From Acidilobaceae archaeon (GTDB lineage: Archaea > Thermoproteota > Thermoprotei_A > Sulfolobales > Acidilobaceae), in NCBI GenBank assembly GCA_027080775.1, contig JALWPV010000048.1, forward strand, positions 1 through 57,258: 57,258 bases of DNA, written 5' to 3'. The position numbers were made by a program, and so were the translations under genes. This document shows, one piece after another, positions 1 to 57,258 of this stretch. The notes under the pieces were generated by a model that saw only the letters and a list, made by a program, of their open reading frames with translations, was not told where the DNA came from and did not search any database. The stretch's first letter is position 1, and the number at the start of each line of letters is the position of its first letter.

Positions 1-39
1 TCCCCCGGGTGGGGCCCCCATGGCTGGGGGTCTCACCGG

Positions 40-47
40 CTAAATAC
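40..47 (+). promoter_or_regulatory. Putative TATA box of the S-layer gene
   Basis: An A/T-rich octamer (ctaaatac) stands in very GC-rich DNA about 60 bases before the S-layer start at 106. A start site roughly 26 bases downstream would leave a leader of about 35 bases holding a Shine-Dalgarno-like aggtga just before the gene. Assigned by spacing and composition only. Confidence 0.4.
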
Positions 48-105
48 CCCCCACGTTTTCCCGTCTCTCAACGGCCCATAAGAGGGGCGCATAGGTGAGC
101 ATGTC

Positions 106-3100
106 ATGTCGAGGGCAAGGGTAATTGCATCGCTGGCACTCGCGCTGCTCATGATAGCGGCGCCCCTAATGGCGCTCTATCACGCACCGACCGCGGCAGC
201 GCTACAGCCTAACACGACGATCAAGGTCTACCCCTACAAGATAGTCAAGGGCCAGGACGTCCTATTCACCGTAGTACAGACAGGCGGCGCCTTCACCCCC
301 GGCGCTACCCTATACGTGAAGGTGAAGAACCAGGACTCCTGGGGCACCGGCGACGGCTATGCCTGGATAGGCCTACCCTCAGGCCAGTACAAGATACCCA
401 AGGGCTCCTACTTCTACCTACCAGCCAACTACTATGACACAGACCTAGAGGGCTCGAACAACCTCAACACGGGAAGCGCCTACTTCCTTGTCTCAGACAG
501 CTCCGATGGCAGCAGTGGAGTGACGGGCGCGCAGATAACCGTTGAGAGCGGGAGCGTGCCCTACATCAGCGTGGGTGTGCCGCCCACCAGCGCTGCTTCC
601 TATATGCCGAGCGATATACTAGCTATATCTTACACCACTAACTCGCTCCCAGAGTTCACTGTCAACGCTAAGCCCTTCGAGTACTCGCCCGGCAGCGTGG
701 TGACACTCTACTACTACGTGCCCGGTAACACCGTCTACTTCTACTGGGACTACTACGGAGGCCAGCTTCTAGCAACAGCTAAGGGCGGCGTAGGCGAGGT
801 CCACATAAAGGTGCCCGACGCTCCCGAGGGCTTCCACTTCATAGTAGCCGTGAGCGACACTGGCTACGGAGCCTTCAACGTGATATACGTGAAACCCGAG
901 CTGATAGCGAGCCACTTCTCCATAGCTGGCGTAGCAAATGAGACCGTGACCTTCACAGGCAGGGGCTTCCCAGCCAACGCCGAGCTAGACACCACCCAGT
1001 ACGTGACGCTAACAGTCTATGACGGCGTCAACACCGGCACCATGAGGGCCCAGATAATCTCTGGTGGTACAGCAGATGCCCTGGGCAGGATGACACTAAC
1101 GATAAGGCTAATTGACAGCAAGCCTCCGACCGTGAAGGGTGGCCTAGTAGACATAACACTCTACTACAAGTCCGGCGACATAGACGACGTTGTCGGCGGG
1201 ACCTTCCAGCAGGGCCAGCTAGGCCCCGCTGGCGACGGCCAGGACACTATAGAGAATGTGCTAGCCATATCAACCCCCACCGCCTATGGGGACGAGGTCC
1301 TAATCGCTGGCTACTACCCGGGCAGCTACTTCACGCCCGGCACACCGGAGCCCAGCTCTGTCGGCAACTACATCTTTGTAACCGTGGTTAACTTCCCAGC
1401 CAACACTAAGGTCGGCATCTACGTTGGCTACAAGCTAGCGGGCACGCTCGTGACAGACAGCAGGGGAGCCGCCACCGGCTACATAATGGTGCCCGACCTA
1501 CCTGGCGTCGACAACAGCGGCACCCAGATAACCTACACGGTCAGGGCTCTAGCCCAGGACCCCAAGACCCATGGCACCCTAGTCGGAGTGGCCGCCAACG
1601 GCCAGGACTATATGATAACCATAAGCACTGACGCTGAGGCCTACTACGCGCCTTCGGGCTACGGCGCCTACGGTGACTACCTAGCAAGCGGCCAGCACAC
1701 GGTCACCGTGGAGATCTACGGCCTCTCACCCTTCGCCAAGGTAGACATCTATGAGGACATAACGGGCCTAGGCACAATCAACATACTGGACTTCGCCGAC
1801 GTATACCAGCCCGTGGTTCTAGAGGGAAGTGAGACCCCCTACTACTTCGTGGCAAATGCTGACGGCGTACTCGAGGTCAAGTACACCGTATCGTACCTAA
1901 CGCTATTCGACATACTCGGCGCCGCCTATGGCAACACCGGTGACAATGTGACGGTCTACGTTGACGCCACAACAGCAAGCGGCACCCCGCTGCTGACCAA
2001 CTACAAAGTGCTCACCTACCACATGATATTCCCCGCATACGGCGAGATAACCCAGGTAATTAGCTCCCCAGCCAACATAACACCCGCGCTCGACTCAGCA
2101 GGGCCCTTCCAGGTAATCCACCCAGGCGACTACATCGAGGTGCAGTTCTACAACCTAGTGCCTGGCACCTGCTACACTCTAACGCTCAACGGCGCCCCCG
2201 TGCAGCTCTACGACACCACCAACGCGCCGGTCTCCTGCGTGAAGGCAGACAACACTGGCACCATAACTGCCAGGTTCACGGTACCCAACAGCAGGTCAGT
2301 CATAGGCTTCGACGAGGTCGACGTTGTATACCTATCCGGAGTCCTACAGGGCCAGAGCGCTGGCTCCCACCTCTTCATAGCCTCGAGCCCGAGGGAGGAC
2401 CTCTACGGAACCGCCAAGGTCTTCGTATTCCCAACTGAGGCCAGCCCCGGCGACACGATATACATCGTGGGCGTGAACTTCGAGTCCAACGAGAACCTAA
2501 TAGGCGGCTTCTCCACAATCGGCACCCCGCAGAGTGGTACCGCTGACGCCCACGGCGCTGTAGCATTCAGCGTCACGGTGCCCAACCTGCCTGCTGGTAC
2601 CTACACGGTCTACATCGAGAGGACCGTCACCTACGAGACCTTCAACGCCATAATACAGATCGTGCCCAAGGTGGTAAGCGTCTCCTCGTCAAGCGTGCTG
2701 ACAGTGCTCTACAAGGCGGCTGGCCAGACCGTGAGCCTCCAGGTGGTTGGCGTCGAGCCCAACAGGGCCTACATGGTGTACTGGAGCGACAACCCCAACG
2801 TGCTGGGCGAGCCAATAACCAGCACTGGCGTCCCCGGCGTTGGGACCCCGCTCACCTGGTTCAGCGACTCCAACGGCGAGCTAACTGTGACCTTCACCGT
2901 GCCCTTCGGAGTAATAGGCAAGGCCTACTACGCAACCATAGTCCCCGCTGACAACCCGACGACCGCCATACTACCGCCTATAGAGGTTAAGATACTCCCG
3001 GCGCCATACTTCGACGTCGAGGAGTCGCCATACGTCATACCCGGCCAGGTGTTCAGTGTCGACTTCAACCTCACTGGAGCACTGGCCGACACTGCTACGG

Positions 3101-4731
3101 GCCTCTACAAGCTGTTCCCAAGCTTCTACAACACCAGCCTGCAGCAGGCTGACCTAACAGACATGATAAACTACTTCGTGGCCAATGGCAGGGCCTTCGC
3201 CATAATAACGATGCCCGACGGCAGCCACGACGTAGTACCGGCCACAATGCAGCCCATAGGCAATGGCATGCTGAGGATATCCTTCAAGGTGCCCAACGCC
3301 CAGGAGAGCGGCGTCATAGGCCTCGAGATAGGCTTCGCCCTAACCACGGTGCCCTCCATCTGGAACACCAGCAGCCAGTTCGACTACCCGCTCTACAACA
3401 CAGCCTACACCCAGCTCACAGTGGGCGGCCTCGAGCTAGTGCCCGGCGGCGGCATATTCCTGACTAGCGTGAGCGGCCAGCTGGCTACCGTCGTGAACAC
3501 CGTCAACTCGGCCGTGCAGGTGATAACCACCACCGTGCAGGAGATGAAGCCCGTCATAATGAACATAAGCGACACCGTTGCCTACATCAACACAACCCTA
3601 GGCGTAATGACCGCCAAGCTAGACGAGATAGAGGGCATGATAAGCGACTCCACCGCCAAGCTGGTGCAGAAGGGCGACGAGATCATGGCTGAGATCGACT
3701 CGCAGAGCGGCCAGGTGCTCATGGAGCTGGACGCCCTAGCCAAGCTAGTGAACGGCGCCTACGTGAACCTAACCAGCGGCCAGGCCGAGATAATGACGAG
3801 CCTAGGCGAGATCAACATGAGCATAGGCGACCTCGCCACCTTAATACACAGCATGGGCAACAACGTGATGGCAGAGATTGATGCAGTCAACGCGAGCCTA
3901 GCCAAGATAGTGGTGAGCGAGGGCGACCACGTGATAGCCGAGCTATCCGTGCTAGTCAACCAGCTACAGCCCCTGATAACCAGCCTCAACGGCACCATAG
4001 CGACTCTCCAGACCAGCATAGGGGAGCTGCAGGCCAACGTGACACAGCTACTAGCCGGCCAGGCCACCATAGAGAAGCTTGTGGTCAACCAGAGCGGCGC
4101 AGTGATAGCCGTCATCAAGACAACTGCTGGCCAGATGAACGCCACCCTAGCCTCCGCCCTAGAGATGCTGGGCGAGGGCCTGGCCAACGTGACCTCCCAG
4201 GCAATGAGCCAGCTACAGGCCATATCCAACAAGATAGACACCGCTAGCGGTGCCCTATCCAGCAAGCTAGACTCCGTGTTGGCAGCCGTCAACAACGTGA
4301 ACAGCGCCGTCTCAACTCTGGGCGACAAGCTAGACAGCCTCTCCAGCGCTGTCTCAACCCTAGACTCCAAGGTTGGCAGCCTAAGCGCCGCAGTCAGCAC
4401 GGTGAGCGGTAAGCTAGACACCGTCTCCAAGAAGCTAGGCGACATCTCAACGAGCCTAAGCGATGTCTCCGGCAAGGTGACAACCATACAGAGCAACGTG
4501 GCCGACGTGAAGAGCACTCTAAGCGACGTGAAGAGCACCGTGAGCAGCATATCCAGCCAGCTGAGCAGCCTATCCAAGAACGTGAACAGCCTGAGCAGCA
4601 AGGTAGACAAGGCCACCACTGAGAGCAGCGCAGCCAAGAGCAGGGCAACAGTGCTAGGCGGCACGACCGCTGGCCTAGTCATAGTCAACATAATCATAAC
4701 AGCCCTCGCTATGGCGAGGAGGCCAGAGTAG
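106..4731 (+). CDS. Giant S-layer / tetrabrachion-like surface protein
   Basis: A 1541-residue secreted surface protein, probably the main S-layer subunit. Residues 1-30 are a signal peptide (MSRARVIASLALALL then a hydrophobic core). Residues ~35-1110 are Gly/Tyr/Thr/Pro-rich beta-type repeats with many N-x-S/T sequons. From ~1114 to ~1510 the composition changes to Ala/Ser/Leu/Val heptads typical of a long parallel coiled coil. A hydrophobic segment (~1515-1533) and a short basic tail (ARRPE) anchor the C-terminus in the membrane. This order, globular head then stalk then anchor, resembles tetrabrachion of Staphylothermus and crenarchaeal SlaA/SlaB designs, with both parts in one chain. The ATG at 106 follows an aggtga ribosome site. 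Confidence 0.85.
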   Translation: MSRARVIASLALALLMIAAPLMALYHAPTAAALQPNTTIKVYPYKIVKGQDVLFTVVQTGGAFTPGATLYVKVKNQDSWGTGDGYAWIGLPSGQYKIPKGSYFYLPANYYDTDLEGSNNLNTGSAYFLVSDSSDGSSGVTGAQITVESGSVPYISVGVPPTSAASYMPSDILAISYTTNSLPEFTVNAKPFEYSPGSVVTLYYYVPGNTVYFYWDYYGGQLLATAKGGVGEVHIKVPDAPEGFHFIVAVSDTGYGAFNVIYVKPELIASHFSIAGVANETVTFTGRGFPANAELDTTQYVTLTVYDGVNTGTMRAQIISGGTADALGRMTLTIRLIDSKPPTVKGGLVDITLYYKSGDIDDVVGGTFQQGQLGPAGDGQDTIENVLAISTPTAYGDEVLIAGYYPGSYFTPGTPEPSSVGNYIFVTVVNFPANTKVGIYVGYKLAGTLVTDSRGAATGYIMVPDLPGVDNSGTQITYTVRALAQDPKTHGTLVGVAANGQDYMITISTDAEAYYAPSGYGAYGDYLASGQHTVTVEIYGLSPFAKVDIYEDITGLGTINILDFADVYQPVVLEGSETPYYFVANADGVLEVKYTVSYLTLFDILGAAYGNTGDNVTVYVDATTASGTPLLTNYKVLTYHMIFPAYGEITQVISSPANITPALDSAGPFQVIHPGDYIEVQFYNLVPGTCYTLTLNGAPVQLYDTTNAPVSCVKADNTGTITARFTVPNSRSVIGFDEVDVVYLSGVLQGQSAGSHLFIASSPREDLYGTAKVFVFPTEASPGDTIYIVGVNFESNENLIGGFSTIGTPQSGTADAHGAVAFSVTVPNLPAGTYTVYIERTVTYETFNAIIQIVPKVVSVSSSSVLTVLYKAAGQTVSLQVVGVEPNRAYMVYWSDNPNVLGEPITSTGVPGVGTPLTWFSDSNGELTVTFTVPFGVIGKAYYATIVPADNPTTAILPPIEVKILPAPYFDVEESPYVIPGQVFSVDFNLTGALADTATGLYKLFPSFYNTSLQQADLTDMINYFVANGRAFAIITMPDGSHDVVPATMQPIGNGMLRISFKVPNAQESGVIGLEIGFALTTVPSIWNTSSQFDYPLYNTAYTQLTVGGLELVPGGGIFLTSVSGQLATVVNTVNSAVQVITTTVQEMKPVIMNISDTVAYINTTLGVMTAKLDEIEGMISDSTAKLVQKGDEIMAEIDSQSGQVLMELDALAKLVNGAYVNLTSGQAEIMTSLGEINMSIGDLATLIHSMGNNVMAEIDAVNASLAKIVVSEGDHVIAELSVLVNQLQPLITSLNGTIATLQTSIGELQANVTQLLAGQATIEKLVVNQSGAVIAVIKTTAGQMNATLASALEMLGEGLANVTSQAMSQLQAISNKIDTASGALSSKLDSVLAAVNNVNSAVSTLGDKLDSLSSAVSTLDSKVGSLSAAVSTVSGKLDTVSKKLGDISTSLSDVSGKVTTIQSNVADVKSTLSDVKSTVSSISSQLSSLSKNVNSLSSKVDKATTESSAAKSRATVLGGTTAGLVIVNIIITALAMARRPE

Positions 4732-4738
4732 CCAGCAC

Positions 4739-5031
4739 GGTCATAACCCAAATCCCCACTATTTTTAATGTTTTTAATTTATATTAATTTATGTTTCTTC
4801 TAGTCTATTTCTAATTAATGAGGCAGTTTGGCCTGACGCTGCATCTGGCTCCCCCAAGCCGCTATGAAACCGCGAGCTGACTAAGATCGACATAGACAGA
4901 TAACACATGAGGATCGGGGAACCCTCTTCCCTCGGCGTTAAATAGGGCCAACACCTACTAAACCCCGAGTAGGGCACCCTCCACTGGGGTTCGACCGGGG
5001 GAGTGCCTAGCCCCCCCCGGGGTGTGGGGGA
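4739..5031. other. Intergenic region: T-rich terminator and promoter
   Basis: About 290 bases without a gene. Positions 4755-4810 are strikingly A/T-rich with several T runs, which fits an archaeal oligo-T terminator for the S-layer transcript. A TATA-like ttaaata at 4938-4944 could drive the next gene at 5032. A TTCGA motif near 4990 resembles a tRNA T-loop, but no tRNA can be folded around it. Confidence 0.5.
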
Positions 5032-5820
5032 GTGGTCGTATCAGTCGAGATCTCCGGCATCCTCGAGGAGAGGCTCCGGAGGCTCGTGGATCTAGGCATT
5101 TACGCTACCGTGGCGGAGGCTGTTAGGGAGGCTGTTAGGGATTTCCTGAGGAAGGTTGACCTCAAGGATATAGCGTTCAACCTCTACGTCTCCCGGGGGG
5201 CTAGCTTCCAGTATGTTGCTGAGTTCACTGGGGAGACCTTTGACGCCCTTATAGACTACTTTATCTCGCGGGGTGTGATACCGCTCATCGGGGTGTCCAC
5301 GCGGGAGGATCTCGTGATACTCGAGCCTGGCCCCTACGTGCTGGATGGGCTCACGGTCTACGTGGCTTACAAGGCGGGGCTAGTCGATGCTATGGTCGAG
5401 CTCCGAGAGCTGGGCTATAGGTTCATTGCTCCCCGCAGTGTAGAGGGTCTCGTAGAGCTTCTCGAGGCTAAGAGGCTGGCCCAGGGCCTCCTAGAGGCTG
5501 GCGTCGTGGAGTTCATGCAGGCCAAGCCCTCCAGGGCTCCCTCGGATCTGGTGAGCGCTCAGGAGGCCTCCGCTGTAGCCCTAGCGAGGAGCCGGGGATT
5601 CGTGTTGCTCAGCGATGACTCCCGCACAAGAGGTTACGCTAGGAGCAGAGGCGTCCGAGCTTATAGCCTGGCATCTCTGATATCCACGCTCTGGTCCATA
5701 GGGCGGGAGCCCGTGGAGGACTATGTTTACTCCTACAAGAGCGTCCCCGCCCTCCTGCCGGAGGAGATGCTTAGAAGCCTGATGGGCCTCGAGGAGCGCG
5801 TTAGGGGAGAAAGGGCTTGA
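5032..5820 (+). CDS. Fused RHH-UPF0175 antitoxin and PIN (DUF3368-like) toxin
   Basis: 262 residues in three parts. Residues 1-42 look like a ribbon-helix-helix DNA-binding domain (VSVEISGILEERL, then EAVREAVRDFL). Residues ~45-88 match the UPF0175 small-antitoxin pattern, ending in SRGVIPLIG. Residues ~93-217 look like a PIN nuclease of the DUF3368 type: D105 in the first strand, a PRSVEGLVELL helix, E178 in the AQEASAVALA motif, and D195/D196 in LLSDDSRTRGYARSRGV. UPF0175 and DUF3368 are usually separate neighbouring genes forming a toxin-antitoxin pair; here they read as one chain. The start is GTG. The last bases overlap the TTG start of the vWA gene, so the two are probably translated together. 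Function as a toxin is inferred. Confidence 0.65.
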   Translation: MVVSVEISGILEERLRRLVDLGIYATVAEAVREAVRDFLRKVDLKDIAFNLYVSRGASFQYVAEFTGETFDALIDYFISRGVIPLIGVSTREDLVILEPGPYVLDGLTVYVAYKAGLVDAMVELRELGYRFIAPRSVEGLVELLEAKRLAQGLLEAGVVEFMQAKPSRAPSDLVSAQEASAVALARSRGFVLLSDDSRTRGYARSRGVRAYSLASLISTLWSIGREPVEDYVYSYKSVPALLPEEMLRSLMGLEERVRGERA

Positions 5821-6374
5821 GGGACACCGTGATAGCACTAGACGTGTCTCCAAGCATGGGGAAGCCCTCCGAGAGGATAAGGCCCTCGAAGCTCAGCGTG
5901 GCAAGGGACGCCCTCGCCTATGCTCTTTCAAGGCTCTTATCCCGGGTGCCCCGGGCCCGGGTGGGGCTAGTGGTCTTCTATAGGCGGGCCTACCCGCTTC
6001 TGCCCCTAACCTCTGATGCCCGCGCGGCCCTGAAGGCCCTCTCCCTCGCCAGGATCCTCGGGAGCGGCACGGCGCCGGGGGAGGCGGTGATAGAGGCTGT
6101 TAAGCTCCTCAGGAGGTCCCACAGGGAGAAGAGCGTGCTCCTAGTCACTGATGGAGGCTTCAACGAGGGCATACACCTAGAGTACTCGGCGTACTACGCG
6201 CGCTACAGCGGCGTGCGCCTAGACGTCGCCACGCTGGGCGAGGAGCCCCACGGCAGGGATAGGGCCTCGATAGAGGAGGCGGTGAAGCTTACTGGGGGCA
6301 CCTGGCTACACGCCTCGAAGAGGGAGGAGGTATACTCCGTACTATCTAAGATCCTAGCCCCTCCCGGGGCCTAA
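5817..6374 (+). CDS. von Willebrand factor A domain protein with complete MIDAS
   Basis: A 185-residue protein that is almost entirely one vWA domain. The metal-ion-dependent adhesion site is complete: D9, S11 and S13 in ALDVSPSMG, T85 in LGSGTAPGEA and D112 in LLVTDGGF. Such proteins bind a partner through a divalent metal and often work beside an AAA+ ATPase or as stand-alone scaffolds; no ATPase is adjacent here. There is no signal peptide or membrane segment, so it is cytoplasmic. The TTG start overlaps the stop of the upstream antitoxin-toxin fusion (TTGA), suggesting one operon. Its 3' end overlaps the opposite-strand gene at 6346 by 29 bases. Confidence 0.75.
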   Translation: MRDTVIALDVSPSMGKPSERIRPSKLSVARDALAYALSRLLSRVPRARVGLVVFYRRAYPLLPLTSDARAALKALSLARILGSGTAPGEAVIEAVKLLRRSHREKSVLLVTDGGFNEGIHLEYSAYYARYSGVRLDVATLGEEPHGRDRASIEEAVKLTGGTWLHASKREEVYSVLSKILAPPGA

Positions 6375-6903
6375 GGGCATCAAGTATGGCCTGGCCACCC
6401 CTAGAAGGCCTCATGGGGTCCACCTCGACTATCCTAGCCCCGGGGAAGTACCGGGGCAGCCAGGGCCTCCTCTTGGCTGTGTAGGCCACCACCAGGAGGC
6501 CCGCCCCCAGCGACTCGATGTAATGGGCCAGTATTCTCAGGAGGTGGCGGGGCCTTGACTTGAGGCTCCAGAGGAGCACCACCAGCCTCGGCCTCGTGAG
6601 AGCGTTGCTATACTCGGCGATCATATCAGCGGCCTCCCTGAGAGCTGCCACGGGGTTCGGCGCCTCATCGAGTATTGGCGCCTCCTCATATGCCCTGACA
6701 ACGAGCCCGGGATCCCCCTGGGGGTCTACCAGCGGTAGTGCATGGGCCGCGTAGGCGACCAGGCCAGCCAGGACCGCGCGGCCAGCTAGGCCCTCCCTCC
6801 ACGATGCGAGCGTGGCCTGCACCTTGTAGGGCTCCAGGAACCTGCTCTTCTCAGCAGCTACTACTACGAGTGGCACTCCCACCGTGTTACTGCTGGACTC
6901 CAA
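6346..6903 (-). CDS. Hypothetical protein, possible vWA-like fold without MIDAS
   Basis: 185 residues, family not firmly recognised. The pattern (strand VGVPLVVVAAEK, helical middle, then RPRLVVLLWSL, a helix, and GAGLLVVAYTAKR) is what a degenerate vWA or other Rossmann-like alpha/beta domain looks like, but no DxSxS motif or other metal site is visible. It converges on the true vWA gene at 5817 and overlaps its 3' end by 29 bases. A shared TATA-like element at 6943-6950 probably serves both this gene and the DHH gene. The vWA link is a fold-level guess; the reading frame is credible because its codon use matches the neighbours. Confidence 0.55.
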   Translation of the reverse strand: MESSSNTVGVPLVVVAAEKSRFLEPYKVQATLASWREGLAGRAVLAGLVAYAAHALPLVDPQGDPGLVVRAYEEAPILDEAPNPVAALREAADMIAEYSNALTRPRLVVLLWSLKSRPRHLLRILAHYIESLGAGLLVVAYTAKRRPWLPRYFPGARIVEVDPMRPSRGGQAILDALRPREGLGS

Positions 6904-6942
6904 GGGAACGCGCCACCACCACGCCCCACCAGGCCTGGAACC

Positions 6943-6950
6943 GTATAAAC
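6943..6950. promoter_or_regulatory. TATA box between divergent genes
   Basis: gtataaac lies between the minus-strand gene starting at 6903 and the plus-strand DHH gene starting at 6982. It is about 39 bases from each start, so one near-symmetric element could serve both directions with short leaders. Confidence 0.4.
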
Positions 6951-6981
6951 TCGCGGTAGAAACCCACTCTGGGGGTTCTAA

Positions 6982-8070
6982 GTGCAGGAAGGATCAGCTG
7001 TAGCGGTGATAGGAGACTGGGACGCCGATGGGGTCGTGTCATCGGCGATCATATACTACACCCAGGCTAAGCTGGGAGTCTTCCCACTGAGGGGCAGGCT
7101 CAGGCCTTGGATGTCACCCGGGGGGCCGAGGAGCTTCCCTGAAGTCCTCGCGGGCCTCGGCTGGTGCCCCCAGGTCCTGGTGGTGCTCGACATACCATAC
7201 ACGGAGGAGGTCTCAGGGGGCCTGAGGGACTTCAGGGCCCGGGGATGCGCCAGTAAGATCTACTACTTCGACCACCACCCCTCCACCGTTGACTCTCTAC
7301 CAGAGCTTGAGGAGGAGCTGCGGGTAGAGGTCGTCGTTGGGAGGAGTGCCACGGCCGTGCTGCTCAGGACATTCCTGGCAGGCATGAACGTGAGGCTCAC
7401 CCCCAGGCTTGAGGGCTTCATAAAGGCGGTGGCCGTGCTCGAGGGCTCCAGGAGGAGGGCTGAGAGCCTCATAGGGGATCAGATAGTGGAGGAGAGGCTC
7501 GTGCAGATAGCGGCCTCCATGTCTAAGGCGCTCAACATGATGAGGAGCGAGGATCTCTGGAGGGGCTACGTGGAGTGGCTGGCTAACCCGCTCCCCTTCG
7601 AGGCCCCTAAGATACACTTGCCGGGTATAGAGGGCGAGATAGACCTCATAGAGGCAAGCGTCGACATGGGCAGGGAGGCGGACGAGGAAGCAAAGCAGGT
7701 GGCCATGGACCTAGCCATGGGAGCCGAGAACCTGGGCTACATGAAGTTCGTGGACGCCCGTGGCAAGTGGAAGAAGAGGGGCGCCACCGCCCTGGCAGGC
7801 TACATATACAGGATGACGGGCCAGCCCGTGGCGGTCCTAGTCGAGAAGAGGGACGGCGGGCTCCTCCTCGTGATAAGGGCCCCGCGCGGGGCGGCGGTGA
7901 GGATAGCAGAGATACTCAAGGCAATGAACGCCCTCGAAGACATTGGAGGCCACGGGAACGTAGCAACAGGCAGGCTACCCCCAGGCTTAAGCATAGAGAG
8001 GCTGAAGACCCTCCTCAGGAGAGCCGTCTTCCAGGCCCACCAGGAGCTCTACCAGGAGAACCGCAAGTAA
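6982..8070 (+). CDS. DHH-family phosphoesterase
   Basis: 362 residues. The N-terminal DHH domain has motif I GDWDADGV (D12, D14, D16) and motif III FDHHP (97-100), which bind two manganese ions. A C-terminal DHHA1-type domain ends with IGGHGNVATGRL. The family includes RecJ-like nucleases, oligoribonucleases (NrnA) and nucleotide phosphodiesterases; archaeal members of this size are usually called RecJ-like or GAN-like, but the substrate cannot be told here. The start is GTG. The gene runs towards tRNA-Gly 49 bases downstream. Confidence 0.8.
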   Translation: MQEGSAVAVIGDWDADGVVSSAIIYYTQAKLGVFPLRGRLRPWMSPGGPRSFPEVLAGLGWCPQVLVVLDIPYTEEVSGGLRDFRARGCASKIYYFDHHPSTVDSLPELEEELRVEVVVGRSATAVLLRTFLAGMNVRLTPRLEGFIKAVAVLEGSRRRAESLIGDQIVEERLVQIAASMSKALNMMRSEDLWRGYVEWLANPLPFEAPKIHLPGIEGEIDLIEASVDMGREADEEAKQVAMDLAMGAENLGYMKFVDARGKWKKRGATALAGYIYRMTGQPVAVLVEKRDGGLLLVIRAPRGAAVRIAEILKAMNALEDIGGHGNVATGRLPPGLSIERLKTLLRRAVFQAHQELYQENRK

Positions 8071-8119
8071 ATAGCATAATGCATAAAGCCCCGAAACCCC
8101 CAATCCACTACACCACGGC

Positions 8120-8195
8120 GCGGCCGTCGTCTAGCCTGGACTAGGACGCCGGCCTTCCAAGCCGGCGATCCCGGGTTCAAATCCCGGCGGCCGCA
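8120..8195 (+). tRNA. tRNA-Gly (anticodon TCC)
   Basis: All arms fold: acceptor GCGGCCG/CGGCCGC (8120-8126 with 8188-8194), anticodon stem CCGGC/GCCGG around loop CTTCCAA with anticodon TCC at 8156-8158, and T arm CCGGG-TTCAAAT-CCCGG. The discriminator is A8195 and CCA is encoded at 8196-8198. No intron. A TATA-like gcataaag at 8081-8088 lies at a plausible distance upstream. Confidence 0.95.
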
Positions 8196-8221
8196 CCATA
8201 GTAGTCAGAGAAAGGAAGGCG

Positions 8222-9067
8222 CTAGCCCTGATAGGAGGCCGTGAAGAGTCCTGCCAGTCTTCCATCCTCTCTGGGGCTGAGTCCTGCTACCCCTAGCCCG
8301 AAAGTGTAGCCTTTCCACTCTAGGTAGGTGCCGCCTGGTAGTGGTAGGAAGCGGTCGTTCCAGCCTAGCCTGCAGGTGGAGGGCTCCAGGCCGGGGCAGA
8401 GGTTCCTGGTTTTCTCGGATGGCATCTTGAATGCCGAGGCTGTCCAGGCCTTGCTGCGCGCTAGCTCGACTAGGCCTGGGGGCGCGTTGTCCTGCCGGTA
8501 TATGAGTACTAGGCCGCCCCACTCATCCGTCACCGCTACCGCTATGGGCTCGTAGTGTATCCGCGAGGCCTCCTCTAGAACCCTCTCAGCTAGGCTCCTC
8601 GCGGCGGCCAGCCGGGGGTCTATGGCTCTCAGCTTCGGCGGGTCCTCCCTGTAGACTGCTGCGAGGCCAGCCTGGGCTATCCTGAGGTCGTTCTCGGCTG
8701 AGTCCCCGCTATGGCCTATGCCGCCTATCACCCTTGAGCCCGCTATTATGGGTACAGTGCCGGGTATCACGGTGAGGCGGCCGCCGTACTTCACGTTGAG
8801 CCTCCACCCCTGCCCCCTGGTTATGACTTCGAGGAGCCTGCCGGAGGCTCTCATAGTGGCCGCAGTCCAGGCTTTGTCTATCGCTATGTCCGCCGTGGCC
8901 GGGGGCGCTAGGTCGCGGCGTTCAAAAGCTACTACATGCCCACCAGGGTCTGTGACGGCGTAGCTCCCGGGCATGAGCCCATTGTCCATGGAGAACGCTA
9001 TCATAGCGTCTATGATGCGCCTCGCCAGATCCAGGGTAACCCTCTCCGGGATGCTCAAGGCCCTCAC
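8222..9067 (-). CDS. Tandem GlcG/HbpS-like (heme-degrading family) protein
   Basis: 281 residues with two copies of the GlcG/HbpS (DUF336) domain. Copy 1 (~1-140) is typical: LDLARRIIDAMIAF, then YAVTDPGGHVVAFERRD, KAWTAATMRAS, IPIVAG-type loop and IGGIGHSG. Copy 2 (~141-281) keeps AVAVTDEWGGLVLIYRQD and KAWTASAFKMPSE but lacks a clear IGG.GxSG end, so it is degenerate. Relatives bind heme or small ligands or are encoded near glycolate oxidase (GlcG), and this gene follows an FAD oxidoreductase with a GTGA start/stop overlap, so the two are co-translated. A role in 2-hydroxy-acid or amine oxidation is an inference from context. Confidence 0.7.
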   Translation of the reverse strand: MRALSIPERVTLDLARRIIDAMIAFSMDNGLMPGSYAVTDPGGHVVAFERRDLAPPATADIAIDKAWTAATMRASGRLLEVITRGQGWRLNVKYGGRLTVIPGTVPIIAGSRVIGGIGHSGDSAENDLRIAQAGLAAVYREDPPKLRAIDPRLAAARSLAERVLEEASRIHYEPIAVAVTDEWGGLVLIYRQDNAPPGLVELARSKAWTASAFKMPSEKTRNLCPGLEPSTCRLGWNDRFLPLPGGTYLEWKGYTFGLGVAGLSPREDGRLAGLFTASYQG

Positions 9068-10392
9068 ACCCCCAGGCTAGCTCTAGCCCTCGGGTTGAAG
9101 CCCCTCTTCTCCTCGAGGTGCAGGCCCGAGAGCGATAGTAGCTCCACGACCCTCCTGCCGAGCATGGGGGAGGCCGACACCCCCGCCGGGCCTAGTACGA
9201 TATTAACCCACCTGGGCACTAACTCGGGTATATCCACTATGTAGTCGTGCCATCCCGTCTCAGCGTTAGTGAATGGCATGATGCCTACTATCACGCGGGC
9301 CACGTGACTCCGGTAGTCGTGGCCGGGCACGATATCGCTCATTACGCTGAGGTCGTGCTCCACAGCGCCGGACGGCACGCTCTTGTCGCTCCTGAGGCTG
9401 GGCTGGAGGTATATTCCCAGCCGGAGGCCGCCGTGGATGAGTGGTACGACGGCTCTCACGTGGGGCTCTAGCGGTGACGCCAGGAAGTAGGCTTGGTGCC
9501 TGAAGAGCTCTCCTGCCTCCTCGTCTAGGTCTACGAGCACGCCCTTCAGGGGGACATAGGAGAAGTTCCGCGCCCCCGGAACCATCTCGGCCACGCGGTC
9601 AGCGTCGATGCCAGCGGCGTTGACTATGAAGCCTGCCCTGAAGACCTCACTGTCAGTGTTAACCATGAAATGGTCTGCCCTGCGTTCGATAAATTTAACC
9701 TCAGCGCCTAGGTATAGGTCAACCCCGTTTGCCTTGGCGTTCTCGGCCAGCGCTCTGGCGTACTCGACGGGGTCTACCACGGCTAGGTTGGGGTCGTAGA
9801 GGGCCCCCTCGATGGAGGGGTTTATATTAGGCTCCAGCTCCCTCAGCTCCCTCCTACCAAGGAACCTCAGGGGCTCGAAGCTGCCCTCCGGGATATAGTA
9901 GGGCGCGCCTGGCTTCGTGGATGACCTGAAGGCCCTATTGTAGGCCTTCATGAACCTCTGGAAGTCGGCCTTATTCCTGATAAGGCCGAGTCCTCCGACC
10001 CTCCTGAAGCCTATGCCCAACTCCTCGGCGAGCCTGGGCCAGAGGGGTATGCTCTTAACATTCAACTCCGCGTGCAGGGTCCCAGGCCTAAACGTGAGCC
10101 CGTCGCCCCCCTGGCACACGAGCGTCATATTTGTTGAAGTCATCTCGAGACCCACGCCCTCCCTCCTATCGACCACGGCAACGCTCACGTCATAGCGGGA
10201 GAGCTCACGGGCGACGGAGAGGCCCGCCACCCCAGCGCCTATCACGACTACATCATAATCCCTCAAGCGGCTCCCCCAGGAGTCCCACGCCACACCAGGG
10301 GGAGGCCCTCCCGAGAGATTTACTTCTACAGGCGAGCTATTGATGGCGGCATAGAGTGCCCCCCTTAATATAGACCGGGTGGACCCGCCCAT
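9064..10392 (-). CDS. FAD-dependent oxidoreductase (DAO/GlpD family)
   Basis: 442 residues as drawn. The FAD-binding Rossmann motif is DYDVVVIGAGVAGLSVAREL, followed by an acidic strand end (VVDRR). The middle carries the DAO-type substrate domain, and ALYDPNLAVVDPVEYARAL resembles the L-2-hydroxyglutarate oxidase/glycerol-3-phosphate oxidase branch. The chain starts with ~45 residues before the Rossmann strand, which is long; a GTG near residue 34 is a likelier start because the TATA-like element at 10365-10372 would then sit upstream. Substrate is unknown. It is the first gene of an operon with the GlcG-domain protein. Confidence 0.75.
   Translation of the reverse strand: MGGSTRSILRGALYAAINSSPVEVNLSGGPPPGVAWDSWGSRLRDYDVVVIGAGVAGLSVARELSRYDVSVAVVDRREGVGLEMTSTNMTLVCQGGDGLTFRPGTLHAELNVKSIPLWPRLAEELGIGFRRVGGLGLIRNKADFQRFMKAYNRAFRSSTKPGAPYYIPEGSFEPLRFLGRRELRELEPNINPSIEGALYDPNLAVVDPVEYARALAENAKANGVDLYLGAEVKFIERRADHFMVNTDSEVFRAGFIVNAAGIDADRVAEMVPGARNFSYVPLKGVLVDLDEEAGELFRHQAYFLASPLEPHVRAVVPLIHGGLRLGIYLQPSLRSDKSVPSGAVEHDLSVMSDIVPGHDYRSHVARVIVGIMPFTNAETGWHDYIVDIPELVPRWVNIVLGPAGVSASPMLGRRVVELLSLSGLHLEEKRGFNPRARASLGV
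10365..10372. promoter_or_regulatory. TATA box between divergent genes
   Basis: ttaatata, near-palindromic, lies ~37 bases upstream of the ATG at 10406 on the plus strand and within the annotated 5' end of the minus-strand oxidoreductase. It argues that the glycosyltransferase starts at 10406 and the oxidoreductase starts further inside its frame. Confidence 0.45.
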
Positions 10393-10405
10393 GGGGCACC
10401 GGGTA

Positions 10406-11431
10406 ATGGACTACGCAGCGCTCGCGGTCTCACTCGGCGTGGCATTCGCCGTCACGCTAGCCCTGCTACCGCCGTGGATCAGGGCGGCTCATCGCGCAGG
10501 CCTAGTAGGCAGAGACATGAACAAGCCAGGCAACGTAATGGTAGCAGAGGCCGGGGGACTCACGGCCGTCCTCGGCGCCCTCATGGGCCTCTACATGCTA
10601 ATCCTCTACTACAGGTACATAAGGAACGCCGACTTCCACTCAACAGAGGTCTTCGCCCTCTCATCGCTACTCCTCCTCTCAGCACTCATAGGCTTCCTAG
10701 ACGATATACTAGGCTGGAAGAAGGGCCTGCCCCGGTGGATAAGGATCACAGCGATGGCCCCAGCATCCACTCCCCTAGTGGTCATAAAGGCGGGGGTACC
10801 TACGATAGAGCTCCCCCTGATAGGCGTCGTGAACCTGGGCGTCCTCTACCCCCTGGTCGCCGTGCCCATAGGCGTCGTGGGAGCGGCTAACGGGTTCAAC
10901 ATGCTGGGAGGCTACAACGGCCTGGAGGCTGGCATGGGGTTCCTGCTGATGGCCAGCGCCGCCATATACGCTGCCCTCAAGGGCCTCACGCTTGCCTGCA
11001 TGGCCTCCCTCGTGATGGCCGCTGCACTCGCGGCCTTCCTAGTCTACAACTGGTACCCCGCAAGAGTCTTCCCGGGGAACACGCTCACCTACGCCGTGGG
11101 ATCCTACTACGCAGGCGTCGTCGTGCTAGGCAACTTCGAGAAGTTCGGTGTGGCACTCTTCACCCTCTACTTCGTGAAGGCGATCCTCTACTTCTTGGGC
11201 CTACTCAAGGGTGTCTGGAGGGAGGGCGTCGAGGACTTCGCGATCCCACAGCCAGACGGCTCCATCAAGGCTCCGATAAGCGGCCCCTACAGCCTCCAGC
11301 ACATAGTGATAAGGCTGCTCGAGAGGTTGAGGGGCAGGGCGACTGAGGAGGGCGTCGTGGTCTCGATACTATCCATCCAGGCACTGCTCAGCGCCGCGCT
11401 CCTACTCCTAGCTTGGCGCGGGCTCATCTAA
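10406..11431 (+). CDS. Polyprenyl-phosphate sugar-1-phosphate transferase (GT4, AglH-like)
   Basis: A multi-pass membrane enzyme, 341 residues from the ATG at 10406 (the frame is open back to a GTG at 10379). It shows family-4 MraY/WecA/Alg7 hallmarks: MNKPGNVMVAEAGG near the N-terminus, the catalytic Asp pair in GFLDDILGWKKG, and NGFNMLGGYNGLEAG. About ten hydrophobic helices are visible. Family members move a sugar-1-phosphate, usually GlcNAc-1-P, from a UDP-sugar to dolichyl phosphate, the first step of archaeal N-glycan assembly. The sugar aminotransferase and acyltransferase that follow on the same strand support a role in surface glycosylation. The short leader after the TATA box at 10365 favours the ATG at 10406. 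Confidence 0.85.
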   Translation: MDYAALAVSLGVAFAVTLALLPPWIRAAHRAGLVGRDMNKPGNVMVAEAGGLTAVLGALMGLYMLILYYRYIRNADFHSTEVFALSSLLLLSALIGFLDDILGWKKGLPRWIRITAMAPASTPLVVIKAGVPTIELPLIGVVNLGVLYPLVAVPIGVVGAANGFNMLGGYNGLEAGMGFLLMASAAIYAALKGLTLACMASLVMAAALAAFLVYNWYPARVFPGNTLTYAVGSYYAGVVVLGNFEKFGVALFTLYFVKAILYFLGLLKGVWREGVEDFAIPQPDGSIKAPISGPYSLQHIVIRLLERLRGRATEEGVVVSILSIQALLSAALLLLAWRGLI

Positions 11432-11488
11432 CCCATTATACACCCCCTCGGGGCCCCCAGGAGGCTTGGCTGGAGGAGGGTCGCAGGG

Positions 11489-12610
11489 TTGGCCCCTCCT
11501 AGGGCTAGGATAAAGATAGCGGAGCCCCAGATCGGCGAGGAGGAGGTGGAGGCCGTCAGGAGGGTCCTCCTATCCGGGAGACTAGCGCATGGCCCCGTAG
11601 TTGAGGAGTTCGAAGAGAGGTTCGCCGAGTACGTCGGGGCCGATTACGCTGTGGCGACCTCTAACGGTACCACAGCCCTCTTCCTCATGCTGAAGGCTGC
11701 TGGTATAGGTGAGGGTGACGAGGTGATAACTACGCCCTTCACATTCATAGCTACGTCGAACTCCGTACTCTACGTTGGGGCCAGGCCCGTCTTCGTCGAC
11801 ATAGAGCCGAGGACGTATAACATAGACCCCGACAGGGTCCTCGAGGCCCTGACTCCCAGGACGAAGGCTATACTGGCAGTCCACCTCTACGGGCACCCAG
11901 CTGACACCAGGGCCCTCCGGGAGATAGCGGAGGACCACCACCTTCTACTCCTAGAGGATGCAGCACAAGCGCATGGCGCTGAGGCCTATGGAGAGAGGGC
12001 TGGAAGCCTGGGCGACGCCGCAGCTTTCAGCTTCTACGCTACGAAGAACATGACTACAGGCGAGGGGGGCATGATAACAACCAACGATAGGAAGCTGGCG
12101 GAGAGGGCCCGCCTCCTCAGGTCCCACGGCGAGTTAGGTAAGTATAACCACGTCGAGCTAGGCTATAACTTTAGGCTGACGAGTATACAGGCCGCTATAG
12201 GCCTTGTGCAGCTGGAGAAGCTCGAGAGGCTAAACAGAGCCAGGAGGAGGAACGCCTCAATCCTAAACGCCGAGCTTGCAGGCCTAAACGGCGTTGTGAC
12301 CCCTCACGAGGAGCCCTGGGCCAGGCACGTCTACCACCAGTACGTAATAAGAGTCACGGCGTCTCCGGGCAGGGACGTCCTCAGGGAAAGACTCGAGGCG
12401 CTTGGTATCGAGACAGCGGTCCACTACCCAAGAGCCATACCTGACCAGCCACTCTACAAGAGGCTTGGCATTGACTGCGTCGACGGGTGCCCTCACGCCC
12501 GGAGGGCTGCCAGCGAGGTCCTGAGCTTGCCTGTGCATCCAGGCCTGGGGCCGGAGGAGGCGCGGTGGGTCGCCTCCAAGGTAAAGGAAATAATTATGGA
12601 GACCATATAG
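11489..12610 (+). CDS. DegT/DnrJ/EryC1/StrS PLP-dependent sugar aminotransferase
   Basis: 373 residues, the usual length. Catalytic Lys186 lies in YATKNMTTGEGG, and the cofactor-binding D157 and Q160 are in LEDAAQAHGAE. Other hallmarks are ATSNGTTALFLMLKA and GYNFRLTSIQAAIG. The enzyme transfers an amino group, normally from glutamate, to a keto nucleotide sugar. The closest biochemical setting is WbpE-type formation of 3-amino sugars, because the next gene, six bases downstream, is a WbpD-type N-acyltransferase. The TTG start at 11489 has a ggaggagg ribosome site about ten bases upstream. Confidence 0.88.
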   Translation: MAPPRARIKIAEPQIGEEEVEAVRRVLLSGRLAHGPVVEEFEERFAEYVGADYAVATSNGTTALFLMLKAAGIGEGDEVITTPFTFIATSNSVLYVGARPVFVDIEPRTYNIDPDRVLEALTPRTKAILAVHLYGHPADTRALREIAEDHHLLLLEDAAQAHGAEAYGERAGSLGDAAAFSFYATKNMTTGEGGMITTNDRKLAERARLLRSHGELGKYNHVELGYNFRLTSIQAAIGLVQLEKLERLNRARRRNASILNAELAGLNGVVTPHEEPWARHVYHQYVIRVTASPGRDVLRERLEALGIETAVHYPRAIPDQPLYKRLGIDCVDGCPHARRAASEVLSLPVHPGLGPEEARWVASKVKEIIMETI

Positions 12611-12616
12611 CACTCG

Positions 12617-13318
12617 ATGGTGCCAGCTTTGTACGTCTCGCCCAGGGCCAGGCTGGGGGAGGCGGTGCGCCTCTCCCCTAGGGCAGTCATATTGGGCTCC
12701 AGCAGGGTGGGCCCCCACACCTACATCGGGGACGCCGTGGTAGGCTACCCCACAGCAGGCACGCTCAGGGCCCTCGAGGATCTCTCCTACGAGTCCATGG
12801 ACTCCTCCCAGGGAGCCATAGTTGGGGCCGGGTGCATAGTGAGGGACTACACTGTCATATACGAGGGCTCGGAGCTAGGGGACGGCGTGCAGACCGGGCA
12901 TCACGTCCTCGTTAGGGAGGAGGTCAGGGTCGGGCCGCACACCATTATAGGATCCTCCACAGTCTTGGATGGCAGGGCCGTTATAGGCTCTAACGTCAGG
13001 ATAGAGACGGGGGTCTACATCCCACCCTATACAGTGGTGGAGGACGACGTATTCATAGGCCCGCGCGCGGTCTTCCTAAACGACAAGTACCCCCCATCGA
13101 GGAGGCTGAAAGGAGCCCACGTAGGGAGGGGGGCAATCATAGGGGGGAATGCCACCATACTACCCGGGGTCGAGATAGGTGAGTACGCCGTCGTAGCTGC
13201 CGGGAGCGTTGTCACCAGGAACGTGCCCCCCCGCACAGTCGTGGCGGGAAACCCGGCTAGGCCTATCGGGAGCTATGACGAGTACATCGAGAAAAAGGCG
13301 GTGTGGGAGAGGTCTTAG
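12617..13318 (+). CDS. Left-handed beta-helix sugar N-acetyltransferase (WbpD-like)
   Basis: 233 residues dominated by hexapeptide repeats ([LIV]GxxxxI), e.g. SNVRIETGVYIPPYTVVED and GRGAIIGGNATILPGVEIG, forming a left-handed parallel beta-helix. The C-terminal GSVVTRNVPPRTVVAGNPAR is the family signature. Such enzymes acetylate amino sugars on a nucleotide using acetyl-CoA. With the aminotransferase it would complete an N-acetylamino sugar for the S-layer glycan. The ATG start lies six bases after the upstream stop. Confidence 0.85.
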   Translation: MVPALYVSPRARLGEAVRLSPRAVILGSSRVGPHTYIGDAVVGYPTAGTLRALEDLSYESMDSSQGAIVGAGCIVRDYTVIYEGSELGDGVQTGHHVLVREEVRVGPHTIIGSSTVLDGRAVIGSNVRIETGVYIPPYTVVEDDVFIGPRAVFLNDKYPPSRRLKGAHVGRGAIIGGNATILPGVEIGEYAVVAAGSVVTRNVPPRTVVAGNPARPIGSYDEYIEKKAVWERS

Positions 13319-13321
13319 GCC

Positions 13322-13615
13322 CTACTTCTTAGAAGCAACTGCCTCCAGGTACTCATCCACCCGTACTATCCTGTAAGTGGCTGTCCTTATCGTGCCCCTC
13401 ATGTTGAGGTTCGTTAGGGCCGCGAGGAGGGTGGGCTCATCCGGTGCCTCAACGATGTTAAGGAAATCCCACTCACCCAGCATGACGTACTGCTCCTTGA
13501 CCTTGACTCCCATCTCTTCCAGCTCCTTGTTAACCTCCTTGACACGCTCCGGTTTAGTGAATATGGTCTCGGCCCCCTTATCGGTTAACTTTGAGAATAC
13601 AACAAATGTGGGCAT
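13322..13615 (-). CDS. GYD domain protein
   Basis: A small ferredoxin-like (dimeric alpha-beta barrel) protein of 97 residues. It begins MPTFVVFSKLTDKGAETI, and contains KVKEQYVMLGEWDFLNIVEAPD, the GYD-family core. The frame is open further upstream, but the ATG at 13615 is the family-typical start. The molecular function of the family is not established. It stops three bases from the sugar acyltransferase end (convergent). Confidence 0.8.
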   Translation of the reverse strand: MPTFVVFSKLTDKGAETIFTKPERVKEVNKELEEMGVKVKEQYVMLGEWDFLNIVEAPDEPTLLAALTNLNMRGTIRTATYRIVRVDEYLEAVASKK

Positions 13616-13679
13616 ATAGTACCACCAATTATTCAATAGCCGAATCCCATATTTACACGTTTCTCTCGAGGAGCTTGCT

Positions 13680-14492
13680 GTGAGGCTCCGGGGGTGCCGG
13701 GCCTTAGAGCGCCTCAGGGCTCTCATAGGTCCCTCGCTTAGAGAAGCGGCCGGCCTGATGGAGGCCCTGCTAAGGGAGAGAGGCTGGATGCTCCTCTGGG
13801 CTTCCTGTCGGGCCTACTATGAGGGTAGGGGTGCCTCGGAGAGCAGTAGGGGCGACGTGCTGGTTATGGTGAAACCTGATAGGAGCGTTATAGTCCATGG
13901 GCCAAGAGGATTCAAGCCGATGAACTGGCAGCCCTCGGGATCGACGGTTTCTGTGGGGGTTGAGGCTGGCTCGTTAGTGGTGAAGGCCCTCAGGCGCAAT
14001 CCCAGGGAGCTCCTCGTGCTGGAGTGCGGGGAGGTCTACCTGGTGGGGGGCCTCTTGGAGCCTAGGAGCCCCGAGTTCTACATGTACATGAGTGAGTCGG
14101 AGATTAGGGATGTGCTGGCGGCGAATCCCGGCCTGATAGAGGATGGGCTGAGGATCGTGGGAGTCGAGCTGCCGGTCGAGCCCGGGTTCGTTGACATGTA
14201 CGGGTACGATAAGGATGGGAGACTGGTCGTCTTTGAGATCAAGAGGGTTAAGGCTGGGGAGAGCGCTGCCAGGCAGCTGCTACGCTACATAGAGGCCCTC
14301 CGCTCTAGGGGGCTGAGTAACGTGAGGGGCGTGCTCCTAGCGCCCGACTTCACGGAGTCAGCTATAAGGCTCCTCGAGACGAGTGGCCTCGAGTATAAGC
14401 GCATCGACCTCAGGAGGCTCTACGAGCTGGCTAGTAGGAGGCTGCTCGGGAGGGGCTCGAGGGATCTCTTGGACTACCTGGGCCGCGGCTAG
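13680..14492 (+). CDS. nucS: Mismatch endonuclease NucS/EndoMS
   Basis: 270 residues, close to the ~250 of Pyrococcus NucS. The C-terminal RecB-like nuclease domain has the catalytic triad D172-(13 residues)-E186-x-K188 in GFVDMYGYDKDGRLVVFEIK, followed by Q199 in AARQLLRYIEAL. The N-terminal half is the beta-sandwich dimerisation/DNA-binding region. NucS cleaves both strands around mismatches and replaces MutS/MutL in many archaea; its partner PCNA is encoded at 38185 in the same window. The start is GTG with a gaggag site upstream. The stop overlaps the opposite-strand Lsm stop. Confidence 0.92.
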   Translation: MRLRGCRALERLRALIGPSLREAAGLMEALLRERGWMLLWASCRAYYEGRGASESSRGDVLVMVKPDRSVIVHGPRGFKPMNWQPSGSTVSVGVEAGSLVVKALRRNPRELLVLECGEVYLVGGLLEPRSPEFYMYMSESEIRDVLAANPGLIEDGLRIVGVELPVEPGFVDMYGYDKDGRLVVFEIKRVKAGESAARQLLRYIEALRSRGLSNVRGVLLAPDFTESAIRLLETSGLEYKRIDLRRLYELASRRLLGRGSRDLLDYLGRG

Positions 14493-14743
14493 GGCGTGAA
14501 TGCTGGGGCGGCCTTGTCGGCGTCGAAGCTTATGTAGAGTATCATGCTCCCTCTAATAAAGACGTCGCCGTACCTCGCTGCTATGGCCTGGCCCGAGTTC
14601 TTCAGTTCCGCCGTGTCGCCAAGCACTATATTCATGGTTCTATCCGTGACTCTTAGTATGCCCACGTACTCCGTTCCATCCTTGAGCTTAACGTACACGG
14701 GCTTACCCAGGGCGCTACGGAGGTAGCGTAGCGGCGGCACCAT
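14489..14743 (-). CDS. Lsm (Sm-like archaeal) RNA-binding protein
   Basis: 84 residues from the ATG at 14743 (the frame extends to 14839 but those residues are not Lsm-like). Sm1 motif: GKPVYVKLKDGTEYVGILRV followed by TDRTMNIVLGDT. Sm2-like end: RYGDVFIRGSMILYI. It should form a heptameric ring that binds U-rich RNA. A TATA-like ttatataat at 14804-14812 on the minus strand is about 65 bases upstream, and a gaggg site precedes the ATG. Confidence 0.9.
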   Translation of the reverse strand: MVPPLRYLRSALGKPVYVKLKDGTEYVGILRVTDRTMNIVLGDTAELKNSGQAIAARYGDVFIRGSMILYISFDADKAAPAFTP

Positions 14744-14825
14744 CTTGCCCTCAGCCGTAGCCAACTCCTCAGCCCCCAAACGCCACGCGCCCCGTGTTAG
14801 GAGGATTATATAACGATGCTCCCCC

Positions 14826-15614
14826 TTAGAGGGCCTCAATTAAATTGTTGACCACGGCCTTCACCGCCTCCGGCAGACGCTCGGGCGGTTCCCTGGTAAC
14901 TCCAGTCAACACTAAGAGGCCATCCAGGCCTGCCCGGCGGGCCATCTCCATATCGGTGTCCAGCCTGTCACCTATTACGAGGGCCCTAGCGCCGCGGCGC
15001 CCCCTAAGGGCTAGACTAGCTATATAGGGTGACGGCTTGCCAGCAACAAAGTCGGGCTCCCTCCCGGATGCCCTGGAGAGAGCGGCCACCATGGCCCCAG
15101 CCCCCGGGTCGAAGCCGTCCTCGCGTGGCAGCACGTGGTCCTCATTCGCGGCAACGAAGAGCGCGCCCGCCAGCAGAGATCGTAGGGCCGCCGCCAGCTT
15201 GGTGTAAGTGAAAAGCCTGTCAAGTCCTACTATGACGGCCTCGGCGAGGCCCTTCCTCGCAGTCTCCGCGTCAACGACGTTGAGGCCAGCTAGGTGGCAC
15301 TCGACAACCAGGCCCTCCTCACCCACAACGTAAACCCTAGCGCCCGGTGCCCTCTCCGAGACCCAGGTGGCCGCGGCGAAGCCGCTTGTCACCACGTTAT
15401 CCTCGCTAGCCGGTAGGCCGAGCTGGCGGAGCCTCCAGGCGTAGTACCGGCGGGTCCTCGTGCTATTATTGGATACAAACACTAGCTCGACGCCCCTGCG
15501 GGCCGCCTCCCTGAGGGCCTTCACATTCTCCTCTATGATCCTCGAGCCTAGCCAAAGGACCCCGTCAAAGTCAACCAGCAAGACGTCATAGTCCAGCAGG
15601 CTGACGTCAGCCAT
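14826..15614 (-). CDS. HAD phosphatase, NagD / 4-nitrophenylphosphatase type
   Basis: 262 residues, full length for HAD subclass IIA. Motif I is LLVDFDGVLWLG (D15 nucleophile, D17), motif II FVSNNSTRTRRYY, and motif IV ALVIGDRLDTDMEMARRAG. Relatives dephosphorylate small phosphometabolites such as phosphoglycolate or ribonucleotides. It overlaps the next upstream gene (stop of that gene at 15607), so it is the last of a minus-strand group with the membrane module at 15607-17566. The physiological substrate cannot be read from the sequence. Confidence 0.85.
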   Translation of the reverse strand: MADVSLLDYDVLLVDFDGVLWLGSRIIEENVKALREAARRGVELVFVSNNSTRTRRYYAWRLRQLGLPASEDNVVTSGFAAATWVSERAPGARVYVVGEEGLVVECHLAGLNVVDAETARKGLAEAVIVGLDRLFTYTKLAAALRSLLAGALFVAANEDHVLPREDGFDPGAGAMVAALSRASGREPDFVAGKPSPYIASLALRGRRGARALVIGDRLDTDMEMARRAGLDGLLVLTGVTREPPERLPEAVKAVVNNLIEAL

Positions 15615-16962
15615 AGGCGAATCCCCTCCAGAGAGCCGCCAGGAGTACTAGGGAGAGCGCGATATACGTGACTGCCCAGAGGGGCCCTGCCCACCTGAGA
15701 TCAGCGGCTCCGACGCGTATAGCCGCCGGCTCCCAGAGAGCCCTAGCTTCCCGTGCCTCAATGCCTAGAGGCGAGGCCCTCACAATTATGGCGTGTGGCC
15801 TCGGGACGCTGATGGTCTTGACGTGGAACGAGTCCGGCTCTGGCACCCTGTCGATATGCATTATGCTCTCATTGCCGAGCCAGTAGTGGGCTGGTGTAAG
15901 GCTACCTATGCAAGCTACCACCACGTACCTCGAGCCCCTGGGCGACGTGGAGAGTGTTATAGTCAAGGCCCTACCCTCCCGGTCGAAGAGTGCCTCCTCG
16001 ACGCTATGGGAGCCCGACCATAGGAGCATGGCACCCCCAACCAACGGCACGCGCCCAGGCCTTAGGCTAGCCAGGGCGTCCCAGAAGGTCCCCGGCCTAT
16101 AGTAGAGGAGCCAGCGGTCACCCTCCCAATGAGCGTCCAGTGCCAAGCCGCCATGGCCATCAGAGTAGACGAGGTACCCCCGCCCTCCACTGAGGGGCGC
16201 GAGGGCCGCGCCGGCCACGCCGCCCAGCCAGGCGGTACCGACAAGCCATGTCCCCCCAGGGCCCTCTGCTATGGAGTGCCAGGTGGCGTTGCCGAGGCCC
16301 GACTTTACTTCGAGCGCCCAAGTAGCGTTCGCGGGGCTGTACTCTATGATAGCGTCGGTGGTCAGGACGTAGGCCGTCGCCCCATCAGGGCCTCCGAGCG
16401 CGACCCCGTAGACCGGCAGGAGGTACCTAACGAGGCCAGCCCTAGCGAGGCCTCCCGAGTCGATGAGGACAACTATCCCCTCCGGGCTGAAGCCTGCGGC
16501 GGCGAAGCCGGACCTCGCGCATCGTACGACGTTGAAGCTCGAACCCTCTACTCCCTTGACTGTTAAGTACTCCACGGCCCCACTCGCCAGGCTGACTACC
16601 GCCACTGAGGCCTCTCCATCCAGGCTGCCAGCTATGACTACCTCGCCGTTGCGGAGGCAAGCGCTCTCCCCCCTGAAGGAGCTGAGCTCTAGCATGCGCC
16701 CACTGCCGCTGGCGCCAAGGTAAATGTAGGTGGAGGGCAGCCTAGACGACTCGTTAACGCCTACAAGCGCGACCCCCGAAGCTAGGCACCCGCCTCCCAC
16801 CGGCTTCAGGCTCCCCGGCCATGGGGAGGCCACGTAGACGCTATCCCTCGGGCCATTCTCTATTGTCGCCCAGGCAGAGGTGAGCCCCCACGCGAGGCTG
16901 AAGCCTACTATGAGCGCGGCGAGCAGCCAGTAAGGCAGCGGGTACGCTCTTCTGTTACTCAT
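15607..16962 (-). CDS. Extracytoplasmic membrane-anchored protein, beta-propeller-like, unknown function
   Basis: 451 residues from the ATG at 16962 (the frame extends upstream, but MSNRRAYPLPYWLLAALIVG is a clear membrane-targeting start). An N-terminal helix (~10-30) and a C-terminal helix (~422-445, LWAVTYIALSLVLLAALW) bracket ~390 outside residues rich in short beta strands with Gly/Trp/Asp turns and repeated L.sG.V-type strands. This suggests a beta-propeller, but no known repeat motif is certain. Its start overlaps the stop of the upstream membrane gene by eight bases, so they form one operon. I do not recognise the family. Confidence 0.65.
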   Translation of the reverse strand: MSNRRAYPLPYWLLAALIVGFSLAWGLTSAWATIENGPRDSVYVASPWPGSLKPVGGGCLASGVALVGVNESSRLPSTYIYLGASGSGRMLELSSFRGESACLRNGEVVIAGSLDGEASVAVVSLASGAVEYLTVKGVEGSSFNVVRCARSGFAAAGFSPEGIVVLIDSGGLARAGLVRYLLPVYGVALGGPDGATAYVLTTDAIIEYSPANATWALEVKSGLGNATWHSIAEGPGGTWLVGTAWLGGVAGAALAPLSGGRGYLVYSDGHGGLALDAHWEGDRWLLYYRPGTFWDALASLRPGRVPLVGGAMLLWSGSHSVEEALFDREGRALTITLSTSPRGSRYVVVACIGSLTPAHYWLGNESIMHIDRVPEPDSFHVKTISVPRPHAIIVRASPLGIEAREARALWEPAAIRVGAADLRWAGPLWAVTYIALSLVLLAALWRGFAYG

Positions 16963-17566
16963 CGCTATCCGCCCACGTGCTCTCCACGAGCCCCCTGAGT
17001 TCCTCGAGTGCGCGTCCAGCATCGTCTGGCGACTTAAGCTCGAGCCTGGCCATGACGCCCCTAATATAGAGGGGGACGCCGCCCCTAGGGGCAGCCATGA
17101 GCCCCTCAAAGACCCTCACGCTGCCCTCCGCCCTCCAGCGCCCTATGAGGGTGCGGAAGCAGGTGAAGTCCCTTGGAAGCCCCTCAACCCCCGCGGGGGG
17201 CTGCGAGACGCGGCCCCTAGCATAGGCTAGCGTTGCATAGGTTGAGTTGAGACAGGCCACCTCGGCAGTCCCCCCCTCGAGCTTGAGGCAGTGGGCCTCC
17301 CGCTGGGGATAGAGTGAGACGAGTCTCTCACCGCTGGTGCATGCCCTCTTCAGGAACGCTGCGAGGGCTTTCCTCTCATTGTCCAGGCCCCTCACAAGCC
17401 ATAGGCCCACAGGGAAGCCTATGCAAACATATACTATAGCCAAGGCCGCCGCCCAGTGTAGCGTTGTAGCGTTGTAGCAGGCGTAGGCACAGTAGGCCAC
17501 CAGCAAGGCCGTTGCCGCTGTTAAAGTCTCGATTAAGGCTAGGAGCCAAGCACCCTTGAGAGTCAG
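16955..17566 (-). CDS. Hypothetical membrane protein, possible CTG start
   Basis: 203 residues if translation begins at a CTG at 17566; the first standard codon in frame is a TTG at 17506. Two hydrophobic helices lie at the N-terminus, followed by a soluble part with five cysteines (CTSGERL, HCLKL, ACLNST, FTCFRT), probably outside the cell. With the TTG start the first helix is cut in half, while the strong ribosome site ggaggtg (17574-17580) sits seven bases before the CTG. A TATA-like caatattct near 17610 fits this leader. Other explanations are a start at the TTG or a frame error. It is the first gene of the operon with 15607. No family recognised. Confidence 0.55.
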   Translation of the reverse strand: MTLKGAWLLALIETLTAATALLVAYCAYACYNATTLHWAAALAIVYVCIGFPVGLWLVRGLDNERKALAAFLKRACTSGERLVSLYPQREAHCLKLEGGTAEVACLNSTYATLAYARGRVSQPPAGVEGLPRDFTCFRTLIGRWRAEGSVRVFEGLMAAPRGGVPLYIRGVMARLELKSPDDAGRALEELRGLVESTWADSDE

Positions 17567-17681
17567 CGCTCAGCACCTCCCGGGCCTGAGTGTGGGGTAG
17601 TCTAGACTAGAATATTGGGGGCTCCATGCTCCTAGGGAGCTAAAAAAGAGGGATGTAGCGGTTGCCTAGGCTTGGGGGGCT

Positions 17682-18194
17682 CTAGGCCTTCCTTATGCCC
17701 CAGAGCTTCCTGACAGTCACCTTGACGCCAGCGCTGATGCTGTCTAGTATCTTGGGGTTCAGCTGCATCCTCACCCTCTCGGGCGGGGGCTGTATCTGGC
17801 TCAGCTCTATGGCCAGGGCTAGGGCGTGCGTTAGCAGGGCCGTGCTGCCCTTGTACTTCTCGCCCGTTATTAGGTCCTCGAAGTACTTAGTCCAGGCTGT
17901 GGGATCCCTGCTCCTGCGCACTAGTACTAGGAAGCCGCCGACAGCCGGGCCTATCTCCTGCTTGAGCCTGTAGTACTTGTAGTTGTCAGTTCCACCCTCC
18001 TCGGTCACGAAGCCGTGCTTCTTCAGCACGTCTACCATGGCCTTGAATACTTCCTCGGCCTTCTGGCCGCCCATCCTTATTAGCGTGGCCTCCCTGACCT
18101 TCTCGGGTATAGCACTCCTGAACTGAATCACGGGGCCCCTCGCAGTCCTCCTAAGCACTAGCTTGTACGTCCTCTCGGCGAGCACCTCGCTCAT
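17682..18194 (-). CDS. Conserved-looking hypothetical protein, basic
   Basis: 170 residues with regular alpha/beta composition and no signal or membrane segment. It starts MSEVLAERTYKLVLRR and ends in a basic tail KVTVRKLWGIRKA. No catalytic motif is evident; the helix KAEEVFKAMVDVLKKHGF resembles a winged-helix-like element. An A/T-rich block (18249-18256) upstream could be its promoter. Codon use equals the neighbours, so it is a real gene. I do not recognise the family. Confidence 0.6.
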   Translation of the reverse strand: MSEVLAERTYKLVLRRTARGPVIQFRSAIPEKVREATLIRMGGQKAEEVFKAMVDVLKKHGFVTEEGGTDNYKYYRLKQEIGPAVGGFLVLVRRSRDPTAWTKYFEDLITGEKYKGSTALLTHALALAIELSQIQPPPERVRMQLNPKILDSISAGVKVTVRKLWGIRKA

Positions 18195-18434
18195 TTAGGT
18201 TCACCCCTCAACGCTAGGGGGTTCCACCCTTACAGTAAGCCGCCAAGGGTTAAAAATTCTCTCCCCCAACGCTACTATCGGAATCACGGCGTACAACCGC
18301 CTAGGGGTAAACACCGATTAACCCAAAGTGGCTGGCGACATGGGGTTAGAGGCATAATAGAGGCCATACACTAGATCCTAGCCCTCCAGGGACCCCCATG
18401 GTATTACCCGCTGCGCCGCACAAGGCCGCCGGGG
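18195..18434. other. Intergenic region between divergent genes
   Basis: About 240 bases with no convincing gene or RNA. An A/T block gttaaaaatt (18248-18257) fits a promoter for the minus-strand gene starting at 18194. A weaker gcataatag (18350-18358) could serve the plus-strand reductase. Confidence 0.4.
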
Positions 18435-18446
18435 GTGCTCGACGCC

Positions 18447-19106
18447 TTGAGTAGCGGGGTGAGGCCTCTGGTAACAGTGTTTGCAACCGAGACCCTCGAT
18501 GGAAGACTAGCGCCTCCAGGCGTTGGGCGCTACAGGCTAAGCTGCGAGGATGACTTCGAGTTACAGCATAGGCTAAGGGCCTCTAGCGATGCTGTAGCAG
18601 TTGGAGCCAGCACCGTTATACTCGATAACCCTAGGCTCACGGTTAGGAGGATCCCAGGGAGGAACCCGGCCAGGGTGGTCTTCGACGCTAGCCTTAAGGT
18701 CCCAGTCTCCGCGAGGGTCTTTGATCCACCGGGCAGGAGGATCCTCATCACGTCGGAGGGCCACGACCCCGCGGAGCTAGCCCCCTACCGCGAGAGGGGC
18801 GTACTCGTCCTCGAGGTGAGGGATTCCGATCCAAGAGAGGCGTTAGTTAGGCTGCGTGAGCTCGGTATAAAGAGGCTCCTAGTCGAGGGAGGCGGGGGCC
18901 TGATAGGCTCCCTCCTAGTGGCTGGCCTCGTGGATTACATTCGTGTGACCATAGCACCCCGGGTTCTAGGCGACGGGGTTCCACTAGCCAGGATAAGCGG
19001 GTCCCTAGAGGTGAGGCTACGGCTAGTGAGCTTAAAGAGGCTCTGCGGCTCATGGATTCACCTAGTCTACTCTGTAGAGTCCCCCAAGTGGGGGGTGTGG
19101 GGCTAA
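18447..19106 (+). CDS. Diaminohydroxyphosphoribosylamino-pyrimidine reductase (riboflavin pathway)
   Basis: 219 residues from a TTG at 18447, which has a gggggtg ribosome site about nine bases upstream; a GTG at 18435 is also in frame. The RibD C-terminal/DHFR-like fold shows VTVFATETLDGRLA, then SSDAVAVGASTVILDNPRLT, and the NADPH-binding LLVEGGGGLIGSLL. The protein is stand-alone, without a deaminase domain, like the archaeal RIB7/ArfC enzymes that reduce the ribosyl side chain of the pyrimidine intermediate. It converges on the tetraether synthase gene. Confidence 0.88.
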   Translation: MSSGVRPLVTVFATETLDGRLAPPGVGRYRLSCEDDFELQHRLRASSDAVAVGASTVILDNPRLTVRRIPGRNPARVVFDASLKVPVSARVFDPPGRRILITSEGHDPAELAPYRERGVLVLEVRDSDPREALVRLRELGIKRLLVEGGGGLIGSLLVAGLVDYIRVTIAPRVLGDGVPLARISGSLEVRLRLVSLKRLCGSWIHLVYSVESPKWGVWG

Positions 19107-19129
19107 AGGCCCCCTGGGGCAGGCTACTC

Positions 19130-20914
19130 TTAGTAGATGATGCCCTTGTAGGCCTCCCTGTAGATTGGGCTACTCCTTATGAGCTTGAAGTACTTGGCCC
19201 TGTTATACTTGGCGCCAGGGCCTATGCCTCCGGAGCCGAACTCGCGCTCGTAGTCCTCGATTGGCACCTGGTACTTGGCTTGCACATAGTCCCTGTAGAG
19301 GTCCTCTAGCACATTGAAGGCGCAGAAGGGTACTATACGGCCGTCGGGGAGGAGGTAGTGTATGTTGCACCTGCGCACCCTGGTCACGTCGTAGTTGTAT
19401 AGGTCCATGAAGTGCATCATCCCTATGAACATCATGTGGTAGTGGAGCTCTCCTAGAGCGTCGTAGTTCCTCTTGACGAACACGTTCCAGAGCAGCTTAG
19501 TGATGTTCAGCTCCTTCGGCATCTTCTTCGTATCGACGAACTTGCGCAGGTCTATGAGGCCCTTGAGGGCGGTCAGCTTCTTGCTGGCGCCCGACTCGAG
19601 GTCTATCCTCTTCTCGTCGAGCCACTCTATGAAGCCGTCTACATCGAAGAACTCCGTTATTGGTATGAACCTCTTGGGCACGCCGTCGGGGCCCCTCTCA
19701 ACGAAGACGTAGGTGGCGGCACCGCACATGGGGTGGTTCGCCATGCAGAACTGCTCGGTTCCAACGTAGGCCTCAACGAACTTGGCGAACTTCGCGGCGA
19801 CCGGTATGGGATACCACGCCTCGGGTGGTATCTGGTAATCGGTCTGCTCCGCTATCTTGTTTATCGCATCCGCAATGGTGATCCTATAGCGCTCCCTCTC
19901 ACGCTTCCTCATCTGGCCCGTGAGGCTTACCGGCTGGAAGTTAACCGCCCTGACTATATCCATGTGCTTACCGGCGAACTTTAGTATTAGGCCAAGCTCG
20001 TGGTCATTAACAGTCTTTATAAGGGTGGGCACTAGCACGACGCTTGTCATCCCGGCCTTCCTGAAGACCTCGAACGTGAATGGTACCTCCCAGTGGTTCT
20101 TCCAGTTCGTCTTTGGAGTGACACCGTCGAAGCTCATGTATACAGTATTAACGCCCGCCCTCCTGAGGGCGCGGGCGTATTCTATGGCCTTCTGCGGATC
20201 CTCGAAGTAGAGCTTGGCGAACTTGATGCCGTTAGTGTTGAGCTGTATGTGGCGCACCCCCTCCTCCTTGAGTAGCTTCACTATGTCTACTAGGTCCTCG
20301 CGCATAGTGGGCTCTCCACCCGTTATCTGTACCGCCATGGTGAAGCCCTGCTTCTTCAGCTGCCTTATCATGTACCTTATCTGATCGAGGCTCGGCTCGT
20401 AGACGTATCCCGCCTTCTCGGCGTAGAAGAAGCAGTACCAGCAGCTCAGGTCGCATCTGTTGGTTACGACGAGGTTGGCGAGGGCCGTGTGGTTCTCATG
20501 CATGGCGCAGAGCCCACAGTTGAAGGGGCACGGCGCGGCAAGGGGGACGTAGGGCCTCTTAACGCCCTTGCCTGTTTCCTCGTAGCGCATCATCCTATAG
20601 TAGAGCCTCGCATCGCCATAGTAGAGCTCCTCTATCTCCCCATGCTCGGGGCACACCCTCCGGATCCAGATCTTGCCGTCCCTCTCAACTATCCTGGCTG
20701 GCAGGAGCCTCCTGCAGTAGGGGCAGAGGCTGGTCGTGACGGCGACGTGCTTCTCACCAGGCTTCAGCTTCGGCAGCTGGCCGCCTAAGGGGATCCTCTT
20801 ACCGGCTATCTCGACGTAGACCCTGCCGTCAATCTTCACAAGCCTCGAAGGAGCTGGCAGCACGTCGGGCTTGCTAGGAGTCTTTGCCTCGCCGCGCGTA
20901 ATGCCAACGGCCAT
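19130..20914 (-). CDS. tes: Radical SAM tetraether lipid synthase (Tes family)
   Basis: 594 residues. An N-terminal domain with a zinc-type cluster (C64, C67, C88) precedes CPFNCGLC (C129, C133, C136) and the radical SAM motif CDLSCWYC (C154, C158, C161), then QITGGEPTMREDLVDIV. Downstream are CMANHPMCGA and a C-terminal CNIHYLLPDGRIVPFCAFN. This layout is that of MJ0619-type Tes, which joins the phytanyl tails of two archaeol lipids to make tetraethers. The enzyme acts at the membrane on phospholipids. Its promoter (tttataaa, 20953-20960) is shared with the divergent thioredoxin-like gene. The functional name rests on motif order and spacing. Confidence 0.82.
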   Translation of the reverse strand: MAVGITRGEAKTPSKPDVLPAPSRLVKIDGRVYVEIAGKRIPLGGQLPKLKPGEKHVAVTTSLCPYCRRLLPARIVERDGKIWIRRVCPEHGEIEELYYGDARLYYRMMRYEETGKGVKRPYVPLAAPCPFNCGLCAMHENHTALANLVVTNRCDLSCWYCFFYAEKAGYVYEPSLDQIRYMIRQLKKQGFTMAVQITGGEPTMREDLVDIVKLLKEEGVRHIQLNTNGIKFAKLYFEDPQKAIEYARALRRAGVNTVYMSFDGVTPKTNWKNHWEVPFTFEVFRKAGMTSVVLVPTLIKTVNDHELGLILKFAGKHMDIVRAVNFQPVSLTGQMRKRERERYRITIADAINKIAEQTDYQIPPEAWYPIPVAAKFAKFVEAYVGTEQFCMANHPMCGAATYVFVERGPDGVPKRFIPITEFFDVDGFIEWLDEKRIDLESGASKKLTALKGLIDLRKFVDTKKMPKELNITKLLWNVFVKRNYDALGELHYHMMFIGMMHFMDLYNYDVTRVRRCNIHYLLPDGRIVPFCAFNVLEDLYRDYVQAKYQVPIEDYEREFGSGGIGPGAKYNRAKYFKLIRSSPIYREAYKGIIY

Positions 20915-20952
20915 ACTACCACCGACTCACCAGACCTTAAACCATGCATGCA

Positions 20953-20960
20953 TTTATAAA
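20953..20960. promoter_or_regulatory. Shared TATA box of divergent tes and thioredoxin-like genes
   Basis: tttataaa is self-complementary in its core and lies 39 bases upstream of the minus-strand start (20914) and 54 bases upstream of the plus-strand start (21014). Either direction would give a short leader. Confidence 0.5.
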
Positions 20961-21013
20961 GCGTTAGTCCTGACCTCCCATTACTATCAGGGCAAAACTC
21001 GAGGTGGAGCGCC

Positions 21014-21454
21014 TTGAGCGGTAACACTGGTGGAGTGAGAGAGATCGCGGCCAGGCTGGCCCGGCTGCTCGAGGAGAGGGCGGACTTCATACAGAGGCTC
21101 GAGGACTCGGTGGCGGAGGTGAGGCCCCGCGACATAGACGAGATACTCTCCAAGCATAGGCTGGTCCTACTATTCTTCACGGCGAGCTGGTGTGGTCCCT
21201 GCATATCGTTCATGCAGACCTTCAGGGAGGTGGCCGGGAGACTCGCGGATCCGAGGGTCTTCTACGGTTACGTTGACGTGGACTCATCCTACTCGCTCGC
21301 CGATAGGTATAACGTGAAACATATACCATCGATAGTGGTCATCGTCGATGGTAAGCCAGTGGATGTAATAATAGGGTCGCTGAGCCGCGAGAAGCTTGAG
21401 GAGAAGGTTAGGGCTTACATGAAGGCTGCATGCATAGCTGAGGTGGCCAGCTAG
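21014..21454 (+). CDS. Thioredoxin-like protein
   Basis: 146 residues. The redox motif is FFTASWCGPCISFMQTF, with the cis-Pro in VKHIPSIVVIVDG and a C-terminal GSLSREKLEEKVRAYM. There is an extra N-terminal helical extension of ~45 residues rich in charged residues, and no signal peptide, so it should act in the cytoplasm. The start is a TTG with a gaggtgg site upstream. The gene is divergent from tes. Confidence 0.9.
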   Translation: MSGNTGGVREIAARLARLLEERADFIQRLEDSVAEVRPRDIDEILSKHRLVLLFFTASWCGPCISFMQTFREVAGRLADPRVFYGYVDVDSSYSLADRYNVKHIPSIVVIVDGKPVDVIIGSLSREKLEEKVRAYMKAACIAEVAS

Positions 21455-21459
21455 GGGAG

Positions 21460-22683
21460 CTAGTCCTTGAGGAGGCCCATGTCCCTCAGCTGCTTTAACA
21501 CGTAACCCCTGATCTCCTCTATGCTGGGGAGATCCACGGTTAGCCTGCCATCCTCCATCACCTTCGATAGTAGGGGCCTGGCTTCCCCCTTCGGGCACGA
21601 AGGCTTGGGGTCGCTCCACGGCCTTACTATGCGTGTACCATCGGGGCAGAGGTAGAGCTGCTTGAAGCCGGGCAGCTTACCCCTCTTTGTCACGGGCTTC
21701 CAAGTGCCATCTTTATTGATCTCTACTATGTCCATACTGAGGTCCACGCTGGGGGCCGAGGATATAGCCGTCCCGACGCCGAAGCCGTCTACGACATCCT
21801 TCAACTCTAGGATTTTCTCCTCATCTATGCCGCCGCTTACTATGATCTTCACGTCGCTCCTACCCATTAAGTCTAGGGTCCACCTAACCTCCTCGACTAT
21901 GTCCCTCATTCGCCCCCTACGGCTGCCTGGCGTGTCGAGCCTGACGGCTACAAGTTTCTCGCCTAGGGTCTCAGCCGCCATGACGGACTCTATCCTCTCG
22001 TCGTAGAATGTGTCGACGAGGGCGATAGTGTCGCCGTATAGCTCTGCATAGGCGCTCCACGCCTCTCTCTGATCACCGAAGATTATTATGAGGGCGTGGG
22101 GCATGGTTCCCCTGGGCTCGAGGCCTAGGTACTTGCGGGCCTCGACACCGCTCACACCGTCAGCGCCGCCTATGTAGGCTGCCCTATCGGCTGCAGGCGC
22201 GACTGCCGGGTGGAGCGCCCTAAGGCCGAAATAGAGCACGGTGCGGTTACCCGCAGCAGCCTTAATCCTGGCCGCCTTAGTGGCTATGCTAGAAGAGAAG
22301 CGTAATATGCCCAGGAGCGCGGTCTCGAACACCCCGAAGTCGGAGTACCGGCCCTCTACAACCATGAGCGGCTCCTTCCTACGGAAGATCGTGCCCTCCG
22401 GTACGCTATACACGGTCACAGGCTTCCCCTCGAGGAGCGCCAGAGCCTCCTCCAGCCCCGCGAAGACAGCCCACTCATAGCCCTTGGGGAGGCTGTACGC
22501 GTGTATCTCCATCCTAACCCTAACATCCCTCAGCCCCTTCCTCTCCACTATCTCCCTAGTCCGCTCGAAGTACACGTCGGTGATCAGGCCCGAGCGTATC
22601 TCCTCGGGAGACGCCGCGTAGAGCCTGGGCTTCAACCCCAAGTACACCCCACGCCCTTGACCTACGCCTCTAGCCCCCCTCAA
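21460..22683 (-). CDS. pncB: Nicotinate phosphoribosyltransferase
   Basis: 407 residues. Family signs are [40 protein letters not shown], the active-site loop [22 protein letters not shown] and phosphate-binding [12 protein letters not shown] with [22 protein letters not shown]-terminal pair of cysteines (LCPDG, SCPKG) suggests the small metal-binding extension found in archaeal members. It makes nicotinate mononucleotide in the NAD salvage pathway. The first twelve residues are not family-like, so the start may lie a little inside. Confidence 0.9.
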
Positions 22684-22748
22684 ATAGGCGTGAGAGAGCT
22701 TCTTGTATTAGCGAGTATAGACCTTTTACTGACTTTACTGTGGTAACC

Positions 22749-22756
22749 TATATAAT
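22749..22756 (+). promoter_or_regulatory. TATA box for the 73-residue protein gene
   Basis: tatataat lies about 42 bases upstream of the ATG at 22795; a start site near 22780 leaves a short leader containing an aggtgag ribosome site. Confidence 0.5.
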
Positions 22757-22794
22757 CCATTATCTGCTTGCTATGAATTAGAACAGGTGAGACA

Positions 22795-23016
22795 ATGCCG
22801 GGCAAGGTCAGGACCGTGAGGGTTAGAGAAATAAAAGGGAGGAAGGTGCTCAAGGGTAAGATCTACGAGTATACCTACTACACTCTACCACTCAACATCT
22901 ACGTGAGGAAAAGCGTGGTCGAGCGCTGGGGTCCCGAGTTCGTAGTCGAGTCGGACCCCGATAAAGGTATAGTTATAGTGAAGCCGAAGAAGCTCGCTGA
23001 GCGCGAGGAGCCTTAA
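22795..23016 (+). CDS. Small basic protein, possible AbrB-like fold
   Basis: 73 residues, basic at both ends. The pattern of strands (VRTVRVREIKG, KGKIYEYTYYTLPLNIYVRKSV, PEFVVESD, GIVIVKPKK) resembles a swapped-hairpin AbrB/MazE-type DNA-binding fold, but no family is certain. It has its own promoter and a good ribosome site. Three GC-rich hairpins and T-rich DNA follow the stop. Could be a transcription factor or a nucleoid protein. Confidence 0.55.
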   Translation: MPGKVRTVRVREIKGRKVLKGKIYEYTYYTLPLNIYVRKSVVERWGPEFVVESDPDKGIVIVKPKKLAEREEP

Positions 23017-23027
23017 GAGGACCATGC

Positions 23028-23160
23028 TAGCAGGCCTCGGAGGAAGCCAGCCTGCTCATCAGCACCTCCCCTCGGGGAGGCTCGGCACTCCGCCGTGCCA
23101 GCCTCACAGGCCCTATTTTGTGTATCTGAGGGTCGGCACTATTTTATTAGTTTATTAGTT
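23028..23160 (+). terminator. Three hairpins then T-rich DNA
   Basis: After the small gene come three strong stems: GCAGGC/GCCTGC (23030-23035 with 23050-23055), CCTCCC/GGGAGG around CTCG (23065-23080) and GGCAC/GTGCC (23084-23099). They are followed by T-rich DNA (23113-23160) with a tandem tttattag repeat. Archaeal termination needs only the T tracts; the hairpins may be a structured 3' end or a separate small RNA. Confidence 0.4.
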
Positions 23161-23220
23161 CTATAAGGTGGGGGGCGTAGGGATTCCTTCGCATTCTAGC
23201 TAGTAGGCACCCCCTTATAG
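23161..23220. repeat. Imperfect inverted repeat between convergent genes
   Basis: The arms CTATAAGG(T)GGG (23161-23172) and CCCCCTTATAG (23210-23220) pair over 11 bases with one bulge. A smaller hairpin can form inside. Together with the remaining bases to 23303 the segment holds no reading frame of note. Confidence 0.5.
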
Positions 23221-23303
23221 ATAGGGGTCTGGTCTCCAGCGCGGAGTTTATCGCTAGAAAAGCGTTGCAGCGGCGAGTTCGTGCTTACCTGCTATGGGGG
23301 TCG

Positions 23304-23651
23304 CTAGAATCCGAAGAGGCCGCTTAGCCCCTCGCTTATGTCTACCTCCTTCTCCTCTTCTTCTTTCTCTTCTTCCTCCTTCTTCTCCTCTGCCTCGCCT
23401 CCCTCAGCCTTCTCCTCGGCGGCAGCCGCCGGGGCAGCAGCTGGTGCTGCCACCGGCATGGCTACGGCGGACTTCAGTACCTCCTCTAGGTCTATCTCGG
23501 AGAGGCTAGCAGCTATCATCTTAATCTTGGCCTCGTCAACCTCGAGGCCTAGGGCCTCAATGACCTTCTTCAGATTCTCCTCATTAACCTCCTTACCGGC
23601 GTAGTAGAGAGCTAGAGCAGCGTGGATATACGCCTTGCCCTCCTGCGGCAT
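23304..23651 (-). CDS. rpl12: Ribosomal stalk protein L12 (P1)
   Basis: 115 residues from the ATG at 23651, preceded by a ggggtg ribosome site; a GTG nine bases earlier is less likely. N-terminal dimerisation helices ([20 protein letters not shown]), an alanine-rich hinge (~67-80), an acidic Glu/Lys stretch and the conserved end [10 protein letters not shown] that binds translation factors. It forms the flexible stalk on L10. The promoter ctttaataag (23699-23708) is well placed. Confidence 0.95.
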
Positions 23652-23698
23652 CTCCGGCACCCCTTTAGCTACCCAAGCAAGCCGCTGGGCTTAGTAGG

Positions 23699-23708
23699 CT
23701 TTAATAAG
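23699..23708. promoter_or_regulatory. TATA box of L12, possibly also the C/D RNA
   Basis: ctttaataag is about 50 bases upstream of the L12 ATG (minus strand), giving a leader near 26 bases. Read on the plus strand it sits about 45 bases before the candidate C/D box RNA and could start a slightly longer precursor. Confidence 0.4.
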
Positions 23709-23748
23709 CATTCCTCGCGCCCCTGGCTTCATGGGCCCTTAGGATGGC

Positions 23749-23819
23749 GGGGCTAATGATGATAGTCATGCCCTCGAGGGGGGTACCGATGAGTTAGACC
23801 CTGGGGTATCTGAAGCCTC
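23749..23819 (+). ncRNA. Probable C/D box small guide RNA
   Basis: A perfect C box ATGATGA (23756-23762) and D box CTGA (23810-23813) are flanked by a six-pair terminal stem (23749-23754 with 23814-23819, one G-T pair), which together make a kink-turn. An internal C'-like box CGATGAG lies at 23787-23793, with a weak D' just before it. Length and spacing fit archaeal 2'-O-methylation guides (~60 bases). The segment upstream of the D box (agaccctggggtat) would be one guide; its rRNA or tRNA target was not determined. Confidence 0.6.
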
Positions 23820-24001
23820 CCAGGCCTAGCGGGAAGCCCTGGGCTGGCTGGTACACTTCCTCAGCGCCCAACAAGCCTCCTCGGAGGCGTAGGCATGGGA
23901 TAGGTGCACTATAATCTGGCTAGCCCCTGGGCCCCTGCTCTCTATTAGCACTCCTTGGCGTGAGCCTGGATGATCCAGGAGGGTGCTGTGGCCTGCTGTG
24001 G

Positions 24002-24086
24002 TGCGGGGGGTGGGATTTGAACCCACGCAGGCCTACGCCATCGGGTCCTAAGCCCGACCCCTTTGGCCAGGCTCGGGCACCCCCGC
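24002..24086 (-). tRNA. tRNA-Leu (anticodon TAG)
   Basis: A class II tRNA with a long variable arm. Acceptor GCGGGGG/CCCCCGC (24080-24086 with 24003-24009), anticodon loop CTTAGGA with TAG, T arm GTGGG-TTCAAAT-CCCAC. The discriminator is A, and CCA is encoded (23999-24001). No intron. A TATA-like ctttaatact (24114-24123, minus strand) is at the right distance upstream. Confidence 0.95.
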
Positions 24087-24262
24087 GCCGTGGCTTCAAG
24101 GCTGGCTGGATAGAGTATTAAAGACTACCGTTGCTGAGTCACGGTGGCGTGGGTATTTAGATCTTCAATTAACACGGCGCCTGGGAAGTCCCTCAGAGTG
24201 GTGGTTTAGGATAAGGCAGAGGGCTGGCGTGGCCTGTAACTATATAACATCAACTCTTCCCT

Positions 24263-26059
24263 CTAAGCAAGCTTTTGTAACTCTTCCTCGCGCAGGGCCC
24301 TCCTCAGGATCTTGCCTACTGCAGTCTTCGGCAGCTCATCCCTGAACTCCACTTCTTTTGGAACCTTGTATGGTGCCAGCTTTGTTCTGGCGTACTCTAT
24401 TATCTCCTTCTCGAGCTTCTCCTTGCCGCCGGGCTCCTGAAGCCTTGTCTTGCACTCGGGCTTGAGTACTATGAATGCTTTTGGTATTTCGAAATAGTCC
24501 GGGTGGGGCTTCCCTATTACAGCGGCCTCGAGCACGCAGGGGTGCTTGTAGAGGACTTCCTCTATCTCCCTCGGGTACACGCTGTAGCCCTTGTACTTTA
24601 TCATGTCCTTCTTCCTGTCTACTATGTAGAAGTAGCCCTCCTCATCCATATAGGCTATATCGCCAGTCCTGATCCACCTCCTGCCGCAGCACTCGAAGAA
24701 CACCTTCTCGTTCTCCTCGGGCATGTTATGGTAGCCCTTCATCACCTGGGGGCCGCTTATGACTAGCTCGCCGGTGGCTCCCAGTGGCAGTAGCTTGGGT
24801 TCCTCGGGATCCGCCACAGCCGCTATTGTGTTGGGTATGGGTAACCCTATGCTCAGCTTCTTCGCCCTACCCAGTATAGGGTTCACGTGCGTCACCGGGC
24901 TGGTCTCGGTGAGCCCGTAGCCCTCGCGGAGCTTAGCCCCCGTTATCCTCTCGAACTCTACGGCCACGGCCTCCGGTAGGGGGGCCGCCCCGCTTATGCA
25001 GGCCTCGAGGCTTCTCAGGTTGTACTTTGAGACGTTAGGGCTATTGATTATCATCTGGTACATGAGTGGGACTCCGTGGAAAAGGTTCGCCTTGTACTTC
25101 TCGATGGCCCACATCACTAGGTCAGTGTTAAACCTGGGGAACACGAGTATCGTACCAGCTCTTAGGATGCCAGTGTTCATGACAGTGGTCTGGCCATATA
25201 TGTGGAACCAAGGAAGGGCGCCGACCAGTACATCCTTCCCCCTCTGCCCTCTCTTGTACCAGGCGTCTATCTGGTAGACGTTGGCGACTATGTTGTAGTG
25301 CGTGAGCTCCGCACCCTTCGGCACTCCTGTCGTGCCCCCAGTATACATTATCGCCGCTACGTCCTCCCGGGGATCTACCTCGGCGTAGTCTCTTGGGTCT
25401 AGGGGTCTGTACTTCCTCATTATACTCGAGAACTTCACATTGAAGTCATCCTCTCTCACCTTATGGAGCTGGCCGCGCATCTTCACCTTATAGAGCAGGC
25501 CTGTGAAGCCTGAGAGGACGTCCTGGAAGCCGGTCCACACTATCTTCTGGACTCTTGCCCCCTTAACGCCGGCCTCAACCTTGCGGGCAAAGTCAGTAAT
25601 ATCGATGGCTACGAGAACTCTTGCCCCACTATCATTAAGCTGCCTTGAGATCTCCTCAGGCGTATACAGAATGTTCATGGGACTCACACTGGCACCAGCC
25701 ATTAAGGCCCCGTAGTAGGCCACTATGAACTGAGGGCTGTTGGGTAGGAAGAGACCTACAACATCACCCTTCCCCACGCCCTCCCTCTTCAGGAAGGAGG
25801 CGAACCTCCGCGCCATATCATAGATTCTCCTATACGTCAACTTGGCCTGAGCCTTCTCCGTCAAAATGAAGATGGTGGCTAATCTATCGGGGAAGTTCTC
25901 CGCGGACTCCATAAGTAGCTTGTAGAGCGGTATCTCGGGTATCTCTATGTCGGGTGGCACGCCCTCATCATAGCTCTTGAGCCAGGGCCTTGAGAGGTAT
26001 GCCCTAGCTGCCTCAGGAACCTCCGCGCCCTGCTCCCTACTATCTGGCATGCACTGCAC
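24263..26059 (-). CDS. Long-chain fatty-acid-CoA ligase (AMP-forming)
   Basis: 598 residues of the ANL superfamily. The ATP-binding P-loop is MYTGGTTGVPKGAELTH, the A5-type motif EGYGLTETSPVTHVNP, and the hinge/adenylate motif YFYIVDRKKDMIKYKGYSVY, with catalytic Lys in PKTAVGKILRRALRE. It activates a carboxylic acid to its CoA thioester via an acyl-adenylate. Chain length cannot be told; crenarchaeal paralogues are often assigned to fatty or branched acids. M4 (26050) is an alternative start. It may act with the CoA-transferase at 55785 but the genes are far apart. Confidence 0.88.
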   Translation of the reverse strand: MQCMPDSREQGAEVPEAARAYLSRPWLKSYDEGVPPDIEIPEIPLYKLLMESAENFPDRLATIFILTEKAQAKLTYRRIYDMARRFASFLKREGVGKGDVVGLFLPNSPQFIVAYYGALMAGASVSPMNILYTPEEISRQLNDSGARVLVAIDITDFARKVEAGVKGARVQKIVWTGFQDVLSGFTGLLYKVKMRGQLHKVREDDFNVKFSSIMRKYRPLDPRDYAEVDPREDVAAIMYTGGTTGVPKGAELTHYNIVANVYQIDAWYKRGQRGKDVLVGALPWFHIYGQTTVMNTGILRAGTILVFPRFNTDLVMWAIEKYKANLFHGVPLMYQMIINSPNVSKYNLRSLEACISGAAPLPEAVAVEFERITGAKLREGYGLTETSPVTHVNPILGRAKKLSIGLPIPNTIAAVADPEEPKLLPLGATGELVISGPQVMKGYHNMPEENEKVFFECCGRRWIRTGDIAYMDEEGYFYIVDRKKDMIKYKGYSVYPREIEEVLYKHPCVLEAAVIGKPHPDYFEIPKAFIVLKPECKTRLQEPGGKEKLEKEIIEYARTKLAPYKVPKEVEFRDELPKTAVGKILRRALREEELQKLA

Positions 26060-26141
26060 CGCCTCTCTGCAAAGATGAGAGGCCCCTTTTTAGTATGGCG
26101 GCCCAATATAAAGGTAGCGTCGCCTCTCAGAGCGGGAGGCG

Positions 26142-26870
26142 GTGCCGGGCGTCTTGAGGAGGATAAAGATAGTGTTCTTCGACGTCGACGGGGTTCTGAC
26201 ACCTGTCAAGAGTAGCTGGGGCTACATACACAGGTATTTCGGCGTTGAGGAAGAGGCGGTGAAGGCGGTCAAGCTCTTTGAGGAGGGCAGGATAAGCTAT
26301 GAGGAGTGGATGCGCTTCGACACGAGCCTCTGGATAAGGGCCGCCGGGGGCCGCTTGCATAGGAGTGTTCTAGCCAGGATCGTGGCCGGTATCCCCCTAA
26401 GGGAGGGGGCCAGAGAGATCGCGGCCCGCCTCCACAGGAGGGGGGTGATAGTTGCGCTTGTGAGTGCTGGAGTAGACCTTCTCGTGCAGAGGGTTGCCAG
26501 GGAGGTGGGGGCTGACGTCTATGTGAGCCCTCGCCTTAGGTGGGACAAGAGAGGCTACCTCCTGCCGGGAGGCCACCCCCTTGTGACGCCCGCAGGGAGG
26601 CACGGCAAGGCGTGGGCCGTCAGAAGAATAGCTGGCGAGTACGGCGTCCCCCTGAGCAGGGCTGTCTACGTGGGCGACTCCAAGTGGGACGCTGAGGCTA
26701 TGAAGGCAGTCGCCTACCCCATAGCGTTCGGGGACGAGTGCGAGGTTCTGCGTAGGATCTCTCTCTGCATAGTAAAAAGCATGGAGGAACTCTGGGATGC
26801 CTTACTCGCAATAGAGGAGGGCACGTGCACTGAGGGATCGCACCATCAAAAAGGAGGAGAGAGCGGTTAG
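26142..26870 (+). CDS. HAD-superfamily phosphatase (PSP-like)
   Basis: 242 residues. Motif I FFDVDGVLTPV (D14 nucleophile, D16), motif II VALVSAGVDLLV, and motif IV YVGDSKWDAEAM. An inserted helical cap follows motif I, and the core resembles phosphoserine phosphatases (class IB). The substrate is uncertain. The start is GTG, with a TTG twelve bases later as an alternative; a TATA-like aatataaag (26104-26112) implies a leaderless or very short leader. Confidence 0.8.
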   Translation: MPGVLRRIKIVFFDVDGVLTPVKSSWGYIHRYFGVEEEAVKAVKLFEEGRISYEEWMRFDTSLWIRAAGGRLHRSVLARIVAGIPLREGAREIAARLHRRGVIVALVSAGVDLLVQRVAREVGADVYVSPRLRWDKRGYLLPGGHPLVTPAGRHGKAWAVRRIAGEYGVPLSRAVYVGDSKWDAEAMKAVAYPIAFGDECEVLRRISLCIVKSMEELWDALLAIEEGTCTEGSHHQKGGESG

Positions 26871-26878
26871 ACAGGCTA

Positions 26879-28144
26879 TCACATGGACTCGATATACTCG
26901 ATGAGTGCTTGTGTGTATTCGCTGGTCTTGAGGGGTGTGACGCCGGGCATGTGCCTGGCTAGGTCCTGGGTAACCTTCTTGTCAGCGATGGCCCTCCTTA
27001 TGGCCTCCTCTATGATCTTGCCTACCTCGCTCCAGCCGAGGTGCTCGGCTATTAGTAGTACACCGCTGAGTATCTCGGCGGTCGGGTTGGCTACGTCCTT
27101 CCCAGCATACTTCGGCGCCGTGCCGTGGACGGGCTCGGCCACCGCTATGTAGTCGCCTGCGTTCATACCGGCTGCCATGCCTATTCCTCCAACGAGGGCG
27201 TTGGCCTCGTCGCTTATGTAGTCGCCGTTGACGTTGGGTGCCAGTATTATCTCGTAGTCCCAAGGCCTTGTTATGATCTGTTGTAGCATGTTATCGGCTA
27301 TCCTGTCGTTGACGAGTATCTTGCCCTCGGGTAGCTGGCCGTTGTACTTCTCGTAGAGCTCCTGCTCCGTTACGATGTACTCTCTGAACTCGGTTGTGGC
27401 CACCTCGTATGCCCACTTCATGAATGCGCCCTCAGTGTACTTCATTATGTTGCCCTTATGCATGATCGTCACGACCCTGTTCTTGTGCTTGATGGCCCAC
27501 TGGAAGGCCTTCCTCGCCAGCCTCTTCGTCGCGAACTCGCTTATGGGCTTGACGCCTATGCCGGTGTTTGGCCTCAGCTCTACCCCGAACTCCTTCTTGA
27601 GGAATTCCATCACCTTCTGGGCTTCAGGGCTCCCCGGCGGCCACTCGATGCCAGCGTAGAGGTCCTCTGTGTTCTCCCTGAATATGACGAAGTTGACCTT
27701 GTCAGCGTACCTGTGGGGCGCTGGCTGGCCGTAGTAGCGGACGGGCCTTATATTGGCGTAGAGGTCAAGGGCCATCCTTATGGCTACATTGAGGCTCCTG
27801 TAGCCCCCACCCACGGGGGTGGTGAGGGGCCCCTTCATCGCGGCCTTAGTCATCCTTATGGCCTCTATGGTGGCCTTCGGGAGGAGTTCGCCACAGTGCT
27901 CCTGGGCCTTCTCACCGGCTACGATCTCCCACCAGACTATCCTCCTCTTATTGCCATAGGCCTTCTTTACGGCGGCATCTATGACGGCCTTGGCGCTCCT
28001 CACTATCTCGGGCCCGATGCCGTCGCCCTCGATGTAAGCTATTACAGGGTTATCGGGAACCTTGATCTGACCATTAACGATCTCTATCAGCTGGCCCTCG
28101 GCAGGGGGTTTGAGGTCCTTGACGTCACAGGGGACAGATGTCAT
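26879..28144 (-). CDS. icd: Isocitrate dehydrogenase (NADP type)
   Basis: 421 residues. Typical blocks: IAYIEGDGIGPEIVRSA, GPLTTPVGGGYRSLNVAIR (phosphorylation-loop Ser region), the active-site FVIFRENTEDLYAGIEW, and cofactor loop EPVHGTAPKYAGKDVANPTA, where Lys/Tyr-type NADP binding is expected. It oxidises isocitrate to 2-oxoglutarate in the citric acid cycle. The promoter gtatatatca (28190-28199) lies about 50 bases upstream. Confidence 0.95.
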   Translation of the reverse strand: MTSVPCDVKDLKPPAEGQLIEIVNGQIKVPDNPVIAYIEGDGIGPEIVRSAKAVIDAAVKKAYGNKRRIVWWEIVAGEKAQEHCGELLPKATIEAIRMTKAAMKGPLTTPVGGGYRSLNVAIRMALDLYANIRPVRYYGQPAPHRYADKVNFVIFRENTEDLYAGIEWPPGSPEAQKVMEFLKKEFGVELRPNTGIGVKPISEFATKRLARKAFQWAIKHKNRVVTIMHKGNIMKYTEGAFMKWAYEVATTEFREYIVTEQELYEKYNGQLPEGKILVNDRIADNMLQQIITRPWDYEIILAPNVNGDYISDEANALVGGIGMAAGMNAGDYIAVAEPVHGTAPKYAGKDVANPTAEILSGVLLIAEHLGWSEVGKIIEEAIRRAIADKKVTQDLARHMPGVTPLKTSEYTQALIEYIESM

Positions 28145-28189
28145 CGCCTAGGCACCTCCATTTGCCGTGGAGGGTGGAGGGTTGCTTGG

Positions 28190-28199
28190 GTATATATCA
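28190..28199 (-). promoter_or_regulatory. TATA box of isocitrate dehydrogenase
   Basis: On the minus strand this reads tgatatatac. A start site ~26 bases downstream (near 28169) leaves a leader of ~25 bases before the ATG at 28144. Confidence 0.5.
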
Positions 28200-28270
28200 T
28201 GCAACACTATGGGGGAATGTGCCTGTATAACGAGGAGTGGCTATAGGCGTCCCCAGTTGCCCTGCTATCT

Positions 28271-29371
28271 TTACGAGGACCCTAGGAGCGCGGGGAGCGT
28301 CTTCTCGTATGGGGGTCTGGCTACACCTCTCTCTGTTATGATACCTGTTATCAGTGCTGGTGGCGTCACGTCGAAAGAGGGATTGTACACGTCAACGTCA
28401 GGTATTGTGATGAGGTATTTACCCATGACCCTCCTGACCTCGTCTGGGTCTCTCTCCTCTATTACAATGCTCCCGGGGTCCCAGGTTCTCTGTATTGTGC
28501 TTGTGGGTGCGACAACGTAGAAGGGTTTTCTATTATCCTTAGCGGCCAGGGCCACCATGTAGGTTCCAATCTTGTTAGCTGTGTGCCCAGTCAGTATGAT
28601 CCTATCTGCACCGACGAGTACGAGATCGGCTAGCCCTCTCTTGAGTACGATGCCTACCATACCATCGGTTATGAGCGTAACGGGTATGCCCTCCTTGCGC
28701 AGCTCCCAGACGTTGAGGCGGGCCCCTTGGAGGAGGGGCCTAGTCTCGGTTGTTATGACTTTGACCTCCTTCCCCTCGTAGAAGGCGTACCTCACGACGC
28801 CGAGCGCCGTGCCGAAGCCTGCAGTGGCTAGGGCCCCCGTGTTGCAGTGCGTTAGGATCGTGGCCCCGTCCTCGACGAGTCTACTGCCTATACGGCCCAT
28901 CTCAACGTTATTCCTTATGTCCTCCACGTATATGCGTAGGGCCTCCTCCTCAACGGAAACCCGAACCTCGTCGGGGTCCCCCTTCTCGGCCGCCTCCTCG
29001 ACACGCCTCCACACACGATCTAGGGCCCAGAAGAGGTTGAAGGCCGTGGGCCTAGTTGATGCCAGTATCTCCTTGGCCTTCTTTAGCTCGCTCAGCAGGG
29101 CGTCGATGTTCCTAGCCTTGGAGTAGTGGGCCGCTAGGGCCATACCGAAGGCTGCTGAGACGCCGATGGCGGGGGCGCCGCGGATCTCCATGTCCTTGAT
29201 GGCCCTCGCTACCCTCCTGTAGTCTCTCGTCTCCCTATAGACCTCCTCGAATGGTATGAGACGTGTGTCGAGCCACTTAAACTTCTTGGACTCGGGATCC
29301 CACTCGAGAGGCTTAATCTTAAGGTAAGACTCGTACCTCTCGAGATCTCTCAAAGCGTCTCCTATGGGCAT
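28271..29371 (-). CDS. mtnA: S-methyl-5-thioribose-1-phosphate isomerase
   Basis: 366 residues, family length. MEIRGAPAIGVSAAFGMALA at the N-terminus, the catalytic Cys176 in TILTHCNTGALATAG and the catalytic Asp256 in VLVGADRI are all present. It belongs to the eIF2B/MtnA/R15P-isomerase superfamily; the Cys/Asp pair and the GTALGVVRYA region favour MtnA over aIF2B. It converts methylthioribose-1-phosphate to the ribulose form in methionine salvage, or, in archaea, related ribose-1-phosphates. Confidence 0.85.
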   Translation of the reverse strand: MPIGDALRDLERYESYLKIKPLEWDPESKKFKWLDTRLIPFEEVYRETRDYRRVARAIKDMEIRGAPAIGVSAAFGMALAAHYSKARNIDALLSELKKAKEILASTRPTAFNLFWALDRVWRRVEEAAEKGDPDEVRVSVEEEALRIYVEDIRNNVEMGRIGSRLVEDGATILTHCNTGALATAGFGTALGVVRYAFYEGKEVKVITTETRPLLQGARLNVWELRKEGIPVTLITDGMVGIVLKRGLADLVLVGADRIILTGHTANKIGTYMVALAAKDNRKPFYVVAPTSTIQRTWDPGSIVIEERDPDEVRRVMGKYLITIPDVDVYNPSFDVTPPALITGIITERGVARPPYEKTLPALLGSS

Positions 29372-29406
29372 AGCTGGACACCACGAGCTAAACCTGTGAA
29401 TGAAGA

Positions 29407-29973
29407 GTGGTTACAGGGCCCGTTAATAAGCTCTGGCCCACTCCGCTTGGCTGCACAAGGCGCTACGTGGTGACGGAGTTGCCGGCAGCCCTGGAGGCCA
29501 GGGTAGACGAGGGGAGGGTAACGCTTGTGGCCTGCCATGCAGAGCAGTTCTGCAGGACACTCGAGGAGAGGGGGTACCTGGAGGGTGGCAGGCTCTACCC
29601 CCTGGAGGCGGCGTTCCAGGCATCGCGGGGTAGGGTGGCTCTAGCAGGCGGCCAGACTGGCTGGGAGGCCTTCCTGGATATCATAAGGATCACTGGGGTG
29701 CCCCTCAAGCTTGCCATTGTCTATAGGCTACTCAGGAATAGATACCCCGAGGTGAGGGAGTGGACCAGGCCCTCGACGCTGCTGGCGAGGCCTCGCAGCG
29801 GCAGGCCACTCGAGGTCCTCGTGCTCGAGGAGGGGGAGGAGATAACTATCGAGGGCCTCCTCGAGTGGAGTGAGGCCGCAGCCAAAGACGGCCACGAACC
29901 GGTGATAGCCGTGGTTGACAGGAATGGTCAGACAACCTTCTACGAGGCGAGGAGTGTAGGCGCTATAGTCTAG
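29407..29973 (+). CDS. tRNA-splicing endonuclease, structural (non-catalytic) subunit
   Basis: 188 residues with the endonuclease fold but without the Tyr-His-Lys triad. The central block AIVYRLLRNRYPEVREWTRP matches the YRDLRxRGYxV region of EndA, and LEVLVLEEGEEITIEGLLEW with EPVIAVVDRNGQTTFYEA corresponds to the C-terminal strands. Crenarchaea use heterotetramers of catalytic plus structural chains; the catalytic partner is at 44647 on the other strand. The start is GTG. Confidence 0.7.
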   Translation: MVTGPVNKLWPTPLGCTRRYVVTELPAALEARVDEGRVTLVACHAEQFCRTLEERGYLEGGRLYPLEAAFQASRGRVALAGGQTGWEAFLDIIRITGVPLKLAIVYRLLRNRYPEVREWTRPSTLLARPRSGRPLEVLVLEEGEEITIEGLLEWSEAAAKDGHEPVIAVVDRNGQTTFYEARSVGAIV

Positions 29974-29982
29974 CGGGTGCGG

Positions 29983-31413
29983 CTAGGCTACGTGGAGAAT
30001 CCCCAGGAGCCTCGGTGCCAGCGCTGTGGAGGCGAGTAGCACTAGGGACGGCGTGAGGCTGGGCCTCTGGGGTCTCAGCAGGAGCCCGGCTGGCACGCCG
30101 GCCAGCGGCGCGACCGCCTCGAGCAGGCTGAGCACGCCCCCGACGTTAACCCTAAACAGCGTAGGCCCCATCTGAGCGGCCTCTGGCATAGCTGAGACCA
30201 TGGCGATTGTGTAGTAAGCCGTCAGCACTGACATCAATGTTACAGCTAGTGATAGTACTGCTGTACCCCGTAGCGAGTCCATGGCCCCCTTCGCCTCTCT
30301 ATAAACCCTCTCCAGTACCTCCACGCCCACCCAGACCCTGCTGAGGCCAGCAACTCTTATGGAGCCGATGATCGCCTCTATGACGGGTGGGTCGACTGGC
30401 CTGGCATCCTCCAGTAGCGCGTCGACGGGCCTCCCCAGCCTCGCCTCGCGAGCGGCTCGTGAGAGGGCGGCGAGTGCCCTGGAGAGCATTCTCGAGTGCC
30501 TGAAGCCGAGGACCTCGCCTACGGCGGCCGCTGCTCCTAGTAGGGCTAGGGCCGCCCACACGCTCCTGGCATAGGCTACAAAGGCAGTTACGCTCGCGAC
30601 GCCGAGGGGGGCCAGCCTCGCCGGCAGCGAGGCCCTCCCAGGGCCCGTGGAGGGCTGTGTCAATGCTAGGGCCAGGGCGAGTAGGGGAGGAGCTAGGACC
30701 ACAGCGTAGAGCGCTCCCGTCCAGGACCCGGTGAACGCGGTTATAGGGGCCAGCGCTCCCATCGAGACTATGACGGCCGCGTTCACCTCAGATATGACCT
30801 TGGCTGTCTCGGAGTATGACTGCCACCTCCTCTTGATGGAATTAAGGGCTCTTGGGACGAGGCTGGAGAGGAGCATGGTCCTGGAGTAGCCAAGCCTGGA
30901 GGCGTGTATGATCTCCTCTAGAGACTCCCGTAAAGCCCTCGAAGGTGTCGTGCGGGCCAGCTCCCTCAAGGCAGCTAGCGGGTCCATGCCATAGTCAAGC
31001 ATAGCCTTGAGGCGAGATGCCTCCCGGCGTATCCACTTGAACGCAGAGGATCCTGACTCGGCTAGCCTCGCTATGAGATCCGCCACTGTATGCGTCGACC
31101 AGGCGTATGGTAACAGGTAGAGCAGGAGGCTTGGAACCTCGTCGTCGATGCCACTGGATGCTATGGCATCATAGGCCTTATCGACGAAGAGGGCCAGAGC
31201 GAGAGCCCCAGAGGCTAGAGCCGCCCGCAGGGCGGTGTGTATGGGTGCTAGTGCTAGGGCTAACGCGGCGGCGAGCATGGAGGCCCTAGCTACGATTAAC
31301 CCCTTGAGGACTCCGGGGGTGTAGCGTTTGGGGTCTAGGGAGTAGGAGAGAAGCCGCCACGCTGCGGTGGTGGGGCGGGTAAGCACGCTCCTCAGTCGGA
31401 GGCCAGCCCTCAC
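29983..31413 (-). CDS. Archaeal pilus/archaellum assembly membrane protein (TadC/ArlJ type)
   Basis: 476 residues with about eight hydrophobic helices arranged in two repeats. Each repeat has the GspF-type cytoplasmic helical part, e.g. SGIDDEVPSLLLYLLPYAW, then ASRLKAMLDYGMDPLAALREL. It should form the membrane platform onto which the ATPase at 31420 docks to assemble type IV-like filaments. It begins seven bases after the ATPase stop, so the two are one operon with the pilin at 32937. Confidence 0.8.
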   Translation of the reverse strand: MRAGLRLRSVLTRPTTAAWRLLSYSLDPKRYTPGVLKGLIVARASMLAAALALALAPIHTALRAALASGALALALFVDKAYDAIASSGIDDEVPSLLLYLLPYAWSTHTVADLIARLAESGSSAFKWIRREASRLKAMLDYGMDPLAALRELARTTPSRALRESLEEIIHASRLGYSRTMLLSSLVPRALNSIKRRWQSYSETAKVISEVNAAVIVSMGALAPITAFTGSWTGALYAVVLAPPLLALALALTQPSTGPGRASLPARLAPLGVASVTAFVAYARSVWAALALLGAAAAVGEVLGFRHSRMLSRALAALSRAAREARLGRPVDALLEDARPVDPPVIEAIIGSIRVAGLSRVWVGVEVLERVYREAKGAMDSLRGTAVLSLAVTLMSVLTAYYTIAMVSAMPEAAQMGPTLFRVNVGGVLSLLEAVAPLAGVPAGLLLRPQRPSLTPSLVLLASTALAPRLLGILHVA

Positions 31414-31419
31414 AGCTCC

Positions 31420-32886
31420 TCACCTGAAGCCGTATTTGACGTTGTAGAAGCGTAGTAGGGCTTCCTGGAAGCTCTCTGGGTCATCCTCCTTGTGCCTCTC
31501 CAGGAATGAGGCCCTCTCAGCGAGCTCCCTGGCGGGATCTGTGTGAGGGATCCCGAGGATCTCCCAGGCCCTCTTGATCCTCTCGCTAGCGTCCAGGACG
31601 GCCTCGGGCTCGCTGGGCTTATGGGTGTCCGTGTGGGGGTCCCATGTGAACACGTCCAGTAGCTCATCGTCATTAGTGACCTCAGTTATGCTAACGACTC
31701 TCCTTCTAACGCCACCCATGTAGTCGGGCATCCTCCTGATGAGCACAATGGCTGCGATGGAGCGCAGGAAGAGGCGGGGAAGGTCTATGGGGTCAAGCAG
31801 CAGCCTCATTATCGCCGCCTCGGGGCTATCGGCGTGGAACGTTGTCATGCCGCCGTGGCCAGCCGCTACCGCCTGAGATAGGAGGCGCGCCTCCCTCCCC
31901 CTCACCTCTCCTACTATTATGTAGTCGGCGCGCCTCCTCAACGCGAACCTTAAGAGGTCCTCGAGGCTGATCTCGCCTATATCCTCCCCCGGGAGGGGTG
32001 GGCGGGCAACTAGGGCATCCCAGTGCGGCGTGGGGAGCCTTATCTCGGGTGTATCCTCTATCGTGACAACCCTCCTGAACGGTGGTATTAGGCTCGCTAG
32101 TGCCTGGAGTAGGGTAGTCTTGCCGGAGGCCATGGGGCCTATTATCAGGATGAACATCCTAGCCTCGAGGAGTAGCCATAGGTAAGCAGCCTCGAGGGGG
32201 CTTATGACTGACTGGGCTATGAGGTCGGCTATTGTGATTGGCCTGCTCGGGAACTTCCTCACGATGAAGCTGCTCCCGAACCTGCTTACCTCCCTGGAGA
32301 AGGTTACCGCGACCCTATGGCCCTCTCTGGTGAGGCCCTCGGCTAGGGGCGCGGCTAGGCTGACAGTCTTCCCGGCGAGCCTTGCGAGCTGGATCGCCAG
32401 GGAGTCGGCCTCCTCCTCGTCCAGGACTATGTCGGCGTCAACCCACCTATCCGGCACGAGTTTGTGTATGATAGCCAGGGGCTTGCCGGGGCCTTCGCAC
32501 GCTATCTCCTCGACGTGGGGGTCGATGATGAGGGGGTAGAGGGGGCCGTAGCCGCTTCTAGCCTTATCGAGCAGGTAGGACTCTCCCTCGTTCCTGGGAG
32601 AGTCGAGGCCAAGCACCAGCTCCTCTAGCCGTTCCCCGCTAATTGGGGGCTCCGCCACGTGTAGCCTTACCCTACCGGACCTCACGTATAGCGTGTAGGT
32701 CGCCGCCCTGATCCTATACGTGGCTATGACCCTCGTACCCGGCCCGCCCAGGAACTCCAGGCTCTCTCCACGGGCCTCCTCGCTCGGCTGGCCTAGCCTT
32801 AGAGTCTCGGCCTTCCGTGCTTTCCCAGCTTTCCCCTCCTCCGTCCTCCCAGCCAGCAAGTTTCGGATGCTGCGTAGCTTGATCAA
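31420..32886 (-). CDS. Type II/IV secretion-system ATPase (pilus assembly)
   Basis: 488 residues. N-terminal region ~1-120 is charged and variable. Walker A is IGPMASGKTTLLQAL (~250-260), followed by the Asp box VTIEDTPEIRL, Walker B-like RRADYIIVGEVRGREA and the His box GHGGMTTFHADSPEAA. These identify the VirB11/TadA/ArlI/PilB superfamily. It drives polymerisation of the adjacent pilin through the TadC-like platform. Because no archaellum genes (ArlF/G/H) are nearby, an adhesive pilus is more likely than an archaellum. Confidence 0.9.
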   Translation of the reverse strand: MIKLRSIRNLLAGRTEEGKAGKARKAETLRLGQPSEEARGESLEFLGGPGTRVIATYRIRAATYTLYVRSGRVRLHVAEPPISGERLEELVLGLDSPRNEGESYLLDKARSGYGPLYPLIIDPHVEEIACEGPGKPLAIIHKLVPDRWVDADIVLDEEEADSLAIQLARLAGKTVSLAAPLAEGLTREGHRVAVTFSREVSRFGSSFIVRKFPSRPITIADLIAQSVISPLEAAYLWLLLEARMFILIIGPMASGKTTLLQALASLIPPFRRVVTIEDTPEIRLPTPHWDALVARPPLPGEDIGEISLEDLLRFALRRRADYIIVGEVRGREARLLSQAVAAGHGGMTTFHADSPEAAIMRLLLDPIDLPRLFLRSIAAIVLIRRMPDYMGGVRRRVVSITEVTNDDELLDVFTWDPHTDTHKPSEPEAVLDASERIKRAWEILGIPHTDPARELAERASFLERHKEDDPESFQEALLRFYNVKYGFR

Positions 32887-32936
32887 ACTGGGACCCCCAC
32901 TAAAAAGAAAAATTAAATAAAGAATATAAAGAAAAT

Positions 32937-33353
32937 TTAGCCTATGCTAACAGGGTTTGTTTCTAGCTTGTGATTATTATATTCATACCTTACATATACT
33001 AGCTTCGCATCGGCAGGCGCCGTTATGACAAGTGAAGCCTTTGAGCCTGGCGCGACCGTCGTCGATTGCGGCGTGACCGCCACAGTGCTACCGTTATCTA
33101 GTACTAGGACAACGCTTCTTATCGTCACGGGCTTCTGATAGGTGCTAACAACGCTTATGTGAACAAGCTTGGATGTGCTATTGATGTAGAGTGACTCGGC
33201 GCTTACCTGCAGCGAGCCGCTTGAGGCAGCTATTGTGTTGACGCTGTTCTGGAAGTAGTTGTAAACGATTATACCGCCTATTATGGCGGCACTTATCAGG
33301 ACTATTGTAGAGACCAGGGGAGAGAGGGCCCTCCTCGTGCTCCTCCTCTCCAC
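32937..33353 (-). CDS. Archaeal type IV pilin-like protein with class III signal
   Basis: 138 residues. A charged N-terminus (MERRSTRRALSPLVST) precedes a single hydrophobic helix (VLISAAIIGGIIVYNYF), the layout of archaeal pilins processed by a PibD-type peptidase just before the helix. The rest is a beta-rich extracellular domain. It is first in an operon with an ATPase (31420) and a platform protein (29983), all minus-strand. The cut site is not exact by eye. An A/T-rich block at 33402-33421 upstream is likely its promoter. Confidence 0.82.
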   Translation of the reverse strand: MERRSTRRALSPLVSTIVLISAAIIGGIIVYNYFQNSVNTIAASSGSLQVSAESLYINSTSKLVHISVVSTYQKPVTIRSVVLVLDNGSTVAVTPQSTTVAPGSKASLVITAPADAKLVYVRYEYNNHKLETNPVSIG

Positions 33354-33592
33354 GCTCTCAGCCCCAGGCTTAGGAGTAGGGGGTGTGGGAGAGATGCTTT
33401 AGTTAGTCTTAAAAATTAAAAGCTTATCCGGCATATGAGCCGCTCTCCGGGGAGGGGTCTCAGCGGCGCTGCAAAGTACCTAACGGCTTGTATAATGTGC
33501 GCGTGTAATATTCGAGGGCGCGGTCCCAGTTTTAACCCGCTTTCTATGGGCTTCAGGTTTGGCGGGGCGTTTGTAGAGGCTGGGGGGAGGAG
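33354..33592. other. Divergent promoter region, pilin and 33593 gene
   Basis: About 240 bases. The A/T-rich gtcttaaaaattaaaag (33405-33421) suits the minus-strand pilin promoter, and agttttaac (33530-33538) suits the plus-strand gene at 33593. No RNA gene or reading frame stands out. Confidence 0.4.
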
Positions 33593-34516
33593 TTGAGTAG
33601 TTTTAAGATAACGGAGATAGGGATTATCGCGCCTAAGAATATCGTCATGGAGAAGCTCTTGGATAAAGCGGAGATCCTATCCAGGCTCCCGGCAGGTATC
33701 GTGAAGCCGAGGGATCCCGCCTATGACACCGTGGAGGTAAGGGTGGGCCGCGCGCTATTCTCCCTGCACGACGTCTTCAGGGTCAGAGTAGAAAAGGAGG
33801 GCAACGATACAATAATGTATATTATGGAGTCGAGCAGGTCCAAGATAAAGATACGCTTCCTTGTCGAGGAGGCGGGAGTAACCGTTTCAAAGCTATACGT
33901 AGGCGTCGAGAGCGAGGGCATAAACGTGGCCAGGATAGCATCTAGGATATCATCTATTCTAATAGAATGGATAGACTCTGTAAGAATCTATATAGAAGAG
34001 GAGGCACGCAGGGCCAGGCCTAGAGCAGTGGCACCGGCGAGGAGGAGTCCAGCCCCCAGGAGGCCCGCACAACCTACAGCACCCCAGGCCAGGGAGGAGC
34101 CCGTCGCTACCGTCTCCTCAGCGGGGCCCTCCAGGGCCTCTCCCCCGAAGCCTGCCTCGGAGGCGCAGCTGTCGCCCGAGGAGATAGCGGAGGGTAGCCG
34201 CAGATTGAGCGATCCACTCTTCGAGGCCGAGGTGCTTGTCAAGGGTAGGGTCGTACTGGCGGATAGGATGCTACTAACGAAGGTAGCTGACGTGATTGAT
34301 AGGCTGGGTGCCCTAGAGGAGTTCGACCCATCGAAGACCTATCTCGTAAAGATAACGACCAGCAAGGCGGAGGCCTCCATACTGATTGAGGGGGGTAGGA
34401 TCCGCGGGGCACTGCTCTCCGAAGGGGACAGGAGGGTTGAGGGGCTCGAGGCGCTTGCAGCGATCCAACGGATGCTCCCTGGGGAGGCATTCATAACGGT
34501 GATATCCCTGGGATAG
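33593..34516 (+). CDS. Two-domain protein with Pro/Ala linker, PATAN/DUF4388-like C-terminus
   Basis: 307 residues, TTG start. Residues 1-130 form an alpha/beta domain ending in a long helix (SRISSILIEWIDSVRIYIEEE), somewhat like SRPBCC/START-type domains. Residues ~133-195 are a Pro/Ala/Arg/Ser-rich linker. The last ~105 residues hold a strand-rich domain with ASILIEGGRIRGALLSEGDR and a C-terminal helix and strand (EALAAIQRMLPGEAFITVI), which resembles PATAN/DUF4388 domains of signalling systems. It is divergent from the pilus operon, so a regulatory link is possible but unproven. Family not firmly recognised. Confidence 0.55.
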   Translation: MSSFKITEIGIIAPKNIVMEKLLDKAEILSRLPAGIVKPRDPAYDTVEVRVGRALFSLHDVFRVRVEKEGNDTIMYIMESSRSKIKIRFLVEEAGVTVSKLYVGVESEGINVARIASRISSILIEWIDSVRIYIEEEARRARPRAVAPARRSPAPRRPAQPTAPQAREEPVATVSSAGPSRASPPKPASEAQLSPEEIAEGSRRLSDPLFEAEVLVKGRVVLADRMLLTKVADVIDRLGALEEFDPSKTYLVKITTSKAEASILIEGGRIRGALLSEGDRRVEGLEALAAIQRMLPGEAFITVISLG

Positions 34517-34550
34517 TGGGCGAAGCTAGGATGGGAGGCGGAGCGAGGGG

Positions 34551-34715
34551 CTACTTTAGCTTGCCGCCCTTCTTCTTGGGCCTCAGGTTCTTACTACCGC
34601 ACCTCCTGCACTTGGTTGCGCCCGGCGGGTTGAGGGCCCCGCACTTCCTGCACACCATCTTGTTGAGCACGCGCTTCTCGACTATCGCTATGAGTTCGGG
34701 ATCTGTCACAGGCAT
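34551..34715 (-). CDS. rpl40e: Ribosomal protein L40e
   Basis: 54 residues: a small basic zinc protein with [19 protein letters not shown], two CxxC pairs that bind one zinc, and a lysine-rich tail ([10 protein letters not shown]). Archaeal L40e has just this size and lacks the ubiquitin fusion of eukaryotes. The ATG is at 34715, preceded by a purine-rich gagggggg. It converges on the 33593 gene. Too short to be picked up by usual ORF cutoffs. Confidence 0.93.
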
Positions 34716-34793
34716 TCCCTAGCCCCCCTCGGGCGTCCCCTGGCCCGGGAGCTTTAAACCTATCCCACCGAGACACCGGCAGGGCTGGGGGGC

Positions 34794-35051
34794 TTGCAGG
34801 CCTCTAGGTTGGAGGTAAGGATACCCGAGGCTCTCTGGGCCCGTAGAACCAAGTGGCGCGGGCGCGTCGTGGCTGTGCATGTCGCTCCCGGTGTGAGGGT
34901 GTCCGAGGGGGACCCCCTGGTCGAGGTCGAGGTTGAGAAGGCAGTCATAGTAATCGAGTCCCCCTACGCGGGCCTCGTGGTAGAGGTGCCCGTGTCTGTC
35001 GGCGATGAGGTAGGGCCAGGGGACGTGGTTGCGGTGGTCGAGGTTGCCTAG
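34794..35051 (+). CDS. Stand-alone E2-type lipoyl domain protein
   Basis: 85 residues consisting only of a lipoyl domain. The hairpin with the acceptor lysine is [18 protein letters not shown] (K49), matching the ETDKA turn of E2 lipoyl domains; [14 protein letters not shown] closes the barrel. There is no MKM, so biotin is unlikely. The TTG start follows a ggggggct tract. It overlaps the next gene (lipA) by 23 bases and is the first gene of a tight lipoyl-modification operon, which makes it the obvious acceptor. No E1, E3 or catalytic E2 part is fused or adjacent. Confidence 0.75.
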
Positions 35052-35949
35052 CACTTCAGGGCCTCAGAGCTGGAAGCCGAGGGTTAGGGTCAGACCGGGA
35101 GGGACTCTCGAGAGGGTCTCAAGGGTACTCCGGAAGTATCGCCTTGCAACGGTCTGCGAGTCCAGCCTCTGCCCGAACATAGGGGAGTGCTGGGGCTCCG
35201 GGACGGTTACATTCATGATACTGGGGGATACGTGCACGAGAGCCTGTAGGTTCTGCTACGTTAAGAGGGGGAAGCCGGCGCCCCCCGAGCCAGACGAGCC
35301 CCTCAGAGTCGCCCTCGCCGCCAGGGAGCTAGGCCTGAGATATGTGGTCGTCACCAGCGTGAGCCGTGACGACCTACCCGACGCTGGCGCCAGCCACTTC
35401 GCCTCAACGATAAGGGAGCTAAGGAAGACTCTACCGCAGGCGAGGATCGAGGTTCTCACGCCCGACTTCTGGGGTAGGGAGGACCTGGTAGCGATGGTTG
35501 CAAGGGAAGGGCCGGACGTCTTCGCCCATAACATAGAGACTGTTAGGAGGCTTACACCCAGAGTGCGTGACCCCAGGGCGGGCTATGAGAGGAGCCTCGA
35601 GGTTCTCAGGCTAGCCAAGAAGCACGGGCCCCCGGGGATGCTAACGAAGAGCAGCATCCTCCTAGGCTTGGGGGAGGAGTGGGGAGAGATCCTGGAGGCT
35701 ATGAGGGACCTCAGGGAGGCGGGCGTGGACATACTGGTGCTCTCCCAGTATCTAAGGCCGAGCCCGGCCCAGCTGCCGGTGGCGAGGGTCTACACGCTAG
35801 GGGAGTTCAAGCGCCTCGAGGAGGAGGCCTATAAAATGGGCTTCAAGGCGGTAGTGGCCCACCCACTAGCCAGGACATCGTATAGGGCTGAGTGGGCGTA
35901 CCTCAAGGCGGTGGGCGCGAATGCGCCTAATAATAGACGGGCCCCGTAG
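35029..35949 (+). CDS. lipA: Lipoyl synthase LipA
   Basis: 306 residues, canonical radical SAM lipoyl synthase. The auxiliary cluster C43-x4-C48-x5-C54 ([14 protein letters not shown]) and the SAM cluster C69-x3-C73-x2-C76 ([10 protein letters not shown]) are complete, as are [25 protein letters not shown] and [17 protein letters not shown]. It inserts two sulfurs into protein-bound octanoyl groups. The TTG at 35029 or at 35044 may be the start. It overlaps the preceding lipoyl-domain gene and the following octanoyltransferase. Confidence 0.95.
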
Positions 35950-36691
35950 CCCCCAGGCTAACATGGCCATTGACGAGGCCATACTGGAGGCTGGCCCCGA
36001 CACTCTCAGAATATACACATGGAGCCCCTCAGGCCTAAGCCTCGGGAGAGCGACGCCAGCCAGCGCGGTCAACCTCGGGGGGGCAGAGCGCCTAGGAGTC
36101 ACGCCCGTCAGGAGGCCCACCGGGGGCGCGGCCCTCTACCACGACGAGCTAGGGGAGGTGACCTACTCCATTGTAATAAGCAACGGGGATCTGCTATCCC
36201 TCAGCGTGGAGGAGTCGGCAGCCAGGATAGCCGAGGCCGTCGCCCTGGCGGCGAGGATCCTCGGGGCTGCGGATGCGAGGGTAGGGGGCTTCCAGGGCCC
36301 CGGCGGGGAGGCGCTATGCTACCTTAACCCTGGCGCCTCCGACGTTGTAGTCCTAGGCAGGAAGGTATCGGGCTCGGCGCAGCTGCGGCGGAGAGGCAGG
36401 ATTCTCCAGCAGGGCACGCTGCTACTCCGCTTCGATCCCCTGAAGTGGAGCAGGCTCATACCCACCAGAACCCCCCCAGGAGAGCTGGGCCGCTACGTGG
36501 CCGGGCTCTCCGACCTACTGGGGAGGCCCCTGAGTGTAGAGGAGGCCGTGGAGGCCCTAGTCAGGGGCTTTGAGGAATCTCTAGGTCTCAGTCTAGAGCC
36601 CGGAACACTAACGCCGAGGGAGGCGTCGATAGCCTCCAGGCTGGCCAGGGAGAAGTACTCCTCGCGGGAGTGGCTCCATGCAGTCCCGTAG
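35921..36691 (+). CDS. LipM-like octanoyltransferase / lipoate ligase family
   Basis: 256 residues of the BPL/LplA catalytic fold: [21 protein letters not shown], then [20 protein letters not shown] with C133 and K148 fifteen residues apart and [19 protein letters not shown]. The Cys before the KVSGSAQ motif is the mark of the LipM-type octanoyltransferases, in which it carries the acyl intermediate; ordinary LplA ligases lack it. With LipA this gives de novo lipoate assembly. Overlaps lipA by 29 bases and the next gene by 14. A plain lipoate ligase remains possible. Confidence 0.72.
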
Positions 36692-37484
36692 GATCCTCCT
36701 CGTCGAGCAGCCCTACACCTCCACCCCCCTCCTCCTAGCGCTGGAGGAGGCCCTCATGGCGGCCTCAAGCGCCTGCAAGGCCCCCCTAGCCATGGTGTGG
36801 TGGGATCAGAGGTCGATAGTGCTTGGTAGAACCACGCGCATCGAAAATGAAGTGAGGCTAGACGAGGCTAGGACCTGGGGGGTGCCACTCTATAGGCGGA
36901 AGAGTGGCGGCGGGGCTGTGTACCACGACCCGGGGAACCTCAACCTCACGCTCGTCGTCCCGAGGAGGCTCCCCCCACGCGAGGCGGCGGGCCTGGTGGT
37001 CTCCGTTGTAATAAGGGCCCTGCGCCTCCTAGGCCTAGATGCCCATGTAGAGAATGAGGGGGACGTTGTAGTCGGCCGCCGTAAAGTGTCGGGCTCCGCT
37101 GTCTATATAGGGAGAAACTCTACCCTGGCGCATGCGACGCTGCTGGTCAGCGCCGACGTCGATGTCCTCAGGAGGGTCCTAGTGCCCCGGTGGGATAGGG
37201 TGCTGAGGGGCGAGGTAACGCCCTCGAAGTACATGCCAGAGAACATCTCAGCGCTTAGGCCCGGGGTGAACGTGGCGCGGGCCAGGCTAGCGCTCCACGC
37301 AGCCCTCACCACAGGGGCGGGGGTAGTGAGCATTGACCCCTGGCCGGGCCTCCTAGAGCTAGCCGAGGACCTGGCAGTGCTCTACCTCGACGAGGACTGG
37401 ACATACAGGGGCCTCCTTAAACCCATAAAGGCTACCCCCAACCCCCAATTATGCCCGGGTTGGATGCATGAGTATAACCACTAG
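36678..37484 (+). CDS. lplA: Lipoate-protein ligase A-like
   Basis: 268 residues of the same fold as the preceding gene but without the LipM cysteine before the lysine motif. Blocks are YRRKSGGGAVYHDPGNLNL, then VENEGDVVVGRRKVSGSAVY and STLAHATLLVSADVDVLRRVL. Such proteins attach lipoate or octanoate to lipoyl domains, via an acyl-adenylate in ligases. Two paralogues in one operon suggest separate steps: transfer and salvage (or relay). The ATG overlaps the previous gene by 14 bases and its end overlaps the cobalamin adenosyltransferase. Confidence 0.72.
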   Translation: MQSRRILLVEQPYTSTPLLLALEEALMAASSACKAPLAMVWWDQRSIVLGRTTRIENEVRLDEARTWGVPLYRRKSGGGAVYHDPGNLNLTLVVPRRLPPREAAGLVVSVVIRALRLLGLDAHVENEGDVVVGRRKVSGSAVYIGRNSTLAHATLLVSADVDVLRRVLVPRWDRVLRGEVTPSKYMPENISALRPGVNVARARLALHAALTTGAGVVSIDPWPGLLELAEDLAVLYLDEDWTYRGLLKPIKATPNPQLCPGWMHEYNH

Positions 37485-38019
37485 GACTGGCGACGACGGC
37501 ACGACCTTCTGCGCCTCCCTAGGGGCTAGGGTGGACAAGGACCACCCCGGCATAGAGTTCATAGGCACCCTCGACAAGGCTATTAGCGCCATAGGCCTCG
37601 CTAGGGCCCTACTGCCAGGGGACGCTAGGGAGGAGGACGCCGACCTAGAGATCATACAACGCATCCTATTCGTCCTGGGAGCCTCCCTGAGCCGCGGAGA
37701 GGCCGCCCCGGAGAAGGCCGTGAAGGTCCTGGAGGCTATGGTAGAGAAGTACTATAGGGAGCCGCTCAGGCACTTCATCCTACCAGCCGGGGGGCCAGCG
37801 GCTTCTGCGACACACCTCGCGAGGACCCTCGTCAGGGAGGCCGAGAGGAGGCTGGTAACACTCCGCAAGAGCTCCCAGATAAAGGTCGACCCCAGCCTCA
37901 TAAGGGTCCTAAACAGGGCTAGCGACGCCCTATTCGCAATGGCAGTACACCTGGCAAGGAAGTACGGTGGGGGACTCGAGAGGGTCGACCTCAACTGGGA
38001 CTTCCTAGAGCAGGGCTAG
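37468..38019 (+). CDS. ATP:cob(I)alamin adenosyltransferase (PduO type)
   Basis: 183 residues, mostly helices. The ATP-binding N-terminus is SITTRTGDDGTTF; the family motif R-x3-R-x2-E-R is present in ARTLVREAERRL, and the end is VDLNWDF. It makes adenosylcobalamin for B12 enzymes such as mutases or dehydratases, none of which is in the window. The gene overlaps lplA by 17 bases, so it is the last member of the lipoyl operon or a read-through partner. Confidence 0.9.
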   Translation: MSITTRTGDDGTTFCASLGARVDKDHPGIEFIGTLDKAISAIGLARALLPGDAREEDADLEIIQRILFVLGASLSRGEAAPEKAVKVLEAMVEKYYREPLRHFILPAGGPAASATHLARTLVREAERRLVTLRKSSQIKVDPSLIRVLNRASDALFAMAVHLARKYGGGLERVDLNWDFLEQG

Positions 38020-38184
38020 CAGGGCCCTCTTGGGGACGGGCTCGCCTCACCAATCGGCCGATGGCGTAGCCCTTCATCGGGCCCGAGTTCTCGGGGTAGT
38101 GCTGCCCGCCACGGTATTATTTTGTGCCCACCCGTTCCTCCACTTAATACTCCACAGCCCCGGGGACACACTGGGGTGTAGCCC
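38020..38184 (+). promoter_or_regulatory. PCNA upstream region with TATA box
   Basis: cacttaatac (38140-38149) lies about 40 bases before the TTG start of the PCNA gene. An inverted repeat CCGATG/CATCGG near 38060-38082 could be a terminator stem or operator. No other feature. Confidence 0.4.
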
Positions 38185-38970
38185 TTGCCCCTGGCTACCC
38201 TAGAGGAGAGCATAGGCGAGCCCAAGGCCAGGCTCAGGTTCCCCGATGCCAGAGTGCTGCGCCAGATGATGGAGAGCCTGGGCAAGATACTGGAGGAGGC
38301 ACGCTTCACTATAACAGAGGAGGGCGTGCGGGTTCTCGGAATGGACCCAGCCAAGATGGCGCTGATGGAGGTTGTAATGCCGCGCGACGCCTTCCTGGAG
38401 TACGAGGTTGAGGGCGAGGTGGAGATGGGACTTAACCTAGAGTCCTTCATAAACATGATCAAGAGGGGCAGGAAGGGGGACACCGTGCTCCTCCTCGTCA
38501 CGGATGACAAGGTGCTCGTCAGGATAGACGCGGGTGTCGTGAAGAGGTACCTCCTACCAAACATAGAGGTGGTGACTGAAGTGCCGGGGGAGCTGCAGTT
38601 GGAGCATGACGTCGAGGCATCGGTTATAGCGGACGTCATACAGAAGGCGGTGAAGGACGCTGAGATAGTCAGCAACGTCTTGGTGATAGAGGGGGAGGAC
38701 GACACCCTCAAGTTCAAGGCCCGCGGCGAGGGGGCTAGGAGCGTTGAGGTGAAGCTCACATCAGAGTCCTCGAGTCTCCTATACCTCGACGTGCATAACC
38801 CGGCTACCAGCGCATACGACCTCCAATACCTGAAGAACGCCCTCAGCCTCGCAAAGGTGGCCGAGGCCGTCGACGTGAAGTTCAGCAGCGACAAGCCGCT
38901 CGAGCTGGTATTCAAGAGCCCCGAGGGCTCTAGGGTCAGGCTATTCCTCGCCCCCACCGCCCTCGAGTAG
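38185..38970 (+). CDS. pcn: DNA sliding clamp PCNA
   Basis: 261 residues, the length of a PCNA subunit. Features are ARFTITEEGVRVLGMDPAKM, MNLESF-type interdomain region and GRKGDTVLLLVTDDKVLVRI, the acidic LYLDVHNPATSAYDLQYLKN and the C-terminal VFKSPEGSRVRLFLAPT. It forms a trimeric ring that tethers polymerase, ligase and NucS to DNA. Only one PCNA gene is in this window, while many crenarchaea have three, so other subunits may lie elsewhere. The TTG start is preceded by a TATA-like element. Its 3' end overlaps the LysRS 3' end by 30 bases. Confidence 0.95.
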   Translation: MPLATLEESIGEPKARLRFPDARVLRQMMESLGKILEEARFTITEEGVRVLGMDPAKMALMEVVMPRDAFLEYEVEGEVEMGLNLESFINMIKRGRKGDTVLLLVTDDKVLVRIDAGVVKRYLLPNIEVVTEVPGELQLEHDVEASVIADVIQKAVKDAEIVSNVLVIEGEDDTLKFKARGEGARSVEVKLTSESSSLLYLDVHNPATSAYDLQYLKNALSLAKVAEAVDVKFSSDKPLELVFKSPEGSRVRLFLAPTALE

Positions 38971-40623
38971 CCTCGCGGGGGCCCTCAGCCTCTCAACAAC
39001 CCACTCGCGGCGCATCAGGCTCAGCAGGGGGGCCGCTCTGGGGCCCTCGGGCTTCCCGAGGAGGGCGAGGTACAGGTCCCTGTAGAACTCCCTCCTCTCC
39101 CTCCCAGTCATGTGCTCGCCGAACCTCATCAGCAGGTCCTTAATGGCCTTCTCACTCCACTCCTCGAGGCCTTCTAGCTCCGCCGCGAGCCTCTCAAGCC
39201 TACGCGGGTCCTTGATAGCCCTGTAGGCCTCGACGGGGGGCTCCTCGGGTATCTCGACCCTATAGGCCTTGGGGGCGTAGCGGCGGGCCCACCTGCCAGC
39301 CCTCTCGACGAGGCTGGAGGCCCACTCCAGGCTGTACTTGTCCGGCTCCCTGGATAGGTGCCCGGTCCTCTTCAGCCTCTCGAGTGCCTCGCCGGGCAGC
39401 AGGTGCGGGGGGATGACTTGCGCGAGTATGGCGGCGTGCGTGTATGGCGGCTGCGAGGGGAGCCTCTCGGGGACCCTCTTGGGGTGGCTTAGCTCGTAGG
39501 TTCTAGCCAGGTAGGCATCGTCCTCCTTGTTGCCCGTGGTGTCGACGCCGAAGTATATCCTCTCGGCCTTATAGTACATCTCGTAGTAGTTCGGTATCTC
39601 CCTAAGGTCTATGACCACCCTCCTCTGGGGCTTGTGGTAGAAGTAGAGGAACCTGAGGATCTGGGGGTGTGCTATCTCGAGCCACTCCCTGGGTGTGAGG
39701 GCGATGAAGCCGCTGCTCGTCATATCCATCTCCTTGCCATTGAGCCTCAGGGCCACCCACTCGTACCAGACGCCCTCGGGGGGCCTGAAGCCGAAGACGT
39801 TGACGGCTAGGTCAACGCAGCTGTCCCTGCTGCCGCCGGGTGCGGCATGGTCCTTGCCGTAGGGCTCGAAGTCCACCGAGAGGACATACCAGACGCCAGC
39901 CCACTCGAGGCGCCAGTTGAGCTTCGAGTCCTCCAGGGGTGCCCAGCCCTCGTGGCCGCAGTTCCTGCACTTGTAGCGGACCCTCCTGTTCTCCTCGTCG
40001 ACCTCGAGAGCGACCGTGGAGTCTATCCTACCGCACCTCTGGCAGCGGGGCTCGATTGGTATCCAGCCCTCGGGGTAGGGCTTCCTACCGCGGTACTTGT
40101 TTATGACGCTCCTAACCTTGTCGCGGAGCCTATAGGCCATTAAGGCGAACTCGGCCAGGGGCCCCCTATAGAGCTCGTGCGTGTAGACAACTTCTATCCT
40201 ACCGTCAGTGAACTCCCCCAGGTAGGGCCCGAAGTCGCTCCAGAAGTGCTCGACCCAGTTGGAATGGCACCCCTCGGGGTCGGGGACCCTTATGAGGGGC
40301 CAGCCAGTATAGCGGCGGGCCTCCTCTGGGTCCTTGAAGGCCCTCCTCTGGCTCTCCTTGCCCTTCCAGGGGTCCTGGGTGTAGACGGTGAGGAGCTGCC
40401 TCACCCTATAACCCCTAGACTCGAGGATCCTCCTGAGGGCCTCAACGAGCAGCACCTCCCCCCTAAGCCTCCCGATGTGCTGCGCCCCCGACACGCTGAG
40501 GCCCCCGTTGAAGACTAGCACGTCCTTACCGCGGCCCCTGAGCTTCTCCTCCAGCTCGTCGGCCAGCTTGTCGATCCAGTGGACCCTCAGCGCGGCCCAC
40601 TTAGAGGTCGCTGTGCCACTCAA
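38941..40623 (-). CDS. lysS: Lysyl-tRNA synthetase, class I
   Basis: 560 residues. The HIGH-equivalent is SVSGAQHIGRLRGEV (49-52), followed by the class I LysRS signatures IRVPDPEGCHSNWVEHFWSDF and YKCRNCGHEGW; a zinc ribbon is formed by C194, C197, C219 and C222. DFEPYGKDHAAPGGSRDSC and GIRYFGVDTT-type segments complete the match to Pyrococcus LysRS1. The KMSKS region reads GKEMDMTSSG and lacks the usual lysines (Pyrococcus has KMSGSKG). The gene is a single copy here and otherwise intact; the altered loop may be a lineage trait. Confidence 0.9.
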   Translation of the reverse strand: MSGTATSKWAALRVHWIDKLADELEEKLRGRGKDVLVFNGGLSVSGAQHIGRLRGEVLLVEALRRILESRGYRVRQLLTVYTQDPWKGKESQRRAFKDPEEARRYTGWPLIRVPDPEGCHSNWVEHFWSDFGPYLGEFTDGRIEVVYTHELYRGPLAEFALMAYRLRDKVRSVINKYRGRKPYPEGWIPIEPRCQRCGRIDSTVALEVDEENRRVRYKCRNCGHEGWAPLEDSKLNWRLEWAGVWYVLSVDFEPYGKDHAAPGGSRDSCVDLAVNVFGFRPPEGVWYEWVALRLNGKEMDMTSSGFIALTPREWLEIAHPQILRFLYFYHKPQRRVVIDLREIPNYYEMYYKAERIYFGVDTTGNKEDDAYLARTYELSHPKRVPERLPSQPPYTHAAILAQVIPPHLLPGEALERLKRTGHLSREPDKYSLEWASSLVERAGRWARRYAPKAYRVEIPEEPPVEAYRAIKDPRRLERLAAELEGLEEWSEKAIKDLLMRFGEHMTGRERREFYRDLYLALLGKPEGPRAAPLLSLMRREWVVERLRAPARLLEGGGGEE

Positions 40624-40718
40624 GCCCCTAAGCCCCAGGGGCTGGCGCTGGGTTTGTGAGGGATAAATCCTGGCCCCGCAACGACTGCGGGGGTGGTGCT
40701 GAGGCCCTGGCGTTTAGG

Positions 40719-41555
40719 GTGAAGGCCTGCCTGGAGGCACTGAGGCCCATCAACTCGGCTATGCTAGGCTTCGCGGTCATAGTTGGAGCGGCTATAGCCG
40801 CTGGGGGCCCGCCCCCCCTGAGTGCATCGCTTTACGCCTTCGCAACGGGCTTCTTCGTCGGAGCCTCGGCCATGGTCCTCAACGATATAGTAGACGTGGA
40901 TGTGGACAAGATTAACGCGCCGGGCCGCCCCATACCCTCGGGCCGGCTGAGCCTCAAGGCCGCCTGGGCCTGCTTCGTCGCACTAACCCTCGCGGGCCTG
41001 GCCTCGGCCGCGGCTACCGGGCGCTACACGCTCGCCATAGCCCTGGCTGCCTGGGGGGTGGCGAGCCTCTATGATGTATGGGGCAAGAGGAGCGGGCTAC
41101 CGGGGAACGTGATGGTGGCGTTCAACGTGGCCGTGCCGCTAATCTACGGCGAGGCACTCGTCGGGAGGTTCAGCCCCGCGGTAACAGTGTTCTGGGCTAT
41201 GGTATTCCTGACGGCCCTGGCGAGGGAGGTGGCTAAGGGCATCGCGGACGTGGAGGGTGACAGGCTGGCCGGGGTGCGGACGGTCGCAGTCTCGAGGGGC
41301 ACGAGGGCCGCTGCGATGCTAGCCGCGCTGCTCTACGCGGCCGCCGTCGCCCTGAGCCCCGTGCCTCTGCTGAGGGGCTGGGTTGACCCCATGGCCTACG
41401 GGGTCCCCGTGGCAGTCGTGGACGCGCTCCTCGCATTGGCGGCGGCGAGGCTCCTCGCCTCCCCCGTGAAGCTGGTCGCCCTCTGGCACAAGAGGCTGGT
41501 ACTCCTAGCAATGCTCCTGGGCCTCATAGGCTTCTACCTGGGCGTAACGGTGTAG
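40719..41555 (+). CDS. Digeranylgeranylglyceryl phosphate synthase (UbiA family)
   Basis: 278 residues from the GTG at 40719; the frame opens earlier at 40656 but the TATA-like gataaatc near 40661 implies the later start. Eight to nine membrane helices. The first Asp-rich motif LNDIVDVDVDKINAPGRPIP and second motif KGIADVEGDRLAGVRT bind prenyl diphosphate and magnesium. Adding the second geranylgeranyl chain to glyceryl phosphate makes the diether lipid core, upstream of the tetraether step (tes at 19130). The first Asp motif and the IxAPGRP block fit the DGGGP branch better than quinone prenyltransferases. Confidence 0.85.
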   Translation: MKACLEALRPINSAMLGFAVIVGAAIAAGGPPPLSASLYAFATGFFVGASAMVLNDIVDVDVDKINAPGRPIPSGRLSLKAAWACFVALTLAGLASAAATGRYTLAIALAAWGVASLYDVWGKRSGLPGNVMVAFNVAVPLIYGEALVGRFSPAVTVFWAMVFLTALAREVAKGIADVEGDRLAGVRTVAVSRGTRAAAMLAALLYAAAVALSPVPLLRGWVDPMAYGVPVAVVDALLALAAARLLASPVKLVALWHKRLVLLAMLLGLIGFYLGVTV

Positions 41556-41566
41556 GGGGTGGGGCA

Positions 41567-42286
41567 TTGTTCGAGATCATAGGGGAGGTGGAGCCCACTA
41601 GGAGCAGGGAGAAGCTCGAGAAGTGGATCCCGCCACTCCGAGGCCTCCTCGACTGGATCGATGTGCCGGAGTCTCCCCTCGGCGTGCCCAGGGCTCATAG
41701 CGTGGCGGTGGCGGCCTACATACAGGAGAGATATGGGATACCGGGTATAGCCCACGTGCGTGTGTCAGACGTGAACCTGGTGGCCTTCAAGAGCCTCGTG
41801 GGGGCCGCTGTCCTACTCGGCATTACAAGGCTCGTCGCCCTCAGGGGCGACCCGCCATCCGAGGGGGGCGAGTGCGGCCACCTCAGCCCGGAGGACGCCA
41901 TAGGCCTGGCGAGGAGCCACGGCCTCGGCGCCGTGGAGGTTGGAGTCCTGGTCAGCACTAGGAGGGCGCCCGCTGAGATCTCAGCCAGGCTCCGCAGCCG
42001 CCCGGACTTCGTGTTCATACTCAACTCTACACCCCAGAGTCTACGCAGCCTAGTAGCCGAGGCCCGGGCCCTAGGGGTCAGGGTCTACCCCTACCTCGTA
42101 GTGGAGACCGACCGGAACAGGTGGCTCACCTCTAAGATGCCAGCCTACGTGCCACGCCACAGCATCGAGTCTGTCCCCGCCGTTGCCAGCGAGCTGGAGG
42201 GCCTAGTCGACGGGGTTGTCCTAAGCGTGCCAGCCGACTACGCGGGCCTAGCAGAGGCCGCCCGCCTGGTGAGGCGCATGCCCTGA
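41567..42286 (+). CDS. Methylenetetrahydrofolate reductase-like protein
   Basis: 239 residues, shorter than the ~290 of MetF. TIM-barrel marks are EPTRSREKLEK at the start, SVAVAAYIQERYGIPGIAHV, VALRGDPPSEGGE (the flavin/folate-binding RGDPP) and RVYPYLVVETDR. The RGDPP block is the best evidence for the MetF/MTHFR fold. It is followed two bases later by a 5-formyl-THF cyclo-ligase-like gene, so the pair likely works on C1 folate or methanopterin derivatives. The TTG start has a ggtgggg site. Confidence 0.75.
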   Translation: MFEIIGEVEPTRSREKLEKWIPPLRGLLDWIDVPESPLGVPRAHSVAVAAYIQERYGIPGIAHVRVSDVNLVAFKSLVGAAVLLGITRLVALRGDPPSEGGECGHLSPEDAIGLARSHGLGAVEVGVLVSTRRAPAEISARLRSRPDFVFILNSTPQSLRSLVAEARALGVRVYPYLVVETDRNRWLTSKMPAYVPRHSIESVPAVASELEGLVDGVVLSVPADYAGLAEAARLVRRMP

Positions 42287-42287
42287 G

Positions 42288-43046
42288 GTGCCACCTATGC
42301 CGGGGGTGAAGGCGGAGAAGGATAGGATAAGGAGGTCCATCTGGGACCGGCTCCTCAGAGAGGGCATAGCCAGGCCCCCGCTACCGCCTCATGGTAGGAT
42401 ACCGAACTTTGCGTGCTCCCGCGCGGCCGCAGAGAGGCTCTTTGGGACCCCCGAGTGGAGGAGGGCCCGCGTCGTCAAGGTTAACCCCGACTCGCCTCAG
42501 AGGCCCGTGAGGCTCGAGGCCCTCAGGGAGGGTAAGCTGCTCATAATGCCGACGCCCAGGCTCAGGAGGGGCTTCCTCTTACTGGATCCAGCCCGCATAC
42601 CGGCTAGGAGCTACTCGATGGCATCAACGATAAGGGGGGCCTTCAGGTGGGGCCTCCTCCTCTCTAGGCTAGCAGACCTCGGGAGGCTCCCAAGGCTCGA
42701 CTTGATAGTCGAGGGTAGCGTGGCCGTTGACCCATGGGGTGGCAGGCTGGGCAAGGGCGAGGGCTACGGGGAGCTGGAGTATGCGATACTCGCCGAGTTA
42801 GGCAAGGTGGGCGAGGACACCCCGATAGCCACGACGGTCCACGACGTGCAGGTTGTAGGGGAGAGGCTCCCACAGGATCCCTGGGACGTGCCCATTGATA
42901 TTATAGCCACGCCCACGAGGCTCATAAGGATCGAAGAGAGGCCCACCAGGCCCCCGGGGATCCTCTGGGATCTCCTACCCGAGGAGAAGCTGAGGGAGAT
43001 ACCGCTGCTATCCGAGATCAAGCGCTCGAGGGGCCCAGGTAATTAA
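42288..43046 (+). CDS. 5-formyltetrahydrofolate cyclo-ligase-like protein
   Basis: 252 residues. The family motif appears as VEGSVAVDPWGGRLGKGEGYGELEY, and the N-terminus IRRSIWDRLLREGIARPP has the R-R-x3-W region. It resembles the archaeal/eukaryotic MTHFSD branch rather than the short bacterial enzyme. It would convert 5-formyl-THF to 5,10-methenyl-THF in an ATP-dependent step. Adjacency to the MetF-like gene (2-base gap) supports C1 metabolism. Confidence 0.72.
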   Translation: MPPMPGVKAEKDRIRRSIWDRLLREGIARPPLPPHGRIPNFACSRAAAERLFGTPEWRRARVVKVNPDSPQRPVRLEALREGKLLIMPTPRLRRGFLLLDPARIPARSYSMASTIRGAFRWGLLLSRLADLGRLPRLDLIVEGSVAVDPWGGRLGKGEGYGELEYAILAELGKVGEDTPIATTVHDVQVVGERLPQDPWDVPIDIIATPTRLIRIEERPTRPPGILWDLLPEEKLREIPLLSEIKRSRGPGN

Positions 43047-43079
43047 TCCCCGCGGCACATTAACGCCTTGGTGGTGGGG

Positions 43080-43640
43080 ATGGAGTGTTTCAGCCTGCCG
43101 GGCGGCAGGATCCTGGTGGTCGCGGAGGGCGATATAACTAAGGCTTCAGTAGACGCCATAGTCAACGCGGCCAACAGCCTCATGATAATGGGCGGAGGCG
43201 TGGCCGGGGCCATAAAGAGGGCTGGGGGGCCCGAGATCGAGGAGGAGGCCGTGAAGCACGCACCCGTGCCCGTGGGCGAGGCCATAGCAACGGGGGCTGG
43301 CAGGCTCCGGGCTAGGTATGTGATCCACGCCCCCACAATGGAGAGGCCAGCCATGAGGATACCGCTGGAGAACGCCGTCAAGGCGACGCGGGCAGCCCTC
43401 CGCAAGGCTCTCGAGCTGGGCGTGGAGTCCGTGGCACTCCCAGCCATGGGGGCCGGTGTTGGGGGCCTATCGGTCAGGGAGGTAGCCAAAGCCATGGCCA
43501 GCGTTGCAAGGGAGACCGGCCCCAAGATCATAGTATTCGTGGCCTACGGCTCCAACGCCTATAAGGAGATGCTGGAAGGAGTCCGGGAGGCCCTGGGTGA
43601 GCCCGTGGGATGCCCTGCAGGCCTGAGAGTGTTTCAGTAG
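43080..43640 (+). CDS. Macro domain (ADP-ribose/OAADPR-binding) protein
   Basis: 186 residues from the ATG at 43080, which has a ggtgg site; the frame also opens at a TTG at 43068. It is one macro domain: [20 protein letters not shown] followed by [14 protein letters not shown], and [20 protein letters not shown]. Such domains bind ADP-ribose or hydrolyse O-acetyl-ADP-ribose or terminal ADP-ribose. The function in archaea is unclear. Its 3' end overlaps the UbiX gene by 31 bases. Confidence 0.88.
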
Positions 43641-44191
43641 CGATAACGGGGGCCAGCGGGGTCCGCGTGGGCCTGCGCGTAGTCGAAGCCCTGGCCGAGT
43701 CCGGCGTTAGGGTGGAGGGGGTTATCCTCACTAGGTCAGCCCTCGAGGTGGCTAGGGTAGAGGAGGGCATAGAGCCCGGGGAGCTGAGGGCCAGGCTCTC
43801 AAGGCACTCGAGGGTCTACGGCGAGGACGACTTCAACTCGCCCCTCGCGAGCAGTAGCAGCCAGCCCGACGCTATGGCGATAGTGCCCGCGAGCACCAAG
43901 ACCGTGGCGCTGATAGCCCATGGGATAGCCTCTAACCTCGTGGCCCGGGCGGCCCTGGCCATACTCAGGCTCCGGCGCAGGCTCGTCGTTGCGCCGAGGG
44001 AGACTCCACTAGGCATTGCCGAGCTAGAGAACCTACTCAAAGTAGCTAGGATGGGGGCCGTGGTGGCACCGCTCACGCCAGGCTTCTACGCGAGGCCAGA
44101 GAGCGTGGATGACATAGTTAACTTCCTCGCGGGCAAGGTCCTAGACGCCCTGGGGGTTCCCAACAGCCTCTATAGGAGGTGGGGATCCTAG
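43610..44191 (+). CDS. ubiX: UbiX-like flavin prenyltransferase
   Basis: 193 residues. The N-terminal FMN loop is [19 protein letters not shown], then [20 protein letters not shown] and [19 protein letters not shown], with the C-terminal LGVPN. UbiX makes prenylated FMN for UbiD-type decarboxylases; no UbiD gene is in the window. The ATG overlaps the macro-domain gene. Its stop overlaps that of the minus-strand gene at 44188. Confidence 0.88.
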
Positions 44192-44556
44192 AACTCCTCC
44201 TCCATCTCATCTATATCACTAGCCTTCTTGAGTTCCTCCTCGAAGTCAACCTGCCTCTTCGACCGAGCCTGGACGGCGAAGGCGCACCGGCCGTCGGGTA
44301 GCATGGCGTGCTTCTCGCAATAGGCGTATCTACACTTGGGCCCTATGCACCTGTCTCCGGTCCACGAGCATATGGGGACCTTAATGGGCCTCCCCCTATA
44401 GTACTCGGTCTTAATTATGAGCGCGCCCTTGAGGCACTTGAAGTAGGGGCAGAGAGGGTTGCACTTATCGCCTATAGGCCTGGGCCTGGGCTCTCTCCTC
44501 TCGCGGTGCGCCCTCTGGGGCCTCGGACCTCTAGGACGTCTCGCAGCCATCTCCAC
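44188..44556 (-). CDS. Cysteine-rich hypothetical protein
   Basis: 122 residues; M4 (44547) is a possible start. After a basic Arg/Pro-rich N-terminus (~30 residues) comes a block with eight cysteines: [27 protein letters not shown] and GRCAF. The spacing would allow two zinc sites or an iron-sulfur centre. The C-terminal 30 residues are acidic. I do not recognise the family; the basic N-terminus hints at nucleic-acid binding. Confidence 0.6.
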
Positions 44557-44646
44557 TACACCCCAGCCAGGCTAGGATGGGAACGCGGACTCGATCACAG
44601 AGGCTCTCATCGCCTCGCGGTGCACCAGCGCCGCACCGGATCTTAA

Positions 44647-45198
44647 CTAGATCCTAGCCCATTTAAACATTACGTACCTCACGCTCCCGTCCCGCCTCAC
44701 CGTGGCTATGGTGAATGTCTTCCTCACGCTGTGACTCAGCCTCCCGGTCTTCACTATCTCCACAGGGTCCATGGCCTCGTCGAGGGGCCTCACTACCACT
44801 AGGTAGGGCGCGTGGTCTATGCCCGGGCCATACCTGTAGACGGCGAAGTCGGCCCCAAACTTCATGCCAGGCCTCACAACGAGGCCCCTCTCCCTGAGGT
44901 CCTCGTACACCCTGTAGAGCATCCTAAGCCTCTCATCGGATAGTAGCCTCTCCTCCACCTCCTCAGGGCTGAGGATGCCACCCTCCTCGTCGACCACCTC
45001 CAGGTGCCCCTTCCTGGCGAGGTACACGGCCTCCAGGGGGCTCACGAGGAGGGGCGAGTCGAAGTTGGGGCCCGAGGGCTTATCGACCCCCAGGGGCTTG
45101 CCATAGAAGCCTAGGGCGTAGAGGCTCCTAGCCTCCTCGACAGACTCCACTATCACGTGCCTACCGTAGAGCCTACCCCTCGCTACGGGGCCCCTCAA
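44647..45198 (-). CDS. endA: tRNA-splicing endonuclease, catalytic subunit
   Basis: 183 residues. The catalytic triad is complete: Y121 in GADFAVYRYG, H129 in GIDHAPYLV and K160 in SHSVRKTFTIAT. The YRDLR-like block is VYEDLRERGLVVRPGMKFGA, and SPLEAVYLARKGHLEV is the N-terminal domain. It cuts bulge-helix-bulge introns from tRNA and rRNA precursors. It needs a structural partner in crenarchaea, identified at 29407. Confidence 0.93.
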   Translation of the reverse strand: MRGPVARGRLYGRHVIVESVEEARSLYALGFYGKPLGVDKPSGPNFDSPLLVSPLEAVYLARKGHLEVVDEEGGILSPEEVEERLLSDERLRMLYRVYEDLRERGLVVRPGMKFGADFAVYRYGPGIDHAPYLVVVRPLDEAMDPVEIVKTGRLSHSVRKTFTIATVRRDGSVRYVMFKWARI

Positions 45199-45215
45199 TG
45201 TAGTCCCGGGGGGCT

Positions 45216-45893
45216 TCAGGCCTCGGAGAGGGCTATTATGGTGGCGTAGTTTCCAGCGTTGTATAGGAGGTCCACCGCGTCCTCGAGGTGGTCCACGGCC
45301 TCCTTCACGAGTACGAAGCCCTTCACATCGCCGCCGAGCTCCTCTACTATAGCGGCCAGGGCCCTCCTATACTCTACGTCGGCGTCCTCCTCGACCTGGC
45401 TTATCTTGGTTGCTAGCTCCTGGATCCTCCTCCTGGCCTCCCTGGTATGGCCGCCGAGGGAGATCGCCCTTATCAAGGACGTCAGGTAGCCAGCGGTGTC
45501 TCTAAGCTTGCCCAGTAGGGCTAGGTATCTCTCCTCAATTCTGGCCGGCGTTGATGTGGAGGAGCTAATGTATAGTAGGAGCCTGAATATGCTTGCATCC
45601 ATCTTAAGCGCCGAGTTCTCAATTGAGAGCGCTATGGCCGTGTAGAACTCTCTGAGGCCTACTATCTCGGCCCTCCCATTTGCCACGTACTCGAGGAGCC
45701 TGTTGCGGTACCGCTCAGCCTTGTCCTTGAGCATCTTAACGTCCTGGCGGGCCAGCTTGTCGAGGACCTCGCCCCTGAAGCCCTTCTCCCTAAGGGCCCT
45801 CTCCACCACGCTGGCTGTGTATTCTATCTCCCGCGCCATGTCTGATAATAGCTCGGTTATGGTGACCTTACTGATGCTACCCGAAGAGTACAT
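45216..45893 (-). CDS. PhoU-like (DUF47 family) protein
   Basis: 225 residues, almost all helical, with the DUF47/PhoU heptad pattern. Acidic clusters such as SQVEEDADVEYRRAL and KEAVDHLEDAVDLLYNAGNY are the E-x3-D metal-binding type. Related proteins regulate phosphate uptake, but no phosphate transporter is adjacent, so the role is open. A TATA-like element near 45970 lies upstream. Confidence 0.75.
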   Translation of the reverse strand: MYSSGSISKVTITELLSDMAREIEYTASVVERALREKGFRGEVLDKLARQDVKMLKDKAERYRNRLLEYVANGRAEIVGLREFYTAIALSIENSALKMDASIFRLLLYISSSTSTPARIEERYLALLGKLRDTAGYLTSLIRAISLGGHTREARRRIQELATKISQVEEDADVEYRRALAAIVEELGGDVKGFVLVKEAVDHLEDAVDLLYNAGNYATIIALSEA

Positions 45894-46061
45894 CCCGCCT
45901 CACCCACTAAGGCTCGTGCGTCCCCAACGCCCATACCTTGCACTCGGGGCGCCTCGCCAGTCTTTGCCAGATAAAAGCTTCCATCGTCTGTAGGCCCAGC
46001 TAGCGAGTGTTGTCATGGAGGATCAGGAGCATTAGGGCGCCCCCAGGAGCGTGGCGGCTAC

Positions 46062-46475
46062 CTACAGCTTTATCGAGACGTTGAGGCTCGCCAGTATGAC
46101 GCGAGCTGCCGCCCTGAGTTCTTCGAGCTTCTCGAGGTCTTCCCTGACGTCCGTGTACCTTGAGGCACTCCTCAGAACCCTCTCCTCGCCGGGGGCGGCG
46201 GCTTCGACGTAGTACCCGATTAGCGCGAATACATCATCGATGTAGGCTGAGGGCATGGCATTGACATTCCTACCTATCACGTCGAAGAGTTCCCCTATGG
46301 CCTCACGCAGGCTCCTCAGGTTCTCCAGGCTCTTCTCGAGGGGAGTCTTGCCGGCGCCTCCGGCGTCGAGCCTGGCTATCCTGTCTCGGACCTCTGCGAG
46401 TAGGGATAAGTGCTGCTCCAGCGTGAAGGCCAGCTTATCGATGACATAGCTTGCAACGCTCTCATCCAAGGCCAT
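46062..46475 (-). CDS. Small helical hypothetical protein
   Basis: 137 residues predicted to be nearly all helix with coiled-coil tendency (KLAFTLEQHLSLLAEVRDRI; EDLEKLEELRAAARVILASL). No signal or catalytic motif. It lies in a minus-strand group with the protein at 46496 and GlyRS. I do not recognise the family. Confidence 0.5.
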   Translation of the reverse strand: MALDESVASYVIDKLAFTLEQHLSLLAEVRDRIARLDAGGAGKTPLEKSLENLRSLREAIGELFDVIGRNVNAMPSAYIDDVFALIGYYVEAAAPGEERVLRSASRYTDVREDLEKLEELRAAARVILASLNVSIKL

Positions 46476-46495
46476 TCACCGTGTCGGAGTCGAGG

Positions 46496-46906
46496 CTAGA
46501 CCTCGAGCCTGACACCCAGCTTCTCCGTGCCGCGGTAGCTCCTCACGGTGGCTATGCTGTTATCGGCTATGCCGTTCTCCTCCATTAGGTCCGGGTTGAC
46601 GTGGACCCTATTGTATTCCACTTCGTCATCTATGATGGCGCGGAAGACGAACCTGTGGCGACCGGCTACCACTATCTCGAGCTTGTCCTCTATGCCCAGC
46701 TCCTTCGCTAGCTGGGGGTTTACCTTAGCCTCCTCCGGCTCCAGGCTGGCATCGTACCTTAGGCGTATCCTCTTCTCAGTGAGCCTCCTCTCCTCCGACT
46801 TCAAGGCAGAGGCTGGGGGTATGAGAGAGAGCGCCGCCTTGACATCCGCCTTGTCTGGGAGCAACTCCTCCTCGGGCTTAGCCTCGATCTCCTCCTCGCC
46901 CGCCAA
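46496..46906 (-). CDS. Hypothetical protein, possible double-psi beta-barrel
   Basis: 136 residues. An acidic, flexible N-terminus (~1-35) is followed by a strand-rich part: VNPQLAKELGIEDKLEIVVA, then RHRFVFRAIID and VHVNPDLMEENGIADNSIAT. The two similar half-motifs (V-N-P-x-L) suggest an internal duplication, as in double-psi barrels of the Cdc48-N/AbrB superfamily. The function is unknown. It is 36 bases upstream of the GlyRS stop on the same strand. Confidence 0.5.
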   Translation of the reverse strand: MAGEEEIEAKPEEELLPDKADVKAALSLIPPASALKSEERRLTEKRIRLRYDASLEPEEAKVNPQLAKELGIEDKLEIVVAGRHRFVFRAIIDDEVEYNRVHVNPDLMEENGIADNSIATVRSYRGTEKLGVRLEV

Positions 46907-46942
46907 GCGTATACACCCCTACCCGATCCTGCGGGGCTCGGG

Positions 46943-48706
46943 CTACTCTAGGGGCTCACCTAGCTCCTCTAGCTTAGCGCCGCTATATATGAATCGCCGG
47001 AGGGCCTCGACTGCGCGGGCCTCGGGGAGCCTCACCTGCCTCCACGTGTCGCGGTCTCTAAGCGTGACTGTGCCGTCCTCCAGGGTCTGGTAGTCAACCG
47101 TGAACGCCGCTGGGACCCCTATCTCGTCGGCCCTGGCGTACCTCCTCCCTATGCTCCCGCTGGAGTCTAGGTAGACCCTGAAGCCCTCTGACTTCAGGCG
47201 CTCGTAGAGCGCCCTGGCCCGCTCCACGAGTCTCTCGTCGTTCTCGAGTAGTGGTAACACGACGGCCTGGTAGGGCGCTAGGTCCCTCGGTAGCGAGAGG
47301 ACTACCCTCCCCTCGCGCTCCCTATAGGCGTGCTCGAGGGTGACGTAGAGCAGTCTCTCAACACCGAAGGAGGGCTCGACGACGTGGGGCACTATCTTCC
47401 TCCCACTAACCTTCTCCTCGACTTCTACCACGCTGACAGCCTCGGGGGGGACCCTATAGCCGCCCACCTCTATGGGCTCCCCCCTCGCCAGCCTCTCCTC
47501 TACATAGGACGCGTCGAGGGCCTGGAGGGCCTCCATAACCTTTGGTGCCTCGGACTTGAAGAGGCGCCCCACAACCGCTTTATTAACGATTACCCTCTTC
47601 TTCCTGACCTTAACGGGCTCCGGGTAGGGCTTGAATACTGTCAGGTCGGCCCCGCTGTACCTCATGTGCCTGCTTAGATCGTAGTCGCCTCTATAGCTGT
47701 GGCCGCTCACCTCCACCCAGCCCCACCTCGAGGCTCTGACGAGCTGGTCGAATGTCTGGCTTGAGTAGTGGGCCCTCTCCTCAGGGCACTTCTCCTCGAA
47801 GTAGATGTCCTCCCTTGGGATGCCGAGGGACTCCACGAGCATCTGGGCTACCCCCATCCAATAGGCGAGGCACTTGTGCATTATCACTCCCTTAGCGAGG
47901 GCCTCCGAGAGCCTGTAGGTTCTGGGGGGCTCTCCCTGCTTCTTCTCATCGCACGTCACTATTCTCAGCTGGAGGCTTGAGAGCCTCTCGAACCAGGGGC
48001 AGGATCCCTCCTCGTCCTCCGGGTCGAAGAAGTACTCCATCTCGGCTATAGTGAACTCCCTGAGCCTAATCATGCCCTGCCTCGGGCTAATCTCGTTCCT
48101 ACCCACCCTGCCTATCTGGGCTATACCCAGGGGTAGCCTCCCCCGGAGGCTCTCCAGAACCCTCTTGAAGGCGACGAACATGCCCTGCGCCAGTTCGGGC
48201 CTCAGGAAGCCTATGTTGCCCTCGTAGGGGCCTATCTGGGTCTTGAAGAGTAGGTTGAAGAGCCTGACCTCGCCCAGCTCGCCACCGCAGACGGGGCAGC
48301 GTATATCGTGCTCTCTTATGAGCCTCGTCATCTCCTCTGGGCTGAGGCCCTCAGCGTTTATGCCGAGCTTCTCCTCTATGAGGTGGTCGGCCCTGAACTT
48401 CCTGCCGCACTTGGTGCACTCCACTATAGGGTCGGTGAAGCTCTCGAGGTGCCCGCTCGCCTCGTAGACCCTCGAGGGGCCTATCATGGGAGTCTCTATC
48501 TCGACGACGTGCTCCTGGTGGTCTAGTATGAAGGCCCTCCTCCACTTCTCTATAATCCTCCTCTTCAGCTCAGCACCGAGGGGCCCCAGGTCGTAGAAGC
48601 CTGCCACGCCACCGTAGATCTCATAGGAGGGCCAGAAGTAGCCCCTCCTCTTGGCTAGGTCGATGATCTTGTCGTAGAGGTCCCCCGCCAAGCCTGCCCA
48701 CCGCAC
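46943..48706 (-). CDS. glyS: Glycyl-tRNA synthetase, class II
   Basis: 587 residues from the GTG at 48706; the frame also opens at a TTG at 48748. The later start lies right at the expected leaderless start site 27 bases from the TATA element. KRRGYFWPSYEIYGGVAGFY and LGPLGAELKR identify the eukaryote/archaeal dimeric GlyRS. Motif 2 is GRVGRNEISPRQGMIRLREF, motif 3 EPSFGVERLLY, and a zinc site is made of CTKCGRKF and CPVCGGEL. It charges tRNA-Gly, one of which is at 8120. Confidence 0.93.
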   Translation of the reverse strand: MRWAGLAGDLYDKIIDLAKRRGYFWPSYEIYGGVAGFYDLGPLGAELKRRIIEKWRRAFILDHQEHVVEIETPMIGPSRVYEASGHLESFTDPIVECTKCGRKFRADHLIEEKLGINAEGLSPEEMTRLIREHDIRCPVCGGELGEVRLFNLLFKTQIGPYEGNIGFLRPELAQGMFVAFKRVLESLRGRLPLGIAQIGRVGRNEISPRQGMIRLREFTIAEMEYFFDPEDEEGSCPWFERLSSLQLRIVTCDEKKQGEPPRTYRLSEALAKGVIMHKCLAYWMGVAQMLVESLGIPREDIYFEEKCPEERAHYSSQTFDQLVRASRWGWVEVSGHSYRGDYDLSRHMRYSGADLTVFKPYPEPVKVRKKRVIVNKAVVGRLFKSEAPKVMEALQALDASYVEERLARGEPIEVGGYRVPPEAVSVVEVEEKVSGRKIVPHVVEPSFGVERLLYVTLEHAYREREGRVVLSLPRDLAPYQAVVLPLLENDERLVERARALYERLKSEGFRVYLDSSGSIGRRYARADEIGVPAAFTVDYQTLEDGTVTLRDRDTWRQVRLPEARAVEALRRFIYSGAKLEELGEPLE

Positions 48707-48729
48707 CCAGGGGGCCAGCGCTTCAGGGT

Positions 48730-48737
48730 CTTTTAAC
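48730..48737. promoter_or_regulatory. Shared TATA box of glyS and the agmatinase gene
   Basis: cttttaac lies 27-28 bases from both the GTG at 48761 on the plus strand and the GTG at 48706 on the minus strand, the usual TATA-to-start distance. Both genes would be leaderless from one element. Confidence 0.5.
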
Positions 48738-48760
48738 CAATCGAGCAACCACGCCGTCGG

Positions 48761-49690
48761 GTGGGGCAGACTGTGCCAGCGCCCTTCGTGGAGGAGTCGC
48801 CGCTGGCCTTCGGGGGCTACAGGCCCCAGAGGGAGGCCTCGAGCTACAGCCTCCTGGGGGTGCCGCTCGACTCTACCGCTTCATACAGGGGGGGACAGCG
48901 CTGGGCCCCGAGGGCGATAAGGGAGGCCTCGGCCTTCATAGAGTTCAGGAGCCTCCATGCCTCGATTGATGTGGACTATGTGCCCATATATGATGAGGGC
49001 GACGTGGCCGTCGTCCACGGCGACGTCGCCGAGACCCTCGCTAGGGTATCGCAGGCTGTCAGGGCTCTAGTGGGAGAGGGGAGGATCCCCCTCGTGCTCG
49101 GGGGTGAACACACTATAACCTACGGGGTCATCGAGGGGCTCTCCAGCGCCTTGGGGGAGCCGCCCTGCATGCTGGTTCTCGATGCCCACTTCGACCTCAG
49201 GGACGAGTATCTAGGCTACAGGTACAGCCACGCCTGCGTTATGAGGAGGATACTGGAGAGGATCCATCCGCCGAGGCTAGTCTACATAGGCGTGAGGGGG
49301 TTCTCCGATGAGGAGGTGGAGGTAGCGGAGAGCCGGGAGGGGATATGGTATGCAACGAGCCTCGACGTGGAGAGGCTTGGGGAGGCCAATGTCGCGGCGA
49401 GGGCCAGGAGGATCCTCTCCCCCTGTGAGAGGGTCTACCTCAGCGTGGACATGGACTTCCTAGACCCAGCCTATGCTCCAGGCGTTGGCAACCCGGAGCC
49501 CGGGGGGCTCACGTTCCGCGAGGCCCTGAACCTCGTGCACTCACTCGTAGACGATAGAATAGTGGGCGCCGATGTTGTCGAGGTCACGCCACCCTATGAT
49601 CCAGCAGGTATCACGGCCGTAGTGGCCGCTAAGCTCTTGGTAGAGGTTGTGGCAGCCCGCGAGAGGGCTAGATCGCGTAGACCCTCCTAA
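48761..49690 (+). CDS. speB: Agmatinase / arginase-family ureohydrolase
   Basis: 309 residues. The two-manganese site is complete: GGEHTITYG, VLDAHFDLRDEY, and SVDMDFLDPAYAPG. The final motif VVEVTPPYDPAGITAVVAAKL is that of agmatinases and related archaeal ureohydrolases. It likely hydrolyses agmatine to putrescine and urea for polyamine synthesis. GTG start, probably leaderless. Its 3' end overlaps the rpoP gene by 23 bases. Confidence 0.88.
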   Translation: MGQTVPAPFVEESPLAFGGYRPQREASSYSLLGVPLDSTASYRGGQRWAPRAIREASAFIEFRSLHASIDVDYVPIYDEGDVAVVHGDVAETLARVSQAVRALVGEGRIPLVLGGEHTITYGVIEGLSSALGEPPCMLVLDAHFDLRDEYLGYRYSHACVMRRILERIHPPRLVYIGVRGFSDEEVEVAESREGIWYATSLDVERLGEANVAARARRILSPCERVYLSVDMDFLDPAYAPGVGNPEPGGLTFREALNLVHSLVDDRIVGADVVEVTPPYDPAGITAVVAAKLLVEVVAARERARSRRPS

Positions 49691-49910
49691 GGTAGCCGAG
49701 GCTGGGGGGTGCTCTGACTTTCATGAATATCCTATACCCGCACCTCGGGCACATGTAGGCGGGCATAGCCTCGAGCTCCTCCTTGGTAACCTTGAAGCCG
49801 CACCTCATGCACACGTAGTAGACGGGCCTCTTCTTTATGCCGTAGTACAGGGTCTCCCCCTCGCCAGCCTCTGCGTCACCATAGCTACTCAAGAGTGGTC
49901 CCCAGGGCAT
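49668..49910 (-). CDS. rpoP: DNA-directed RNA polymerase subunit P (Rpo12)
   Basis: 80 residues. The zinc ribbon is YVCMRCGFKVTKEEL, then MCPRCGYRIFMKVRAP and a C-terminal VYAI, typical of RpoP. Usual archaeal RpoP is near 48 residues; here a 32-residue acidic N-terminal stretch precedes it. No alternative GTG or ATG lies just before the ribbon, so the extension may be real, or a TTG near residue 7 the start. Overlaps agmatinase at the 3' end. Confidence 0.85.
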   Translation of the reverse strand: MPWGPLLSSYGDAEAGEGETLYYGIKKRPVYYVCMRCGFKVTKEELEAMPAYMCPRCGYRIFMKVRAPPSLGYLRRVYAI

Positions 49911-49965
49911 CCCTGCAAGCTAAGCTTATAACCCTTAGCGGGGACCCCTTAGCCCTGCAGGGTGG

Positions 49966-50286
49966 GTGGATAGCAAGGCCATGATGGACTCATCGCTTTG
50001 CGGGGGGCTCCCACCTGAGATCTGCGAGCAGCTCTCTGCGGAGGAGCAGTTAATCAAGATAAGGGTCGAGAAGCGTAGATTCGGCAGGGAGGTAACAATA
50101 ATAGAAGGCATAAACGAGAAGGAGTTCAACCTAAAGAAGCTAGCCTCGATACTGAAGAGCAGGCTGGCAACTGGTGGTACAGCAAAGGAGGGGCGCATAG
50201 AGCTACAGGGCGACCATAGGCATAGAGTAAAGAAAATACTAGTCGAGCTAGGCTTTCCCGAAGAAAATATAACAATAATAGAATAA
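49966..50286 (+). CDS. Translation initiation factor aIF1 (SUI1)
   Basis: 106 residues as drawn from a GTG; the ATGs at 49981 and 49984 are likelier starts. SUI1-domain blocks are [34 protein letters not shown] and [20 protein letters not shown]. It binds the small ribosomal subunit and checks start-codon fidelity. A TATA-like gcttataacc (49922-49931) is upstream. Confidence 0.93.
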
Positions 50287-50543
50287 ATGTTGAAATAGAA
50301 GCAGAAGCGATGCTAGGGTGCCCTCTGGACTATTGACTGCAATGAGTTAGGCGGGACTAAAAGCTCTGCTTCTTTACAAGACCCTATGGCCTCTTAGGCG
50401 GCTGGTTTCTACATCTTAAGGTAAATCGAGGGAGGTCCACGCGTTTCCCTCTCTCGTATAAGTATATTCCTTCCCACTATAGACAAATAAATACCAGTAG
50501 AGCATTACTGCTTTGTTTCGGACATCCCTTAGGGGAGGGAAAT
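50287..50543 (+). promoter_or_regulatory. Upstream region of the ABC-transporter operon
   Basis: About 257 bases. It contains a perfect nine-base inverted repeat AGAAGCAGA/TCTGCTTCT (50297-50305, 50365-50373), an imperfect one around 50427-50456 (cgagggagg ... ccctctctcg), the TATA-like aaataaatacc (50485-50495) and a strong ribosome site ggggaggg (50532-50539) before the ATG at 50544. The repeats may mark a terminator of aIF1 and an operator; neither is proven. Confidence 0.45.
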
Positions 50544-52028
50544 ATGAGGAAGGGGCTTAACATAGTTCTAGTACTAACACTCGCATCGCTTGTTGCACTA
50601 GCTCCCGCTTACACACTCGTTTCAATGGCAGCGACATATCCTACGACTGTTAGCGGCAACGTAATTAAAATAGGGATGCCGATAAGCCTGAGCGGTAAGT
50701 TTGCGACAGAGGGGCATCAGGCCCTCTGTGGCGTTATAGCGACTATTATGTGGATAAACGACCACGGCGGAGTAAATGTTAACGGCAAGACCTACAAGTT
50801 ACAGCTAATATACTATGATGACGCTTCGAGCGCTAATAACGAGCCTAGTATAGTTCAGAAGCTAATTACCCAGGATCACGTCAACTTCCTGTTAGCTCCT
50901 TACAGTAGCGGCCTTACCAGCGCTGCGGCTCCCATAGCAGAGCAGTACCATGTAATAATGCTGAGTCACGGCGGTGCGAGTAACGCTATATTCCAGAAAG
51001 GCTATCATTACCTGGTGCAGATACTAAGCCCAGCGAGCGAGTATTTCACTGGCGCGCTTGAGATAATAAAGCAGTACATACCTGACGCCAAGATAGCCTT
51101 CATCTATGCAAACGATAAGTTTGCCTCGTCAGTTGTGCAATATGCTGAGCAGAAGGCTAAACAGATGGGCCTAGATGTTGTGTATTCCAAGGCTTATGAG
51201 GTCGGAACATCTGATTTCAGCACCTTCATAAGTGCGGCAAAAGCAGCCGGGGCAAACGTACTTCTCGGTGGAGGGCACTTTGCTGATGGAAAGGCTCTCG
51301 TGAAGCAGGCTCACGATCTTGGATGGCACCTCAAGTTCATTGCGATACTAGTAGCGCCTGCAGAGCCTGCATTTTATCAACAGTTAGATGACATAGCGAA
51401 TGGCGTAGCCTACCCCTCTCAGTGGGAGCCTGGCGTAAAGTACTCGCCACAACTAGCCAAACAGATGGGTCTAGAATGGTTCGGCCCCACGGTACAGGAG
51501 TGGATTAGTTACTTCAACAAGGCTCAGAGCGAGGTTTCGATATGTAAGGGTATAGGAACACCGTCCTATCACGCTGCTGAGGCTGGCGCAGCCGTTCTAT
51601 TCCTAGTTAAGGCCATCGAGAGTGCTGGCACGCTCGATAACGCAAAGGTAAGGCAGGCTATGAACAATATCGATATAATGACGTTCTTTGGTCGCCTAAA
51701 GATAGATCCAAAGACTGGTCTACAGATAGGTCATAAGATGGTTGTGGCTCAGTGGCAGAACGGTAAGCGGGTAGTAGTGTGGCCTCCCGAGGTTGCCCAG
51801 GCCAAGCCCCTAATAGCGCCGCCGAATTGGTGGCCATCTACCGCTACGACGTCTACAGCGTCAATGTCCTCCACATCTGCATCGGCTACTACCAGTTCAA
51901 CAACCTCAACCTCATCCGTCACATCATCTACTACAACAAAGAAGACCAGCAAGGCTGTGCTATGGGGCAGTATAATAGTAATCATAATTGTAATAATAGT
52001 AGGTGTATGGCTAGCCGTGAGGAAGTGA
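50544..52028 (+). CDS. livK: Substrate-binding lipoprotein-like component, LivK family
   Basis: 494 residues. Signal peptide 1-30 (MRKGLNIVLVLTLASLVALA) then a type I periplasmic-binding fold: IKIGMPISLSGKFATEG, NFLLAPYSSGLTSAAAPIAE, DAKIAFIYANDKFASSVVQY and PAEPAFYQQLDD. A Ser/Thr-rich linker (~435-470) and a terminal hydrophobic helix (LWGSIIVIIIVIIVGVWLAV) anchor it on the cell surface, a common crenarchaeal design. It captures the substrate for the transporter encoded downstream. Amino acid is likely but not certain; the sequence is A/T-richer than its neighbours. Confidence 0.88.
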   Translation: MRKGLNIVLVLTLASLVALAPAYTLVSMAATYPTTVSGNVIKIGMPISLSGKFATEGHQALCGVIATIMWINDHGGVNVNGKTYKLQLIYYDDASSANNEPSIVQKLITQDHVNFLLAPYSSGLTSAAAPIAEQYHVIMLSHGGASNAIFQKGYHYLVQILSPASEYFTGALEIIKQYIPDAKIAFIYANDKFASSVVQYAEQKAKQMGLDVVYSKAYEVGTSDFSTFISAAKAAGANVLLGGGHFADGKALVKQAHDLGWHLKFIAILVAPAEPAFYQQLDDIANGVAYPSQWEPGVKYSPQLAKQMGLEWFGPTVQEWISYFNKAQSEVSICKGIGTPSYHAAEAGAAVLFLVKAIESAGTLDNAKVRQAMNNIDIMTFFGRLKIDPKTGLQIGHKMVVAQWQNGKRVVVWPPEVAQAKPLIAPPNWWPSTATTSTASMSSTSASATTSSTTSTSSVTSSTTTKKTSKAVLWGSIIVIIIVIIVGVWLAVRK

Positions 52029-52179
52029 TCCCCTAATTCTGACAACATAGACGTCCCTTTTTCTAGATTCTTTGTATAATGGTGCATCAAGGGTTTCTGT
52101 TTAAATGCAGGCTCCCAGGTTTGGCCCCTGGGCACAGTATGGGCGAAAGCTAGCTCATTGGGTGGGGTGCTGTGAAGAG

Positions 52180-53157
52180 TTGGTGGTCGCGGCCTCTGAG
52201 CTAGCAAGAGGCTTCATTGAGGGCCTGCTATATGGTAGCCTGTTAGGGGCGATTTCAGTAGGGCTTACCCTCATCTGGGGTGTCATGAAGGTCGTTAACC
52301 TAGCCCATGGTCATCTTATAGTCCTTGCCGCTATGTTTGCTGCCAACTTCTATATGCTATACAAGGTAGCCTTACTAAATCCAATGGGAGCAATAATTAC
52401 TATGGGAGTATTTGGTGTCGCTATGGGTGCGCTCCTCTACTACACTTCAGTCCATCCAATAATAGGCCACGTGGATGTTATAACGCTGAAACACGAGATG
52501 GCAACTCTGATGGCAACGTTCGGTTTCGGCCTAACACTATTCGGCCTTCACTACGCCCTCGCAGCCTGGACGAACTGGTACAGCACGGAGCCCGGCATCT
52601 CATGGTCATTCGGTCACCCGCCCTATGTGACGATAGGCTCTAGTATAACAATAGTGAAGACTAAGATACTTGTAGGTGTCATATCCTTCGTTATAGCCTT
52701 TGCCCTGTTCGCGATCGTGCGTCTGACAGATCTCGGTTTAATGATACAGGCTGTAACGCAGGACTCTAGGGCCCTGGCGCTTGTTGGCATAAACCCTGTG
52801 AGGATAAAGCTCTTGACGACTATATTAGCAGTCGCTTTCGCTATGGCGACAGGCCCGCTTTATCTAGCATGGGCGGGCTCGGTTAATCCACTAAAAGAGT
52901 CAATAATCGCTCCCCTGGCATTCGTTATAGTAGTAGCTGGTGGCCTTGGCAGCATAATGGGCTCCTACGTGGCGGGCCTCATCCTAGGGCTGACGTACGA
53001 GCTGGTGGTAGCCGCCACTCAGGAGGTCTCAATAGCGCTCGTCGTGACCTTCTTCATACTCCTCCTGATCCTAGCCCTCAAGCCAACGGGCCTCTTCGGC
53101 TACCTAGATGATAGACTCGCCTCGGCCCTGAGGCGTAGGAGGGGTGTTGCGGAGTGA
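52180..53157 (+). CDS. livH: Branched-chain amino acid-type ABC permease LivH
   Basis: 325 residues from the TTG at 52180, which has a ggtggggtg site upstream; the frame opens back to an ATG at 52105. The family start FIEGLLYGSLLGAISVGLTL is followed by VMKVVNLAHGHLI and, near the end, LAFVIVVAGGLGSIMGSYVAG, the LivH EAA-like loop. About eight membrane helices. It pairs with LivM (53154). Confidence 0.85.
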   Translation: MVVAASELARGFIEGLLYGSLLGAISVGLTLIWGVMKVVNLAHGHLIVLAAMFAANFYMLYKVALLNPMGAIITMGVFGVAMGALLYYTSVHPIIGHVDVITLKHEMATLMATFGFGLTLFGLHYALAAWTNWYSTEPGISWSFGHPPYVTIGSSITIVKTKILVGVISFVIAFALFAIVRLTDLGLMIQAVTQDSRALALVGINPVRIKLLTTILAVAFAMATGPLYLAWAGSVNPLKESIIAPLAFVIVVAGGLGSIMGSYVAGLILGLTYELVVAATQEVSIALVVTFFILLLILALKPTGLFGYLDDRLASALRRRRGVAE

Positions 53158-54125
53158 GGATGCTAAAGAGACCCGGGTTCATAGCCTCCATAATACTCAT
53201 CCTCGTCTACCTAGCCATCGGCATAGCTGGCCAGGAGGGCCACCTCCTAGCGATTGTAGGTAATGCTATGGATACGATGATGTATATAGGCTGGGCTCTG
53301 GCGCTGGCGGTCATAATGAGTTATGCTGGCTACGTGAGCTTCGGCCACGCAGTATTCGTCGGCATAGGGGCGTGGATGACTGCCCTCACGATAGAGAGTA
53401 TAATGCCATCGCACCCATTCACTATCTCAATGTTCATAGTGGCCCTCCTCCTAGGGGCTGGGGTAGCGGCGCTGGTAGCCTACGCTGTAGGCTGGGTCGT
53501 GCTGAGGCTCAGGGGAGCGTACTTCGCTATAGCCACCATAGGCCTGGACTATGTGGTACTGTACCTGGCTATCTACATGTTGAGTAGGGCAGGCATATCG
53601 CCCCCGATGCTATTTAGGAACCTCAACCTGACAGTCCAGGACTTCTACTGGATGCACTTCATCGTCTTTATTGTAACGCTATTCGTGGTGTATTACATTA
53701 AGGTTAGCAGGTTCGGCTTCGGCCTCGCCGCGATAAGGGAGGACGAGGAGGCAGCGGAGGTCATGGGCGTTGACACCTTCAAGTACAAGTTGATGGCCTT
53801 CACCCTATCAGCGCTCATAGCCGGGATGTGGGGTGTACCACTAGCCTTCAGGCACGCTAAGTTCGATCCTCAGGACGTCTTCAGCCTGCTCAACAGTGTC
53901 ATAATGATTGTGGAGAACACCGTCGGCGGCCTCGGCACCTTCCTGGGCCCAATAGTGGGGGCATACATCTACTACGGCCTATACTGGAGTCTGCTGACGA
54001 AGATAGCGCAGGCCTCCTTCGTCGTGCTAGGCCCTCTGATAGTGATAATAATAGCGCTAGTACCAGAAGGCCTAGTGGGATGGTTGAGGGAGAAGTTCCC
54101 CAGGCTAAGGAAGGTGCTAGAGTAA
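53154..54125 (+). CDS. livM: Branched-chain amino acid-type ABC permease LivM
   Basis: 323 residues. Helices include LALAVIMSYAGYVSFGHAVF (the LivM N-block), and the cytosolic loop GFGLAAIREDEEAAEVMGVD is the EAA loop. GGLGTFLGPIVGAYIYYGL is the family C-block. The GTG start overlaps the livH stop (GTGA). Confidence 0.88.
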   Translation: MRMLKRPGFIASIILILVYLAIGIAGQEGHLLAIVGNAMDTMMYIGWALALAVIMSYAGYVSFGHAVFVGIGAWMTALTIESIMPSHPFTISMFIVALLLGAGVAALVAYAVGWVVLRLRGAYFAIATIGLDYVVLYLAIYMLSRAGISPPMLFRNLNLTVQDFYWMHFIVFIVTLFVVYYIKVSRFGFGLAAIREDEEAAEVMGVDTFKYKLMAFTLSALIAGMWGVPLAFRHAKFDPQDVFSLLNSVIMIVENTVGGLGTFLGPIVGAYIYYGLYWSLLTKIAQASFVVLGPLIVIIIALVPEGLVGWLREKFPRLRKVLE

Positions 54126-54135
54126 TCGTGGTGGG

Positions 54136-54920
54136 GTGGAGTGCATGGCTGGCGAGATACTGAGGGGCGAGAACCTCGTCAAGAGGTTCGGAGGCCTCGT
54201 AGCGGTTAACGAGGTATCATTCGAGGTAAAGAAGGGCGAGATATTCGGCATAATAGGCCCTAACGGCGCCGGGAAGACTACGCTCTTCAACATGATAAGC
54301 GGGGTCTATAAGCCCGACGAGGGGAGGATAATCTATGAGGGCAGGGATATAACTAACCTGAAGCCCCACGAGAGGGCCCGCCTGGGGATAGCGAGGACCC
54401 ACCAGGTAGTCAAGCCCTTCCCCGGCCTCACGGTGCTCGAGAACATAGCCGTGGGCGCCCTCTTCGGGCCGCGCTACGGTAAGATAAGCGAGGACGAGGC
54501 CCTAGAGATAGCCAGGGAGGTGGCCAGCTTCGTGGGGCTAGGCGATAAGATAGAGCTACCCGCAGGAGCCTTGAACGTGCAGGAGAAGAAGCGCCTGGAG
54601 CTAGCTAGGGCCCTGGCTGCCGAGCCTAGGCTGCTGTTGCTCGACGAAGTCCTCGCTGGCCTGACCCCAGCAGAGATAGACTCGATGCTCGGTCTCCTCA
54701 GGAAGGTTAGGGACGAGAAGGGGGTTACGATAATGATGGTGGAGCACGTGATGCACGCCGTGATGAACATCGCGGAGCGCATAATGGTGCTCCACTTCGG
54801 CAGGAAGATAGCCGAGGGGCCGCCCGAGGAGATAGCAAACAACCCCGACGTGATAGCGGTCTACCTGGGAGACCCGAGCCTAGCCCTCAAGTTCGTTAAG
54901 AGGCGCGGGGGTGCCAGCTG

Positions 54921-54921
<1 letters not shown>
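54136..54921 (+). CDS. livG: ABC transporter ATPase LivG
   Basis: 261 residues. Walker A IIGPNGAGKTTLFNMI, Q-loop region ARLGIARTHQVVKPFPGLTV and Walker B RLLLLDEVLAGLTPAEI, with H-loop MMVEHVMHA. The signature segment reads ALNVQEKKRLELARAL, lacking the usual LSGGQ; LivF has the normal form. The start may be the ATG at 54145. It ends in the TGATG overlap with livF. Confidence 0.88.
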
Positions 54922-55640
<719 letters not shown>

Positions 55641-55784
55641 GCCCCAATAGCGGCACCGGCGGGTTTCTCTCCACACTAAGTTATCCCTTCTCCATGTTCT
55701 CATGAGTCTTCCGGCTGGTCTGTACAGGCCTCGTGGGCCCCCTATTAATCAGGCCACACCTGCCCCAGGGGCGGTGCCAGGGTA
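55641..55784 (+). other. Intergenic region before the CoA-transferase gene
   Basis: About 145 bases without a gene. A weak A/T-rich stretch (55744-55750, attaatc) near 40 bases upstream of the ATG at 55785 could be the promoter; no repeat or RNA is evident. Confidence 0.3.
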
Positions 55785-56972
55785 ATGCCTAGGCCCCTAG
55801 AGGGTGTAAGGGTGCTAGACCTCAGCCACACCCTCGCTGGCCCCTTCGCCACGATGCTCTTAGCCGATCTGGGGGCGGAGGTGGTCAAGGTAGAGGCTCC
55901 AGTCGGGGATGAGACTAGGTCCTGGGCTCCACACGTTAACGGTGAGAGTGCCTACTTCATGTCGGCCAATAGGGGTAAGAGGAGCATAGCAGTCAACCTG
56001 AAGGATCCCCGGGGCAGGGAGGTAGTCTACAGGCTTGCCGAGCGTAGCGACTTGGTGATAGAGAACTACAGGCCGGGCGTCAGAGAGAAGCTAGGCGTCG
56101 CCCCCGGGGACCTTTTCAAGAGGAATGAGAGGCTGGTCTACATTAGCATTAAGGGCTTCAGGCCCGGCAGTGTCTACGAGAGCAAGCCGGCCTACGACAT
56201 CATAATCCAGGCCATGAGCGGCCTCATGGCTACAACGGGCGAGGAGGGGAGGCCTCCGGTTAGGTGCAGCTTCGCGCTATTCGACATAATAACCGGGGCC
56301 CTCGCTGCCCTCTACGGTGTGAGCGCTCTCTACTCGGGTAGAAGGCCCTCTTACATTGAGGTATCACTGTTCGACGCGGCGGTATTCGCCATGAGCTACA
56401 TACCCATGATGTACCTGCTGACAGGCAGGAAGCCTCCACGCATGGGCTCGGGGCACCCGAGCATAGTGCCCTACCAGGCCTTCCAGGCGGGGGATGGGAA
56501 GTGGTTCATACTAGCGGCGGCTAACGACAGGCACTGGAGGAGGTTCACGGAAGCTATAGGCAGGCCCGAGCTAGCCGGGGACCCCAGGTTCGCCACAAAC
56601 CCCGATAGGGTCCGCAACAGGGACGTACTGATTCCGATTCTCCAGGAGATATTCTCGACCAAGCCCAGGGACTACTGGCTCCGCCTCCTAGAGGAGGCTG
56701 GCGTCCCCGCGGCGCCCGTTTACGAGCTAGACGAGCTCTTCTCGGACCCCTACGCCTCCGAGCTGGTGTTCGAGTTACCGCACCCCAAGCTTGGGAGGGT
56801 GAAACAGCTGGCGGAGCCAGCCACTATAGACGGGGAGAAGCCCCACGCAGCCCTCCACCCACCACTGCTCGGCGAGCACACGAGGGAGATACTCGAGGAG
56901 CTAGGCTACACCCCGGAGGAGATAGAGGAGCTGGCCAGGGAGAGCGTTGTCATCCTAGGCCCCAGGAGCTAG
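55785..56972 (+). CDS. Class III CoA-transferase (CaiB/BaiF family)
   Basis: 395 residues. The family blocks are VLDLSHTLAGPFATMLLADL, VVKVEAPVGDETRSW and FMSANRGKRSIAVNLK; the catalytic aspartate D167 is in CSFALFDIITGALAALYG, as in formyl-CoA transferase. GHPSIVPYQAFQAGDG is the C-domain signature. Such enzymes move CoA between carboxylic acids. Its place directly after the transporter suggests the imported compound or its product is a carboxylic acid, but the specificity cannot be read. Confidence 0.88.
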   Translation: MPRPLEGVRVLDLSHTLAGPFATMLLADLGAEVVKVEAPVGDETRSWAPHVNGESAYFMSANRGKRSIAVNLKDPRGREVVYRLAERSDLVIENYRPGVREKLGVAPGDLFKRNERLVYISIKGFRPGSVYESKPAYDIIIQAMSGLMATTGEEGRPPVRCSFALFDIITGALAALYGVSALYSGRRPSYIEVSLFDAAVFAMSYIPMMYLLTGRKPPRMGSGHPSIVPYQAFQAGDGKWFILAAANDRHWRRFTEAIGRPELAGDPRFATNPDRVRNRDVLIPILQEIFSTKPRDYWLRLLEEAGVPAAPVYELDELFSDPYASELVFELPHPKLGRVKQLAEPATIDGEKPHAALHPPLLGEHTREILEELGYTPEEIEELARESVVILGPRS

Positions 56973-56986
56973 CGTGGAGCGCCCAG

Positions 56987-57258
56987 ATGCCGCGCCCAAG
57001 GCGAGGCGGGAGGCTCGAGGTCTGGCGCAGGGCCCTAGCGATAGCCCTACCCCTAATGGTGGCCGAGTCCATTGATAGCCTGCTATGGCTCGCTGACACC
57101 TACTTCGTGAGCGGCCTCGGCGACAGGGCCATCGAGGCCGTCGGCCTTGGGGGCTACCTGAGCTGGCTCCTCTTCTCTGCCTCGGCGATGATGTACACTG
57201 GCACGCTCGTATACGTGGCCCAATACACCGGGGCCGGGCGGGGGGAGCTAGCCGGGAG
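56987..57258 (+). CDS. MATE-family efflux transporter, N-terminal part
   Basis: About 90 residues to the window edge. A basic start (MPRPRRGGRLEVWRRALAI) leads into helix 1, then WLADTYFVSGLGDRAIEAVG, the MATE first-loop motif, and a second helix. The ATG at 56987 lies 14 bases after the CoA-transferase stop. The rest lies beyond the window. Confidence 0.78.
   Translation, partial: MPRPRRGGRLEVWRRALAIALPLMVAESIDSLLWLADTYFVSGLGDRAIEAVGLGGYLSWLLFSASAMMYTGTLVYVAQYTGAGRGELAG

Follow-up and report, generated by a model that had tools for sequence, protein, structure and literature searches.

Why would an archaeon keep a toxin and its antitoxin in one polypeptide? UPF0175 (COG2886) antitoxins and DUF3368 PIN toxins have been described as toxin-antitoxin (TA) pairs (Makarova et al. 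2009, PMC2701414). In the window, by which we mean the whole analysed stretch of 57,258 nucleotides from an Acidilobaceae archaeon (contig JALWPV010000048.1), a single gene appears to carry both. The original prediction, made from this DNA alone, described a ribbon-helix-helix (RHH), a UPF0175 and a PIN part in one chain of 262 residues, stated that the two families usually occupy adjacent genes, and offered two mechanisms, a self-inhibited nuclease or a domesticated regulator. It named profile comparison with PF11848 (DUF3368) and UPF0175, structure prediction, and a search for the same fusion in other Desulfurococcales as ways of checking this. The coordinates of the locus are collected in Table 1.

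Table 1. Features of the fusion locus (window positions)
Feature	Position	Strand	Remarks
S-layer-like surface protein	106..4731	+	1541 aa; signal peptide, C-terminal coiled coil, TM anchor
Conserved 104-bp element upstream of fusion gene	4928..5031	+	TATA-like TTAAAT at 4938-4943
RHH-UPF0175-PIN fusion gene	5032..5820	+	262 aa, GTG start
RHH domain, residues 1-42	5032..5157	+	
UPF0175/COG2886-type helix-turn-helix (HTH), residues 43-87	5158..5292	+	
Short linker, residues 88-100	5293..5331	+	Apparent shortened counterpart of antitoxin C-terminal tail
PIN domain, DUF3368 type, residues about 101-226	5332..5709	+	Profile comparison, AF2, Foldseek
C-terminal extension, residues 227-262	5710..5817	+	Conserved 'iP...P' motif (P239, P243), variable end
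D105	5344..5346	+	PIN acid 1
E178	5563..5565	+	PIN acid 3, invariant; 'GE' glutamate of DUF3368
D196	5617..5619	+	PIN acid 4, invariant
VWA1, von Willebrand A domain protein	5817..6374	+	Intact MIDAS (DxSxS, TDG); TTG start overlaps fusion stop
VWA2, diverged VWA paralogue	6346..6903	-	No MIDAS

The three-part chain is real, as judged by profile comparison, an AF2 model, Foldseek and the orthologues, in all of which it is undivided. The GTG at 5032 is a sound start, because in the alignment at least 38 orthologues have their start codon (ATG, GTG or TTG) at the same residue. Conservation within the protein is highest in the RHH (L18, G22, Y24, E29, R32 and R36 are invariant), and the HTH ends with an invariant P84 and a near-invariant G87. 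Two family alignments were used, A1 with 43 fusion sequences and a wider one of 30 sequences which includes other families of the class. The RHH of the window protein is matched by the ParD-like antidote 6x0a [phmmer; E 1.4e-3]; Pfam RHH_1 matches 23 of the 43 members of A1, and the NCBIfam ParD-type antidote 28 of the 30 sequences of the wider alignment. PF03683 (UPF0175) recognizes 11/43 members of A1 [best E 0.0017] and PIN-TPR-GreABC 23/43, the latter with a sub-threshold match to the window protein at residues 172-205 [E 5e-5].

The window protein itself gave no direct match to Pfam UPF0175, and none to PF11848 above the gathering score, and profile-profile comparison (HHalign) was therefore used, against alignments of 23 split UPF0175 and 23 split DUF3368 proteins built from related genomes. 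The direct part of the proposed profile check thus failed and the family comparison succeeded: the HTH segment matches the split UPF0175 proteins [E 4.8e-8, probability 95%], and the C-terminal half matches the split DUF3368 proteins over the whole PIN domain [E 8.8e-15, probability 98%]. The cross comparisons (N-terminal half with DUF3368, C-terminal half with UPF0175) and 20 column shuffles of each gave probabilities of 3.2% or less; for the DUF3368 comparison the shuffles reached no more than 2.6%. The predicted structure (mean pLDDT 90.4) contains a PIN fold, for which the best Foldseek matches are the PIN proteins AF0591, SSO1118, PAE2754 and VapC4 [best E 7e-4], all to the C-terminal half only. 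The DUF3368 motifs 'GE..A' and 'DD..aR..A' are also present, with E178 and D196 each in 43/43 and R200 in 40/43 sequences of A1.

Three acidic residues, D105, E178 and D195, had been put forward as candidates for the PIN active site. D105 and E178 stand, but D195 does not: position 195 may be D, E, C, S or V among relatives, and the conserved residue is its neighbour D196. E178 and D196 are invariant in the wider alignment as well as in A1; at position 105, 42 of the 43 A1 sequences have D, and four distant members have E. All 23 split toxins share E as acid 2, E as acid 3 and D as acid 4, and their acid 1 is N in 14 cases and D in 8. The acid-2 position of the fusion is variable and mostly non-acidic throughout the family. 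By alignment, then, the fused PIN domain retains three of the four catalytic acids, a different three from those of many split cousins. On these residues it would fall outside the four-acid definition of a catalytic VapC-like PIN nuclease, and it may or may not cut RNA.

The distance from P84, at the end of the HTH, to the first PIN aspartate is 20-22 residues in the clade of the window and 25-30 in most outgroups, whose longer linkers are rich in acidic residues and could plausibly form a short acidic helix resembling an antitoxin tail. Lengths and composition together suggest that most of the neutralising tail seems to have been lost in the window clade. UPF0175 antitoxins are small separate proteins with such a tail at the C-terminus, which the fusion is not. 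It also has neither the two separable adjacent genes nor the mobile, patchy distribution of a type II TA system.

Ordinary split pairs are at hand for comparison. The window genome (G000) carries two of them, at C52:14024-14749 and C27:7330-7954 (L071, L078, L072), which bears out the statement that UPF0175 and DUF3368 PIN proteins usually come from adjacent genes and makes the comparison of one gene with two internal to this genome. The first PIN acid of the C27 pair is N rather than D, like that of 14/22 split toxins of the region. Split pairs are patchy across the genomes that hold the fusion, and the fusion is steady and single-copy.

The search for the same fusion in other Desulfurococcales was successful: at least 50 genomes of the class, from several families, contain one full-length copy each. 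Its closest named relatives are in Acidilobaceae, Staphylothermus and other Sulfolobales/Desulfurococcales MAGs; within the home family, 20 of 25 near-complete genomes possess it, and its occurrence in other families is sporadic. The sole candidate outside the class (G247) turned out to be a split pair of the usual kind. A search for plasmid, phage and viral relatives found none, on which ground a mobile element was rejected, and PADLOC, consulted for defence systems, had no match for the fusion or the VWA genes. The gene is under strong purifying selection: comparison of the window with a congener gave a dN of 0.016, a dS of 0.258 and a dN/dS of 0.06, with zero non-synonymous changes in the RHH. 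In the gene tree the family groups f9, f10, f13 and f15 are monophyletic; since f1 is not, vertical descent would be the main mode of inheritance, perhaps not the sole one.

The most constant feature of the surroundings, absent from the original prediction, is the von Willebrand A protein VWA1. It lies directly 3' of the fusion and on the same strand, overlapping it or within about 150 nt, at all loci with enough contig (L035, at a contig edge, is outside this count). Its MIDAS residues D9, S11, S13 and TD112G are invariant or nearly so and it has no signal peptide. When the two genes were searched for separately in 126 genomes at least 90% complete, 33 had both and 93 had neither; the probability of identical presence sets by chance is 4e-31 if phylogeny is ignored, a value that is too strong since the genomes are related. 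Matched trees correlate at r 0.76, compared with a permutation maximum of 0.17. Loss, which has occurred in several lineages, always hits the two jointly, and an apparent case within one genus is G105, a complete congener of the S-layer-bearing G065 in which both genes are missing. The module is therefore dispensable. A further VWA paralogue, which has no MIDAS, is found downstream in about 24 loci, on the strand of the fusion in most relatives and inverted in the genus of the window and its sister genera. At one locus (L161; G147:C63) the fusion is preceded by another VWA gene with a MIDAS and followed by a distinct RHH-like ORF (4902-5114). Near the module in the window are a gene for a DHH/DHHA1-type phosphoesterase-like protein, below Pfam cut-offs (6982-8070, plus strand), and a tRNA-Gly (8120-8198).

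On the other side of the fusion is the gene for the S-layer-like protein, a context which the original prediction also did not consider. The window genome has just one copy of this gene, and its position next to the fusion is thus not due to abundance. The coiled-coil end of the protein has a weak similarity to chain B of PDB 8qox [E 7e-5], which we take to be Sulfolobus SlaB. Matches to viral spike coiled coils in the PDB were weak and were set aside as coiled-coil noise, and an identification as tetrabrachion by way of the solved coiled-coil (stalk) fragment was rejected for want of a match. An S-layer-like gene, counting homologues and look-alikes together, adjoins the module in about 18 of the 24 assessable genera. 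The two share a strand in many genomes of f1 and f9 and are divergent in the genera g4 and g11 and in f10 and f7. In more distant families the adjacent gene encodes a secreted protein, large or small, with detectable homology only in f13. At L173 (G065:C1:1196500-1204500) the surface protein apparently derives from two adjacent ORFs of 657 and 874 codons. The linkage is missing in the genera g5, g9 and g10 of the family and in genus g66 of f9, all of which retain VWA1; the surface layer may therefore not be the target of the module, or not the sole one.

The 104-bp element upstream of the fusion gene is near-identical in the congener, the remainder of the intergenic region having diverged. No structured RNA or tRNA was detected upstream of the gene (fold z-score 0.35), and a search of the same-strand loci for an operator common to the fusion and S-layer promoters did no better than shuffles. 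Candidate palindromic operators, GGAATCCC..GGGATTCC, are found in the divergent intergenic regions between the fusion and surface genes of five genomes (L031, L064, L036, L039 and L040). Their heptamer occurs 7 times in these regions against 0.03 expected per 350 bp, the palindrome of L064 has perfect 13-bp arms, and in G056 two of the four copies of TTGGAATCCC in the genome are the two arms of a single candidate palindrome. The motif is confined to one clade and does not occur in the window; having been found post hoc, it is a lead only.

How should the module be read? We give an even chance to a domesticated UPF0175/DUF3368 TA module with an N-terminal RHH, serving as a chromosomal DNA-binding regulator with a VWA switch and, in most genera, with the surface gene as its target. 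The two genes of such a type II pair (COG2886/PIN), whose antitoxin bore an N-terminal RHH, would have been joined in an ancestor of these archaea, and the product would have been retained as a regulator on the chromosome. A dimer of the RHH, together with the HTH, would bind an operator adjoining the module, resulting in autoregulation and, in most genera, in control of the surface-layer gene next to it. Transcripts might be trimmed or bound by the PIN half, or this half might now be a docking domain; the VWA protein may use its MIDAS to bind the PIN/linker face and so switch the complex, a role that would replace antitoxin decay in the split pair. The fusion is inherited with its VWA partner without exception, usually beside a gene for a probable surface-coat protein, and so what was once an addiction module seems to have become a regulator of the cell. 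That it was recruited as a dedicated surface-layer regulator throughout this thermophilic group of Thermoproteota is a more tentative proposal, which we put somewhat short of an even chance.

Between the two mechanisms first suggested for the fusion, the domesticated regulator is favoured because of its single copy, purifying selection, family-wide retention, lack of mobile relatives, obligate VWA partner and linkage to surface genes, although RHH antitoxins autoregulate in ordinary TA systems too. Its main rival is a PIN ribonuclease that the antitoxin half inhibits in cis until the VWA protein, a ligand or cleavage sets it free, in a stress or antiviral response. Fused TA proteins of this kind are known (EzeT, PMC4826407), D105, E178 and D196 are conserved at the DUF3368 PIN positions, and the acidic linker of the outgroups is antitoxin-tail-like; but the absence of acid 2 throughout the family and the reduced tail of the window clade weaken it, and the empty PADLOC search, the lack of mobile relatives and a steady inheritance unlike that of the split pairs in the same genomes likewise leave it unlikely. 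We find quite improbable a housekeeping PIN nuclease of RNA processing or decay, the RHH and HTH binding RNA or protein and the VWA protein acting as assembly factor. A co-inherited VWA protein that has no signal peptide would suit such a function, as would low-score Foldseek likenesses of the PIN fold to Utp23/Utp24 and RNase P HARP types and the ribosomal protein genes L6 and L32e that adjoin the pair in one genus. Those neighbours are however limited to that genus, most families of the order lack the fusion, which is therefore not core, and an RHH better conserved than the rest points to DNA binding.

The surface gene might also be a neighbour by chance or by plain conservation of gene order, the module regulating something else, an explanation which overlaps with the others and for which the genera retaining VWA1 after the linkage was lost do argue. 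We regard it as somewhat doubtful, since the linkage spans families in varied arrangements (on one strand, in divergent orientation, or separated by a subtilase or VWA gene) for which passive synteny is not a ready explanation.

Several parts of this picture have precedents. Fused TA proteins are known already: EzeT is a zeta toxin fused to its antitoxin, and a Phd-RelE fusion of Ralstonia has also been mentioned (PMC4826407). EzeT, too, has its antitoxin N-terminal and covalently joined; by its description, however, its toxin is an unrelated UDP-GlcNAc kinase, and it has no RHH and HTH, no VWA partner and no linkage to a surface gene. VWA regulators of surface structures are likewise known, in ArnA-ArnB of Sulfolobus acidocaldarius (PMC6509490), where a MIDAS-bearing VWA protein and a second protein control the expression of a cell-surface structure. 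ArnA is, however, an FHA-domain protein and not an RHH-PIN protein, ArnB is modelled as larger with three domains, and their target is the archaellum. Compared with the UPF0175/DUF3368 pairs the fusion has an HTH and a PIN domain that are homologous by profile, but it differs in being one chain with an RHH in front, in the loss of acid 2 and the shortened tail, and in its obligate VWA partner and non-patchy distribution. The neighbouring surface gene recalls tetrabrachion of Staphylothermus marinus, described with the subtilase STABLE and having heavy and light chains that are cut from one product, as well as SlaB (PMC5744192), in its signal peptide, coiled-coil stalk and TM segment; in nine loci it is separated from the module by a subtilase of about 1340 aa. 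With the stalk fragment unmatched, its identity is a candidate one.

The combination of an RHH-UPF0175-PIN fusion with a VWA protein was not reported in the open-access literature that we searched, most subscription papers lying outside it. The fusion is a clear and phylogenetically deep case of TA domestication, in which the two genes were fused, the tail was shortened, part of the catalytic set was lost and an obligate partner was gained. Little on the control of S-layer genes in these archaea was found in the open literature searched. If the link to the surface layer is true, the fusion would be a candidate regulator for them and, since the genes for this regulator, its partner and its candidate target are neighbours, the question of S-layer control would be directly testable.

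Follow-up and report, generated by a model that had tools for sequence, protein, structure and literature searches.

Results

A C/D box element between the L12 and tRNA-Leu genes

The window, by which we mean the whole stretch of 57,258 nucleotides of an Acidilobaceae archaeon contig that was analysed, contains a gap of 338 bp between the L12 gene (23304 to 23660, minus strand) and the gene for tRNA-Leu(UAG) (23999 to 24086, minus strand). Within this gap, on the plus strand and 88 bp away from the L12 start, lies an element with the layout of a C/D box guide RNA. It had been picked out from the letters alone (the sequence-only reading) for its exact C and D boxes, a terminal stem of six pairs and an internal C'-like box, all of which are indeed present. 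The features are as follows.

23749-23819, plus strand: putative C/D box sRNA gene, minimal extent; from the boxes, motif rarity, same-genus identity and family model matches
23749-23754, plus strand: terminal stem, 5' strand GGGGCT, pairing with 23814-23819
23756-23762, plus strand: C box ATGATGA, exact; from the sequence and motif scan
23763-23773, plus strand: D' guide, of which 23765-23773 (GTCATGCCC) pairs 9/9 with 23S GGGCATGAC
23774-23777, plus strand: probable D' box TCGA, degenerate, keeping the GA of the k-loop; placed by eye, uncertain by about 1 nt
23786-23792, plus strand: C' box CCGATGA; from the sequence and motif scan, kept in the same-genus relative G002
23799-23808, plus strand: D guide CCCTGGGGTA, forming 10 pairs (1 G-U) with 23S UACCCCGGGG; plus-five position G23805
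23810-23813, plus strand: D box CTGA, exact; from the sequence and motif scan
23814-23819, plus strand: terminal stem, 3' strand AGCCTC, forming six pairs with GGGGCT, one of them G-U

When both strands of the whole window were scanned for RTGATGA with CTGA downstream and a stem of at least five pairs, 23749-23819 was the sole place with this layout. In first-order Markov windows, the layout with a stem of six or more pairs turned up at a mean of 0.02 places, and the layout including the internal C'-like box occurred in none of 100 Markov-random windows. The internal boxes depart from the consensus: the C' box is clear, while the D' box, separated from it by a linker of 8 nt, retains only the GA of CUGA. 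Judged by eye, a CTGA-like D' box stands 12 nt after the C box in many family members, and several relatives have such a box in the C'/D' k-loop where the window has the degenerate TCGA. Guide regions are usually 12 nt long; the D guide region of this element is longer, at 17 nt. The same genome carries genes for fibrillarin and a Nop5-type (Nop-domain) protein, which adjoin each other on contig C84.

Conservation of the element within the genus

In G002, a genome of the same genus, the gap is syntenic, with L12 on one side and tRNA-Leu on the other. Counting gaps as columns, the window and G002 are identical in 64 of 71 columns of the RNA (about 90%), in 69 of 113 columns before it and in 78 of 185 after it, so the flanks diverge while the RNA stretch stays alike. 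The G002 copy has a 2-nt deletion within the D'-C' linker and an A-to-G change that turns a U-A pair of the terminal stem into U-G. A plain DNA search of 40 relatives returned one relative that we count as true, again G002, the rest being short matches; two of the short-match loci (L004 and L008) were rejected as homologues, since on reading neither carries the RNA. The final covariance model gave no match in the other two genomes of the genus, which are 61 and 63% complete.

The segment between L12 and the element (23661 to 23748) is AT-rich and includes a near-palindromic TTTAATAAG segment that, as judged by eye, is conserved in G002, with its distance to the sRNA differing by some 24 nt between the two genomes. 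It may act for the L12 promoter and, on the opposite strand, for the sRNA.

A family across the order and the phylum

A first covariance model, made from two sequences, had matches with E values of 0.01 or lower in 80 of the order's 214 genomes. The second, made from 52 aligned matches of the first and used with a cut-off of E 0.001, matched 171 of the 214 (103 of 118 among those of good quality) and, in a phylum-wide sample of 398 genomes, 180, with a single match in nearly every genome. Of these 180, 62 belong to the same order and 118 lie outside it; some of the weak matches may not be this sRNA. We read 59 of the model matches (19 as loci and 40 chosen) and found, by letter pattern, both guides in 47, the D guide only in 10 and the D' guide only in 2. 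By the same measure, both guides are kept in 26 of the 37 matches read outside the order.

Five distant matches (L215, L216, L217, L219 and L223) keep the D guide while their D' guide differs, a pattern that looks like replacement of one guide and retention of the other. In genus g16 of family f3 (G025 and G118 to G123), the listed genomes gave no match though several are near complete, which suggests loss or strong divergence.

Scanning named genomes with letter patterns yielded 51 loci, including ones in Pyrodictium, Aeropyrum, Caldisphaera, Staphylothermus, Fervidicoccus and Acidilobaceae bins; a stretch from a Clostridia bin (L117) was without a fitting D box and was dropped as a chance match. 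The 62 unique sequences used below were chosen by such patterns, which left out 14 of 101 stretches as not fitting. Five of the 14 resemble real members with shifted letters (L069, L073, L085, L135 and L149), and nine resemble chance. Since the patterns fix most guide letters, they account in part for how little the guides vary among the 62 sequences, and we do not count this as evidence. Among the rows found by the models alone, CCCT, CTCT or CTCC stands ahead of GGGGTA in the D guide in 46 of 60 usable rows; some of the remaining rows break a pair and some are misplaced script matches. Members whose guide letters break a pair do occur, for example L101, L188 and L193.

The proximity to L12, to which the sequence-only reading had drawn attention, is correct as a location and only as that: L12 lies near the RNA in 2 of the 118 family loci scanned, those of the window and G002, and the RNA is therefore not an L12 element.

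Adjacent complements of both guides in 23S rRNA

A search of the rRNA and tRNAs for complements of both guides had been proposed as a check, and it found neighbouring sites in 23S. Both complements lie side by side in the genome's own intron-containing 23S gene (G000, contig C9), within GGGCATGACAGAAAAGTTACCCCGGGGATAACAG, just upstream of the peptidyl-transferase centre. The D' guide forms nine Watson-Crick pairs with GGGCATGAC, and the D guide forms 10 pairs, one of them G-U, with TACCCCGGGG. These are the best helices covering the plus-five position that each guide finds in this genome's 23S, the plus-five base is Watson-Crick paired for both, and the two predicted methyl sites are 16 nt apart. 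An ATACC-type target had been expected from the end of the D guide. A complementary 23S segment does exist; T23809, beside the D box, is unpaired with it, and hence the paired segment is UACCCC... and not AUACC.

Taken singly, both matches are unremarkable, their scores being reached by 567 of 3000 shuffles for the D guide and by 365 of 3000 for the D' guide. The pair, by contrast, is unusual: the joint score of two sites within 20 nt was reached by 13 of 5000 guide shuffles and by 15 of 5000 random window places; within 100 nt, the counts were 38 and 57 of 5000. Scores fell below those of 23S both in the available 826 nt of 16S and in the 45 tRNA matches scanned (of 47), the best tRNA scores being 8.4 and 5.0 against 9.4 and 9.0 for 23S. 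The tRNA scan was confined to tRNA letters, as a scan of 3-kb tRNA loci mostly matched flanks, and it left out two matches with incomplete loci (L020 and L042). The 16S gene ends at the end of contig C11 (L044) after about 826 nt, and the family search of the genome showed no other 16S piece. Two 16S candidates were set aside: an ATACCC segment that offers the D guide six pairs only and was dropped in favour of 23S, and a nine-pair match near the 16S start that, by our estimate of that start, falls in the leader.

We take the conserved 23S GGGGAUAACAGG to mark A2451 in E. coli numbering; the E. coli copy examined puts that A at 2443. Counted from A2451, the predicted methyl site of the D guide would be C2441. 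That of the D' guide would be A2425 if the D' box is TCGA, or C2424 if the box follows the C box at 12 nt, the arrangement of many relatives.

The 23S match itself (L045) spans about 5.2 kb and contains three open frames of 198 to 206 aa on its strand (719-1321, 1976-2596 and 2783-3379, minus). Short motifs in these frames, judged by eye, resemble those of LAGLIDADG homing endonucleases, and the frames point to three introns.

Covariation of guide with target and within the stem

Of 40 genomes searched for a guide-target comparison, 16 yielded the 23S segment. The D' target is GGCATGAC in 11 of them, where the guide has A and an A-U pair results, and GGCACGAC in the other five, where the guide has G and a G-C pair results (two of these five guides had escaped the letter pattern and were entered by hand). 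Guide A or G thus matches 23S U or C in 16/16 genomes. As the five genomes of the G form represent three genera of the window's own family, the change may be one event; the A-U pair is kept in two other genera of that family and in all other families read, and a G-form D' guide occurs outside the family at L143 and L192. The D guide likewise pairs in all 16 genomes, with one to two G-U pairs inside the core ten, and the base beside the D box is a mismatch to the target in eight of them. As a comparison of sequences, the compensatory guide-target difference lends evolutionary support to the proposed function.

The terminal stem also covaries. Among 52 aligned members, whose alignment was fitted to the model and so leans toward the model's stem, 94.5% of cells are paired and both-sided changes occur at all six pairs; the covariation score is 0.692, compared with a mean of 0.196 after shuffling and no more than 0.172 when the partners are slid.

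Variation of the kink-turn at 3b:3n

The fifth letter of the C box and the second letter of the D box (3b:3n) form U:U in the window and in only 13 of the 62 unique sequences. The others have G-C (11), A-G (10), A-U (10), G-U (6), A-A (5) and further types. Both letters were left free by the selection patterns, and they covary, their mutual information being reached in none of 10000 shuffles, in a test that did not control for relatedness. The neighbouring 4b:4n is G-C in nearly all of the 62. Archaeal box C/D k-turns are described, in the part of PMC5689011 that we drew on, as strongly favouring U:U at 3b:3n; the window's own U:U resembles these kink-turns, and the scarcity of U:U in the family departs from them.

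Discussion

We propose, with a probability of roughly 0.93, that the element at 23749-23819 is a double-guide C/D box sRNA of archaeal type that directs 2'-O-methylation of 23S rRNA near C2441 and C2424/A2425. That it is a C/D guide RNA of some kind was the core of the sequence-only reading, and comparative evidence now supports it: conservation limited to the RNA, adjacent 23S targets, a compensatory difference between guide and target, a covarying stem, and a family that extends over the order and into other parts of the phylum. The boxes, the stem, both complementarities, the conservation and the guide-target covariation can be read off the genomes directly.

Archaeal C/D sRNPs are assembled from L7Ae, Nop5 and fibrillarin on the guide RNA, and methylation then falls on the ribose of the nucleotide opposite guide position five. 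By analogy, L7Ae would bind the C/D and C'/D' kink-turns of this RNA and then recruit Nop5 and fibrillarin. Pairing would take place at two 23S segments separated by 8 nt and lying just upstream of the peptidyl-transferase loop, UACCCCGGGG for the D guide and GGGCAUGAC for the D' guide. Fibrillarin would then 2'-O-methylate the base opposite guide position five. This base would be C2441 in the case of the D guide; for the D' guide it would be either A2425 or C2424, according to the placement of the degenerate D' box. What we infer in this scheme is that the RNA is transcribed, assembles into an sRNP and directs methylation.

An alternative that keeps the RNA and changes its task is that it mainly holds or chaperones the folding 23S segment and directs methylation at one site at most. 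The targets of the two guides are near neighbours next to the catalytic core, help with folding has been proposed for double-guide sRNAs in the sections of PMC4644070 consulted, and the D' box, degenerate in the window, shifts its place within the family as judged by eye. Yet each guide forms a Watson-Crick pair at the plus-five base and the D box of the window is canonical, and we consider such a primarily structural role unlikely. A C/D box sRNA that acts elsewhere, on a tRNA or the missing half of 16S, and matches 23S incidentally would draw on the sizeable chance probability of each single guide match and on the approximately 650 nt of 16S that lie beyond the end of contig C11, outside the scan. 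The adjacency of the two 23S sites, the D' guide that differs along with the 23S base in 16/16 genomes, and tRNA scores (8.4 and 5.0) that stay below those of 23S (9.4 and 9.0) make this very improbable.

We give still less credence to the idea that the letters resemble a C/D RNA by chance in an untranscribed gap, or belong to an L12 regulatory element, for example part of a leader or promoter. Only 88 bp separate the element from the L12 start, and the promoter-like letters between them are, by eye, also conserved in G002. Against this idea stand the model matches found in 171 of the order's 214 genomes and the presence of L12 near just two of 118 loci (the window and G002); it moreover leaves the covariation of guide with target and that within the stem unexplained.

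Read as a double-guide sRNA, the element shares with those already described its C, C' and D boxes and a probable D' box, the terminal stem, the plus-five geometry and two guides for rRNA sites within 100 nt, as far as the parts of PMC4644070 and PMC7994747 used here go. The double-guide class makes up 262 of 489 sRNAs in the former source, which, in the same part, gives nine consecutive Watson-Crick pairs as the pairing rule, relaxed for double guides. The D' guide has these nine pairs, whereas the D guide, with 10 pairs including one G-U, needs the relaxation. The portion of PMC4644070 consulted also reports most sites as confined to a single species, 152 of 195 in 16S and 255 of 334 in 23S; in contrast, the guide pair described here is kept over an order and partly beyond it.

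The RNA class is well known, and Rfam C/D box families (the sR series) belong to it. For neither the window nor 20 loci from the model searches did any C/D family in Rfam 15 reach its gathering score, and a relaxed scan of the window with Rfam 15 gave no C/D family at 23749-23819. The guide letters and predicted positions were not tied to a described RNA among the matches listed in the literature, supplementary site tables lying outside the scope of that search, and the words methylation and methylated are absent from the accessible part of the text of PMC10516650, on the S. acidocaldarius ribosome. Possibly, the element itself is already listed under an sR number, and it may well have been seen by RNA-seq.

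Tentatively, and at somewhat less than even odds, we suggest that few C/D sRNAs of the phylum are conserved as broadly as this one, a core guide that is nearly always in single copy. Its paired 23S sites beside the catalytic centre would have been kept across orders, when other guides reportedly turn over quickly, and its C/D kink-turn would have been freed from U:U, drifting through covarying alternatives. If this is true, the family offers a natural series for testing how the identity of 3b:3n affects sRNP assembly. For the genome at hand, an unannotated gap becomes a putative gene with named predicted target bases. The covariance model could be offered to Rfam and would annotate the gene in most genomes of the order, as the 171 of 214 matched indicate. 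Given that archaeal C/D guide sets are described as fast-evolving, with few shared sites, a guide pair retained across an order and into other classes points to a methylation, or else to a chaperoned fold, that is seemingly hard to lose.
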